Shown here one piece after another: positions 1 through 64,000 of a stretch of DNA of 64,000 nucleotides. This stretch comes from Rhizopus arrhizus (Eukaryota > Mucoromycota > Mucoromycetes > Mucorales > Rhizopodaceae): positions 1,054,001 to 1,118,000 of the forward strand of contig JAKZZE010000010.1 of the NCBI GenBank assembly GCA_024220505.1. Reading direction: 5' to 3'. Below the pieces are notes generated by a model. It saw only the letters and a list, made by a program, of their open reading frames with translations, was not told the DNA's origin and did not search any database. Within the stretch, counting starts at the first letter, position 1. Each line of letters opens with the position of its first letter. Position numbers and translations under genes: made by a program.

Positions 1-1286
1 TAAGAAAGCAGAAATGGGTAGAATAGTGAAACGACAAGTGAAAAAAAGATGCGTCAAGTGATGTTACAAAAGACGACAAGCAAAATTTCAAAACGCAACA
101 AACAAAATTTTGGGGCAAAGTTACCTAGCGAAGTGGTTAATTTCTTTTTGCTGGATTAGCCTTTCGTCCGGTGGCACTAGTTACAATTTCCATGATCTTT
201 TTCTGTATACTTGCTCATGGTTTTAAGCCCTGTTATTAAAAAATACTTCTTATGATGACCAGCTAAAAATGCGGCATCCGATTAAAATCCTCGTACATAA
301 AAAAATAAAATAAAAGTACATTTACTTATTGAAAGACTATGTAAATAAACATAATACTCGGTTGTTCATGTGTTTATGTATTATCACAATATGCATATAT
401 CTATATCATCTATTACAATGTTATAACCACATTTCATAATCTTTTATTGCGCCATTTATGTTCTATCTTTATCGTACTTTTTACCGTTGTAAGAAGCATA
501 TATCAAATATATACAATATTTTTTGTATGAAGAAGCTTATGCTCACTAATTGTAACCAAATGAATAAGTAATGGCTGGATAAAGCATTACTTATTATATC
601 TGTTGATTAAACACCCCTTAACGATTAATCGCGTTAATTACATAAAAGTCATTGCTTATACATTATCAAACTTTGCATGAGCAAAAACTAAGCTTTTATT
701 GAGTATATGAAAAGCTCATTGGTACTTTATCTTTGGAAATATACTTTTTATTGCGATTGTTATTTTCAAATGTATTTTCTCTATTGTTGATTTTTTAAGA
801 GCTAAAGCTCAATTCCCCTTGTATAATTCAATTTTTATGTTTTTTATAGATTTCTTTTTTTATCATTATTATTATTAATTTCCATATCTCTAAAGTTCAT
901 CACTATTTTATATATGACTTCACAATATTATATTTTAAATAAACATTTAAACAACCTTTATAAAAGCAAAGATTTATGTAAACCTATGCAAAAATTTGAT
1001 TTGTATTTGTTCTAATTTAGGTTTAGACGAACAATCTTTTATTTTTGAATAACACTGAACTCAACAATACTCCACAATAATGCTCAATATGGTTTTACTC
1101 GAGATTACTCTGGCCAATATTAAGCTGAGTAGCATTTGACAAATTTCATTGAACATACAAATCATGAGACATATAAATTTGGCAATAGCTTGCTTTACAA
1201 GCATAATTTATTGATTGCATGTAATATAAATATAATAAAAATGATATGCTCTTTCTAGATACTGCAAAAAAAAAAAGCCATTTAGT
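1..1286. other. AT-rich intergenic region, no gene seen
   Basis: The stretch is strongly AT-rich and carries stops in all frames. I see no ORF, tRNA-like fold or repeat. The last part is the 3' flank of the P450 gene. Confidence 0.6.
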
Positions 1287-3003
1287 TTATGAGGAGGAAA
1301 CAGGCTTTATCCATAATGTCATGTTTGGTATGGGACGCATGGTGATAATCTGTTTCTTTTCTACTTTGAATCCTGGTTTTTCAAAGAATTGAATATCCTT
1401 AATCAAAATGGACAGCAAAACCTTCATCTCGATTGTAGCAAATTTGTGGCCGATGCATTGATGTCCACCAGCTAGGAATGGGAAATACTGATAAGCGTTG
1501 CCAACATTTTCTGTCTTTTCCCATCGAGAAGGATTGAATTCATCAGCGTCTTCTCCCCAGATTTCTTTGGATCGTTGAGAAACGACGGGTGGGATGTGGA
1601 AAGTTGTGTTTTTTGGTATGACATAAGGTCCCAAAGCAACAGGTACACGATTAACTCGATTTGTGTCTGGAACGGTAGGAATCAGACGAAGGGTCTCGCG
1701 GCATACATAGTCGAGGTAAGGAATAGCATTAACCGCATCATAGTTGGATAATTTATCGTCCTTAAAGAGAGGGAGTATCTCTGCTCTCAATTTGTCTTGA
1801 ATATCTTGATGTTGAGCAAGCAACCAAAGACACCAGCATAAAGTATTGCTTGTTGTTTCATGACTACAAATTAATTTTGTTGTTAGTTGCTTATTGTGTT
1901 AATTTTAGACATTGTTTTACCCTGCCGCTAAAAAGGTCAAGCATTGATCTCTTAGTTCTTCTTTAGTAAAACCTTTGCCAGTATCTTCATCAATCAGATT
2001 CACCATCAAAGCAAGTAAGTCCTTGGACTTGTTGATTTTTCCCGATCTCTTTTCTTCTTGATCTCTTTGTATACCAGCCTCAACCAAAGCTGTACTTTCT
2101 TCTTTTAGCAATCTTAGCATCTTGGCTTCCTCTATATTTCGTTTTGTAGGCAAATATCTCAATATAGGGAACATTATCGACAGTATTTGCATTACGGCCA
2201 TTTCATTAGAAAAGATGCTGAGGTAGGCCTTACTTAACGGATTCATTTTTTCTGTTCCATAATAAGATAACGATTTAAAGTCTTGACCAAAAGCAGTAAT
2301 ACCAATGACATCCAAGGTAGCCAATGAAAGACTTTTAGATATTTCAATTTCTGTATATTTTGTATTGCTTTCGCTAATCTTATGAAGCCATTGATCACGA
2401 AGAGTATGACCCGGACCAAGCATTAAAGGAACCATAGCACGTATTGATTGAATAGAGAATGCAGGATTTAACATCTTACGTTGAATGCGATGAGTTTGAC
2501 CCTGGGTATAATGTTGTTAGCTACATACAATATATATATTTTTTCCGTTTTACCTCAACAACTAGCACTCCTCTACCAGTTAATCTTTCAAGCTCTTTAG
2601 ACAAAATATCTGGTTTTTCAAAATCGTAAAGTTGAGTTGTCAGAATCTGCTTGACTAGCTTATCATCTGTCACAACTACTTCAGGTTTGTTCAATTGATT
2701 GTGAATCGTATAAATACCACCGTAAGCTTTTGCCCACTTTCTGAAAGGACTTTGGTCGTCGTCTGCTCTTAAAATTTCAAAAAAGTTACCCATAAAAGGT
2801 ATCCAACTGACACGCGGACCCGGAAGTCTATTAGCCGGATGTATGTAGAGTCTGTAGACGATGGTTTTGTACAAAAAGTAAGCGGCTACACCAGATAAAC
2901 CTAGTTTAGCAGCCCATACAGTATCCAACTTTTCACTTGACTTCCATTTTTCAACGTAATTCGTTATATTTTTTTGAACGATTTGTAAAGTTTCTTGATT
3001 CAT
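1287..3003 (-). CDS. Cytochrome P450 monooxygenase, 3 exons
   Basis: Exons on the minus strand are 3003-2554, 2501-1921 and 1863-1287, giving 535 residues. Both introns have GTAAAA donors, and CTAAC-like branch sites precede the acceptors. An N-terminal hydrophobic anchor (about residues 30-50) is followed by a proline hinge (LPGPR), as in ER-bound microsomal P450s. The I-helix AGHETT (about 343-348) is rebuilt exactly across intron 2. The K-helix ETLR (400-403) and the heme loop FLAGGHQCIG with axial Cys about 480 are intact. P450s are heme-thiolate oxygenases that use electrons from CPR. The pattern resembles the fungal/CYP5-type fatty acid or xenobiotic hydroxylase group, but the substrate cannot be read from sequence. 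The length is typical and nothing looks broken. Confidence 0.93.
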
Positions 3004-3669
3004 GGTTTGATAAAAGTAATGAATTAAAATATAAGAAAAGGAATTAAGAGGGGTATATATAGGTTTTTTGAAAATCTGTCATGCTCTGTTCGTAAATAGT
3101 AACAATCGCTTACTTCGGAGATTCAAAGGTACACCGTATTTCTAGGCATTTTTTTATCCGCATTGTTGTCCAAGTTACTTAATATGTACAATAAAAAATT
3201 AGGTGACTTCCTGAGCGTTATTTCTTTGGAGCTTGGCATCCCAGTTTCACCTATTTTTGAATGAAGCCATTTTGTGACACATTATAACTAGTTATTTATC
3301 GTACTGCAATATGATCATGGCGAAAATTTGCATGGGTATTTGACTTTACAATGAAAGTATACTGTGATATAGCCCCCTGTAATACATGATCGAGCCTATG
3401 ATCTGTTTGTATTTATTGCTATTATCTTTAAAAATAAACAAGACGTTGTTCTTTCCTCAAAGTATTAAATTGTAAAGGTTGCTGTTTCAATACTAAAAAA
3501 ACTGTTAAGGATACATAAGATTATAGTCACTTTATTTTAGTAAAAGGAATCAGATATGATCCTAAATAGTATGCTGACATAACTTGGAATCATTTATAAC
3601 ATTACTCCCAACACCGATCAATAAAATACTTCGATTAGATGACATGGCTGTAATATAGTTTATTAATGA

Positions 3670-3772
3670 TACATTATTTCCAGAAATTAAAGTCACCGTG
3701 ACTTGTCGCAATTACATACAATTATGTTATAAAACTTTACAAAATGCGACTTTAATTTCTGAAAATAGTGTA
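3670..3772. mobile_element. Short MITE with Tc1/mariner-like termini and TA target duplication
   Basis: The two ends are inverted repeats. The left end reads TACATTATTTCCAGAAATTA and the reverse complement of the right end reads TACACTATTTTCAGAAATTA. The match continues through AAGTC, with two mismatches in the first 25 nt. Each end starts with TA, which is the target-site duplication of Tc1/mariner elements. At about 103 bp the element has no coding capacity, so it would be non-autonomous. The ends differ from the CAGTGAT ends proposed for the Tc1-like element near 57 kb, so another family must have mobilised it. Confidence 0.75.
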
Positions 3773-5690
3773 TGAGCATGTTGAATATGGAATGACGATC
3801 ACTTACCGGATCATCATTAATCATGAAAACATTTATCCTGACTGAGATATTATTGTTAGCAATGATATCCAACCACGGAACTAAAGGTCTCCTTAAATAG
3901 TCCTATGTTCAGAGTTATCTGAAACCATCCCAATAGCATAATTGACAATACAAGCTAGGAACAGACTAAACTAATAATTAGAGATAGTAATCATCTATTC
4001 TGTCAAATTGATTATAAGTCTGTCCTAATGCATTATCTGTATCATGTCTGTAAATACTCTCCCTTTTTACATGTAGAATTCATTTTTAATCTTAATCATA
4101 GTTATCTTAACTTAATAAAGAGATACCAAGTTCTAACAGTATTTCTTTATCTTTGTTGCTATATTATATTTTATCTAAAACTCCCCTTTCCTAAACAAAA
4201 CGAAATATCGCTATCCTACTAGGTGCGAATGTGAAGCAACATAAATATTTAAGAAAGCATACTCTACACTCCAATTTTACGTACTTATCTAAAGTGAAAA
4301 GATAATTCTGAAGAGTCTCTATTGTATTATATATCATCTCTTCGTTCTTTCGTGTGTTTTCAGTGAATCGAACTCATCCTCAATAATACAGTACAGTTCA
4401 TTACATAGTTGCTTAGCATTTTTTTTTGTGGTACTACACGCCTGTATCTTAAGTTTCTTGGATTTTTTACTTTTTGAAGAGAGAAACAATTGTTTTTCCA
4501 TGCAAACGAGTATTTAATACATACATTTAAATGCTCTACGCATTTATCATACAATTGATTGTTAGTAGGCTTCCTATATAATATCCAAAACGCGCTGTCA
4601 AGGCTTTAATTCTTTGTTACAATCATTGAGTTCGTATACGATTATACTATTGCTTTATTTATTTACATTTAACATGACTAAAGTGGGCGTGTGATGCGTT
4701 TTAGATATTATTTTGCCTGAACCAGGTCAAAAAGAAAAATGCAAAGAAGCTAAAAATCATTTTAGAATCAAGAATAAAATAAAAGAAAGGAAAGAGAATA
4801 AGAAGAAGATTAAGTAAATGAACACTAATTTTGGGAATTTGAGTATTCTGTTTACAATAAAGACCAATTAATATTTTATTGAAGGTGCAAGCTGCCTCCA
4901 CTTTTTAAAAATTGTCTTCAAAGTTCCGCAACGTTGCCCTCATGAATCCTCCTGTGTTTAGGCTCTCTCTCTTTCTCTTCTGGTTAAATCATCTCCGAAA
5001 TGCAATTATACCAAAACAATTCCATGATGCCCCTGACTCGAGTTTGGCAGAGTATAAAACTGTTACTATCTGTCAATTCTTGGGCTCTGTTGTTACAAAA
5101 AAGGCATGCTGGGATTGATATCTATACTAAACATTTTTCTAACATATATTAAGAACAATTGTTATGGCTCATTAACTTCTTTACCTTTTCTATCACTTTT
5201 GCTTTGATCTTAATTTATAAATGTATTTATTTAACATTACATTCATTTGATTTGCTAGGTGAGAACAAAGATCAAATACTCAATAAAACCATGTTTATTT
5301 TAATAATATGTACTGTTTAGCATACGTAACTTCAAAAACAAAATGAGTTTACTATCTAAAGAAGAAATAAATTACTATCTAAATAACAATACATAATAAA
5401 ACTAGATTGCTTTACTCTGAAGCTGGATTATAAGTTTTTTATTTTAAAATTAAGCAACTTTAGATATTCAAGCATATGCCAGCGGATTAAACCTCATACA
5501 CTTTTCTATTGATGCATGTTTTTATTGAGAGACGTGTCAAATTCATTGTATCTCTTTGTTTTATTTTAAAAAATTTAGCATGGCATCCTCTGATAAACGT
5601 GCACAAACGGGCTCAGTGCGATCCATACCTTTAAAGCACAGTTTCCTTTTACTAATGATACCTGCACAAGATTAGCAAATATAAAAGAGC

Positions 5691-6230
5691 ATGGCTAAAG
5701 GAAAGAACTTGACTTCGTTTGGTATACTTCGAAAAGACTTCGAATTAGAAGAATCCACAATTAAAAGTTACGACAAATCGCAAATCCTACAACTAGGTCA
5801 GTGATTAAAACATAAGCATACTTTGGAATAATTTGAAGAATCTAAAGACAGCATACAACTGGGTAACAATGAAGATCACTCTTCAAAACAATTACAGCAT
5901 TCTTTCATATTTTTATTTATGTGCCACATTAGACTTATTTCCTCTAGATACTGAACTCAAAAAAGAGTTAAACATTGAAGACGTGAAGCATTTTAGGATT
6001 TGATGTTTGCAGAAAAAAGTTTGTTCACATTTATACGAAAAATAACGGGCAAGTAATCAGAAAGATCAGCATTTCAAAACAAAAAGTATGGATGGAAACT
6101 TCGAATCATAGGATGCAAATATTTAGTAACCAAATGTGATGCATTTCGTTCATGCAAAAATCTGAACCATGGTTTGATTACACAGCTGCAAGAATTGATA
6201 GACGCAAAAATTCTAGGTAGGAAGGACAGA
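5691..6230 (+). pseudogene. Possible decayed coding sequence, unidentified
   Basis: An ATG at 5691 opens 37 codons of protein-like sequence (MAKGKNLTSFGILRKDFELE). After a stop, protein-like segments continue in shifting frames, for example DVCRKKFVHIYTKNNGQVIR near 6000-6055 and WKLRIIGCKYLVTKCDAF near 6091-6144. Segments that look coding but change frame suggest an old gene or transposon ORF. No family was recognised, and chance cannot be excluded in AT-rich DNA. Confidence 0.25.
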
Positions 6231-6411
6231 ACTTATTTATGATAACACCATTTCCATAAAAAGTTACTCAAACAAGTACAGACACAACCACTTTTTTATC
6301 TAATTAAAGCAGACATTCGATCAGAGTATTGTTTTCTTTTGTAGAAAAAAAGCTTTAATTACAAAGACATTGAAGCAAAAAAGAAAAGAACAAATAGGTT
6401 TATGAAACAAA

Positions 6412-7204
6412 TTATTCCTTTCTGACCTTCTTGGTCTTCTTGACACCACGGAACTTCTTTTCACGGTTCTTCTTTTCCTTGCGTTGCTTACGACCACCCT
6501 TGGGGGGTTCAGCAAGACCGTAACGAACGAGACGGTATCTGGGTTCAAACTTCTTGAGGGCTTCCAAGTTGTCATAGATCAAAGCGAAACCAGTGGTCTT
6601 TCCACCACCAAAGTGGGTCTTGAAGCCGAAGACGGAAACGACTTCCTTTTCAGCCTTATACATCTTGGCAATCTTGGCACGAAGTTCGTCCTTGGAGACG
6701 TTGGCGAGTCCAGGGTGGATGACATCGACAACCATTTGCTTACGTTGGAGCAAGCGGTTAGTGAGGAACTTACGAGTTCTGATTGTAACAGTCGAAGCGT
6801 CGGCCTGAGTATAAAATGTGAAATGTTAGTTTGTTTATTTTAAAAGTTTGAGAAAGATGAAGAGGGAAAATGAATGATGGTTGAATTGGAATGATGTCTT
6901 TGAAATTAAATCATTTGTTCATTTCTAATTTCACATAACATCAAATTCTGTATCCAGCTTGATTCCATAGCCATCCATCTATCCATCTATCCAATGCTAA
7001 ATCGATTCTACTTGTTGTTATCTTTATTCTTTCTATTTTATATAGCTATGTTAAGTGTATTTCTTTTATATATGCTGCATCCAATGATATGCCATCCATC
7101 CGTCCATCCATTCATTCATTCATTCTAGCAAATCCATCTTATCAACATCATTCTTTCCCTCTTTCCTTCTTTCTTTGTTATTATTGTAATCTACTACGCA
7201 CCAT
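6412..7204 (-). CDS. RPS24: 40S ribosomal protein eS24, 2 exons
   Basis: The body exon 6804-6412 encodes [13 protein letters not shown] through VRKE. It matches eS24 along its length: [56 protein letters not shown], then a basic lysine-rich tail. The protein is part of the small ribosomal subunit. The start ATG is not in this exon. The best candidate is a three-base exon at 7204-7202 (ATG followed by donor GTGCGT), joined across a 397-nt intron to GCC at 6804. This gives 131 residues, close to the yeast protein (135). A first intron right after ATG is common in fungal ribosomal protein genes. The start assignment is inference; the body is certain. The intron carries tetranucleotide repeats. 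Confidence 0.9.
6970..7128. repeat. CCAT/ATCC tetranucleotide microsatellite tracts in the eS24 intron
   Basis: Two imperfect runs of CCAT/ATCC units (about 6970-6992 and 7092-7128, the second ending in TTCA/ATTC units) lie within the inferred first intron of the eS24 gene. They look like slippage-prone simple repeats with no coding role. Confidence 0.7.
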
Positions 7205-7495
7205 TGTGTGTTAGAGAACTAAAGAGAGGGATCCTTAGGTTGTTCAATTGGCATGCCAATACAACCCTTCAATTTTTCCGACTCAGGAATCATTTGAAAT
7301 TCCGATAACTTACTGTAACTTGGGAGCACAGACTACATGTACCAACTATCGATTTCAGTGTTGCTAAAAGACCTTAATTTTATACAACAAGAGATTGAAT
7401 TGATCCTGGAATTAAATATGAACTATCAAGATTATAGCGAAAAATGTAAACAGAATATATAATTTCCTTTATTACTGATAGTGCTTTATAAATAA

Positions 7496-8240
7496 CTATT
7501 GTTCTTTTGAGAGAATCTGTTCAAATACTTCAACCAAAGTGTCTGGTTCCTGAGCACCGGATACAGAATATCTTTTTTTTTAAAAATTAATATATATTAT
7601 TGAAGTTAATACAAGCAAAACTTACTTGTCATTTATAATATAATGAGGCACACCATTAACATTATAATATACATTTTGGCGCAGCAAACTTCTTACTTCT
7701 GAGATACCCTCATTGCTTTTTATGAAATCAAGTGCTTGCTTCTTTACTAAGCCTGCTCTTTCAGCAGCATTAGATAAGGTTTCATGATCTGCCAAATCTT
7801 CATTTCTTTCAAAATACAATTTACAAATCTCTTCTACTAAATCTGCCTGCTTTCCAAACTGGTTAGACCACCAAATCAGTCGGTGAGAATCAAAAGTGTT
7901 GGAGATGACACCACCAAACTTGAGATCAATACCTTCACCTGCAGCTGTTTCGGTGATCATGGGTAACATGGAATTAAATCTTGTTTCGCCGAATTTTTTA
8001 ATATAGCTTTCCTTTTTATTGACTGTCTTGCGCTCAGAATCGAGCTCATAGGGAAGGTAGTTTACTTGAATGGATACGTTTGAATGAACAGTTTTAAATT
8101 TTTCAATGGCTTTATCTAGTCTACGTTTTCCGATAAAACACCTAATAATTGTATTAGTAATATAAAATATTGTCCTATTGTCCACTGTACCAAGGACAGA
8201 CAGTGTCTATAATAGCTTGGATTTTGATAGCTTGAGACAT
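7496..8240 (-). CDS. DsbA/FrnE-family thiol oxidoreductase, 3 exons
   Basis: Exons are 8240-8191, 8141-7626 and 7571-7496, giving 213 residues. The first intron splits the tryptophan codon of the active site. Joined, it gives TVCPWCFIGKRRLDKAI with CPWC at residues 15-18, the thioredoxin-fold motif of the DsbA/FrnE (2-hydroxychromene-2-carboxylate isomerase/GST-kappa-like) family. The helical insertion domain and C-terminal thioredoxin half follow (GVPHYIINDKYSVSGAQEP, with the cis-Pro region VPHYII). No signal peptide is seen, so a cytosolic or peroxisomal redox enzyme is likely. The substrate is unknown. The small third exon was found from the GTAAGT donor after NDK and a poly-A/AG acceptor. 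Confidence 0.88.
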
Positions 8241-8823
8241 TGGAAAATAAAGAAGTAAAAGACTCAAGTCTTATTTTTTTTATATTGCTTACATGATTGA
8301 TTACAAATCCATTCAAATCTCAGTTAAACGGTATGATGTGCGGACGTAGAAAACTCATTGTTATTGATTTGCAGTTCATTACATTTATGTAAGCATTTAT
8401 TGTTCTCCCCTTCTTTTCTGCCTTAATTATATAGTAGCGCTGTAAGAAAACATTCATAACTGAGCAATGCATCATATCATATATGCATAAAATGGCAATT
8501 TACATTGAAGGCATTTTCAGTGCATATAAGAAGGATGTAATTCCATTTACTAAAACCGAACTGTAGATTCGGGGCACCACAGGGTATTTTATCTAAAGAC
8601 TGCAATACAATGTGGAACTGATATTTGATGACCGCTAAAGGATACTACATATTATTAGTGCATTACTTTGACCAAGAGAATGTCGTTTTCAAAAATAAAA
8701 TAAAAAAGAATGCAATAATAAATGATTTTAGACTTTTATTGCTATACCAATATTTGCATTGACACATGCAATGTGTTAAACGCGTGGTTTATAATAATTA
8801 TGCATGGGACACAGCCTTTGTTA
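8241..8823. other. Intergenic region, nothing recognised
   Basis: This is the 5' flank of the DsbA-like gene and the 3' flank of the next minus-strand gene. It is AT-rich with no ORF or RNA fold that I can support. Confidence 0.6.
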
Positions 8824-9155
8824 TTAGAAGTGAATATCAAAAGTGCCAATAGAACCCATCAATTCACTAAAGTGTTTTGAGTCGTTTGCTAATAAGGAGC
8901 TAACGGTATTCATCAAAATATCTCGATCCACTGTTTCTCCATTTTTAGCTGATTCATACAATACTCTTAGCTCAGGACTGGATGAAGAGTCCATCTTGAG
9001 GGACTCTAATAATTTCAACATATCGTCTGCGCTGATTGTAAGGCTTTTGTCTGTAACGAATCATTTGTTATTACCGCTTTCCATGAATATAAAATGTTAC
9101 CTTGACCTGGAGTAAGGACAAAAGGATCAATATTTATTTGATTATTATTAGACAT
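8824..9155 (-). CDS. Small conserved-looking helical protein, unknown function, 2 exons
   Basis: Exons 9155-9101 and 9050-8824 give 93 residues. The N-terminus reads MSNNNQINIDPFVLTPGQ. The intron has a GTAACA donor and TTACAG acceptor, and its removal keeps the frame (GQ|DKSLTISADDMLKLLESL). The rest is predicted mostly helical (ELRVLYESAKNGETVDRDIL, VSSLLANDSKHFSELMGSI). There is no signal peptide, membrane segment or known motif, and I do not recognise the family. It is divergently transcribed from Trm8 with only 185 bp between the two start codons, so the promoters probably overlap. Clean splicing supports a real gene. Confidence 0.7.
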
Positions 9156-9340
9156 AAGCAAAAATAAAGAGAAAAGAAAAGGCTTTTAAGAATAAATAGA
9201 CATCACATGAATAACAAAATGAAATCAAGGCGTGTACAACTTTAGTGTTTACCAATTACCCCTTTCCTTTTGGGGTGGCTTGTACTATTTTATCTTGAAT
9301 AAAACTAATTTTTTTATTTTATTTTTATTTTTTAGTAAAA
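9156..9340. promoter_or_regulatory. 185-bp shared promoter between divergent genes
   Basis: The start codons of the small unknown protein (minus, 9155) and Trm8 (plus, 9341) are 185 bp apart. The interval holds a T-rich leader just upstream of the Trm8 ATG. Coordinated expression is inferred from geometry only; no specific factor site was identified. Confidence 0.5.
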
Positions 9341-10286
<946 letters not shown>

Positions 10287-10517
10287 TAAATGAAGTACAC
10301 TTTTGTATATAAACTGAACAACAGCCCAACTTTTTTTTATAAAAGTAGTGTCTCCCGGCGCCAATTTGCGAAAATTTAAAAGACATACTCATCTCAATTG
10401 CAGTTGTATTATATCCAATTGCGGTTTGATTTGGTTCAATTTGTGGTTATATTTTGTTTTTTTGAAAATTTATTAAATGAGAAAGATTGAGTGGTGAAGA
10501 TTTCTAACACCACTAAT

Positions 10518-10832
10518 ATGTTACAAAATAGTGAAATGTCTGATGAGCACCTTCTCGGATCTGCTAGCTGTGCAATTCAATATCTGTCCTTTTCACTACA
10601 TAACATATTTCAAACACCAGATCCTCTGTTTCCTTTGCTATTCCGAGATTGTCGTCAGAGTCCATGGTACCAATCTAATAATCTGAACGTCTTCAACACT
10701 GTCTTTTATGCAATGCATTTAATTGATAGGTCCTACAGCAATGTACAGGTGTCTACAACAACTTGCTTACAACTACTATTATTCATGATATACAATAATA
10801 TACAACCAACAAACCCAATTCAAGGGCATTAG
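10518..10832 (+). CDS. Hypothetical ORF, weak support
   Basis: An open frame of 104 residues runs from the ATG at 10518 (a second ATG is at 10536). It has mixed composition (SDEHLLGSASCAIQYLSF), no domain, no clear transmembrane segment and no intron signals. It lies between the 3' end of Trm8 and the Rieske gene. It could be a real short gene or chance. Confidence 0.22.
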   Translation: MLQNSEMSDEHLLGSASCAIQYLSFSLHNIFQTPDPLFPLLFRDCRQSPWYQSNNLNVFNTVFYAMHLIDRSYSNVQVSTTTCLQLLLFMIYNNIQPTNPIQGH

Positions 10833-11108
10833 GTAAAACATAGACCGTATACCGCCAGGTCACACACCATTCCTGCACAACACAAGAACAGGTTAAAATG
10901 AGAGAATGAACTCTTAGTATTAAAACAGTTCTTTTTTGGATTTTAAAATGTAGTTACAATGTATTAGCCAATGAAAAGCTTTAAAACCACAGTTTATCCA
11001 AAAAGAAGGTCAAAAACTCCCAGTTGTGATAAGAGATCTTTTTTTTTAAAGCCGAAATTCAACCATCTTTTTCTCCCTCTATTTTTTTTTTTTTCTTTCT
11101 TTCTTCCA

Positions 11109-11573
11109 ATGTTTGTACCAACCATAAAATATAAAAGAGTGAATGAATCATCGATCAAAGAAGAGAAAATAGAAGAAATAGTTAAAAAAGAGGAGGAATC
11201 AAAAGAAATAGTTAGAGAAGTTCAACCTAAAGAGGAAACAAATAAAGTGACTGAGGAATATGTATTTGAAGAAGAAGAAGGAACTGAGGCGATTACAGTA
11301 GATCCGAATGATAAAGATCGTATTATAATTACACTATCGACAGGAAAACAGTATTCTGCAGATAGATATTGTCCTCATGCAGGCGCAGACCTTACTTATC
11401 ATGGAAAATTAGGTGAAAGTGATTATCCACCAGAGATTGGCCCTATTGTACTCTGTCAATTTCACTATTGGGAATTTGCTCTTGAAAGAAATGGTGATGG
11501 GTTTGGTGGTAGGGCGACTATAAACGCATGCCCTGTAGGAGAAAAGTGTTCAAGTAAAAAATTGGATTGGTAG
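11109..11573 (+). CDS. Rieske [2Fe-2S] domain protein
   Basis: The single exon encodes 154 residues from the ATG at 11109. An in-frame ATG at 10971 would add 46 residues including a run of phenylalanines encoded by a T-tract, which is a typical leader, so the later start is preferred. After a Lys/Glu-rich linker (about 15-60) comes a Rieske fold with both ligand boxes: CPH in DRYCPHAGADL, and C-x2-H in VLCQFHYWEFAL. These bind a 2Fe-2S cluster by two Cys and two His. The C-terminus NACPVGEKCSSKKLDW is unusually Cys-rich. Small soluble Rieske proteins like this are ferredoxin-like electron carriers or oxidoreductase subunits. No partner oxygenase domain is fused or adjacent. Confidence 0.82.
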   Translation: MFVPTIKYKRVNESSIKEEKIEEIVKKEEESKEIVREVQPKEETNKVTEEYVFEEEEGTEAITVDPNDKDRIIITLSTGKQYSADRYCPHAGADLTYHGKLGESDYPPEIGPIVLCQFHYWEFALERNGDGFGGRATINACPVGEKCSSKKLDW

Positions 11574-11870
11574 AAATAAAATGAATAGATTATCTGTGAC
11601 TTGGAAATTAGAGATTGAATTACTGTATTAACTCATTTATCAAACTTAGAAAGCCTTATATTCAAATATAATTGATTAGATTCAATTCATGTCTTTATTT
11701 TATTCAAAACTAATCCTTATTTTATAATCAGTGAGATTATAGCATTCAGAGAACAAAATAATATCTTTTCTTGTTCATGTCCGGTCCGTTGTCTGAGATT
11801 TAAAGGACTTGTGTTTTCTAGAATGGTTTTCTTTGCATCAATTTTTTTTTTTTATTACTGCGTATAAAAG

Positions 11871-12481
11871 ATGTCAAACAACCCTAATCAAGATGAATTT
11901 CAAAACTTGGAAAATATGATGAACTCAATGATGCAAGGAGCCTTTTCGTTATTATTTAGAGATTTGAGTGGACAAATATTTGAACCGACAACAGCTAATA
12001 ATAATCAAATAAACAGCATTGATAATTATGAAGGAAGCGACTTTAGACGTTTAGTAAAAAAGTCAAAGGAAAATAGAAGGGCCGAAGATGTAGTAAAGGA
12101 AGAAAGAACGATGATAGATTCAACCCAGACACCAACAAATGCTATTACAAATGTTTTTACTTCTACACTTTCAAATACAGTGGGTTCCATTTTTAATAGG
12201 TTATTCCGCTTCCCTGAAACTACAGCGAATGAATTACAACCAGATAATAACGTAATAACTAATTTAACATTTATGCATAAAATGTAACCCGTGTTTATTA
12301 GTTAGGAAATAGGCAAAATGGCATTCAGTGGAATTATAGTTCCACTAGGTCAACAACAAGTCCTGATGGTACACAGATAACAATCACAACAAGGAAATCA
12401 AATGGAGTAAGTGAAACAGTCAAAAGAGTCCAACACCCAAATGGCCAAGTGGAAGAAACAAAAGAAGTAACTCATGGCTGA
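11871..12481 (+). CDS. Small low-complexity protein, possibly HAX1/MLF-like tail, 2 exons
   Basis: A TATA-like element (GTATAAAAG) precedes the ATG at 11871. Exon 1 (11871-12251) encodes MSNNPNQDEFQNLENMMNSM and a polar helical region. A 50-nt intron (12252-12301, GTAATA...TTATTAG) joins it to exon 2 (12302-12481), giving 186 residues. The tail WNYSSTRSTTSPDGTQITIT and VKRVQHPNGQVEETKEVTHG resembles the beta-rich C-terminal repeats of HAX1/myeloid-leukaemia-factor-like proteins (Ser-rich strand, then DG turn, then charged repeat), but this is only a pattern likeness. If the intron is retained, translation stops at 12285-12287 and this tail is lost. Confidence 0.6.
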
Positions 12482-12606
12482 TATTTTATTCCGCCATTGT
12501 TTTTGTAATCATATTTCCATTTCCATTTTCATTTAACTCTCCGCTTGCTTTTTTTGCTTGTAATAAATACGCTTCTTTTTTTTTTTTTCGTTTTCTCTAC
12601 TGTATC

Positions 12607-13687
12607 ATGTTTGACTATAACAATCCTTCTGCTTACAACCATCAATACTGTAATGTAAATGGAATTCGTTTACATTATGTAGATGAAAACCCTACCTCTG
12701 ACAAAGCTTTATTATTAATCCACGGATGGCCTGATCTGTAAGTGTATATGAATTAATTCATGCAAAATAATAATTTTCTTTTGTTCTTAAAGCTGGCTCG
12801 CTTGGAGAGAGCAGATTCATGTCCTTGTTAACCTTGGCTATCGTGTTATTGTTCCAAGTCTTCGTGGTTTTGGTGAATCTGTAAGTTTTTATTATAATCC
12901 TTTTTTATTTTCTATAAACTCATATTTTTATTGAAAGGATGCTCCTGAAGACCCAGCTTTCTATGGTTTTGGAACTGTCTCTAAGGATTTGGTTGAACTT
13001 TTGGACCATTTACAAATTCCTACTGTTACCGTCATTGGTCATGACTGGGGAGGACTTGTCACTTGGCGCTTTGCCCAATTTTATCCTGAACGTGTCAAGG
13101 CACTTGCCAGTTTCTGTACACCCTATGTCCCTCCTGCAACACAACCCATCACACTTGAACAAATTGTACAGGTTTTACCCAACTTTAAATACCAACTTTA
13201 TTTGCGAACACCTGAGGCTGAGCAAGATATCAACAATAACATTAGCAAGTTTTTCCGCCGTATTTTCCGTCCTATTGGTGATATGAAGGAAAGCTTGATT
13301 GATACTATCACGGGTACCATAGCAGAAGGTCGTTCTGACAGAGAACGCAGTGAAAAAGTACCTCAACAAGTCTTGGATTACTATGTCGAACAATATACTA
13401 AGCGTGGTGCACGTGGTGGATTGAACTGGTACAAGCAAACTGAAAATAACTTTGAACAGTGCAAACACTTGGATCCTATCATCCGTAAACCTTCGATGAT
13501 GGTCTTGGCCGAAAAGGATGCTGCCTTGCCTCCTTCCATGGCTGAAAAAATGCCTGAATACATTCCTGGTGTTGAAATACATCTTGTTCAGGACTCTGGT
13601 CACTGGATTCTTTGGGAAAAACCAGAGGAATGTAATACTTTCTTGAAAAATTTCCTTTCCAAAGTGGATCCTGTCAACAAATTATAG
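12607..13687 (+). CDS. Alpha/beta hydrolase, epoxide hydrolase-like, 3 exons
   Basis: Exons 12607-12737, 12793-12880 and 12938-13687 encode 322 residues. The oxyanion-hole motif HGWPD, the nucleophile elbow GHDWGG (Asp about 109), the acid Asp about 267 (LAEKDAAL) and the base His about 295 (QDSGHW) form a complete epoxide-hydrolase triad. NWYKQTENNF supplies a likely lid tyrosine. An Asp nucleophile favours epoxide hydrolase or haloalkane dehalogenase over esterase; the HGWPD/RGFGES context favours epoxide hydrolase. No signal peptide is seen, so it is probably cytosolic or peroxisomal. Its 3' end faces that of TAF5 with only 91 bp between the stop codons. Confidence 0.92.
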
Positions 13688-13778
13688 AATGAAAATAAAA
13701 TTCAGTGTATATTAAACACGGTTTCATTTTTGTAATATTAAAAGCAAAAGTCCATAATTGTACTATTAATTTATTGAT

Positions 13779-16067
13779 TTATAAACTCAGTGAAACAGAT
13801 GATTTCGCACCTGCTGCTAAACACAAATTACGCTGGGTAAATTGTACAGTGTAAATAGGCGTGTTTTTGGTTGGAAATACAGACAAATGATCATCACTAA
13901 ATATAGTTGTTAGTTTTCTCTTTTGCTTTTATCATCATTTACCTTTCTAACGAATTCTTTTTATTTCTCTTCAAGTCCATTAACAATGGTTTCATCTTTT
14001 CCTTCTTGTCTTTTCCTTTTCCATTTAATTTTGTCCTCTTAAAATCTGATGATGACTCCTCTCTAAATTCATTAGGTGTATTCTTATTGACATCCCATGT
14101 ACGCATTGTTCTATCTGCACTTCCAGAGACAAGAATAGTACTATCCGAATTGAATGCAATAGAATAGATAAACCCTGTATGTCCAGTCATTGTCTTTAAT
14201 CTCTTTCCGCTGCCCAAGTCCCATAAAATAATTGTTGTATCCTCTCCAGCTGAGGCCATTAAACGACCATTGGGTGAAATGGCTACTGCATGAATCGAGC
14301 CTTTGTGCCCAGTAAACACACGAACACAAGTACCACGTTGAACATCCCATAACCTGGCTGTTCGATCACAAGAACCAGTGACAAGATATTTAGAATTTGG
14401 ATGAAATCTAACCGTCTATGTCACAATAAGGTGAGCTTTTTGAGTCCTGTTCTCTTGTAACTTACATTCACGTCTGCTAAATGACCAGCGAATATGCGTA
14501 AGGGATGTACATGATCACAACTCCATAATCTTGCAGTTTTATCATGAGAAGCAGTAGCAAAGTAAAAGCCATAAGGTCCAAAGTCTACATCCCATATAGG
14601 ATAATTATGGCTTTTATAACATACTAAATTCTTGAAAGTTTCAAGGCACCATAGTCTTACTAAACTTATTTTTCAATTTCTTCTTATTTTTTCTTTTTAT
14701 TTCTGCTTTACCTGTTTTATCTTCTGAACAAGAGATAAGATATTTATTATCATGACTAAAACTCAATCCATAAACAGGCCCGGAATGACCAATTAACTTT
14801 TTATATTCTGCTCCTGAAAGCTCTTTTTTTTTTCGTATTAATGAAATGAACCAATCTTTTTAATCGATTCTTTCTTTACCTTTTTCTATTTCTTCTTGAC
14901 TTTTTAATTTCTCCCCTTTCAAACTCCAAATTTTAATGAATGATTCTGAAAATCCACCAGCAACAAGTGTCGCATCGTCTGATATAGTAATACAATTGAG
15001 CCTATTTCACAATATCTTTTTTAGTCTATCACTGCGATTGCCCCCCGGGAATATTATTTACTGGTCCTGAGTATGATGGAAAGTATAAAGACAAACACTG
15101 GGTTGTGCTATGCTTCCTAACGATACTAACTTTCTTAATTCATTCAATGATTCTAACTCTGCTTGTATATCCGTATTCTCACTACAATAATAAATAATGA
15201 ATAAAATATAATTGTCATCTACAGTCTACATGTTTACTATAATACTGTCAAAGGCCCATCTACATCCATTAGATCCTGCTCTTCCTTAATCTTTATCTCA
15301 TCCTAACATACAAATATTAAGTCTACCTACTCTATCCTATTTACACTCTCCATCGTTTACCTTCCACTGATCCGATCCTCCGCCTGCAGATGCCGGTGAC
15401 AGTTTTTCAATATTTAAATGTTCATTGACAATACGTATTAATGTTTTGTATCGATTGTCTTGAAGAAACCTTAAAAATAGTTCAAGTGGAATGCGCGATA
15501 TCCTGATACTGTATTTGTTTGCCGGATATTCTCGTGTTGATTCTAGTGCTTTTAATTCCGCGCTGTGCAGTGAAAGATGATCGTGTTTAAAGGTCTGCAA
15601 AAAACAATGTGCTGTGGTTACATTACATTATTAGCATTCGCTCGTTCCCAATTTGAATAAGTGTGTACCGTAATCTGTAGAGCCTCTTGTCATGAGCTCA
15701 AGAAAAATATACATAAACATTGGGTATAACAATTCTTGTAATTCAGTCTAAGAGAAAAAGAGCTCAACATCAAATTATAACAATAAGCACATGTATATAC
15801 CTTATAAATATCAAGTCCATTCATAACCCATTCTCTTAAGCTTTCATAACTGGATTGAATATTTTCCACGCCTTCTTCTTCTATCGACGACTTTAAAATA
15901 CCCTGATTGCTCGATTTGAATTGTTGTAATAGTTGATCTAACGACAAGTTCTCTTGTGTCGATGAGTTGTAGCCTTTTTTTATAAAATAGTTTGATACGA
16001 TCTTGTCTATTTCTGATTGGGAAGGTAAGGTAGGACTACCCAAAGGTGTTTGTGAAGGTAAAGACAT
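13779..16067 (-). CDS. TAF5: TFIID subunit 5 (TAF5), WD40 repeat protein, 10 exons
   Basis: Exons are 16067-15801, 15747-15669, 15611-15361, 15302-15238, 15181-15062, 15001-14880, 14822-14712, 14659-14466, 14415-13943 and 13896-13779, giving 599 residues. The N-terminus has a LisH-like helix (IVSNYFIKKGYNSS) and the NTD2 domain (LDIYKTELQELLYPMFMYIF, RISRIPLELFLRFLQDN). A WD40 propeller follows (VAGGFSESFIKIWSLKG, DKTVRLW, GHLADVN, SASADRTMRTWDV-like blades). The last exon supplies the propeller-closing strand TPIYTVQFTQRNLCLAAGA, found only after splicing; without it the protein would end in a basic tail. TAF5 scaffolds TFIID (and SAGA in some fungi) in the nucleus. It is shorter than the yeast protein mainly in linkers. 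Confidence 0.93.
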
Positions 16068-18216
16068 TTGGTGTTTCTCGATAAAAAAAAGGAGAGAAAG
16101 AAAAATTAATGAGAGTCTTGCAAGTTACACTTTTTGGGCATTCTAACAAAAATAAAATAAAAACTTTGCTTTCTCCGCATGAATACACTGTACCTGGAAT
16201 ATGTCCTTTGATGAATGTAAAGCCTGTCTTTTAGATTTGTATAGTTTCAATTGCATAGATAGGATGAAATGCTAAAGCATCATGGCAAAAAATTGAAAAG
16301 GCCTAGGTCGTACTTTATCATGACTCTGTCATAATTTACTGTAGTCAAAAATGCAAGTACTTGACATCATTTCTCACCACAACATAAACAGTAAACACAC
16401 CAATTGGTTTCAAAAAGATTATATAAATCAATGCAAACTTTGCTAAAGATACAAACACATTTTATCTTTTATCAACAGTAACGCAAATTTTGCTAAGTCT
16501 TCTTTTCCTCATTTCATTTTAAAACTTCATTTCCATTCATATTCAATTTAGCCAGTTCTGACCAATCTTCTCTTTTTATGGCTGCTTTTTATATTAAAGT
16601 TCAACGAGGAATTCATTATTTAAATAAACATCATATAACAATATCCAACAAAGCTGTACACACTTCTTTTTCTTTTTTCATTGGGCAAATGTACAAAAAG
16701 CTGTAACCGTTTTAATGGCTTTTTGTTGCAACTGGCATCAGTTCATTTTCTCCTTAATAGATTCGTTTTTGGAGAACTGTCTTTCTTTCTATCTCTTGTG
16801 CTGTTTTTGTTTGTATCCGTGCATACCGATGTTCAAAGTGCTAGCAAGAGTTTGGTAGACCTGCCTGCTCTTAATATATAATAGAATGAAGCCTTTCTAA
16901 AGCAAAATGTGTGCTGTCTCTGCCTTCCTTTAATCATTCTTCTATTAAGAAATGTCTCTTTCCCTCCCAATCTCACCTCAAAATATGGCCTTTTTTACGT
17001 AATTATATGGTAAAAGTATAGAAATATGGAAGCTCAGGCATAGCTAGCTTTATTATATCATATAAAGCGATAAGTACAGTGATCATTACCAATCCTTTGC
17101 ATACTCTTTTAACGATTATTACAATTGAATACAGCATTTATTATACTAATGGGAAAAAAAAAAAGAGACAATTTTGCATAAAAATGCATCTTTTAAGGAT
17201 ACTAACGTGTACGTGCCTTTGAACTGATGAATAACTTAATGTAACATTACACTTTCAAACGATGCCAAAGTTTCATGATTCATTACACAAAAATTTGCAA
17301 AACTCGGTTAATGAATTTAAATCTTTAACACTCTATTTATCATTCTTAAATCGAATGTCTTCCAAAGGCTGCTTTCTGCCTAGCTTATACCCTTATCTTG
17401 GAGAATTCATACAGTTGAGCTTTACTGTGGAAAATAAATTAGACGGAATATGACTAGGAGATAAACATTTACCCCATAAAAAAGTAATAAATCCTACCAG
17501 TATACTTAGAAGAAATAAAACTAATATTACTAGAGTAATCATCACTTTAAGCTTCCGATACAACCTTAAGAAGCTAAAAAAAGGCTAATGTTAGTTTATA
17601 TAACATGAAACCTGGATGGGCATGCTGTAGATCGACAAAAATAAAAATCTCTTTTGATCAAGTATAATCCCAGATGCTGACCCATCAGACTGAATTATTA
17701 AGTCACCAAAAAAAAAGACATGGCAATGGACAAATAACTGAATGACATATTTTATTTATTTAAATTTGTCTTCATTTACATAAATTTGCCATAAATAAAC
17801 CTTTACTTCAAGTTTCATTTTCATTACACAAATCATGAAATCCGGATTTCGGACAGTTTACAGTTTTTACCCGTTTTAAAGTCAGTAATTCACACAAGTC
17901 ACTACTAATCGAACCCTACAATTGGCATCATATAACTCTAAGTAGAAGCGACGATTGTATCGTTATTTAAAAGCTTTGTAGCAATGCTTGAACTCAAACT
18001 CTTTTTTTTTTTTCTTTTTTTTACCAAGCAGAAAATCAATTGTCCTGGGAAAGGGAAAATAGGGGTTTGTAAAAAAAAGCATTAAACTGCAGTTTTCCCG
18101 CTATCCACGCTGATTGGAGTGAAAAACTTGGGGAAATGTGGGGAAAGTTTTTTCAGAAATCATAAATACAAAGGATTTCCGGATCCTTTGGCGTGCTTTT
18201 TTTTTGTATTCAAATC
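16068..18216. other. 2.1-kb divergent intergenic region
   Basis: This is the upstream region of both TAF5 (minus) and the MFS permease (plus). It is AT-rich with T-tracts. Small ORFs at 16681 and 17262 have no support. Short minus-strand exon-like pieces near 17540-17700 are noted among the rejected items. The final 200 bp before the permease ATG (poly-T, GGGGAAA runs) is its probable promoter. Confidence 0.5.
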
Positions 18217-19782
18217 ATGAGCGATTCAAAAGTAGTTGAAGTAAAGGGAAGCGAAAGCTTTGATGATGGACAGCCATATGAAATGCACACATTTGCTAAT
18301 ACTGCTGAGGTGGAAAGAAAGCTTGTAAAAACTTTGGATCTTCGTTTGATGGTTTGGGCCTTCTTTGGTTACTTTGCAAATGGTTTAGATAGAAATAATA
18401 TGCGTAAGTAAAAAGCGATAGTATTAAAGCACGAGTATTAAACACGAATGTTTAGCAAATGCATACACTACTGGTATGAAAGAAGATTTAGCACTTGTAG
18501 AAAATCAATACAATTGGGCCATTACAATGTTCTTCATTGGTTACATCATGTAGGGAACTTTAAAGGGAAGAAGTAAATTTTTCTTGCTAATGCTCTCTTT
18601 AGATTACAAATTCCTTCAAATTATATCATCACCAAAGTTCGTCCTAGCATCATGTTACCTCTTGTTGTATTTGTCTGGGGTGCAATTGTTTGCTTTATGT
18701 CACTTGTCAAAAATTATCAAGGTCTTTATGGCCTCCGTATCTGCCTTGGTTTTGCTGAAGCAGCCTTCTACCCTGGTATCGTGTTTTTACTCGGTTCATG
18801 GTATACAAAAGAAGAGCTCGGAACCCGTACTTGTGTTTTTGTAGCCGGTTCTCAAATTTCTGGTGCCTTCAGTGGTCTTATCTCTGGTGCCATCGCATCA
18901 GGCCTTGACGGTGTCAATGGCATGCGTGGTTGGAAATGGCTCTTTATTATTGAAGGTCTTATTGCGGTCGTCATTGGTATCATCGGTTTCTTCCTCTTAC
19001 CTGATTTTCCACACAACACTCCTTTTATTCGAGGCGATATGCGGGAATTGGCTATTCAACGTCTTGAACGTCAGGGCAAGAGTACATTAGTCACCGGCTT
19101 AAACATGACCACTTTCCGTAACTTATTCACAACTCCTTTTATTTATCTATTCGTTGGCATGTTCATTTGTTTCCAAATGGGTATGGGTATCTTGCAAAAC
19201 TTCAACATCATCCTCAAGTCTCTCGGTTACAGCTCCTCCTTTGCAAACTACATGATGGTACCTATTTGGATATGGGTAGGCATCGTCATCATTGCCCAAG
19301 GTTATTTGTCAGACAAATACGGAAAGAGAGCCTATCACATCCTTGCAGGTGGTCTTTTTACTTTAGTCTGGTACGTTATTTTGGTTGCCGTCAATGGCGG
19401 CAATCTGCCTCTTCCTCTTTTGTATGTCTGCGCCTATATGGTCCCTCCTGTCTATGGTATCTCACCCATCATGATGACCTGGGCCAACGAAATTTACTCT
19501 TGTGATCGTGAATCCCGAGCACTTGCTATTGCCATCATTAATTCTCTTGGTAACTTGGCCCCCAACTTTATCAACGTCAAAGCTTGGGATGTATCGGACT
19601 CTCCTACTTTCCGTCTTGGTAAAATTGTGACCATGGCCATGACAGCTGCGATGCTTGTTATGTGCATTGCTGCATATCTCTTGGAAAAGAATGATATTAT
19701 GGTTCCTAAAGCACCTCAACGCGTTTCTGATATTGAAACAGAAGCCAAGAAAACACGTGTTCAACACGAAGAAGAATTATAA
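18217..19782 (+). CDS. MFS permease, anion:cation symporter (Dal5/allantoate-like) family, 3 exons
   Basis: Exons 18217-18403, 18456-18549 and 18603-19782 encode 486 residues with about 12 hydrophobic segments. The N-terminal cytoplasmic tail is followed by LMVWAFFGYFANGLDRNNM, then GMKEDL and GYIILQIPSNYIITKVRPS, hallmarks of the fungal ACS family (allantoate, nicotinate, pantothenate or biotin-type permeases). Helix 4 has the GLYGLRICLGFAEAAFYPG signature, and the loop reads GWKWLFIIEGL. The central loop carries DFPHNTPF, and DKYGKRAYH is the second-half loop motif. It imports a small organic anion with protons across the plasma membrane; the exact solute is not predictable. The C-terminus is charged. 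The reading is intact. Confidence 0.92.
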
Positions 19783-19859
19783 TCTTCTGTTTTATGTATA
19801 TTTCCCACTTTTTTCCCATTTTTGTATTTAATTTGTAATTTTTTCGTTTGTAATAAACT

Positions 19860-20693
19860 TTTAAACTAGTCCCTTTAATCCCTACTTTAAGTTTCCAAGG
19901 GTATAAGACGGGAAAATCTTGGTTATTTCCTAATTGGGTGAATAACTCCGAGTTTAGAACCAAGAAAATATACCGTATATGGTCCGCCAGATTCAAGTCA
20001 GACTTCAAGTATTTTTCGTTGATTGAAATTTGGCAATCCGCAGGAAAGTTGAGAAATATCTTTGTATCTGATGTCGTGAAAACTCAACTTTGCAAAGACC
20101 TACCGTTTATTGTTATTGCGGTGCAAAGTGTAAATGATAGAAATTTTATAAAAGAGTTAGTCAAGCATAGTCTACCCTTGTATGAAGCATATCAAATTTT
20201 ACCGAACTTGCTTATATTTTCGGTTGAAGAACCCTCGAGTGGAGAGATCAAGTCAAAATGCAAAGAGGACAAAGATGTTCTTATAATGGAAGCAAGTTGT
20301 GGATTTTAGACCGATTGCTGCTATGTATTAGGCCAAGAGTCTACTCTTAGCCTTATTCATGAATTCCCTTTGGAAAAATTAGTTGCTTTGACTTGTATAA
20401 TCGATACAGAAAATAGTTCACAAAGTGATGATCCATCTATCAATTTTTTTTTTCTCGATGTTATCAAGCACAAGTCCTCTACAGATCTTTCACAAACGAA
20501 CTTATAGGATAGATCTTATGTGTGGTGTATTATGAATGCTGAAGATATTCTCAGAATGTTACTGAGTAAGCATATCCATTGTCAACACCGATTTATGAAT
20601 AATAATCAACAAGATGCATCTCTTTTCCTAAGTAAAGAAATACCCCCAAGAAGGCTAACCTATTTAAATGGTTTTGTATTAAATGCTGTCTAA
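19860..20693 (+). pseudogene. Decayed ORF with in-frame stops, unidentified
   Basis: One reading frame stays protein-like from about 19860 to 20693 but has TAG at 20307-20309, TAG at 20505-20507 and TAA at 20691-20693. Segments include GKSWLFPNWVNNSEFRTKK, VIAVQSVNDRNFIKELVKH, YVLGQESTLSLIHEFPLEKL and KEIPPRRLTYLNGFVLNAV. The frame has no good ATG at its start (only GTG at 19938). Continuity across two stops in one frame argues for a recently inactivated gene or transposon ORF. The family was not recognised. It begins right behind the MFS 3' end. Confidence 0.6.
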
Positions 20694-21935
20694 TTGATTT
20701 GTCTGAAGAATTTTGCATCTTTTGACCCAGAAATCACAGCTGATTCTATTCACATAATGATTGTCTAAGTCGGTTAACTTTGGCTCGACTCCATTAGGAA
20801 AATCTTTGGCCGTAACAGTCAATATTAAAGGTGACTGACTGCATCCTTCTTTTAGGGATAAACAATAGTTGATAACAGGAGCAAGAAAGCCTTCATCGAC
20901 TTTGTATTGCTTTTTTATTAATACAAGTCCTTAATCTTGCGTTTTCAGGAGACATACTATATCCAATATCGTTTCGTTGGGATGTCTTCAAATACCCCAA
21001 CTTTTGAGCAACCACAGAGAAGCTAAGATATGAATCTTTGGAGAATATGTATTTAATTTTGTCTATTAAGAACCAGGTTGGATGAGATGGCATTGCCATA
21101 TACATATTCTATTTAAGTTTTCTGTCATTCAACATCTGAGCATTGTTCTTGTGCTTTTCAAAAAAAAAAAAAAAGACAGCCTGTTTGATAATCTGAAAGC
21201 AATAGTGTTATAGGCTTTTTGTGATTCTAGACTGTTATTATCAGGTAAATCAGGTATTGCTTCTTTTTCATTAAGATTGTTAGGAAAATTAATTTTTCCA
21301 GCAGTAGAAGAGATCTACTTATACTTGAAACAAAAGATATGCTTGTATAATCTGATTAGATCAAGCAAAAAAAAGAGGGGGGTGCAGCAGATAACCCAAC
21401 GACGCACTCTAGAATTCAGTCAGGTAATCCCAGACTAAAACCTAAAGCACAAATAACACTTTTAAAAAGCTACAAGCAACAAAACAGCTTAATAGATTAC
21501 TCAGTGTAACACACGTCTTTATCTTTTGCAGCTATTGCTAACGGAAGAAAACCTTTGGGGATTTTGCATTTCATTAAAAGAAGCAGTGTTGAGAAAAGTA
21601 CCGTTGTAAGCATTATTATTTATTACTTTTTGATCATTTGATTGGCAGGAAGGTTACACATTCTACAGAAAGCACTTTATTTCTGCACTGACTTTTACTT
21701 TGGTTTACTTTTTGAAATGCAGAGATTTAGCATGTATTCTTAAGGTAAGACGAGTAGGTAGAAGTTTTTAACAGGAAAGCTGTACTTTGCATTAAACTTA
21801 AGATTTGATCCATATTGCAATTGTATTTATTCCAAAAGGTAAAATGGAATTGTAAGCTTTGATATTTTGTTTTATTAATGCGAATGATTCAAGTAAATCA
21901 CTCTTAGAAATTAAATAGAAAGAGTAAAAATGGAT
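20694..21935. other. Intergenic region with possible further relic
   Basis: No intact gene. Protein-like minus-strand sequence at 20893-21105 (for example KDSYLSFSVVAQKLGYLKTS) may belong to the same decayed locus as the pseudogene upstream, but it lies on the opposite strand and is unproven. The rest is AT-rich with an A-tract near 21160. Confidence 0.4.
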
Positions 21936-22609
21936 TTAGTCAAAGGTAACAACCCACATACTGTTTTCGTCATTCTCTTCATAGCCAGTCACTTCATTTG
22001 CACCTTCTTCCAAAAGCATTTCGTGAGAGTGAAGAAGTCTGTCTGTTTCAACATGGCGAAGGACAAAAGGTTGACCAACACGCCAAAACTATTTTCAAAC
22101 AAAATAAGTTTCTCTTTATCCTCGAGGCTCTTTTTTACTTACATCATCGTATTGTTCATCGTCTTCATTGTATTGTTGAACCTTCCAGACATCATTTTCA
22201 TCTGAAGTCTCATCATCACCAAAACCAGAGACCTCTTGCTGACCTGAAACGGGACTTTGAATACCATGTGTATGTAAATTGACACGTGTAGGAACGTGCT
22301 TGAGACGAACAGGGTCATCCCAGCCTACTTCGTAACCGGGCTCTTCTTCTGTTTCAGCAGGAGGAAGAACAATCCAGGTGCTTTCTTCTTCAGGAGAACA
22401 TTCGACAGTGAAAATCTTTTGTTGATAAGAACCACCATCGTATGAGCCTGGTCTGGATGTAAGATAACGATTGGTAGCTACATGTTTAAGCGAAACATGA
22501 TCACTGTGAAATGTTTACATGAATATCTTTGCTTTCTAACACCCTCTTTTTCTTACCCGTAACGAATAATGCCATCATGTTGAGGACGTCCTCCTTCGTA
22601 TTCACTCAT
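21936..22609 (-). CDS. MIR-domain protein without signal peptide, 3 exons
   Basis: Exons 22609-22557, 22503-22143 and 22088-21936 give 188 residues. Three MIR-like (beta-trefoil) units are visible: GIIRYGDHVSLKHVATNRYL, DDPVRLKHVPTRVNLHTHG and FWRVGQPFVLRHVETDRLLHSHE. Each is followed by a strand ending in W(I/K/V)V. MIR modules occur in protein O-mannosyltransferases, SDF2-like ER proteins and IP3 receptors. Here the protein starts MSEYEGGRPQ with no signal peptide or membrane segment, so a free cytosolic MIR trefoil is suggested. Function is unknown; glycan or protein binding is a family-level guess. Splice sites are canonical. Confidence 0.85.
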
Positions 22610-23086
22610 CTTTATTTATTTAATGTGCAAAAGAAAAACAAAAGAGCCTCTGCTATTTATATCTATTATGCTTAATAATGCTGAGTTTTTTTTTTTTTAG
22701 TAACAGTTAAGGAGCCACATAACACAACTTATTTTAGGAAAGCAGTATTTTGGATACAACCAAAAGATGGGAAATGGTCATACGCTTCCATGAGTAAAGA
22801 TATTTTTCTTTTTAATGAATAAAGAATTGCGTCGGTGCTTTATGTTTTTGAATGAACGAGCCATTCTATATGACATAACAGTATAAAGTGAATGTGTTTC
22901 TCCGTTTATACGAAACGTGTTTTGAACACACACACACACCCGACCAAGTGTAACATGAATTTGACATCCTATTCGGAAAAAGGCAAATACACGGAAACAA
23001 GAAAAAAAAAAAAAAAGGGTGGGGTTTTTAATGCAAAATATGGTACAATATGCATGTTATAATAAATAGAATGGAATATAAAAGAA
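22610..23086. other. Intergenic spacer with simple repeats
   Basis: It contains the promoter of the MIR gene and the 3' flank of the SREBP gene. A short CA run (about 22926-22939) and T- and A-tracts are present. No gene was seen. Confidence 0.6.
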
Positions 23087-26000
23087 TTATAAACTAAGAG
23101 TATCATCTGCTTGATAAATATATAATTGAATATGTTTTTTACATTTAGAAGGCAAGGACTTTGCATAAGGAGATTCCAAATCTTGTAAAACCTGGTCTCT
23201 AAGTTGAGCAATGTAGGTAGATGCTTGCTGGGCAGAGAAGACGGGTGGAGTAGAGATGGATTGTCGTCTTGAGCTTCCACTACTTGAGTGGATAATAAGT
23301 GCCTTCAGAGTACGTAGATGAACAGCGAGGGTGGACAAGACGAGGACGCTTGCTTCACAATTACTAGAGGCTCCTGAATGAGTAGAAGAAATTTGCTGGA
23401 TACATTTAGCAGACGCTTGACGGTCCTTGGTGGCTTGATCAAGCAAGGAAGAGACCTTGTAAAGCTTGTCGTTTTGAACAAGTGCACTGGCCGCTTCAAT
23501 CAGGTTATACATCATATTTTGGTGTCGATGTAAAAGATTGGAAGAAGGATGGATATCATGATTCTTCTTTGGTTGAGTATATTCAGCAAGCACCTTCATG
23601 TTTTCGTCTTGATCCTTTGCGAGCGATTCCAAGGCAAGACCTACGCGCACCCACCACTGTAACATATGACCTGGTGCGGTCGCGGTAGCAGAGACAGAAA
23701 GCATCTGGTTCAGCTGTCTTTCAGAGAACACGGGACGTACGCCGTTCAGATAGGCAAGCCAGCACTGTTCAAGATTAGAAAGTTGCTGCCAGTACATGAC
23801 CAAGTCCAAGGGAGAGGTAACATAGGGAAGGACAAAAGAATACAACACGTTTCGACAGCTGCCTCCGACAGAGACAGCAGGGAAAACATAAGCGCCGTGA
23901 TCGAAACCGTTGCGGGCGGTGAGCATGTGTAACACTTGATCGTGACACTCGGAATTGAGCCACTGGTTGGTAACAAGCTGGTCGTTGACCACCGCATCCT
24001 CTTGCTGTCCTTCGGATTTTTTGCTGTTTAAGCATTCAGTCACCTTCTTCCAGTGATAGGGGATCAGGTAAGATGAGATGAAGGAAGGCAAAGCGAGTTC
24101 GAATTGAAGAGCAGCGCTTGCGTGTACTCTGGCAATTGTGTTGTGACCACAGAAAGAGACATAGTTCTTGTCACGTTTCATCTTGTGAAGCTGAGAGAGC
24201 ATACGAATGGAGGAATGTAACATGTTGAGACGGGTGATGTCAGGGTTACCTAATTGAAAGCATTTAGTTTGTTTTAGTTTTAAAAAAAAAATCAATCGTA
24301 CCTCCAAGACATTCCACTTCATTCAAACGAATCCAGGCACCGATACGTGAGAGTTCTTCAGGACAGCCCACAGGCTTGGCATTTTTATAAAGAAAGTTGA
24401 CAAAAGAGTGAGGAACGAGAAAATAGAAAAGGTTGAAGATGATGTCAAGGGTGGTGAGCAGAATGGAATGAATATCATTGTGATGTTTTAAATTAACAAT
24501 GGCTGAGGATTTACCAACAGATCGAACAAGGTCAACATGCAGACGGCTCCATGCAGTAGGGACCTCGTTATCGTAATGACAGTGATCAACACACTCCTTG
24601 CTTTTCTTGACCGATCGAGGACGAAGCCAACGGAAGAGAAGAGGAAATAAGCAGAGGTAGAATAGACCAAAGGCATATAAAGCATAACGAGCCAACGGCC
24701 TAAATAAAAAGGTTAGCTTAGAAACAAAGGGAAATGTGAGTATTTACCAAAAGTCAAATGATGTTGATTGATTCAAAGGTTGGTCTTGAAGGACGCTTTG
24801 ATTGCTAAAGACATCAAAGGTAGCCTCTGCTTGGACTTCATGATGCTGGATTTGTTGAGTCGTTGAGGGAGAAGCAGTGAAGAAGACGAGACACATGAAA
24901 GCGGCCATGAACATTTTATTTCCGCTGCCAGTTTCATCTTCAGAAGACGAAGCCTTTTTAGACCCCTCTTTTTTGGATTGACGACGACGGTAAGGCCTTC
25001 TTTCTTGCTTGGGCAGCAGCTGAGCCAGGGCAGCTCTCTGAGCAGCTCTTTCCCGCAGCAGTTTCTGTCTCTCGACCCGTTCTCGTTCTTGAGCCTCACG
25101 ACGTTCACGAGCCAAGCGTTCGTTTTCAGCCTTTTCGAATTCTTTTTTCTGGTAGAGAAACCTTGAAAGGACGTCTTGACCCCCTGGCATTTGAGCGATG
25201 ATCTGCTGAAGGATCAAGTTTTCATTATCGGCTCTTTCGTTGGTCGTCTTGAGGAACTGAATGTATTCGGTTGCCTTTCTGAGAATAGTGGCCTTGTTGA
25301 GTTTCTTGGCGACTTCGACACCGTCAACGATTTCTGTTTCCGAATCACTGGATTCTTCTTCATCTTTGTCATGTGGATGGGTACCATTCGAACCAGGACA
25401 GAGACGAGCTTTGTAAAGTGCAGGTACAACGTTTTTTAGCTCACGGATACGATCGTTGATGTTATTTCTATATCTTCTTTCGATTGCGTTATGAGCGACC
25501 TTCTTTAGTTGTTTTCCTGGACCATGTATCACTGTTGGATCATTAATCGTTCGTAAATTATTTTGCCTTGTTGTCTTTCTCCAGTGTTTACTATCTTCTT
25601 TTTCTTCTTCTAAAGGATGAACTGGGTCTAGAAAAAATAATTTTTTTTTAATTAAAAAAAAAAATAAAATTCATAAAGAATGATTTTTACTTTTAAATTG
25701 ACACCATTGATTGATGGATGAGAAAGCATCAGTTAGTGGGGCATCCAGTGGTGGAGATGGCAAGTTGGTATGACTGTTGCTGAGGGCTTGCTGAGATGAA
25801 ATCTCATTGATGGGTGTTGTCGGTATGTTGATCCCAGGCACATCATGGTTTAAGGTATACAAACAATTTTTTTTGCTAGTATTGTTATTCACCAGGAAGC
25901 CGGCTAAAGCTTTATTTGCTTCTTCCTTTATGTTGTTCATTGAATATAAAGGAGGACTGTTCATTGTGGGCGATAAAGAATGTGAAGTGTATCCATCAGA

Positions 26001-26330
26001 AGAAGAAAGTGGTGAGCTGGATGGAGAGATTTGTGTTGGAGAGGGTCGAGTGGATAGATTCCAATCAAAGAGGTTAAAGCTTTGCTGCTGCTGCTGCTGT
26101 TGGTGCTGTTGGTTAGATAAAGGTGAAAGGTAATTGTATTGTCTATTATTATTTGGAGAATTTATTGAAGGAAGCATGATATCATTATCATTGCTATTGT
26201 TATTCACAGCTTCTTGTTGTGGTGAAGACTGTTGTTGTTCTTCAGGATATAGAATATCACGATTTTGTTGATTTGAGTTTGCGACATCAAAATAAGCGTC
26301 GAAATCCAAATCGGATAGTTCTTGTAACAT
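23087..26330 (-). CDS. sre1: Membrane-bound bHLH transcription factor of the SREBP family, 4 exons
   Basis: Exons 26330-25691, 25627-24748, 24699-24302 and 24249-23087 encode 1026 residues. The start at 26330 gives MLQELSDLDFDAYFD, an acidic activation-type N-terminus; an ATG 54 nt upstream is in the leader. A Gln/Asn/Ser-rich region with a polyQ tract follows. The bHLH (about 257-345) has HNAIERRYRNNINDRIRELK, with the tyrosine diagnostic of SREBPs and an acidic loop insert. A coiled-coil-like basic zipper region follows. Two membrane segments form a hairpin, about 452-466 (MFMAAFMCLVFFTA) and 508-531 (RYALYAFGLFYLCLFPLLF), then a long regulatory C-domain. SREBPs sit in the ER and release the N-terminal half when sterol or oxygen is low, activating lipid genes. 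Confidence 0.93.
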
Positions 26331-27754
26331 GTTAATAGTTGTAGAATAAAGAAAGATGGAGTTGAAAAGAAAAGAAGGTGACAAGTAGCTATGTGTTCAA
26401 TCAGTTATATTCTTTTCGGAATTGAGATAATATACATGATTGTAACAACAGGCCACTTTTTAAAAAAGTCTTTATTGTGAACAAAAGCAATTGATTGGTT
26501 TAAAATCGTCACCTCACTTTTTTTATTTATTTATTTTGTCAGCACAGAAAAAAAAAAAAAAAGACAGTGAAAACCTCACGCCATTTTAATTAAGTATTTT
26601 CTTTTGTTATACTCGCATCTTATTATTCTTTTCCAATTTTATCTCTTTTCGATCATTCATAAACTCCACTCTTTTTTTTTTTGGTGTGTGTGTGGGCTTT
26701 GCAGAGTTCATAAGAATAAAAATGATCTGATAAAAATTACTTTAAATCATGTCTGTGTATCCTTTGCTCTTTCCCCTCTTCTTCAATTGTCCATAAAATT
26801 TTATTCTTTTCCTTTTTTATTTCTTCCCCAAAAACAATGAAACATATGATCCATCAGGCACGTTTTTATCACTCGCTATTATCCCGAGCCCCTTTCTCCT
26901 TTTATTTTATCCTTCATTTTGGGCAAATGTTCGGAGAATCAAGAAAAGATTCATTTTTATGGAGAAATAAACTATTCGGAACTCTCCTTTATTATTAAAA
27001 TATATAAATTATTCTAGTCTTTTTAAAATAAGATTTTCTTCTTTTTATTTCAACAGTCAATCGGTTGCTATGATCAAAATTAATAGAATTAATTACAATT
27101 GTATAGAAACATTATGTGTAACAAATTGAATGTGAACTCGGCATGTCAATATTAAAAGAGACAGTTTGCCAAATAAGGTTTGAAGGATAATTGTATACAG
27201 AAAAAAATAGTAGAGCTATAATTATCAGTGAAGCTATAAACAAAGAAAAAGAAATAGAAAAAGAAGCTTGATTAAATAAAGGTTAAACTACTTTAATCAT
27301 TCAACTAGTGTAACAAAGGCTTAAAGTTGTCAAAGGAAAAGGATAGAAAGTACTCTAGCCTCAAGCTCTTGTTGAAAAGAAAAACATGGGCACTTGTTTG
27401 TCTTTTTTGATGAATAGTATCTCATATGATATTCATATGAAAAAAAGATTTCCCCTACGAGAAAACATGGAGACCAATCATAAAACAAGTATTACATAAT
27501 ATAATTATCTTGATTACACGCAAGGAGAAAAAAGAATAAGGCCATTAGGAATCTTGAATGCTTCTTATAATAGCACAAGTGACAGTTTTACATAATAAAT
27601 CAAAACAAGCAACTAATAAAACCTTTTTATTATTATTATTATTTCGCAAATCGTGAAAGACAGAAAAGGTGAATGAAAGATGAAGGAGATTGATGACTCT
27701 TTTTTTTTATTTAATCTAGGATTTTCTTATTTCTTTGGGTTTATGTATTTGAAA
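26331..27754. other. 1.4-kb intergenic region
   Basis: This is the SREBP leader and promoter plus the 3' flank of the next minus-strand gene. It holds T-tracts and a short GT run near 26690. No ORF with support and no RNA gene was seen. Confidence 0.6.
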
Positions 27755-28495
27755 TTAATGACGGCCATCATTGTCTCTGTCATCATAGAATAGCTGGGGT
27801 TCATAAATATTTAATTTGGTTTGATGATTATCCAATGATGAGCAAAGTACCCAGTCTGATTTATCAATTAATGTATTAGAAGGAGAAATAGTTGGTTCTG
27901 GTTTTAAAGTTGGTTGTGTACAATCCTCTTTGATCTGACCTGCAAACAGACTCGGACTAAGGGCCAATTGGGGTGAGTATTGTGACTTGAAGGCGGCTGA
28001 TGACCAAGAGCCGACCAATGTGTCCGAAGTCAACCTTTTTTCTTTCACAGGTGTTGGCGTTGTCGCTGAAATGTAGGCTGGAAGCATAGCAGGCTCGGGA
28101 TCCTTTACATAACATATCATTTTAGGGTCGGGCCTTCTGTAATAAGGATATGTCATCTTTGGCTTGTTCATTTGTCGGATACAGTACATCATGAAAAATG
28201 CCAGCAAGCCTAGACCTGCGATTGCGCCCAACAAGGGGCCAACGAAGCAGAGGGTATCTGGTTTTGATTCAGGTACTGCTTTATCACCAAATCCAGAATT
28301 ATTTGTGTTTATGAATAACGTAGATTGGGTGGAGGATGGGATAAATGACGGTGGACCACCGAAAGTAGCCGTCTGTTTTGCTTCTGTAGTCCTAGTGGCA
28401 GTACTCAAAACAAAACTAGATGAAAGAGTGGTATGAATCATGTGTGTTGTTATGCTGTGAGCCACAGAAGTATGAAAGTGGCTATACTCTGACAT
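27755..28495 (-). CDS. Single-pass membrane protein with Ser/Thr-rich ectodomain, unknown
   Basis: The single exon encodes 246 residues starting MSEYSHFHTSVAHSITT. The first 80 residues are Ser/Thr-rich and likely O-glycosylated if extracellular. One strong membrane helix follows (PLLGAIAGLGLLAFFMMYCI, about 88-110), flanked by basic RQMNKPK. The cytoplasmic tail is Pro/Ser-rich (TPTPVKEKRLTSD, SQYSPQLALSPSL). There is no classical signal peptide, so it would insert by its own helix. The layout is like fungal cell-wall stress sensors (Mid2/Wsc type) or signalling mucins, but no WSC domain or specific motif is present. It is divergent from the bZIP gene, with 356 bp between starts. Confidence 0.72.
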   Translation of the reverse strand: MSEYSHFHTSVAHSITTHMIHTTLSSSFVLSTATRTTEAKQTATFGGPPSFIPSSTQSTLFINTNNSGFGDKAVPESKPDTLCFVGPLLGAIAGLGLLAFFMMYCIRQMNKPKMTYPYYRRPDPKMICYVKDPEPAMLPAYISATTPTPVKEKRLTSDTLVGSWSSAAFKSQYSPQLALSPSLFAGQIKEDCTQPTLKPEPTISPSNTLIDKSDWVLCSSLDNHQTKLNIYEPQLFYDDRDNDGRH

Positions 28496-28851
28496 CTTTA
28501 AAAGGCAGAAAGAAAGAAAGAAAAAGAGAGAAAAGGTATTTTATATGAAGAGTATATGCAAACAATCTGTTGTTCTCATTTCTTATTTGCGTAAAAAGGT
28601 ATACTCCTTATATTTACAAGATAGTAAAGAGGGAGTCAAGTATATAAAAAGATAACTCTATAGTTTAATTTACTCAACTCCTCTCTCTTTCAATCATAAA
28701 AAAAAAAGTCCACATAAAAACATCGCTTTTAAAATTCAGCGCATGAAACGTTAAGGAACCACATGAAATAAAAAATAAATACGGTTTTCTTTATATTTCT
28801 ACATAAGCCCCCCCTTTCTTCTTTTTTTTTCTATTAATCTTTTAGTCAACA
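28496..28851. promoter_or_regulatory. 356-bp divergent promoter region
   Basis: It separates the start codons of the membrane protein (minus) and the bZIP factor (plus). It is AT-rich with pyrimidine tracts immediately before both starts (CCCCCC then T-rich near 28808-28830). No specific operator was recognised. Confidence 0.45.
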
Positions 28852-29502
28852 ATGACAACTATCAAAGAAGAAGCAAATTCAAGTCAAGAATCTTTGGATT
28901 CATTTACAGAACAAGTAAATGCATTAGCTGAAAACGAACAGATGGAGAATAAAAATACAAAGCAAGATAGCCACACACAGGTACACAACGAAACACGTCA
29001 ATCTACAAGCACTTCTCCATTGGGATTTGATCCATCGCCAGAAGATCAAGTTCAGATGGCATCATTTACTACAGCAGCTCTCACTCACGTACTCGTTTCA
29101 CCTATGATGCTGACGTCTATATCACCTAGTATCTTTCAACAATTAAATCGCAACAATCATGTCATGTTGTCTTCAACACAAAACAGTGATCACTCAGAGG
29201 ATGCAGAGATGAAAGTGGCTGGTAAACCTCGAGAATTAACAATGGAAGAAAAACGCCAGAGGCGATTATGGAGGAATCGATTGGCAGCTAAAGAGTGTCG
29301 TAAGAAGAAAAAGATTTATGTTGAAGAGTTGAAGGTGAAGATTAAGGAACTGGAAGACCAAAATGAGTTGTTACGCAAAGAGGTAGTTGAATTAAAAGGA
29401 AAGTTATCCTTTTTCGATCCATCATCAAATTCAGCAGAAGAAACTTTCAAATTAATAAAAGAGGTTGAGGCACTAAACGCTAAGCTTGGCATAACAAAGT
29501 GA
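28852..29502 (+). CDS. bZIP transcription factor (ATF/CREB-like)
   Basis: The intronless CDS encodes 216 residues. The N-terminal two-thirds is Ser/Thr/Gln-rich and acidic, as in activation domains. The basic region RQRRLWRNRLAAKECRKKKK fits N-x2-A-A-x2-C-R-x2-K of the ATF/CREB and related bZIPs. A leucine zipper follows with heptad leucines (VEELKVKIKELEDQNELLRK and onward through LKGKLSF). It acts as a nuclear dimer, probably on CRE/TGACGTCA-like sites by family analogy. A possible MAPK-type Ser-Pro site occurs in the N-terminus (TSPLGFDPSPEDQ). Target genes cannot be inferred. Confidence 0.9.
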   Translation: MTTIKEEANSSQESLDSFTEQVNALAENEQMENKNTKQDSHTQVHNETRQSTSTSPLGFDPSPEDQVQMASFTTAALTHVLVSPMMLTSISPSIFQQLNRNNHVMLSSTQNSDHSEDAEMKVAGKPRELTMEEKRQRRLWRNRLAAKECRKKKKIYVEELKVKIKELEDQNELLRKEVVELKGKLSFFDPSSNSAEETFKLIKEVEALNAKLGITK

Positions 29503-31641
29503 ACAAAAGGTCCTTATCCTTTTGAGTTATCCAAGTATAAAAATGAAAATAAATATTGCTTTTTGCTGAATAAATACCTATTTTTAATCGGCTCTCTGCG
29601 GCCTTTTTAATTTCGTTTTGCTTTGATCGACTCCACCTTGCGTTTTAGAAAGTTTACACTCCATTTTAATTTAAACATTCAACAGAGGAAAAAGCATCCA
29701 TACATGGCTTATTTGTATAGCTGTCTTGTCATAATAAACATGAGTAAGTTTATTAAATTCTTTTATCTAAAAAAAAAAGATTGATCCGTGTTAATGCTGA
29801 TTTATAGTAAAAGAACGGAACAGATCAGGACAGGAAAAAGAAAAATAGTTAGGATGTGATTAAGAGCATGTAGAGGCCCTTTACTGAAAAAATGTTAAAC
29901 TATAGTTCAGACTTGAAAAATTTGATAGAATAGGAAATAAATAGCTGTTACAGAGAATGATGTCAACTTTTATCATATTTCACATAAGCCATTATAGCGC
30001 TATTTATAAAAACAAGGGAAATAGCTTAACTCACTGGAATGTATTGACTGTAAGTATTGAACTTTTTAGGAGCTAGTTAGGTAGCATTGGTCCTCCTCAA
30101 GACAATACTCACTTAAACACGAAATAGATTTGAATAAACTGTGTCCTGTAGCCAGATAATGAAAAAGGGACAATAAATAGGTTGAATGAAAGCTGTGTTG
30201 ATTCAAATATGCCTTGTCATTATAGTAAGACTATAATTTACAAAAAGCCATCGTCATGGATGATATTATCCCGCAGAGGCACATGCCAAGGACTACAAAT
30301 AGAACAGTTCGGGCAACTGAATCCTTAAAAAAAAAAAAAAACTGAGTTCATAACACACTGTTGCCATTAGACAGGTTTTAGTGCGATTCACTTGATTTGT
30401 CACGTCAATGATCGACTCTGAGACTTTTAAGAGGTCTCAATTCATCATAACCACGTCTTTTGATGACAGTTTGTATAAAGAGTTTCAAACACATTTTACG
30501 ATATATAAAAATACGATTGCAGAAGCTGATTTGTAGCCTGGCTTGTGTTGATAACTTTGGATGTTTTGTTTGTACACCTTGTATATTCAATTATTTTCCA
30601 CGCTTGTAATCTAGGTCACCAATCTTTTTTTTTTTCTCTTTCTCTTGCTTACATCACTTTTTAGATGGACCCAATATTGTACTTTATGCAAATCATTTTC
30701 AAACTAACACTTCAGATCGCTACAGTTAGATTAAATCTTTTTTTTTGTTTGATTTTCACTTGGAAATTTGTTAAAAAAAATTAGAAATTACTGGTCTTTA
30801 TCATACTCTACAAAGATCATTAGTGTCATCTTTAAGGAACGGAGTTAATGGCGCGTCATCCGCTAGCACCCTTTACTTTTTTTATAAAATCATTGTATGA
30901 CAGTGATATCATTCGCATCTCACGAGCGTATGCCTAATAAGACAGAAATGAAGAGTTTTTATGAGTAAATTTACGGATTTGAAGCAAATGTTTTGTATTT
31001 GAATGACAATACAAACAGTGGCTAGGCATGTTTCTATTTTAATTTTTATTGTCTTAAATTTGGTAATCCTGATTTGCGTACGCCGCTGAGCTGGTGTAAC
31101 CATTTAAAATAAACAAGAAGGATGGAATGAAAGCAGACATTCTTGTTTTGTGTCCATTCAATAGAGTAGAGCATCGGTTAATTATTTATTGACATTCAAT
31201 AGACTTTTGTGCTGCTGTGATTCATATCATTCCGGGAAAAATAAAAACGCTTACTTTTTTGGCCTTTCTGAAGGCAAAAAATAGAACCGGAAAAATCACC
31301 GGTGTCGTTGTGCTTGAGCAAGTCATGATTCTTATTCTGGTATATGCAGGAAGTTGTGCTCAATCATTTGTTTGTATTGGCTTTTATGAAAAATAAAGCA
31401 AATATTGGCTGGCAGAAAGAATTTAATGCAATGTTTTTGCTATCATCCAAACAAGGATTTCTTTTTCTTATATCCAAACAGGTTACACACAAATTCAATT
31501 TTTTCTTTTTTAAGGTTTTGCTGATTAAAAATAGAAATTTTTTTTTTCTTTTTATATTTAAACCACAGTGCTTTATCAGTCCTTTCTTTTTGTTTCATTT
31601 TTTTTTTATATATATTTTCGCCTGCTGACATCTACTACAGG
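29503..31641. other. 2.1-kb intergenic region
   Basis: No intact gene. A minus-strand stretch at about 30240-30420 has exon-like pieces: a hydrophobic segment VARTVLFVVLGMCLCGIISS preceded by a T-tract/AAG acceptor-like site, and SESIIDVTNQVNRTK upstream of it. Frames do not join cleanly, so it is not called as a gene. The last 50 bp (T-rich, TATATATA) is the promoter of the next gene. Confidence 0.4.
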
Positions 31642-33024
31642 ATGATGATACGTTCAACTAAATTCATTTGGGCTACATGCCTTTTATCATTAATATTCAT
31701 CATGTTTCTTGTTGTCTACACAACTTCACAATCTGTCAGTGTTCAATTACAATTTAATGTTGAATCAATCTCATCAAAATATTCAAAAGAAAATAATGTC
31801 GAAAAGTACGTTACTTATTATCCACACTCTGGTCTTCATAATCAACGTCTTGCTTTAATCAATGCACTTGTACTCGCAAAGGCACTCAATCGCACCTTGA
31901 TTTTACCAGATATCAACATCGGTAAAGCTGTCGCTTGGAATGCGGCCCCTCGATTTGAGCAAAAGATGAGCATCTGTCCGATAGAAAAGACTGCCCGAAA
32001 CTGTAAAGGTTTCCGCAAATATGTCCCTCTTCCTGCCGAAGCCATCTTTGATCTATCTGCTGCTCGTTCGAATGGCGTACGTATAATTCACCGCACGAGC
32101 ATGTCACAAACTTACTTTGAAGACGTGTGGGATGCTACAGACGATGATATTTATCGCGTCAATGACTTGATTCGTCTTTCTTATCGTATTTTTGATTCAA
32201 GAGAAAACGAGGACATCATGTACAATTTTACTCAGCGCATTGATATGCAAGATCTCGCAATCAGACAAGAACGCTTTATTATCTTTGGATCCTTGCATTA
32301 TACAAACAGACTTGCATTAAGTGACCCTCAATTGATCTGGTTTCAGCATCATCTTCAACAGGAGATCAGCATCAGCCATCCTGTGGTGATTCAACAAGCC
32401 TTAAGGATCATTTCCAGACTGGGTGGTCCTAATAACTTTGTGGGTGTTCATTTACGTCAAGGTGATGGCTTTTTCAAATCATTGATGGTAGAGACAATAA
32501 CCTCAGTGAGACTTGCTTTAGAACAAGATGATTTATCCTATTTACAAACAGATCAAATACCTATTCCTACCACTCGATCTCTCACAGAAACAGAGAAAAA
32601 CACGATAGAAAGATTACAAAACATCAAAGACACCAACAACTTACTGAATCAGTGTCTTGGAATCAATCACCCAGACAATCATCCTAGACTGCGCCTTATT
32701 TACATGGCTACCGATACACCACGACCTCGGATAGCCTTGAAAGATTTACACACAGAATTCCCATGTATCTTTACTCTTTCTGATTTCCCAGAGGTCATTC
32801 AAGACACACTTTCTGCCAAGCCTATGGAAACTGGAAATGAAGTGGTTGACGGTGAATATGCACGCGTTGGCAAAGGGATCAATTCCCTCTTGATTCCTAT
32901 GGTTGAGGCTGAGATTGCATCACATGCTTCAGCATTTATTGGAACAAGAAGAAGCACTTTCTCAAGCTATATTATGCACAGATACAATAAGTTTCAAACC
33001 ATGTACGCAACACTACTTTCTTAA
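31642..33024 (+). CDS. GDP-fucose protein O-fucosyltransferase-like type II membrane protein
   Basis: The single exon encodes 460 residues. A short cytoplasmic N-terminus and one signal-anchor helix (about 8-27, ATCLLSLIFIMFLVVYT) place the catalytic domain in the Golgi/ER lumen. The domain opens with YYPHSGLHNQRLALINALVLAKALNRTLILP, the nucleotide-sugar binding start typical of O-FucT (PF10250-type) enzymes. GVHLRQGDGFF is the central basic motif and AFIGTRRSTFSSYI the C-terminal motif. These three motifs in order match the family. Mucoralean walls and secreted polymers contain fucose, so cell-wall or glycoprotein fucosylation is plausible, but acceptor and even donor are inferred. The start could also be the next ATG at 31645. 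Confidence 0.82.
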   Translation: MMIRSTKFIWATCLLSLIFIMFLVVYTTSQSVSVQLQFNVESISSKYSKENNVEKYVTYYPHSGLHNQRLALINALVLAKALNRTLILPDINIGKAVAWNAAPRFEQKMSICPIEKTARNCKGFRKYVPLPAEAIFDLSAARSNGVRIIHRTSMSQTYFEDVWDATDDDIYRVNDLIRLSYRIFDSRENEDIMYNFTQRIDMQDLAIRQERFIIFGSLHYTNRLALSDPQLIWFQHHLQQEISISHPVVIQQALRIISRLGGPNNFVGVHLRQGDGFFKSLMVETITSVRLALEQDDLSYLQTDQIPIPTTRSLTETEKNTIERLQNIKDTNNLLNQCLGINHPDNHPRLRLIYMATDTPRPRIALKDLHTEFPCIFTLSDFPEVIQDTLSAKPMETGNEVVDGEYARVGKGINSLLIPMVEAEIASHASAFIGTRRSTFSSYIMHRYNKFQTMYATLLS

Positions 33025-34543
33025 CTTTTATTTATTTTCATCTTTATGTATCATATCCCCTTATTCTTTATACATTCATAACGTTGTACATTTGTAAATT
33101 ATAAAATAACATTCTTAATGAACTTTAGCATCAAATAACTTTCTCTTGTTTTGTCTAGAATATTACTATTTACTGCCATCTATTTTTGTTTGTGTAATGT
33201 CACTGCTAATATAAGCCGAAACTTGAATCAGGTTGATGGTAGCGTTACTTGAAATTAATTTGACTATTTTTGAATTATAACCAAAACAAACAATATCTCA
33301 TTGGTCTTTAAAATTTTATTTTTGTCTGCAAAGCATCTACTTTTATATTTAGAAAAAAAAAAATTTTTTTTGAAAAGTTGACCATAAAAACCAGGGACCA
33401 TGATTTATTTTATTTGCCAAGATGTTTATGAAACTATTTTTTTTTTTTAGAAAAATAAGATAAAGAGGTGGGTTGGGTACACACATACACAAACGAGAAG
33501 AGGATAAAGATAAGGAAAACTGTACGATGATGTGCCTTTTATCATCAAACAGATCTACAGGTACCCTGCGCGCATCATTTTGTCATACATTTGGTATTGA
33601 AAAATCTAGAGTTTTTTTTTAAAAAAAAAGAAATAGTCCGTCCTGTTCCAAAAGTTGAAAATATAAAACATGAGAAACTTCATAAAGACGTATATGTTCT
33701 ATAGTAATTTGATGTCATTTTTCAACCGATTTTTAGTAAATGTGTAAAGACCTCAAGCAATTCAAAAAATTTCACGCACTAAAGTTTTTCTGTGGTAGGT
33801 GTGGGCACTTGGCGTAGTCTGACTTTGATGTATATAAAATATAACTTTGTATACCATCATTGAGGTGAATGGAACTTCTATTTTACTTTCTTACTGAACC
33901 TTATTTTTTAATGAACATTCAAAAAGCTTGATGTTCTTTTTTCCTCTTGGATTGAATCAGTAAAAGAATACACTACAGAAAGCTATTACATGCATTTTGC
34001 TGACTAAAGTATGAATCCAGTTCTCTCTATCTATTCATTCCATGAGATAGATGGGGTTTTAGATTTAATGAAGATTAGATTCCTTTTGGCTCTTTGTTTC
34101 TCACATTTAAAGTAATAATAATAACAAAAAAGGAACATTTTAATAATGTTTCATGCTATGCAATGTAAAATGAAATGACCAATTATGACAGAAATAAGTC
34201 TAATGACTCAATTGTTATAATATCGTTAAAAAAAAAGCCCAAACAACTGTAATACAACTCTAAGCCTTGTTATGTTTTCATCGCAGATAAATATTATTGT
34301 GTTTGATTACTAAACTTCATTAAAATACACAAGTATTCTTTTTTTTAATGACACTTTAAAGTCTTTGTTCTATCCTTCACTTTGACAAAAGGTGTTATAA
34401 ACCATATGTTTCATCATCTGAAGACTATGAAATAAAATTTAGTTTTTTTCCTTTTGTTTAAATTGTTATTTACTTCTTCATAATTCCTATTTTAGCAAAT
34501 AATAAAGTTAAAAAAAAGGGTTTATTCATTCTGATCGTTGTAC
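33025..34543. other. 1.5-kb convergent intergenic region
   Basis: This lies between the 3' ends of the fucosyltransferase-like gene (plus) and the bHLH gene (minus). Poly-A/T tracts are present near 33355-33375, 33435 and 33610-33630. No gene, tRNA or structured element was recognised. Confidence 0.6.
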
Positions 34544-35309
34544 TCACGTATCGCCCAAAACATCCTGTAGATCCCTCAACTGAGTTTTCAACTCATTTTT
34601 TAAAGAGATCAAACACTGAATATGCTCAACAGCTAAGGTAATAAAAGAAAAGTGAGTGAATACATTCTTGTAGTGCTCAACAAAACCAATTACATTTTTG
34701 TAATATCAAAGCTTCACTTCGATTACCATGGTTCAGGGATGGTACGATATCAATCAATTGATCTAATCCAATTTTAATATTCTGTCTTCTTTTTTGCTCA
34801 GATGCTATATGATTCGCTTTCTTTTGTTCTTCTGAAAGTAATTCGTGGGGTTGCTTGCGACGTCTGTGTGTTTTTGTATTCTTTTGAGGTGGATGTAGGG
34901 TTTTGTAAGGGTGGTATGATTCTAAAAGTTTGTATTTTCCTTTGTAACATGTATTCGCACTGTCATTACTATCATTACTGGGTGGTAAAGGATACCATTC
35001 ATTGCTTTCGTTATCATCTACAGACAAGAGATAATCAAGAGAGACAGGATGATGAGTTTGAATACTTGGCGATGGTTGAAAAGGTGGGTGTTCTTTTTCA
35101 TTTAAATTGTCTACATATGTTATTTGATTGAGGAGTGGATCAAAATGTTGAGTTCGCCTTGCTATTGGCTCTAAAGAGTCAGTTAATGTACATAGAGAAT
35201 ATGCATCAGGTTTTTTGCTTGTTTTATTTATACTCTTTAGACTATTCACATCATTCAGTTGATAGTCTTCAGTTAAATAGTATAGTTCGTCGTTTGAAGT
35301 GTAATTCAT
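34544..35309 (-). CDS. bHLH transcription factor, 2 exons
   Basis: Exons 35309-34694 and 34632-34544 encode 234 residues. The long N-terminal region is polar and acidic without known domains. The C-terminal bHLH reads HRRRKQPHELLSEEQKKANH and IASEQKRRQNIKIGLDQLID, a His-Glu-Arg basic region that contacts E-boxes, with helix 2 RSEALILQKSVEHIQCLISL completed only after splicing a 61-nt intron (donor GTAATT, acceptor CCTTAG). A leucine-rich continuation (LKNELKTQLRDLQDVLG) may be a short zipper. The family resembles fungal INO4/Max-like bHLH proteins; the exact orthologue is not assigned. Reading through the intron would destroy helix 2. Confidence 0.85.
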
Positions 35310-36187
35310 GACTAATTACTGAATTTTATTAGTTTTATTACTTTTTAGAAAAAAAAAAGAAAAGAAAAGAAAATAAAGTGGTGATTTATATATTAAAAGA
35401 TGTATCTTGATAGGTAAATGATGCTACGAAGATACATGTGATTTTGAGCCTTCATATTTCACAAACGAACAGGAATATTATTAAAAGAAGTTTTTTATTT
35501 TTACGATTTTCATATGCTTTGACCCACTTGTATTAACAAAAATGGTAATCAGTGGAGAGCAGTAATCTTATAATCTTTGATCTTTCTTTTTGCTTGTTTT
35601 TGATCATAATTTGTAATTTGAGCTTACATGGATTAATTCACTAAATTGAATGATTCATTCTACTTTATAAATAAAAAAAATATCTTGCCTCACTGTATTT
35701 GTAGAAAGAATAACAAAAGCGTGGCCATGGCTTATTCAGGTGCAAATGTTGTACATGATTGTTACACATAATAAGGTGTTAAATGCCTGTCCTTTGGGAA
35801 ATATTGGTAAAAGTATTAATCTGTTATAAATTTAATACAACCAAGTTAACCATTTCATTAAAATATTATAAGCATCTAACGCATAAACATATAAAACATA
35901 GCGACGAACTTTTTAATTGACCCAAGGAAAAACAACCACTTCAAAATTAAGCTTGACCTCTTTCGACAACTACTCTTAATTAAAAAAAAATATTAGATGA
36001 GACTGTAAATGAGAAACGTACCATTTAAGTATGGGTATACTTTACAAATGATTAATAAAAAGCAAACAAGGAATTTATGCGTTATAAACCAATCAAATAC
36101 CGACATTTGCTGTGGCTTTTATTACCATTTCTTAAAGTGGCGTGTCTGTTGGTTTCTTGTTTCTCTCTTTTAATAGCTACTATTTTC
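35310..36187. other. Divergent intergenic region
   Basis: Upstream regions of the bHLH gene (minus) and the RNase II-family gene (plus). AT-rich, with A-tracts. An in-frame ATG at 36077 would add a hydrophobic leader to the downstream protein but is judged to be in the 5' UTR. Confidence 0.5.
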
Positions 36188-39100
36188 ATGCAACTCGAAC
36201 AACCCAGTTTTTCTCACGTAAGATATAACAATTCTCGAGTTTTATATACTTTAGTTTTCGTATTCTAACCCACAAAGGCTTTCTAGGACACTCATATAGT
36301 TTCAGAAACTCATAAAAACATAGTTTCTTTGACAAAAAACAATAAAAACAATACTCACTCTAAAGAAAACAATGAGGGCACAGAGCAAAATAAAAGACGC
36401 GGTCGTCGTACTTCATTAACTCATAGCTCAAAGCAATCAGTAGAGTATTCCAAGCAAAGAAGAAAATCAGTAAACAGTTTAGGAACCAAAGGAAAAGGAC
36501 AACTGGCCACAGTTCAATCCATTCAAGAGATCATCACTGATATAAAGAAACTGCCTACTGTTTCGCTCGAAGCCGAAGATGATCATTCTACCTGGACAAG
36601 AGATCGACGTCATTCAGAGCCATACAGCCACAATAAGATGAATCGTAGTCATTCGAAAAAAGGGGATACGCTGGGCACAATCGAAGAAATACCATCTAAT
36701 TCAAGTAACCTATTTCAAAAAGAAAATAAGGATGAAAAGAACGAGTTGGTGTCACCATCGGAAAAACAAATGACAAGACGTAACAGAAGCAAATCAGGTA
36801 AAGTTTACATCATGAAAGCACAAGAAAACTCAGTCCTCATTTTTTTTACAGTACCAAACGCATTTCAAGCAACACAAGACACGTCCGGACAAAGAAAAGC
36901 GCTTTACCCAGCCTATCTGAGCGCTCCAGAGGCATCAGCTGCCATACGTCAGCGCACGCTATTTGCAGGTGTTTTGAAAGTAAGCGCCCAAGACAGCTCA
37001 GATGCCCATGTTCAGTGTGAAGAGTTGGATGCACCGATTTATATTTATGGATCCAGAAACAGAAACAGAGCTTTGGACGGAGACGAAGTGGCTATTGAAT
37101 TAGTGAGTGTGGATGACATGATGCATGAAAAAAAGGCAAAATTAGAAGCACGCAGGGTGAGACGAATGTCTTCTGGCCATCCACTACAGCCCTTTACTGA
37201 AGAAAGCAACCAAGTAGATGAACGGCCAAAGTACTGTGGTAAAGTGGTCTGCATCCTTGAAAGACCGCGAAATATGCTTTTTGCAGGGTAAACACGAAAA
37301 AGAAGACAAAGATAAAAAGACAGCTAAAAATGTGAGACAATTGATCTAGGACACTTTCTTTATATCGTCCACTCTCTATCAACAATAGTTTTATTGGTAT
37401 CGAAAAATCACACAGCTCACCAAAGATTATTTGGCTTATACCTGTCAATAAGCGGTTACCACTTGTCGCAGTGCCCATCAAATTTGCTCCTCCTGACTTT
37501 GTAAAATACCATGAAGAGTACAAAAACAGATTGTTCGTCGGCTCCATTCAGCGTTGGCCAGCTTCTTCTCTTCATCCTTTTGGTACAATTGAAAACGAAA
37601 TTGGTTGGATAGGTGAACTTAGTGTGCACTCTGGTACGTTGGTTGCGGATCATCATTTAAAAGGCTCGAATTATTCAGTAAATATCCTAAAGACAATAGA
37701 ACCAAAGACAGCCAATATAAACAATTCAGATCGAAAGGGTAGAAGGAATTTTCAGAATGAATCTATGAACATATTTACTTTGGGAGAGTCAGATAAGGGT
37801 AATGTAATATCTCTGTCTATATCATGGGTGTATGCTGACTTGTTTTCTGTTAGATACTGACGTTGCCTTTTCTATAACACGCCTTGAGAATGGAACATAT
37901 GAAATTGGTATTCATGTCACTGATGTTGCAAACTATGTTCGACCGGGCACTCCTCTAGATAAAGAAGCAAGAGAAAGATCATGCACTATAAATTTAGTGG
38001 AAAAGACAATTCCCGTTTTGCCTCCATCATTTGTAGAATCTCATTGCAGACTGGTAGCAGATAAAGAGCGCTTAACTATTTCACTACTTTGCAGATTCAC
38101 AGAGAGCGGGACACTGCTGCATACATGGGTAGGAAGAAGCATAATTAAATCAAAAGGTCATGTAAAACCAAGTGATATCGATAACAACAAGTCAGAGATC
38201 GAAAAAGACGCCTTCACTCTTTTAAACCTTTGCCGTAAGCTAAGACATAATCGTGTGGAAAAAGGGCGAGGATTTGGTCTTGTGAGTCAACCCATCACTT
38301 TTCAGCTAGGGGACAGTGGATATCCTGAGGATATAAAGAGAATTGAATTAGCAGAGGAAGATATTTTAAAAGGTGAATTACTACGAATAGCAAATATTGA
38401 AGTTGGTCAAAAGATATCAAGTAAATTCCCTGATCAGGCACTGATGTATAGAGAAGAACCTCTTAAATTATCTGTATTTGTATGCTTTATAGGAAATCTA
38501 CAAGAAAGAATGAAGTCCTAACTATTTTAATGTAGTCTATGATCCAGAACTATTTTAACAGCGATCCGCTTTGTCTTTCAGTCCATGGATTAGTACAGCT
38601 TATACAGAAAGAGCCGGATTCTGAAAAGCAGCAAGCGTTAAAGTACATGGTGCTCAAGGAACTTCCGAGATCAATATTCTATAGTGCTGGATCAATTGAT
38701 ATTTCTAAATACCAACACTTTGGATACGATGCGCCTCTCTATACGATTTTTACTGAGCCTACTCACACTTATGCATCCATTATAGCTCAAAGACAACTGA
38801 CTATGGCCCTCAAAGGTGGTAAACAAATAATCGAAGATTACGATATGATTGATAAAATAGCAAGACATTGTAATGCAACTCTTGTAGCTAAGCAGTCTGC
38901 AGAACAAGAAAGTAAAAGACTCTATATAGCGGCTTACATATACCGTCAATCTCTTGAAGATATGAAAACCAAAAAAGTAAAATCTCAATGTATAGTGATT
39001 GGGTTTGAATCACCAAATATACTATTTCTCTATTTTCCAAAGTATGATTTGGAGCTTCCTATTGCTTGCAATGAAAATTCAATGCCCGGAAGTAACGCAA

Positions 39101-39267
39101 ATCAAGGTGTCTTCGATCCCGAACTGAAACAAATGTGCTTGACTTGGAATATTGATAAAAGAACATTTGCTCAAAAAATAGAATTCTTGTCTAAAATCTC
39201 AGTCAATTTGTATGTAGACATGCAAACAGTACGTCCTTTATTTTTTGTAGAACTCTTATGCAATTAA
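36188..39267 (+). CDS. RNase II/RNB-family RNA-binding protein (Ssd1/Dis3L2 type), predicted catalytically dead, 6 exons
   Basis: Exons 36188-36217, 36287-36797, 36852-37287, 37389-37798, 37854-38473 and 38536-39267 encode 912 residues. A basic Ser/Arg-rich N-terminus (about 1-160) precedes cold-shock domains (LYPAYLSAPEASAAI, FAGVLKVSAQDSSDA, IYIYGSRNRNRALDGDEVAI). The RNB domain follows (RLENGTYEIGIHVTDVANYV, PLDKEARERSCTINLVEKTI) and a C-terminal S1-like part. Active RNase II enzymes have four Asp in a D-P-x-x-x-x-D-x-D-D pattern. Here the loop reads IFTLGESDKDTDVAF, losing the first and last Asp, and the conserved SPIRRYAD motif has become TEPTHTYAS. It is therefore probably an mRNA-binding pseudonuclease like Ssd1. 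The fifth intron is 62 nt and was needed to bypass stops. Confidence 0.85.
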
Positions 39268-39313
39268 AGAAAGTTTCACATGTTTTAGTTCAAGATCTTT
39301 TTTGTCCCTATTT

Positions 39314-39346
39314 TGCTGCGGCAATAATATTAAAATTACCGCAGCA
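39314..39346. other. GC-rich hairpin in the 131-bp spacer between two tandem genes
   Basis: TGCTGCGG (39314-39321) and CCGCAGCA (39339-39346) form a perfect 8-bp stem with a 17-nt AT-rich loop. It stands out in very AT-rich DNA, 47 nt after the RNB-family stop and 53 nt before the ABC-F ATG. It could aid 3'-end formation or insulate the genes; this is inference. Confidence 0.5.
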
Positions 39347-39398
39347 CAGTTATTTGTATAAATAAATTATAGTTTTCTGCATTATTTTTTTCTAAACA

Positions 39399-40705
39399 AT
39401 GACGACCGAGTTGTTTGTGCGTAATTTGAATAAATTTAATATCACTTTGGAAGAGGATGCTGCAGAATATATCAATAGCATGTTGAATGATATGTCCCTG
39501 AATGAAACAGATGAAATTAAAGAGTCTACGGAAAGCTTCCTTATCGATGCCAATATCGATGAAAAAACTAGAGACGAGTTCTACAAAGCGCTTATTGCCG
39601 GAAGTGCCTCAAAGGGAGCAAAGTTAGAGCAGCATGAACAACCAGCACGTCTTTTAGATCAAAAAGATAGGAAAACAAAGGTAGGCGTTAATTGAAAGGA
39701 TTGTGTTCAAAGCTAAAAAAAAAATATAAATTGAAACAGTTGACGAATGAATCAAATGAGTCTAACGAACCAAGTAACAAACAGTTGAAAAGTACAATAG
39801 AAACACCAAGGCAAACGAGAAGACGCGGAAAATTGAGGGATCAAGAAAATGGCGAGAAAGAACCAGAAATAGTTGCTATTACTCAACAAAGTCGATTTCA
39901 TACAGAGACGATAGAAACTTTAAATAAAGAATTAGACTTACACGGTGTTAATATTACCGTCAACCAAAATGATCTATTGGTCGACGCTCATTTGAGATTG
40001 AAGGCCAATACGAGATATGGTTTAGTTGGTCAAAATGGTGTTGGAAAATCAATATTGTTAAAATGCTTGGCGGACAATATTATGGTGGGCTTGCCTCAGA
40101 ATTTGAACATACTTCATATCTCTCAGCTTGAAGATTTTGATGAATCCAAAACAGCTGTAGAAGAAGTTTTAGAATCTGACAAAAAAGCAACTGCAGCATT
40201 AAGAGAATATGGGGGTAAGATATGGAGTTTAACAAAAAAAAAATAAAGCAATTAAATCAATACAATTCTTGTAGTTCTCCATGCAGTGTTGGGTGATGAT
40301 AGAAACCAAAGAGCTAACAAAGATCTCAACAATGTTGTATTTTCCATTATGCAATCTCGTCTTTCTGAAAAAGTAGAAAATGCACAAAAAATTGCCACAA
40401 AGAGATCCGGATTACGTGGCCGAGAAGCAAGAAAAGAATTGATAAAGTGTGAAAAAGAACAGACAGAGTTCAATAAACTTGATCCTCAAGCCTATGTTAC
40501 CTCTGATATGGTAAATGATATGATTTCTGAGGTGTATGAAAAAGTACAATTGATAGACCAAGGCGAACGAAAACACCGAGCATCAAAATTACTCAAGGGT
40601 CTTGGCTTTAGTGAAAAGAACATAAACTCACCTCTTACCGTTCTTTCTGGTGGTTGGCGCATGAGAGTTGCCTTGGCGAAATCACTCTTTTTGAAGCCTG
40701 ATATC

Positions 40706-40737
<32 letters not shown>

Positions 40738-42026
40738 CTTACCGGCTATACTATGGCTTCAAGAGTACATCATTAATGAGACAGATGACATGATAGTTGT
40801 TGTTGTTTCCCATGATCGTGAATTTTTAAACAATGTAACAGATGAAACTATCATTTTCAAAGACAAAATTCTCAAATATCATGCTGGGAATTACGAAGAT
40901 TGGGAAAGAAATACAGAAGAGCAAAGAATTCGTAAGCAAACCTTGTTGAATGTAAGTCAAATCTTTTTACATGTGCATTTTTTTTATACCAAATCTTTCT
41001 TTTTCTTACCATATACAGAACACAGAAAAACGTAGGAAGGCTATCCAGGCAAGTATACAACACAATGCTCAACAAGCAAAGGCTACTGGTGATGATAAGC
41101 GACATGGGATGATTAATTCTCGAAAAAAGAAGCTTGAAAGACTTGGTATGGAAAAAACAGAGGATGGCAAGCGTTTCAAGGTTAGCTATAGAGCTGGTTA
41201 TCATTTATCTAGCCATGAAGAAATAATTGTCGAGAAAGGTGTCAAGACAGCTTCTATCAAGCTACCGCAACCTACTGCACTCCGTTATCGTGGCCCAGTA
41301 CTTACTATGAAAGATGTTACCTTTCGGTACAAGGGAGATGCAAAAGACGCCATCAAAAAGTTTTCGATCAATATTGAGCCAAATGCAAGGATTGCCTTTA
41401 TTGGTCCTAATGGTTGCGGAAAAACAACGCTTCTGAATATGTTGACCGAAAAAACGCGGCCAACATCTGGTGAGGTCTACCGTCATTCTTTATTGCGTAT
41501 TGGTTATTTTTCCCAGCATATAGTCGATCAACTGGATATGGATATCTCTCCAGTAAAGCACATGATGACTCAGTACCCTTCACTTTCAGAGCAAGAATGC
41601 CGCGCGTATTTTGGTATGATTGGCATTACCGGTAATGTTGTTCTTCGAAAGATTCGATCTCTGAGCGGTGGCCAGCGAAGCCGTATTGCCCTTGCTTTGA
41701 TTCTGTATGAGCAACCGCATGTACTCGTGCTTGATGAAATCACAAATCATTTGGATATGGGAACTGTGGAGATGCTGGTTGATGCTCTTGAAGAATATTC
41801 AGGAGCAGTTGTATTGGTCAGTCACGATGTCTGGTTTTTAAAACAAGTATTTGAGGGTCCATTGTATGATGACAGTGAGAGCGATAAAGAATCTCAAGAT
41901 GATGACGATGAATTTAATAAGCAAAATGAAATCTACGTTATTGAAAATGGCAACGTTAGGCGATGGGAACAAGGGATTGATGCCTATGTAGCTTCTGTCT
42001 TGAAAAAAGTAAAGAAGAATAAATGA
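39399..42026 (+). CDS. ABC-F ATPase, ribosome-associated (GCN20/ABCF-like), 4 exons
   Basis: Exons 39399-39680, 39740-40214, 40275-40951 and 41019-42026 encode 813 residues. The first 65 residues are helical, like the N-terminal PWI-like region of ABCF3/Gcn20. NBD1 has Walker A GLVGQNGVGKS (about 191-201), signature LSGGW and Walker B LLLLDEPTNHLD. NBD2 has GPNGCGKT (607-614), LSGGQRSR and LVLDEITNHLD. In the second Walker B the usual Pro is Ile while the catalytic Glu is kept. There are no membrane helices, as expected for ABC-F translation factors acting on ribosomes. An acidic insert (DDSESDKESQDDDDEF) sits near the end. The layout resembles the uncharacterised fission-yeast ABC-F group more than Gcn20 itself. 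Confidence 0.9.
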
Positions 42027-45000
42027 TCCAGAAGTTCTTGAATTGCCAAGGCAAAGGATAAAAAAACATATTATGTCCTTTTGTTATATACCCTTTAAAT
42101 AAGTTTGGCCAAAAGGGGGGGGGGAATGATTAGGAGACATGTGAATCACTGAAAAGCCCTAACTGCTCATAGATTGTGTTCCTCATAAAATCATGCTTAA
42201 AGGTTTAGTGGTGATGATAAAGGTGTTGAAAATGCTTACTTTTAATGGTAGGCTCTTCTTTATTTTTTCTTGAAAAAAATCAAAATCACAAAGGTTGAAG
42301 TAGAAAAGAAATTGCTGTTTAGTATGTTTAATCTAGCATTTTGAGGTTGTACAGTCTATGCTGAACCCTAACCATTATTAACGTCCTCATCCGTAAAAAC
42401 TTTTTAATATAGGACGGAAAAATAAATAAAAGAAAAAAAAAAGATGGTTGAACAAGTAGTTGCAGGTTTATTAGCTGCATTTTTTTAGTTGAAAATTTAT
42501 TTAGAGGTTTATATCAGTTTACAATATGTAAAGACCACTTTAAATAAAGAATTTTACTTCAAGATGCAATAGATTATACAATAGATTAAAGGTCATCTTA
42601 AAGTAGATATGGTAAACAAAAAATAAATGAGAGATAGAAGAGTTTTCAATCGAAACGTGAATATGTAAAACATAACTTATTAGCATCTCTGGGACACCTC
42701 AATCTCATATCACTTCCCCTGCTCAAGTTATGCAGCGAATTTGCCCACGTGGAATGGTACAAAGTGTTATCTTATATAGTCTGTTTCGGGTTTAATGGGT
42801 CCACTAAGCCAAGAAGCAACAATTCGGATAGTCTTAACCTACAATGTGAACACTACAAACTATTTGCTGTTTGAATTGCCTGCCCACCTAACGCTTCAAG
42901 GGATCAAAGTATCGGACCAAGGGCTCAATGTAAAAAAAAAAGATATTTTAAGAAAGGGAGCAAAGTAAAGCATCTTTTGTAGCACACATTTACAAATGAG
43001 AACAAGTGCATCAGAATATAGTTTTTGATTGCAGCATCAATAGAACAAGCAGATACGGTGTCAAGAAGTTACCAATATGAAACACAAAAGATTCTAAGAG
43101 AGGTTATAAAAGTAGTAAGAGTAAAGGCAATTGAATATAAGCAGGATTTAATTATTGCTTTTAAGGAAGCATTGCTATTTAGTCATTCACTTTAAAGAAG
43201 AGAAGAGAAAACTTTTTGACAAACCTTCTTGTTTTAGATACTCTTTTTTTTCACTTTATTAAATGAATGAACTCATTTTTTTGTTTGTGCATTGGATTTA
43301 ACAAGATTTTAGTCGTCTATAGTAGATCAAACAAGATATATTTTTTATTTTTACTTTATTTTTTAATGTGATGCTCACTTTTTAGCTTATATAAACAGTT
43401 AAATACTTCTTTTACGTTACTTGAAGAAAAATGAGATGATAAAAGATCTTCTTCTGGGTGTAACATAAGCTGTGAAAAACAAAATATTTCAAATAAATCA
43501 AAATAAATAAAACATTTTATTGATGCTAGATTACTTAAAGTATATCAATAGCTGTCAAATAAAACAAGCAAACAATCAAACGCTATATATTTTAATATTT
43601 AATGGATTTTGCATAAAGATCAGTTTTTTATACTACTCTCTTGTGAGTCAATGAAAAGAAAAAAGAAAAAAACAATTATGAATAACAATGATATCAAATC
43701 AATTCAAAAGAAAGATGGATATGTTTTTGATAATTGCTTACATTTAACTATAGTGATGGTTACTCTTATTGTTTAAAAAGTTCTTGTTATGTCTTTAAAG
43801 TTTTGTGATTATGGCAACTGTATAAGGATATAGATATAATAAAGAAAAATGAATTAAACTACCCATCATTAAGAAAAAAAAAAAAAACTTTTGATATAAA
43901 TTCCTTCAAAAAGTAAATAGTTCAAAAGTATACCAAAGTACTATCTTTTAAAGTTTGTGACCTAATAAATCATTTCACAGACTGCTTCCTTGAGTGTTTA
44001 GTAAGAAATTATATTAATTTATGCACTACATTGCCTTTTAAAATATTAAGAATGATTTACAGCAAATCATACGTGCAAAAAGTAAAATATTCATTTGTTT
44101 ATTAATGACAAAGTAAAGGAAAAACACGTTACTTCAATCCTTAAATTCTATTTTTTTTTTTTACAAAGCAAACCTTCGTTAACATAATTAACTATAAGAA
44201 AATAAAAGTACATTTGACCCCAAAAAGAATCTCGGCAGGCAAGTTGTAAAAGAGACATGATCTACGGATACATATTTTGATTTCAATCCCTTAATGGATC
44301 AAACTCTACTTTCAAAGCACCCCCCATTATAAGATATTATGTTCAGACCCAAGTAGCTTTCTAAATAGTGAAGGATAGAAAAGGATGTCATTATTACCCA
44401 TAATTTATTCTATAGCCATTTGACGAAACATGATCCAACCGTATCTTTACATGTTCTGGTCCAACTATTCTCATTGATTACCATTGCTTATATATATGAG
44501 AGAAAAGGAGTAAAATTTACATAAAATAAGGAAAAAAAAAATACGCGAAAATCAAAAAGCAAATTTCATTACATTCTATTTTATGAGACCGTTAATCGAA
44601 ACGCACCCTTTTTCCAGCACTGCGATAGCAAATTAAACTATTAGCAAGATTTACAGTTCAAGTAATAAATGTTTTTAGCAAATGGTATCTTCGTAACCAA
44701 TTTTTTTTTGTGTATGAGGGATTTTATTCGGATGCCGTATTTTTAGCTGGTCATTATACATAAGTCATCTCTGACTGGTATTTGTTCAATTTGCACAGCC
44801 ATATCCAATTGTGATTCTGTGTGTATGATTTATGAATGAACGTCGAAAAGAAGGTATATTGCTTTATCATTTTTCGAGATGTACAGATTTCTCTTGTAAC
44901 ACAAATGATGAAATTTTGGGTTCCCATACATTGAAAGACAATAATAATCACAACAGCAGACAACTATGTAGTCAATACACTTTGTCAACAACATCAACAA

Positions 45001-47200
45001 TAGGCCACTCCTTTTTTAATATAAATAAGAGCTATTAAGCGTTCGATCAAGTTAACTAAGCTCATGTCATACAAGACTCCAAACTTCAAATTAAATGAAT
45101 CTATTTTACTTTAATACAACCCAAATTCCAATTATAAAGTTACACTACTAAATAATTGATCTGGATTATGAATGAATATAAACTAAAATCCAAGAAAGAA
45201 TGAATTATTCGTAAATCACGACTACGGAAGTATGAAAATAATAAATATTTCTAGTTCACAAGAAAAGCAATGGGGATGTATTATTAAAAGTTGATATATA
45301 AAATGTCATGAGAAATAATAAGCTATGAAGAAAAAAAGAATGTATTATTTTTTGATTGGCATAGTAACTCTTGTCTTTGAAATATCTTGCCTAATAAAAC
45401 TGATTTCTGTATTTATAATTTACATACTATTCAATTACTTCAAATAAAAAGAAATTTATCTGATTCATAACAAATAATAATAACATTTGGAAATCACAGC
45501 TGTAATTTCGCCAGCATTTCTTTTAAATCAATTTCTTTTTCTTATTTAAACAGGAGGTTTATTTTTTCTTGGTGAATTAGACCATTTTACTATTTAATAA
45601 TTAATTTATCCGAATCTTTCTACTTTCAAACTCTCATTTCTTGAATCTGAATTGGCATAGGCCCAAGCCTAAACTTAATTTTAGATGGTTAATCACATTA
45701 AGCGGTGGGAATAAGATTTGTTACTGATAGTATCGTTGTTATAAGCACAAGAATTGTAACTTATAAAATTGCAATGAACAAATAAAGAATATTTTCATAC
45801 TATTTTAATATACACACTTGGGTTTGATTACTTTGATTTGAAACGAAAAAAAAAAAAAAAAAAGATCAAAATTTCGGACCATTTATTTATGTCCTGAGTT
45901 TGAAGTTGGCTGTTCTTTTGATCCGGATTTCGGTCAGATACATTACCATTTGACTTTTGGTTTTTCTCTTATTATAAATTAACCTTGAAACGGAGATTTC
46001 TATTGCAGAGAAATGATAATCTTCTTGAGTAACATTCAGTACGTTCAGCTCTCGTGCTTTTTTTAAAAAAGATATGAGTCGCGTAACCAAAATGATTGAA
46101 ATTAGTAATAAATATGGTAACTGAATCCTATCGTCCGGATTATAAAAAGGTTATCAAAAAGCATCCACAAATATTCTCGGTTCATTTCGCTGTCTTGTAA
46201 TTAATCGTACTTCTTTTTTTTATTTTAATGGTCCAACAATTTAATACTAAAGAAGTATCCTTTATCTTCAATATGTTTTTAATTAGTAATCGTAGGACAA
46301 GCTACCATAGAACGCTGTCTATGCGAAATGCAATCCTTTGTAACTACTTGAATTATTATTGAAAATGATGGTCTGTTTATGAGAAACAGGTTTAGATGGT
46401 TTGAATTATTTTGTGTTTGTAAATGAATAATAGTATCTTTTTTTCTAGACAGGTTATATACTAGTACAATATTCGGAAGAACCGATAAGCTTCATTTATT
46501 TAACACCCAGTTGCACAACCAATCTGTATCTTCACAGCAAGCTGTTCCTATTTGATTTCTGTGATGTCAGTTCTTGAAATTAAAGGGGAAAGGGGGTGCA
46601 TTGATAACCAATGGAAAGCGAATGATTATGCATTTGTTTGTTTCAAAGCTATGTCTTTGGAAAAGTTTTTACCGAGAGTGGGAAAAAAATGTTCCATATT
46701 TAATGATCTGGGCAAAATGTATTATTAAACCGGAGTTATTTTATTACTAAGTAAAAAACCATTCACTCAAACTACATGAAATGATTGTGAGCAATAAAAT
46801 GACATTTAATTCAATACATAATAGCTACATAAACGAGAATAAATTGGTATGCTAATATACACTTTGTCTGATTTGATAATCATATTAATGATATGCCTTT
46901 GTACAACTAAAGACAATGGTTTTACCGCAAATGTTTAAAGGCACCTAATTTGTTATTCGGAATTTGAAGATATGGTAGAATTATTCAGGCTTTTGTCAAC
47001 TTTTTCCGATCACCTAATAATAATAAAAAAACATATAAAAGAAGGCAGTTCTTGAGCTTTCCAAGAAAAAAGTTTTTTTTTAAATTTTTTCACTGTCTTC
47101 TTTACTTCTTCATATACCTGCATTTACTTTTTAATTATTTGCATAATCTCTTTTACTTTAATACATCAATCATCCTAATACAAAAGTAATTTGATCCAAT
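42027..47200. other. 5.2-kb gene desert upstream of the PDR pump
   Basis: No intact gene was found. A G-run lies at about 42116-42124. A somewhat GC-richer patch at 42690-42930 reads as protein-like (LTYNVNTTNYLLFELPAHLT and LQGIKVSDQGLN) without a start or splice context, perhaps a relic. A-tracts are at 43871 and 45847. The left arm of the large inverted repeat begins at 45944 (separate entry). The last 370 bp is the PDR promoter. Confidence 0.5.
45944..46830 (+). repeat. Left arm of a large inverted repeat (upstream region of the PDR gene)
   Basis: This arm reads, with about 90% identity by eye, as the reverse complement of 63499-64000. The shared blocks are 45944-46075 and 46457-46830. 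The left arm carries about 381 extra bases (46076-46456) absent from the right arm, flanked by a short TAT-like junction, so either an insertion here or a deletion there. Homology on the inner side stops sharply at 46830. It may extend further left, because the right arm runs off the window. Confidence 0.9.
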
Positions 47201-50200
47201 ATGGATATGCCACTGCAACCAATGCTCTCGGTACACGCTGACCGAGATGAAGAATTTAGACAAACACATAATTCATCAGACGAATCAACCATCGAAGAAG
47301 TACATCAAAAAGAAGAAACCAACAGTGAAAAAGAATTCTCTAGTCAAAACCATCGCGGTGACTTTGGTGAAGTCAGTGGAAATGCAGTGAACATTCAAAA
47401 TGCCATGTCCAACTACGAAGAACTTCGCAGAGAATTAACAACTCAGTCTCGTATGTCACGTATCAAATCCACTCATGCCTCGGATGCTGTTGACGTTGCC
47501 GAAAAGGGAGATGTCAAGGACTTTGATCTTACCGAATTTTTGAGTGAACAAAATGATCAATCCGCTAATGCCGGTATGTATCCCAAACATATGGGCTTGA
47601 TCTGGAAGAATTTGGTTGTTCAAGGTGTTGGTGCTGATGCAAAGGTGATTCCAACAAATTGGACTTGGATCAGAGATACCATAAAGTTCTGGAAATGGGG
47701 CAAGCAAGCTGGTAATGATTTCACTATCTTGAAGGGCAACGATGGCTTCTGTAAGGATGGTGAAATGTTGCTTGTTCTCGGTCGTCCTGGTGCGGGTTGT
47801 ACAACCTTACTTCGTGTCTTGGCAAACATGCGTGCCTCTTATACAAGCATTGAGGGCACTGTGTCCTATGGTGGTATTGAAGCCCAGGAATTTTCCAAGT
47901 ATTACCGTGGTGAGGTTTGTTATAACGAAGAAGAAGATCTTCATTATCCTACCTTGACCACCAAGCAAACTTTGAGCTTTGCCTTGAAGAACAAGACTCC
48001 CGGTAAACGTCTTGAAGGTGAAACTAAAAAGGAATTTATCAACAAAATTCTTTACATGCTTGGAAACATGCTTGGTTTAACAAAGCAAATGAACACCATG
48101 GTCGGTAATGCCTTTGTTCGTGGTCTTTCTGGTGGTGAACGTAAGCGTCTTTCGATTGCTGAACAAATGACAACACGTAGTTCTATCAACTGTTGGGATT
48201 GTTCTACTCGTGGTCTTGATGCCTCCTCTGCTCTTGATTATGTTCGTTCTCTTCGTATCATGACTGATATCTTACATAAGACTACTGTTTCCACTCTTTA
48301 TCAAGCATCTGACAGTATTTTCCATCTTTTTGATAAGGTCATGGTTCTTGATGAAGGCCGTTGTATCTACTTTGGTCCTACTGCTACTGCCAAGCCTTAC
48401 TTTGAGGAAATGGGTTTCTACTGTCCTGATCGTAAATCTACCCCTGATTTCTTGACTGGTCTCTGTAATATGAATGAACGTGAATACCGTGAGGGTTATA
48501 AGAACAAGGTCCCTGTCAACTCGGTTCAATTCGAAAAGGCTTACAAAGAATCTGCTGTTTACAGTGAAATGATGCGTGAACGCGATGAATACGAACAAAA
48601 AATTAATCAGGATCGTCCTGATGAAAAGTTCCGTCAAGCTTTCGCTGAAGCTCATCAAAAGCATGCTCCTGTCCGCTCTCCTTATGTCGCTACCTATTAT
48701 CAACAAGTCAAATCCCTTACCCTCCGTCAATTCCAACTTATCTGGGGTGATAAGGGTGCTTTGATCTCTCGTTATGGTGGTGTTGTTGTCAAGGGTCTTA
48801 TCATGGCTTCCGTGTTTTTCAAGATGCCTCAAGATGTTACAGGTGCTTTCTCTCGTGGTGGTTCTTTCTTGTTCTCACTCTTATTCAATGCTTTAATTGC
48901 TCAGGCTGAACTTTCTGCTTTCATGCAAGGTCGTCGTGTATTGGAAAAGCATAAACACTTTGCTCTTTACCGTCCTTCTGCTTTCTATATCTCTCAAGTC
49001 ATTGTCGATGTGCCTCTCGCTATCGTTCAGGTTTTAATCTTTGAAATCTGTGTGTACTTTATGATGGGTCTCGTACTTGATGCTGGAAAGGTAAATATAA
49101 AGCACCTTATTTTTTTTTATAGTTTATTAACAAATTTTTCATCTAGTTCTTTACTTTCTTTATTATCTTGGTTGTGACTAACTTGTGTATGAATGGTTTC
49201 TTCCGTTTCTGGGGTGCTGTCTCACCAAACTTCTTCACTGCCTCTCAACTTTCATCTATTTTGTTGATTGCCGCATTGGTCTACTCTGGTTATCAGATTC
49301 CTTATGTCAAGATGCACCCTTGGTTAATGTGGATCTACTGGATCAATCCCCTTGCTTATGGCTACAAGGCCTTGATCTCAAATGAATTGACTGGCATGGA
49401 ATTCTCTTGTGAAGGTGTTGGATCTATTCCTTACGGTGCCTCATACACCAATGATGCTTACAAGACCTGTAGTCTTGCTGGTGCTACCCCTGGTGCCAAT
49501 TCTATTCTTGGTGATAGTTACCTCCACTATGCTTATGGTTACGAAACTTGGCAGCGTTGGATTGACTTTGTTGCTGTCATTCTCTTTTTCATCTTCTTTA
49601 CTGCTTTGACTGCTCTCGCTATGGAATATGTTGATCTTCAAAAGGAAGGTTCTATTACCAAGGTTTATAAAGAAGGCAAAGCACCTAAGGAAATGGATGA
49701 ATCCAAGGCCATGGAACAAGTTGTTCTTGAACAAGATGAAGAAATGGAAGCTGTTACTACCGGTACTACCTTCTCTTGGCATCACATTGACTATACTGTC
49801 CCCGTTAAGGGCGGTCAACTCAAACTTTTGAATGATATTGGTGGTATTGTCAAGCCTGGTCATCTCACTGCCTTGATGGGTTCCTCTGGTGCTGGTAAGA
49901 CTACACTTTTGGATGTTTTGGCTCAAAGAAAGACGATTGGTAAGATTGAAGGCCGTATTTACTTGAACGGTGAACCTCTTGGCCCTGACTTTGAACGTAC
50001 GACTGGTTACTGTGAACAAATGGATGTCCATAACCCTAATGCTACTGTTCGTGAAGCCCTCAAGTTCTCTGCTTACCTTCGTCAACCTGCTGAAGTTCCC
50101 AAGGAAGAAAAAGATGCCTATGTTGAACAGATCATTCGTTTGATGGAAATGGAAAAGATTGCTGATGCTCTTGTTGGTGATCTTGAAGCTGGTGTTGGTA

Positions 50201-51654
50201 TCTCTGTTGAAGAACGCAAACGTTTGACGATTGCTACTGAACTGGTGGGTAAGCCCAAGCTTCTTTTTCTTGATGAACCTACATCTGGTCTTGACGCCCA
50301 AAGTTCTTACAACATTGTTCGCTTCATTCGTAAACTTGCTGATGCTGGTTGGCCAGTTCTCTGTACCATCCATCAACCTTCTGCTACTCTTTTCGAGCAC
50401 TTTGATCACTTGGTTCTCTTGGTCCGTGGTGGTAAGACTGCCTACTTTGGTGAAATTGGTAAAGATGCTTCTACAATGATCAGCTATTTTGAAAGAAATG
50501 GTGGTCCCAAGTGCTCTCCTAGTGCTAACCCTGCTGAATATATTCTTGAATGTGTTGGTGCTGGTACTGCTGGCAAGGCTACCAAGGATTGGTCTGAAGT
50601 CTGGAAATCTTCCCCTGAAGCCAAGGCCTTGGAAGACGAACTTGAGCAAATTCACCAAACGATCGATCCCAATCGCAAAAACAACGCTAGCCCATACTCA
50701 CTTTCTTTCTTCCAACAATTCTGGCTTGTCTACAAGCGTATGAATGTCTCTTGGTGGCGTTGTCCTACCTATAACATGGGTCGTCTCTTTAACGTCTGCT
50801 TCATTGGTCTTCTTTCTGGTTTCTCTTTCTGGAAGTTGGGTAACACACCTTCTGATATGCAAAATCGTATGTTCTCTGTCTTTACCACTCTTTTGATGAG
50901 TAACGCTTTGATTATTTTGGCTCAACCTCGTTTCATGCAAGAACGTACCTGGTTCCGTCGTGAATATGCCTCTCGCTACTATGGCTGGGCACCGTTTGCA
51001 TTATCCTGTCTCCTTGTAGAAATTCCTTATCTCATCTTCTTCTCCACCATCTTCTTGTTCTGTTTCTACTGGACTGCTGGTCTTATGAACACCTCCGATC
51101 GTGTTGGTTTCTTCTACATCCACTTTATTGTTTTCTTGTTCTACTCTGTTTCACTCGGTTTCACTATTGCTGCATTCTCAAGTACTCCTCCTATGGCTGC
51201 TGTCATCAATCCTTTCTTTACTTCCATTTTGATCTTGTTTGCCGGTATTATGCAACCTCCTTCTGCTATGCCCAAGTTCTGGAGCTCATGGATGTATTGG
51301 GTTGACCCTTATCATTATTTGATCGAAGGTCTTGTTGTCAACGTCATGGACAGTATCCCTGTGGTATGCGATGCTTCTGAATTTGTAAAGATCCCTATTC
51401 CCGATGGTACAACTTGTGGTAATTACATGGCTGACTTCTTCAATGCTGGTGGTAATGGTTATGTTGAAGATAATAATGCAACTGGCTCATGTAACTACTG
51501 TAACTACAAATATGGTAATGAATTCTATGAAGAAAGAATTGGTTGGAACTTTAGCAATAGATGGCGCGATTTCGGTATCCTTTGTGCATACTGTGTCTTT
51601 AATATCTTTGCCTTCATGTTCTTTGTATTCTTATTCAGAAAGGCCAAGCGATAA
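47201..51654 (+). CDS. PDR-type ABCG full transporter (pleiotropic drug resistance), 2 exons
   Basis: Exons 47201-49090 and 49147-51654 encode 1465 residues in the (NBD-TMD)x2 order. NBD1 has the PDR-typical Walker A variant GRPGAGCTT (Cys for Lys), signature GLSGGERKRLSIAE and a degenerate Walker B (INCWDCSTRGLDASSALDY). NBD2 has canonical GSSGAGKTTLLDVLAQRK, a degenerate signature (GISVEERKRLTIATEL) and intact LLFLDEPTSGLDAQSS. This asymmetric pair is usual for Pdr5/Cdr1. Each half has about six membrane helices with a Cys-rich extracellular loop before the last. It exports hydrophobic drugs or lipids at the plasma membrane. Codon use is strongly biased (CTT/GGT/AAG), suggesting high expression. 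Upstream DNA is duplicated in inverted orientation at the window's right end. Confidence 0.96.
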
Positions 51655-51855
51655 ACTCTTTAAATATTATAGAATTCCCTCTTTTATACTGTACATTATT
51701 ACATACATTGAAAATAAAAATAATTAATTAGACAATAATTAATTGAATGTAAAGTGAAATGAGCTTTTCTGTTGATATTCAAATTCAAATGAACACATTA
51801 GATGATATGAAGAAGATTTTATAATTTTAATAGTCTTATATGAAGATATGTTTAA

Positions 51856-53312
51856 CTAGAACTCTGTCTTTTTTCCAGCATACGCCTTTTTTACGGGTAA
51901 TTGATGTGGTTGTTTTTGCGGTTGCGGTTGCAGTTGCTGCTGCTGCTGTTGTTGTATTTGTTGTATTTGTTGTTGTTGTTGTTGTTGCTGTATATCTTGT
52001 GATTGTTGTGTGTTGTCTAGTATGCTTACAGCATCATCGCCAGCAGCACCTATTGAGTTTTTCCTTGCTTTTTTTACTTCAATGGATTTCCTTCCTTTTT
52101 TCTCTTCAGCCACTCTTTTCTTTTCTTGTTTTTCTTCCTCCTTTTGCGCCCTCAAATCTATAAATACATAAAAATATGAGTATTGTTTTTTATGCAATAA
52201 ATAAAGATGTTTTTTTCTTACCTTCATTTGCCTTTTTTATTGCTGCAGACGCATTTTGCTCAAATTCACTTGCGGCCTTAAAATCAAGCATTTGGACTCT
52301 CTGTTGTCTCTGGAAGCCTCTAGGTACACTTGCTGAAGTTCGGCTACCACTAGGAGTACGCTGAATAGGTTTACCAGCAGATCTTGGTTTTGGCTTTGTG
52401 ATAAACAAACTAGATCCGCCTGCAGGAGCAGCTCTTGGTGGAGGTGGTCGAATAGGTCTGGGGAAGCTACCAGAGGTAGGTGTGGTTGGGGGTGAAGCAA
52501 AGCTGCTGAATGGATTGGGAACATTAGAAGTGGGAGAAGTGAGAATACGCTTCCCCATTCCTGTTATATCTGCCATACTAGGTCTCTTTTGAGCCGTCAT
52601 GATGGGTACATCTGCTCCTTGTTCTGCGCGTTCTTCTCTCTCTGCTAGTGCGGCTAGTTGGTCTCCTGGACTGATTGCGTGAATACGATCTTCTACATTT
52701 TCTGTTAACATACAGTGTCGTGTAGTTGTTGGTTGCCATTGTGTAAAATCAGGCGAGACATTAGATGGCACAGGACGTACTTTAGGATCCAATATCATAT
52801 ATTCTGGGGAGTGAAAGCTAATACCATGTTGCTTGACTGTTATAAAAAATTAGATATGAAATTAGGTTAGTGTTTTTTTATTTATTTATTTACTGAATGA
52901 CTTGAGTTTGTTCAAGACTGAATCAGAATGATCCCAATGTTTAATATTGTCAATGTTCAATCTTTGTGTTTCAGGATATGTTTCAAGGATATTAGCCATG
53001 ATATTTACAAAATCATCGTCGTCAGTATTTGCTATTTTACAGATCTAACAGCATATTGGTAAACAAAAGGGATCTCAGTAATAAAACTTTTTTCTTCTCA
53101 AACCTCTACAAAACTATTTTTCACGGCAGTCAAATCTCTATGCTTAAAGTGCAAGGATGACAATAAAAGGTCTAATTTGGTTCGTTTATCTAATTCTGTA
53201 AAAGAAGCTGCAGCCATTTCAATCACATCGTCTGAAAGTCTTCCAGCAACATGAGCGCTGTCCCAACCAGTCTTTGGTTCTTTGAAATGACAGATTTTAT
53301 GAAGTCCACTGG
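51856..53312 (-). CDS. NELFA: NELF-A-like transcription elongation factor, 5' exon missing
   Basis: Visible exons 53312-53104, 53044-52894, 52836-52222 and 52157-51856 encode about 424 residues. The N-terminal helical domain (LSDDVIEMAAASFTELDKRT, KLDLLLSSLHFKHRDLTAVK, FVEICKIANTDDDDFVNIMA, NILETYPETQRLN) aligns with the NELF-C-binding HDAg-type domain of metazoan NELF-A. A Pro/Ser-rich middle (IRPPPPRAAPAGG), a basic helical stretch and a polyQ tail follow. NELF holds promoter-proximal RNA polymerase II with DSIF. The first visible exon starts at acceptor AAAAG|CC with no in-frame ATG before a TGA, so a short first exon must lie upstream. That position is occupied by a LINE insertion at 53347. 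The gene could be spliced over it or dead. It is convergent with the PDR gene. Confidence 0.75.
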
Positions 53313-53346
53313 CTTTTGTTCATAAGCCGTTTTATAAATAAATGAG

Positions 53347-55480
53347 TTTTTTTTTTTTTTTTTTATGTATGAGGAGTTTATTCTTGTGTCGCCTTTAGAC
53401 GTACACTGTAAGAAAGCATTTAAATAGATAGAATAAAAGTATAAAATTAATGTGATATCTGATTATTGTCTTGGAATTCTTTCTGATAAAGATTTTCTTG
53501 ATGCATTCTGCGGAGGAGCATAGTAGCTCTAGCAGCTGCTTCATTTGGTCAAAAGGGCGATCCATCAAAAACAAGTTTCCAATGAGTTCGCCAGAGGCAC
53601 AGTACACCACAGGCGATTGCTTGGAAACAATCAAGTTGCCAGTGCGGACGCACTATGGCTGAGATTGCGTGAGGTCGAGAGATTTCATCAAAAGTCAGAC
53701 GTGGGGTCTGTTCTAAGAAATGAGTTGAAAGTGTATCCCACATAGGCTGTTTAAGTGGACAAGACCAGAAGAAATGTTCATCAGATTCGATTGCGCCACA
53801 CAGCATACATCTTTCATCAGTAATAGTGTTTGGCATGATTTTGTGCAATCGGGATCGTGTTGGCGGCTTGGAATGATAGAGTCGCCAAAGAATGGTTCGT
53901 GCTGGATGCGGAATTGAGGTGTGCCAAAACTGTGTCCAGGATGACTTGCTGGTTCGAGGGTAATGAGAAGGTAAACTAGCTAGCGGCAGCTTGTCAATAT
54001 GACGGAACCATTTTGCTGATATATTTTCAATTGGTGTGCCATCTGGTAGAGGTGAGCTAAGTAGAGAATGAAATTCCGGTTCAGGGGGAGGGAAACCCAA
54101 AGAGAAGATAGCAAGACCAGGTGAGAGATCAGAAGTACTTCTGAGAGCTGTAAAAAAGTTTTCTTCCTTAACGTGACATAGTGAGAGAAGGTCAAAATAT
54201 GTCTCAGATCGATTATGTTGTTTTCTCGATAGAAAGGAGGTGATTGGGGTAAGCTTTCCATCTACATTGCTAAATCTATATAAGTCTTTAACCAAATTTG
54301 ATTTCCAATAGTTGCAAGTGTGATAAGGATCATTGGTAAGCAGTAATGGGCATATACGGCTCAAAGGGATCTCTGAAGCTGAGCTAGCGTTCAGTGCCGT
54401 CCAATCGATCTCAAAATCTATTTGATCAATAGTGTTGAATAAGGAGTTAAAACAACCAAGTCTGTGTAGATCGGTGGTGCATCACTCAGGAAATAGTAGA
54501 GATAAAAATGGTGATGGCGCAAACGACAAGGCACAGAGAGTGTATTTCATGAAGCTGGTAGCAAAAGATTCTGGAGTGGGTGCTAGATCGGATGAGAGGA
54601 TCAGTGGAATAAGCCATCGTATCTGCAAGGCAGAATATTGCGTCGACGGGTCCATTATAGCGATACCACCCTCTTTACGTGGTCGCTGGCAGTCTTGGAA
54701 TTTCACATGCGGAAAGTTCTTCTGTTTCAAAAATGATATAATCACCGTACGTATCCGCTGAAAGAAATTTTGAGGAGGTGACAAAACCCTTATACTATGC
54801 CAAACACGACTAAGGAGGAGTGAGTTGGCAACCATGCTGCGACCTAGTATGGACAACCGTCGCTGTGAGAGGATGGTAGCATGTTTCTCGATTTTTACAA
54901 TAAGGCTATCTAAATAACTAGACAGTTGTTGAGCACTACTTGTGAGAGGATATCTAAGGTAAGTGGTAGCTGAAGATGCCCGTTTGTCATGCCACTTGAT
55001 GATTCCGTTAGCAAAGAGCGTTTGTCTCCAATCATGGTGGTCTTCCCCTGAAAGGGAGACAGTTATAGTCTTGCCACGATTCAAACGAGCGTTGGAAGCT
55101 TTGCCGTATAGAGATACTAAATATAATAGTGTCTGCAACTCTGTAGATCGTGTAAGGAAGACCAGGACATCGTCTGCATAGGCTAATGCCTTCAATGGTG
55201 GCGATGATATTGGCAGGGAGGTAAAATTAGGATGTTGCTGTCTAAGGAATGTAAATCCCGAGATAAGTGGAGAGAACCATATAGCACGTAGCAATGGTTC
55301 TATTGCCAAATTGAAAAGTAGGGGAGAAAGGAAGTCTCCTTGGCGTAAGCCTCTATCCTGCGAAATCGGTGCCGTAAGGAACCCATTAACGTTTATACAA
55401 AGAGAAGTCCCAAAAAACAGAGAGATAATACTGACAACCAATGGTTGTGTCGTATCCCAACATACTTTAAACATGATTCA
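53347..55480 (-). mobile_element. 5'-truncated LINE retrotransposon with poly(A) tail
   Basis: The minus strand ends in 18 A (53347-53364), typical of target-primed reverse transcription. One reading frame (55474 down to about 53420) carries part of a reverse transcriptase: ISLFFGTSLCINVNGFLTAP, RGLRQGDFLSPLLFNLAIEP and the catalytic YADDVLVF. A zf-RVT region follows (PARTILWRLYHSKPPTRSRL, CMLCGAIESDEHFFWSCPLK). TGA stops interrupt this frame at 54484-54482 and 53551-53549. The RT starts mid-domain near 55470, so endonuclease and ORF1 are missing. The copy is dead. The exact 5' junction and a target-site duplication were not found. Confidence 0.85.
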
Positions 55481-56964
55481 TATTCAATTTATAAGAAATC
55501 AGAGTAGTGAATGCTTTACAAAGATTTATTACAGTCTTTTCTCTATTATTCGGTCATAACTAATTCCACTCGTTTAACTCAATACAAGTTGTTTTAATAT
55601 AGCTCCTGATGCAATGAGACATAAATGAAAAATAGATCTACTTAAATAATTATAAACAGTCCACTTGCATAACCAGAAACAAGTCTTTATACTAAAGTCT
55701 ATTCATGCTAGATCTACAGCTATAATTAATTAAAGTATCTTGAAAAGGATTTAATTGAATCTACATGAAAAGGATATAAATACCAGATACAATAATATTA
55801 AATAAAAATATAACTTTTTAAGTCTCGTTGAATTTTATAGTCTTTTTTAATTCTTACGAGATAACACAGGCAGTTTCCGATCTATTGGAAGTTGAACAAG
55901 ATGGTGCCGTTGAAATCAGTGAAAACGATACCATCCGAGCAATGCTACAGCGAGAGTTATTCTCTTGTCAAACATTATGATATTAACTATAAGATCAGGT
56001 GTGTGGTATTTCCGTAGGTTTTGAGAAAAAAATACTTTTATAAAAAATTAATGAGAAAGAACTTCAAGGTCTCTTTATTCAGAAAAATAAAGTTGAGCCT
56101 TTTCTACTGTTAAAATTAAGTGATATTTATACATTTTGATGTCTTGTGTTTTCAGTAATAGATAAATTGATATCCAACTGAACATTTCCAATCCTGGTTA
56201 TCCGGTAAGCTGTATTCTTGGATGTTTGACAATTGAACCACTCGAATGCATCTATAGGCCAGGTGTGTTACATAATCTATGGCATTTCCTCGTGAAACAT
56301 CTTACTTTAATATGATAAAATATCATTGCAATTCGGATGTTCTTTGTACAGAAAATGTGTAATCATGTAAAGGAGTTTATAACAGTTGTAAAGTCACACT
56401 TAAAGTTGTTTAGAACCTTTTTTATTATTCCATGTAATATGATTCGATAAAAGTGGTTATATCCATTAGTTCTCACATAACTGCTTTTATCCCGGGAACT
56501 AGTTTTAAACATATGAGTCTCCTAACTGAGTAATCCGGTGGCGGAATTATACACTCTTCACTGTCTGTGTATTCTTCTCACTGTATACCTTTTATTGTCA
56601 TACAGCTGCAATTAAATGATAAAATATGAAAAAATATTGCAAGTACATGTTAAAGGCTTTCGTACTTAATTTAAGTTAGCTACTCTTACATCAAGATCGT
56701 TAGATCTTGTTATATTGTTTCATACATCATTGTAAACGCTTAAAATAATATTTTCAACTCTGTGTGATTATCAATTGTTGTCTTTCATATTTTGATCTTG
56801 CGCGTCGGAATATGAAGTGAAAATTTTTTTTTTTTGCAGTGTCAAAATACTTATTGTAATTTATATATATGGTTTGTTATATTAATGAATCAGCCCCAAA
56901 TACAACAAGGTGCAACCATCTAGTATCATATTTATATCATACTAGTGGTTTTAGATAAAATATA
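55481..56964. other. Region between transposons with small coding relics
   Basis: Two plus-strand stretches read as protein: 55858-55979 (EITQAVSDLLEVEQDGAVEI and onward to a stop) and about 56170-56312 (IQLNISNPGYPVSCILGCLT, IEPLECIYRPGVLHNLWHFL). They have no starts or motifs I recognise and may be exons or fragments of a broken gene. The missing NELF-A first exon would be expected on the minus strand somewhere in or beyond this region, but I could not identify it. Confidence 0.35.
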
Positions 56965-58475
56965 CAGTGATAAGGCGTGATTTAATGATAAAAGTAATGT
57001 ACAAATACGACATGTTGGTTTGTGTAGGTTTGTGTAGTTCTTCCTAGTCGAGACACTTACCAAAATATTCAACAGAATGAGAAATAAAACCTTTGAAGTC
57101 ACTCAATTATAGACTATCGCAGGCTTCGCTAATTCTGGTCATCAGTGTCTCTTTTTCAAAAAACTTATTCCGCTTCACTTTACTCTTGACGACCGACCAG
57201 AACTGCTCAATGAGGTTTAACTCTGGTGAATATGGAGGAAGATATACAAATCGATATCCTGAGTTAGTATACTTGCCTATATCAGATGAGCTATGAATAG
57301 GAGCATTATCCATAACAAGGTAATGTCCTTTCATTTCTAGATACTTGTCCATTTCATCAAGAGTAGCCTTTAAAAAGCTCAGATAATGCCCTGCCACTGT
57401 TTCCCTGCTATAAGCATCAATCTCATGTCCAAGCTTTCTCTTTTTAATACGCTTTGGAACTCTCAAACTAACATTAATTAAGCCAGTGGCAGAGATTGCA
57501 CTTAAAATTGATGTTGCGTTTGCTGTGGTTGTAGGCACTGTAACTATTGCAGGAGTTCCTTTCCTTGACCAAGCTATACTTCGTTTCAAATTAACATGAA
57601 AGGCTGATTCATCAAGAAAGACACAATTTTTTACAAAGCCCAAGTCAGTATGCTGCCACTTTTGGACCCAATCGTACCTTTGTCGAATTTTTTCGTCACT
57701 GATTCTTTCCACAGGGTGAAACTGTGTTTGCTTAATGGATAAATTACATTGAGTTATCATGAAGTTATAAACAGTGCTACGAGAAACATTAAGATCTAAA
57801 AATTTTTGCCTTAAACTTTCTGCCAATTCAGTCAAAACAGCGGAAGCATTCTCATCAATGTAATTTAAAAAAAAATTGCTTATGCTCCTCCCCAAGAATT
57901 CGATGTCGATCTGTCTTTTGCTTTATCTCGAAAATGCTTTCGGGATCTTCGTAATAATGTTTGACCCATATCTGGAGTGCACGAACATGAATGCCTAACT
58001 GTCTCGCGGCAGCAGAAGCATTCAGATATTTACTAAAAAAATAAGTTAAAAAAATCTAGTTTTCTCATAATCAGAGTAAAACGTATAGCGTCGCTTATTG
58101 CATAACTCCATGTTAACATCTTCACCATTTGTCTCGTCCGCGGTTCGACGCATTACAGGATTAAATCTTTCTGAATATTTGTTCTGTAAAATTGAGTACG
58201 AGAACTTATTGTTTCGATAGCAAACAGTTCCTCGTCAACAGCAAGATCCATAAACTCAACTCCGTGCTCATCAACATGTCCTTGACCATCTTCGTAAAGA
58301 AATTGCATACTCATTTTGAATATCTGCAAAACAAATTGTAATCAGGAAAAGGAGAGCAAAAGAGAGCAAGAAACTTATCAGCTCTTAATAAAAAAATAAA
58401 AATGCCAAAGAAAAATTACTAAGCGACATGTAAAAATAATTGGCGACCTCATTTCTGGCCCAAGTGGCATCACTG
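56965..58475 (-). mobile_element. Tc1/mariner-IS630-type DNA transposon, inactivated
   Basis: About 1.5 kb surrounds a DDE transposase on the minus strand. Tentative ends both begin CAGTGAT, with TA outside the left end (56963-56964) but TT outside the right. Beyond seven bases the ends diverge, so the boundaries are provisional. The length fits a Tc1-like element. Confidence 0.45.
57107..58326 (-). pseudogene. IS630/Tc1-like DDE transposase with frameshifts
   Basis: Reading from ATG 58314 the N-terminus is MSMQFLYEDGQGHVDEHGVE, then a frame change to RFNPVMRRTADETNGEDV and KRRYTFYSDYEKTRFF. Another change leads to the helix-turn-helix KYLNASAAARQLGIHVRALQ, and a one-base slip in a T9/A9 run (about 57869) leads to the catalytic part. 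The catalytic domain (57895-57107) is otherwise open, with FLDESAFH, VMDNAPIHSS and PPYSPELNLIEQFWS giving the D, D and E of the IS630/Tc1 triad. It would cut and paste a DNA element at TA. Frame breaks in homopolymers could partly be assembly errors. Confidence 0.8.
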
Positions 58476-58697
58476 TTGGAACGGCAACTTTACTTTCAAA
58501 ATGACTGTCTATTAATTAAACTATGGTTAAGCGCTATGAATTAAACCTAGCAGCATCTTTTCCTCTTATTATGTTTTATTTCATACAGTATTTGATCGAT
58601 AATTTGTTTTTGCATTTACCGATAAAATTACATCTTGTCTTTCGGACAATTATATTTTTATTAACCGTCAACCATTTCTTTTATAGTCGCCAATTAT
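58434..58697. repeat. Possible short inverted-repeat pair
   Basis: ATAATTGGCGAC (about 58436-58447) and its reverse complement GTCGCCAATTAT (about 58686-58697) are 12-bp perfect inverted repeats about 260 bp apart. They may be ends of a small MITE-like element. One of them overlaps the direct repeat flanking the LINE to the right, so the match may have another cause. Confidence 0.3.
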
Positions 58698-58889
58698 ATT
58701 TGTTAAGCATGATATTTTATTTATTTATGGTCCATTTGAGCGCTAAAATATACAACAAATAAGTGTCCGCCCGGACCAGTTCAATCCGTTTGGAAGTGAG
58801 TGCTAAGAAAAAAAAACCCCTTCTGGTTCAAGGGTAAAAAATGAGAAAGGCAAGTAGGGTGTATAGAGAGACATTTGAAGTTAGTTAAA

Positions 58890-61800
58890 TTATCTCAGCC
58901 ATTCAATTAGTTTTTGGCCATGAGGTGTCTTGCATGGGATGGTTGTATCGTGTTGTAGTTGATCTAATCCATGGAGGATAGAACATGTAACGGGCCATCG
59001 CCAGGTCCAGGACAAAGCAATACTAGAGGGAACAAATGCGCGTGTCGGAAGCATATTCAAAAGGAAAGATATAGGGTCGGCTATTGTTTCAGGCATACAG
59101 AGTCGGCGATGCGTATTGAAGCAACTGATGGCGTGTCGTCCTGAGGCAACTGATGGCGTGTCGTCTTGAGAGGTTATTGCTGGGATGACGGGGGTAGGAT
59201 TTGGGGGCCCCATCCGGTAACCAACCAAGGCGCCATCGTATACATCGACTTCTTTCTTCATGAGTCATTGGTAGCCACAAGATGGGGTCGAGAGTGATTG
59301 TTGGTCGACAGCTGGATAGCAGTTTGGAGTTCTTACCTTGGATCTGTTTTTCAAGGTTAGAGTGGAGGAAATTCTTTTTTATCGCTCTAAAGCCTCTTGC
59401 ATCTAAGTCGGCTATCGTCGGCGGCATCAATCTCCACAGAGCAGTTTTTGATAGTCGACACCATTGATGGCCTCTTGTGTACTGTATGTGTGGCGTTAAG
59501 AGATATAGTAGTGTGTCCTCAGGCAAAGATAATGAACGAAAGAGGAATTGGGCTTGCAGGATAGCTATCCTTTCTTCATTGTGAGTAACTTAGCCAAATG
59601 CAGCATCACCTTGATGGATGTTTTTCCAGATGCGCCATAGATCTTACGTATGCATTGTTTTGTGCCTCTTCTAGAGTTTTTAGCTGAGTACGATTGAAGC
59701 AGTTAATAGCTATGCCGTATTCCATTTGTGGTTCGAACTATTTGAACATAAAACCGAGAGCATAGGAGCTTGGAGAATCCTGAAGGATTTACCCAATAGA
59801 AGATAGAGCATTCATCGTAGACATGGATTTGAGAATATTGTTTTGAACAAGCTTCTCCGGATCAAGGTGACCACCTGGTTTGAAGGGTATTCCTAGGTGG
59901 TTAAACAGTTGTCGCTTGCGGTATAACTTGATCATAGATCGCATATACTATTGTTTGTGGTTGGTTGTCCAAGATGACACATTTTGAAGGCTTCCACTGG
60001 TATCCCATTTGCATACTGTGTTCTTCGCATTTTAGTAGTAGGTCAACCATTGTTGAGCTATTGGCTATTAAAACCACATCATCCGCAGAAAGTAAGCAGT
60101 TCAAGAGTGGTGCTAACTGTAATGGCGATGTATCCTCCTTTATGGTTTGAGGGCGTAGATATACCGGAAGTTGATTTATAGTATACCGAGTAAAAGGTAG
60201 GGCGAGAGGATGGATCCTTGGAGTACTCCAGTCTTTGGATAGAAACGCCTAGAAGTTGCGTTTGAGACAAGTACTGCTATCTGAACTTCGTCAAACAAGT
60301 GCGTAGAAGACCTAGGATTGGAGGCGATATACAATGCTGTAATATCTTCCATATATAGTTTCTGTCAACAGTATCATAGGCGGATTTTATATCCAGAATG
60401 GCCAGAACGGGCTTGCTATGATAATGTGAACGCAGTATATGGCAGATCTCTGCAAGGCAAAGTGTTTGGTCTAACGCACCACGGATTCTCTAAAGCCGCT
60501 TTGTGCAATGTCAAGCGAGGGTCCGTTAGTTTGCAAATTATATTGTATGCAACGTTCCAGATCTTTCTAAGATAGAAGTTAGGCTGATAGGTCGGGTAAT
60601 TACGCGGGTCTCGTCAGTGGAGCTTTTATAATATCGGGACAACTTGAGCAACACGCCAAGATTGTGAAGTATAAGACCACATCCAATACAAACGGAAGAG
60701 CGAAAGAAGAAGCGGTGTCAGTAGACGTTGTATTGGTTGGAGCATTTCATTCCGTAGGTGATCCACACCAGGTGCTTTCTTTGTTAGTAAGTTTCTAATG
60801 GCTTCTTGGATATCCTCTGCAGTAATTGGGCATTCTATCTCAAAGGGTAAAATTGGATTATAAATATTGTTTCTTTGAACTTCCCTTAGCAATTGTCCCG
60901 AAAAAACATTCTCTAGATGTGAAGCCATTATGTCTGCAGCATGCTGAGGGCCTTGTGGTGTAGAGAAAGCTGGTCGTAGGGTACGATGTTTACGGATACG
61001 ACTAAGTTTAGAAATAGCTTTGTGTACTCACCGTTTGCCATCTGATAACAGAACCTACGCCAGTTTTCTGGACGTCGTTGGTGAATGAGGCGCCTTAGCG
61101 TTGCACGTGCTTGTTGATGTTGTAACCAGAAATGGAGTTTATTCAGACCGTATGCTTTACGCCATTTTCTATAGTAGTATTCTCTAGCCTCGTATACTTG
61201 TCTCATTTCTGCTGTCCAAAAGTCCTTCAATGGATCGGTTTGTTGGAATATGCGTCCACAAATGCTATCCAGTGACATATATATTGCTTGGCAAATGTCA
61301 TCATTTAGTTTTTTCAATAAAATCTCTTGCTGACTGTTGATCTTGAGGCTGTTGGTTATTGTTCTCGATCGACATTGATATATTGTTGGCTACATTTTGG
61401 AAACTTTGGATATATTGATTCCTTGTTTTGGCTTCTTGCAGCTTTGTGAGCCTCCGAGTGATATGTGGTTGTTGGCTATGGACTTCTGGTAATATGCTGG
61501 GATGAAATGAAAAGATATCATCTTGTGTGCAGAATCCAAAGAAAGATCTTCCCATATTGTTAAGGAAGGGTTACATAGCTCAGTATCACTCATGAAGAAG
61601 TCTATGATGCTGCTACCTTGGTGTGCTATAAAGGTGGGGTTTCCATATGCAAGGCATTGGTTCCATAATATGAAATTATGTTCTTGCAACCATCTATATA
61701 TCATGTTGCCTCTGGGGTTTATAGAGCTATCTCCAGTATAAGATCCCATTCTTGCATTAAAATCGCCACATAGGATGGTTTGCTTGACATCGGGTGCGGT

Positions 61801-62073
61801 ACGTGGTAAGGAATCCAGGATTTGACTAACAACTTGATTGTCAAGTGAGGGCGGGATAAACACAATGAACGAGAGTGTCTGCGATAATGAAGGAGAGTTT
61901 GTATTGTGAAACCGACATGTTGTCGCTCGGTAGATGATGAACATGATATGGGCAGGTTGGATTAATAAGGAGACTGATACCTTGAGGCCCTTAGTGGCTA
62001 GGGGCTGTGTTTTGATGCCATATGCGTAAAATTGTTTCCAGTGAGTAGGGTATTTTTGGGCGGCAAAAGCCAA
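58890..62073 (-). pseudogene. LINE ORF2 remnants: endonuclease and reverse transcriptase
   Basis: The largest open pieces are 62073-61390 (endonuclease, 227 codons), 61317-60928 (linker, YYYRKWRKAYGLNKLHFWLQ), 60928-60626 (RT start), 60104-59901 (YADD-equivalent ADD box) and 59526-58890 (C-terminal part, WRLGWLPDGAPKSYPRHPSN). Pieces overlap or abut in different frames, showing at least four frameshifts. One frameshift is explained by the 25-bp tandem duplication at 59121-59170. The protein would nick target DNA and reverse-transcribe the element RNA. No intact ORF remains. Confidence 0.8.
59121..59170. repeat. 25-bp tandem duplication inside the LINE
   Basis: The units 59121-59145 and 59146-59170 share 24 of 25 bases (core GCAACTGATGGCGTGTCGTC). 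As 25 is not a multiple of three, it shifts the LINE ORF2 frame. Confidence 0.9.
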
Positions 62074-62415
62074 GTTTCAGTAATAAGAGAACCGAGGAAG
62101 ATTGGGCAAGATGGAGTATGGTGACATGACCTGTTTTGCTAGGCCTGTGGCATTGAAGAGAGTAGTGATTGGACTCATATGGAGGCTGTATCATCCATAG
62201 GAGCCGTAGTTTGGTTCATGTCCTTAGTTTCTTCAAGGATGTTCATGTGGCCATCATCGGAAAAGAATATGTCTATATCTTGCTGTCTGTTTATTGTTCG
62301 TGCTGGCAGAGTTTCTTGTAAGAGCTGTTTGCTGATCCAGCCCTTCGAATAAAGTATCGGGCAACGGCAAAATTTGACTGGGGCTCGAATGTATTGTAGA
62401 GCTCTTTCAATGCGG

Positions 62416-63425
62416 TTACAGTGATGCGTAAAGCAAGGTTTTCTCGCTCTGCAGGGTGCGGTCAGCATATTTTGGATCACGAAGCACTTGGGGATCATAA
62501 GGATTAAAGTCCTCTTTGATGGTTACTTTGAAGCGTTGTAGTTGTTGTCGTAGTTCGTCTTCGTAACCATTGTGGATCAAAAGGGCGACAATGTTACGAT
62601 CAGGGTAATGTATGTCAATGATGCGGTTATTATTAATATCCAATTTGCGCAAACGGAAGCATATCTGCCCAATAGGTACTCTAGTCTTCGTAAGCAAGTG
62701 GATATATTTAAATCCTTGGTTGGTAGAGGGTGGCTGTAACAGACGTGTGGCAGCTTCTTGTCGTTGTAGGCGTCGTTGTTGTCGTTGGGCGGTCAGTTGG
62801 TCTTTAATTTGCTGAAGTCTTTCATATTGGTGCCATGGAGTTGATTGTAAAAGTGTTGTTGTGGTATTGCGAAGAAGAGGGAAATCTGATGGGTTTAAGG
62901 GATTTGTAGTATTCGAGGTAGCATTCTGTTGATTTAGTTGTTCCTGGAGATGTGCTGTCTGAGCTCGAAGTCGTTCAATTTCAGTTCTTGCGGAAGCTAA
63001 TTCTTTTGTTAATAGTTGGATCATGTTAAGGAGAGACTGCAATCATTTTGGTTGCTGTTGGTTTGTGTCACTTGGGATGACATAGCACCTTGGAAAGATC
63101 CAGAAAATTCAGGATTCATTGATGTTTGTGTGTTTGCAGGAGTAGACTGCGTAGAATTACAATGTTTAACATAGTTTTGGCTCGGAAGCTACTGCCGCAA
63201 CCATGCAACGGAAAATAGTTGTGGAGGCTCAGATTTAGTAGAACCGTTTTGGTGGAAAGTACCCTTTTTCTCGCAATTAGGACATCTCAGAGATTTGCGA
63301 TGGGACTCGAAATGAGAATAAGTAATTTTTCATCCTGTGATAGGATATTATTAATATTAGACAGTTTAGTGTTGCTATTATTATCAGATATAGCAGAGTC
63401 TGGAGGCATAATTAACGTTCTTTAA
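62416..63425 (-). pseudogene. LINE ORF1 remnant with coiled coil
   Basis: The main open piece 63042-62416 (208 codons) starts after a frameshift near 63040. It has a clear leucine-heptad coiled coil (LLTKELASARTEIERLRAQT, AHLQEQLNQQ), a Gln/Arg-rich helix and a compact domain (RVPIGQICFRLRKLDINNNR, DRNIVALLIHNGYEDELRQQ), typical of LINE ORF1 RNA chaperones that trimerise by coiled coil. A further stretch continues in another frame to 62175 (IERALQYIRAPVKF). The upstream frame has MNPEFSGSFQGAMSSQVTQT. It would package LINE RNA; this copy is broken. Confidence 0.65.
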
Positions 63426-63498
63426 TGTTTTATTGTTGTTCGTAGTGTGTGTAACGTATAAATTCGCGCCAATTATATTTTTTATAGCCGCCAATTTG

Positions 63499-64000
63499 AT
63501 GTAGTTATTATGCATTGAATTAAATGTCATTTTATTGCTCACAATCATTTCATGTAGTTTGAGTGAATGGTTTTTTTTATTAGTAATAGAATAACTCCGG
63601 TTTAATAATACATTTTGCCCAGATCATTAAATATGGAACATTTTTTTCCCACTCTCGGTAAAAACTTTTCCAAAGACATAGCTTTGAAACAAACAAATGC
63701 ATAATCATTCGCTTTCCATTGGTTATCAATGCACCCCCTTTCCCCTTTAATTTCAAGAACTGACATCACAGAAATCAAATAGGAACAGCTTGCTGTGAAG
63801 ATACAGATTGGTTGTGCAACTGGGCGTTAAATAAATGAAGCTTATCGGTTCTTCCGAATATTGTACCAGTATATATCTTTTTTAAAAAAAGCACGAGAAC
63901 TGAACGTATTGAATGTTAAAAGGATTTTCATTTCTCCGCAATAGAAATCTTCGTTTCAAGGTTAATTTATATTGAGAAAAAAACCAAAAATCAAATGGTA
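63499..64000 (-). repeat. Right arm of the large inverted repeat, running off the window
   Basis: Its reverse complement matches the PDR-upstream region 45944-46830 with about 90% identity, lacking the 381 bases at 46076-46456. Shared landmarks include the block around AACATTCAATACGTTCAG, the block around ATTCGGAAGAACCGATAAGC, and AAAGGGGAAAGGGGGTGCAT. Homology stops at 63499, two bases beyond the direct repeat next to the LINE, so the LINE has displaced or separated whatever lay downstream. No second PDR pump is visible beside it. Confidence 0.9.

Follow-up and report, generated by a model that had tools for sequence, protein, structure and literature searches.

What does it mean that the region upstream of a drug pump gene returns in inverted orientation farther along the same Rhizopus arrhizus contig? 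A preliminary description of the window (the whole 64,000-nucleotide stretch analysed, on a contig that we call C2) had reported a 0.9-kb repeat of about 90% identity, and proposed that it might be a remnant of an inverted pump duplication or a substrate for inversion or hairpin-mediated amplification. We find that the locus probably holds PDR/ABCG drug-pump genes in direct tandem array, and that the junction left by their duplication would have been inverted later.

Inverted arms and a direct pump array

The inverted repeat itself is real, since its arms are recovered by comparison of the window and of the extended contig. Within the 64-kb window alone, the arms pair as 46440-46758/63572-63890 (97%), 46753-46833/63496-63576 (96%) and 45944-46026/63918-64000 (89%). 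Reading the contig past 64000, self-comparison pairs 46439-46833 with 63495-63890 (96.5%) and 45849-46075 with 63873-64091 (91%), so that the right-hand arm extends beyond the end of the window. The match is interrupted rather than a continuous 0.9 kb, 46076-46438 (363 bp) being missing from the inverted copies. Homology ends abruptly beside a LINE, as first described: the full-length LINE ends at 63468 and inverted homology begins at 63495-63499. The initial inventory of what lies between the arms (the pump, a NELF-A-like gene, two LINEs and a Tc1-like element) stands, with the addition of an LTR that it omitted. Features of the window are as follows.

45849..46830, + strand: native distal upstream region of pump 1 (left arm; hereafter U), from repeat and self-comparison
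46831..47105, + strand: proximal promoter and leader of pump 1
47201..51654, + strand: pump 1, a PDR/ABCG full transporter of 1465 aa, with one 56-bp intron at 49091-49146
51856..53348, - strand: NELF-A-like gene copy 1, a passenger, with ACG where unit 3 has ATG
53340..55449, - strand: LINE-A, truncated, 93-95% identical to four aligned copies
55448..55868, no strand given: solo LTR (no partner in the unit), with 39 scored matches elsewhere in the genome, outside the array, at 95-98% identity
57041..58690, - strand: Tc1/mariner-like element, with DDE_3 transposase at 57107-57895 and right-hand subterminal repeats at ~58500-58690
58689..63468, - strand: LINE-B, full length, ~94% identical to five other full-length copies
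63469..63498, no strand given: target-site copy and last Tc1-like subterminal bases; left inversion breakpoint at 63498/63499
63499..64000, - strand: window part of the inverted block (U reversed), which runs on to ~64522 outside the window

Self-comparison past 64000, a step suggested in the preliminary description, exposed further pump copies. In window-equivalent positions, 47106-69647 is directly repeated at 64738-87299 (a 22.6-kb alignment, 99.4% identical) and 47106-52016 at 82390-87299 (99.2%). The head-to-tail units 1 (47106-64737) and 2 (64738-82389) span ~17.65 kb each, and unit 3 (82390-88732) is shorter; the flank at 88733-89424 is absent from the spacer in this self-comparison. 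The assembly thus displays near-identical PDR genes head to tail, in a direct array. Another pump with the same upstream sequence had been sought on the minus strand or elsewhere; two exist, but every pump match on C2, three copies in all, lies on the + strand, with the ATG of pump 2 at 64833 and pump 3 at 82485. A second, inverted pump near the right arm was accordingly rejected, the copies being direct, and no inverted pump sequence is among the matches listed in the self-comparison of C2:1044001-1178000.

Pump 1 carries PF14510, PF00005 and PF01061 in its first half and PF06422, PF00005 and PF01061 in its second. Its open 1465-aa product thus has the N-terminal PDR, two ABC ATPase, two ABC2 membrane and PDR_CDR domains of a full-size PDR/ABCG transporter. 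Pumps 1 and 3 have open reading frames, and the middle pump is interrupted. The best named relatives are a R. microsporus protein (91%) and one labelled R. arrhizus (100% over 84% of an 828-aa query). One close paralogue lies on another contig, C3: its pump and flank stretches align with the array and U does not, so that contiguity alone indicates the ancestral orientation of U.

The passenger gene has three genome matches, all on C2 and none on C3. Exon 1 of copy 1 shares a one-base frame disruption with unit 2. NELF-A exon 1 gives only weak matches to solved structures, the best being negative elongation factor A (E 0.6). The rest of the 17.65-kb unit is a ~10-kb, mostly transposon spacer. 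The 3' end of LINE-A coincides with the point where homology between units 1 and 3 stops; the 5-base stretches flanking the LTR form no target-site duplication by eye. LINE-B is inserted in a Tc1-like terminus, with a CCAATTATATTT target duplication.

The inverted joint upstream of pumps 2 and 3

A block of ~1 kb is flipped upstream of pumps 2 and 3. Outside the window, the first junction continues as follows.

To 64091, - strand: remainder of U reversed
64119-64368, in the inverted block: NOT4-like exon 1 fragment
64358-64446, in the inverted block: LRR/F-box-like gene fragment
64445 to ~64510, in the inverted block: Tc1-like end
From 64523, + strand: promoter-proximal segment of unit 2 (pump 2 ATG at 64833)

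Read backwards, the block gives a Tc1-like transposon end, two fragments of the array's right flank and then U. This mosaic, legible in the assembly, has the order of a head-to-tail duplication joint, which argues that the joint was probably inverted after duplication. The two fragments match the right flank of C2 at 1145351-1145102 and 1143510-1143423, both inverted. Both breakpoints can be placed in the assembled sequence. In unit 1, U runs directly into the proximal promoter; in the junction the two break within 1 bp of each other. The proximal promoter and leader stay on the + strand in units 2 and 3, with ~5% substitutions and a leader deletion of ~52-57 bp, depending on the alignment.

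Tc1/mariner termini begin with CAGT and target TA. The element at the breakpoint shows its DDE_3 transposase, a CAGT terminus at 64445 and a TA join: the join reads CACTG-TA-TCACCG, against GATG-TA-TCACCG in the intact flank. Searched by the CAGT motif, the spacer yields two right-hand termini only, and no left end with its TA. Of 10 other genomic termini examined, 6 match both of the separated Tc1-terminus pieces, in unchanged relative orientation, and the other 4 match the outer piece only; one match, in L050, is weak, and in some genomic termini the pieces overlap, because subterminal units repeat.

The two junction copies, J1 and J2, differ at 1/397, 0/192 and 3/661 aligned bases, plus 5 indels, and the U arms differ from their inverted copies at 12-13/394 and 16/192 bases. 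Between units 1 and 3, 11 of 219 bases differ in the proximal promoter and 17 of 4595, in clusters, over leader and pump. Homogenised bodies with divergent upstream regions are the signature of gene conversion.

Could the junction have arisen otherwise? It might be the product of one complex template-switching repair event rather than of a head-to-tail joint inverted later. Its patchwork has seam overlaps (18 bp between the parts of U, 11 bp between the flank pieces) and, at the right-hand edge, ~12 bp of unexplained sequence, which would suit such an event; however, U and both flank pieces share one orientation in the order of a head-to-tail joint, and the outer edges fit a single inversion, with the Tc1 terminus split across the block and U and the proximal segment contiguous within 1 bp. 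We therefore regard template switching as improbable. Much less probable still is the original proposal that the arms are the remnant of an inverted pump duplication or a substrate for hairpin-mediated amplification. Pump 1 does have inverted arms on either side, 17 kb apart, and the repeat does mark a pump duplication, but the extra copies are direct and on the + strand throughout, with no inverted pump listed in C2:1044001-1178000. The three-copy pattern follows crossing-over between direct repeats, and hairpin-mediated amplification finds no support. Nor does the transposon-rich neighbourhood make the repeat a dispersed mobile element unrelated to the pump, a reading to which we give almost no credence and which we rejected: 45900-47000 has at least seven matches in its own genome, itself included, and those listed all lie at the pump locus (C2, 1099900-1136341). 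Homologous recombination between the arms might nevertheless invert the segment that they enclose.

A hybrid middle copy

Where copies 1 and 3 differ, unit 2 equals copy 3 at 22/22 sites on the left and copy 1 at 17/17 on the right. In the three-way ungapped comparison, every site at which unit 1 is odd lies at or left of 49548 (22/22), and every site at which unit 3 is odd at or right of 51220 (17/17). There are 45 ungapped differing sites; 39 distinguish copies 1 and 3, each sorting as predicted, and the other 6 (at 47468 and 49933-49937) are peculiar to unit 2 and uninformative. So clean a split has a chance of ~2e-11 if sites are independent, a figure that overstates the case because the sites are clustered. 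The middle unit would thus be a hybrid of the kind predicted by unequal crossing-over, and the middle gene, as assembled, is a chimera between parental genes.

An assembler walking a repeat loop twice gives the same pattern, so that two copies have good support and a third is unproven. Under this alternative, the pump pair and the inverted junction are real and the middle unit is an artefact. The near identity of J1 and J2 points that way, as does a middle unit that carries the sequence of copy 3 in its left part and that of copy 1 in its right, and its interrupted pump frame beside the open frames of pumps 1 and 3 fits unpolished sequence. However, real and recent unequal crossing-over would also give this pattern, and odd letters also occur outside unit 2, in LINE-B mostly in unit 1. 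We consider the two-copy explanation the less likely one, though a serious contender, and the number of copies may be an assembly artefact. Over 17,608 aligned bases, the comparison of units 1 and 2 shows 62 indel events and 41 substitutions. Of these indels, 54 involve a single base and 13 fall in runs of 5 or more, a pattern that we read as leftover long-read consensus error. In LINE-B, the count was limited to 49 columns in which unit 1 differs from unit 2 and four or more of the five other copies concur: the majority letter stands in unit 2 at 41 of them, in unit 1 at 2 and in neither unit at 6. With odd letters in both, quality is uneven in units 1 and 2.

A database protein labelled R. 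arrhizus (P0003) is missing residues 675-766, a stretch that takes in the island of differences between copies 1 and 3; its contig, of 6,992 bases, is about as long as the sequence common to all three units. The protein may reflect a collapsed array in a different isolate; an error in the gene model would have the same effect.

Order of events and comparison with known pump arrays

From these observations we infer the following history. A ~10-kb segment that began with U, took in the pump, NELF-A and the LRR/F-box-like gene and ended in NOT4-like exon 1 would have been duplicated head to tail, as the order of fragments in the junction suggests. A Tc1-like element would then have entered the left copy, at a TA within its LRR/F-box-like gene, before a ~1.02-kb block reaching from within the Tc1 terminus to 46830/46832 became inverted, leaving pump 2 without its native distal promoter in the usual place and orientation. 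Deletions, the two LINEs and the LTR would also have remodelled the spacer, in whatever order. Gene conversion would have held most of the pump body identical, with promoters and small islands ~4-5% different. Finally, recent unequal crossing-over within the pump, at some point between 49549 and 51219, may have turned two copies into three with a hybrid in the middle; the living genome would then hold three copies.

Comparable arrays are known from yeasts. The available parts of PMC11620501 describe the tandem PDR pumps CDR1B.1 and CDR1B.2 of C. parapsilosis as 98.69% identical with strongly different upstream regions, grown in some strains into chimeric copies between the parental genes, at a telomeric locus misassembled in the reference genome. 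The Rhizopus locus shares the near-identical tandem pumps, divergent upstream regions and, as assembled, a chimeric copy, but differs from that account in its 17.65-kb unit, passenger gene, ~10-kb mostly transposon spacer and partly inverted joint. The ABC11-ABC1 pumps of C. krusei (Pichia kudriavzevii) are likewise a tandem homogenised by gene conversion, and can contract to one chimera or expand to three (PMC6053246, in part; primary source Lamping 2017); their intergenic region is short (662 bp), and the portion available describes no inverted promoter or transposon block.

Closer relatives offer partial parallels. In Lichtheimia corymbifera, of the same order (Mucorales), 42/66 expanded gene groups contain tandem duplicates, and expanded groups include transporters such as PDR_CDR (PF06422) ABC transporters; the accessible text leaves the tandem status of the PDR pumps and any junction structure unstated (PMC4133162). 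Mucor circinelloides, also of this order, has the PDR family pdr1-pdr8, of which pdr1 and pdr2 contribute to azole tolerance according to the parts of PMC8079984 at hand, where Mucorales are described as intrinsically resistant to most azoles; its main text does not use the word 'tandem'. Among the open-licence papers listed in our searches, titles and abstract beginnings describe no tandem PDR array in Rhizopus, nor do the available parts of PMC12777571, PMC8079984, PMC4133162 and PMC10896089.

The array is thus of a kind already known from yeasts, now in Rhizopus, and the flipped joint is its unusual part. Tandem PDR arrays that grow and shrink by recombination are known drug-tolerance loci in yeasts, as parts of PMC6053246 and PMC11620501 relate. 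The clear junctions of the Rhizopus array make it typable across isolates by PCR or long reads. We may hypothesize that the array and its flipped joint affect dosage or regulation, and the rearranged promoter offers a testable route to separating the two. Because the repeat unit includes the inverted joint, every unequal crossover within the pump body would add a pump under the rearranged promoter, and only the leftmost copy could retain the native distal promoter. More speculatively, and with considerable doubt, gains in copy number could also shift regulation, amplification acting as a ratchet towards pumps released from native control or tied to it in another way.

Three head-to-tail pump copies in the assembly

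The inverted repeat reported in the preliminary description is present in the window sequence. A search of the assembly (50.26 Mb, 41 contigs), in which the window is C2:1054001-1118000, with 45900-47000 returned at least seven matches, the query itself counted, all at this one locus on contig C2; the repeat does not behave like a transposon dispersed over many loci, a case which that description had raised. Nor is its reading of the arms as a possible remnant of an inverted pump duplication supported. Self-comparison of the contig, extended by 10 kb to the left and 60 kb to the right, uncovered no inverted second pump past 64000 but long direct repeats: 47106-69647 matches 64738-87299 at 99.4%, and 47106-52016 matches 82390-87299 at 99.2%. 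The assembly therefore contains three head-to-tail pump copies, whose starts were located by the genome search (here and below, positions above 64000 are window equivalents on C2):

47201, start of pump 1
64833, start of pump 2, head-to-tail with pump 1
82485, start of pump 3, head-to-tail with pump 2

Units 1 and 2 are each about 17.65 kb long, and unit 3 ends at 88732, immediately upstream of the start of its NELF-A-like gene. The pump gene, with one 56-bp intron, encodes a PDR/ABCG full transporter of 1465 aa. Pumps 1 and 3 differ at 12 codons (five silent, seven changing a residue), hence by seven residues, and the frame is open in both units, in contrast to units 1 and 2 of the passenger NELF-A-like gene. 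In unit 3, exon 1 of the latter is open and matches PF23553 (E 3.8e-5, 24.1 bits; Pfam's own cut-off is 27). In units 1 (51856-53348) and 2, where a LINE adjoins the gene just upstream, the start codon reads ACG and exon 1 carries a common one-base disruption. Given the consensus quality, the frame change could be an error; the start-codon loss is a substitution found in both units, and the passenger has decayed there.

A single close pump paralogue, 93% identical in protein, was found at C3:1003844-1008332. Comparison of C2:1034001-1188000 (20 kb of extension to the left, 70 kb to the right) with C3:989001-1019000 delineates a paralogous block comprising an upstream 1.5-kb stretch, the pump, single on C3, and a downstream NOT4-like region, the two flanking parts at about 72-73% identity. 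The genome search gave no C3 counterpart of the NELF-A-like gene. An old duplication, either segmental or of the whole genome, would fit this block.

The inverted junction and its mobile elements

The same junction order precedes pumps 2 and 3. The first copy reads as follows, the second lying 17.65 kb further on:

to 63498, Tc1-like subterminal sequence, left edge
63499-64091, reversed, U, the native distal upstream region of pump 1
next, reversed, fragment of NOT4-like exon 1, matching C2:1145351-1145102
next, reversed, fragment of an LRR/F-box-like gene, matching C2:1143510-1143423
next, reversed, last 66-69 bp or so of the Tc1-like terminus
from 64523, forward strand, proximal promoter

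NOT4 and F-box serve as working names; in Pfam, the former has a RING domain and an RRM, and the latter matches LRR models. The Tc1-like end joins the LRR/F-box-like fragment at a TA; in the right flank past unit 3, this TA is uninterrupted (89425-89426). On the other strand, the block runs Tc1 end, right flank, U. With the proximal promoter after it, this order is the one expected of a head-to-tail joint left by a duplication and bearing a Tc1 insertion. In unit 1, U runs directly into the proximal promoter; in the joint, the match to this stretch breaks off at 46830 and picks up at 46832. Both edges would be explained by one inversion of about 1.02 kb that begins within the Tc1 terminus and ends where U meets the proximal promoter. 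The Tc1-like end has 11 matches outside the array, 10 of which were examined: six match both separated pieces in the same relative orientation (L044, L046, L048, L050, L052 and L053, L050 weakly), and the remaining four match the outer piece alone. The exact breakpoint is ambiguous by one repeat unit because of the Tc1 subterminal repeats, and some 12 bases at the right edge have no explanation. Compared with the intact copies, the block is short of 363 bp in U and some 1.6 kb in the right flank, with overlaps of 18 bp and 11 bp at its seams.

The spacer between the NELF-A-like gene and the junction holds:

53340-55449, truncated LINE, between the NELF-A-like gene and the inverted arm
55448-55868, LTR
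55869-57040, stretch of about 1.2 kb
between this stretch and the next LINE, Tc1-like element
58689-63468, full-length LINE, inserted in the Tc1-like terminus

Among the 40 candidates scored out of 278, the 1.2-kb stretch matches in the two array spacers only, and no right-flank counterpart was seen in the self-comparison of the extended contig. The LTR family has at least 39 scored matches outside the array at 95-98% identity, several of them in pairs about 5.55 kb apart (C1 twice, C34, C41, C37, C15), a spacing that suggests young LTR retrotransposons of full length. The spacer LTR, as judged by eye, has no target duplication around it, a hint of ectopic LTR recombination. Of seven full-length LINE insertions read by eye (58689-63468, L030-L034 and L036), six sit at a G(A/C)CA(A/T)-TAT-TTT-like sequence, so the family seems to favour one target type. 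This target resembles the Tc1-like family's subterminal repeats: one mobile element may be targeting the ends of another.

A hybrid middle copy and the pump count

We compared the stretch common to all three units at ungapped sites alone, dropping gapped columns. Of 45 differing sites, unit 1 is odd at 22, all at or before 49548, and unit 3 at 17, all at or after 51220; unit 2 is odd at six (47468 and five neighbouring bases, 49933-49937), probably consensus errors. The middle copy resembles copy 3 on its left and copy 1 on its right. It is therefore a hybrid, as predicted if an unequal crossover fell between positions 49549 and 51219. The parental copies differ in clusters: the proximal promoter has 11 differences (218-219 aligned bases), 47155 is a single one, 47156-49305 has none, an island at 49306-49548 has 10, and 49549-51219 again has none, with 17 beyond it. 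We read this clustering as gene conversion. At the 10 island differences, the C3 base agrees with copy 1 at seven and with copy 3 at three, a split that does not look like simple overwriting of either copy by C3 sequence. Aligned with its inverted copies, U shows 12-13 mismatches in 394 bases and 16 in 192.

A hybrid middle unit would also result if the assembler had walked the repeat loop twice. Units 1 and 2 are separated by 62 indel events (54 single-base), against 41 substitutions, over 17,608 aligned bases; this excess of small indels is a sign of residual long-read error, although only 13 of the 62 fall within runs of at least five bases. Quality is uneven across 46829-82170, with the odd letters of the full-length LINE mostly in unit 1 and the pump frame breaks in unit 2, and the interrupted middle-pump frames are not to be taken as pseudogenisation. 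Given both the loop-walk alternative and the residual error, two pump copies and the inverted junction are well supported, and three copies are likely but unproven. A database protein, P0003 (labelled Rhizopus arrhizus G6F38_010219), equals pump 1 except for one substitution and missing residues 675-766, the stretch where the pump copies differ; its source contig has 6,992 bases. It is a possible sign of a collapsed pump array in another isolate.

Relation to known pump arrays

In Mucor, pdr genes are reported to add to azole tolerance (PMC8079984), and for R. microsporus cyp51 deletion mutants that stayed fluconazole-resistant, efflux pumps are proposed as the probable cause (PMC12777571). 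Another member of the Mucorales, Lichtheimia corymbifera, shows expansion of ABC transporter groups and numerous tandem duplicates (PMC4133162). For ABC11-ABC1 of C. krusei (PMC6053246) and CDR1B of C. parapsilosis (PMC11620501), ectopic recombination is described as expanding or contracting tandem PDR pumps, and both gene conversion and chimeric genes occur. At CDR1B, the reference assembly itself is reported to be wrong (PMC11620501), a caution that applies to the Rhizopus array too. By mechanism, the Rhizopus locus belongs with these arrays and is of an already known kind; what sets it apart, judging from its sequence, is the inverted, transposon-broken joint that stands in place of the distal promoter in all copies except the first.
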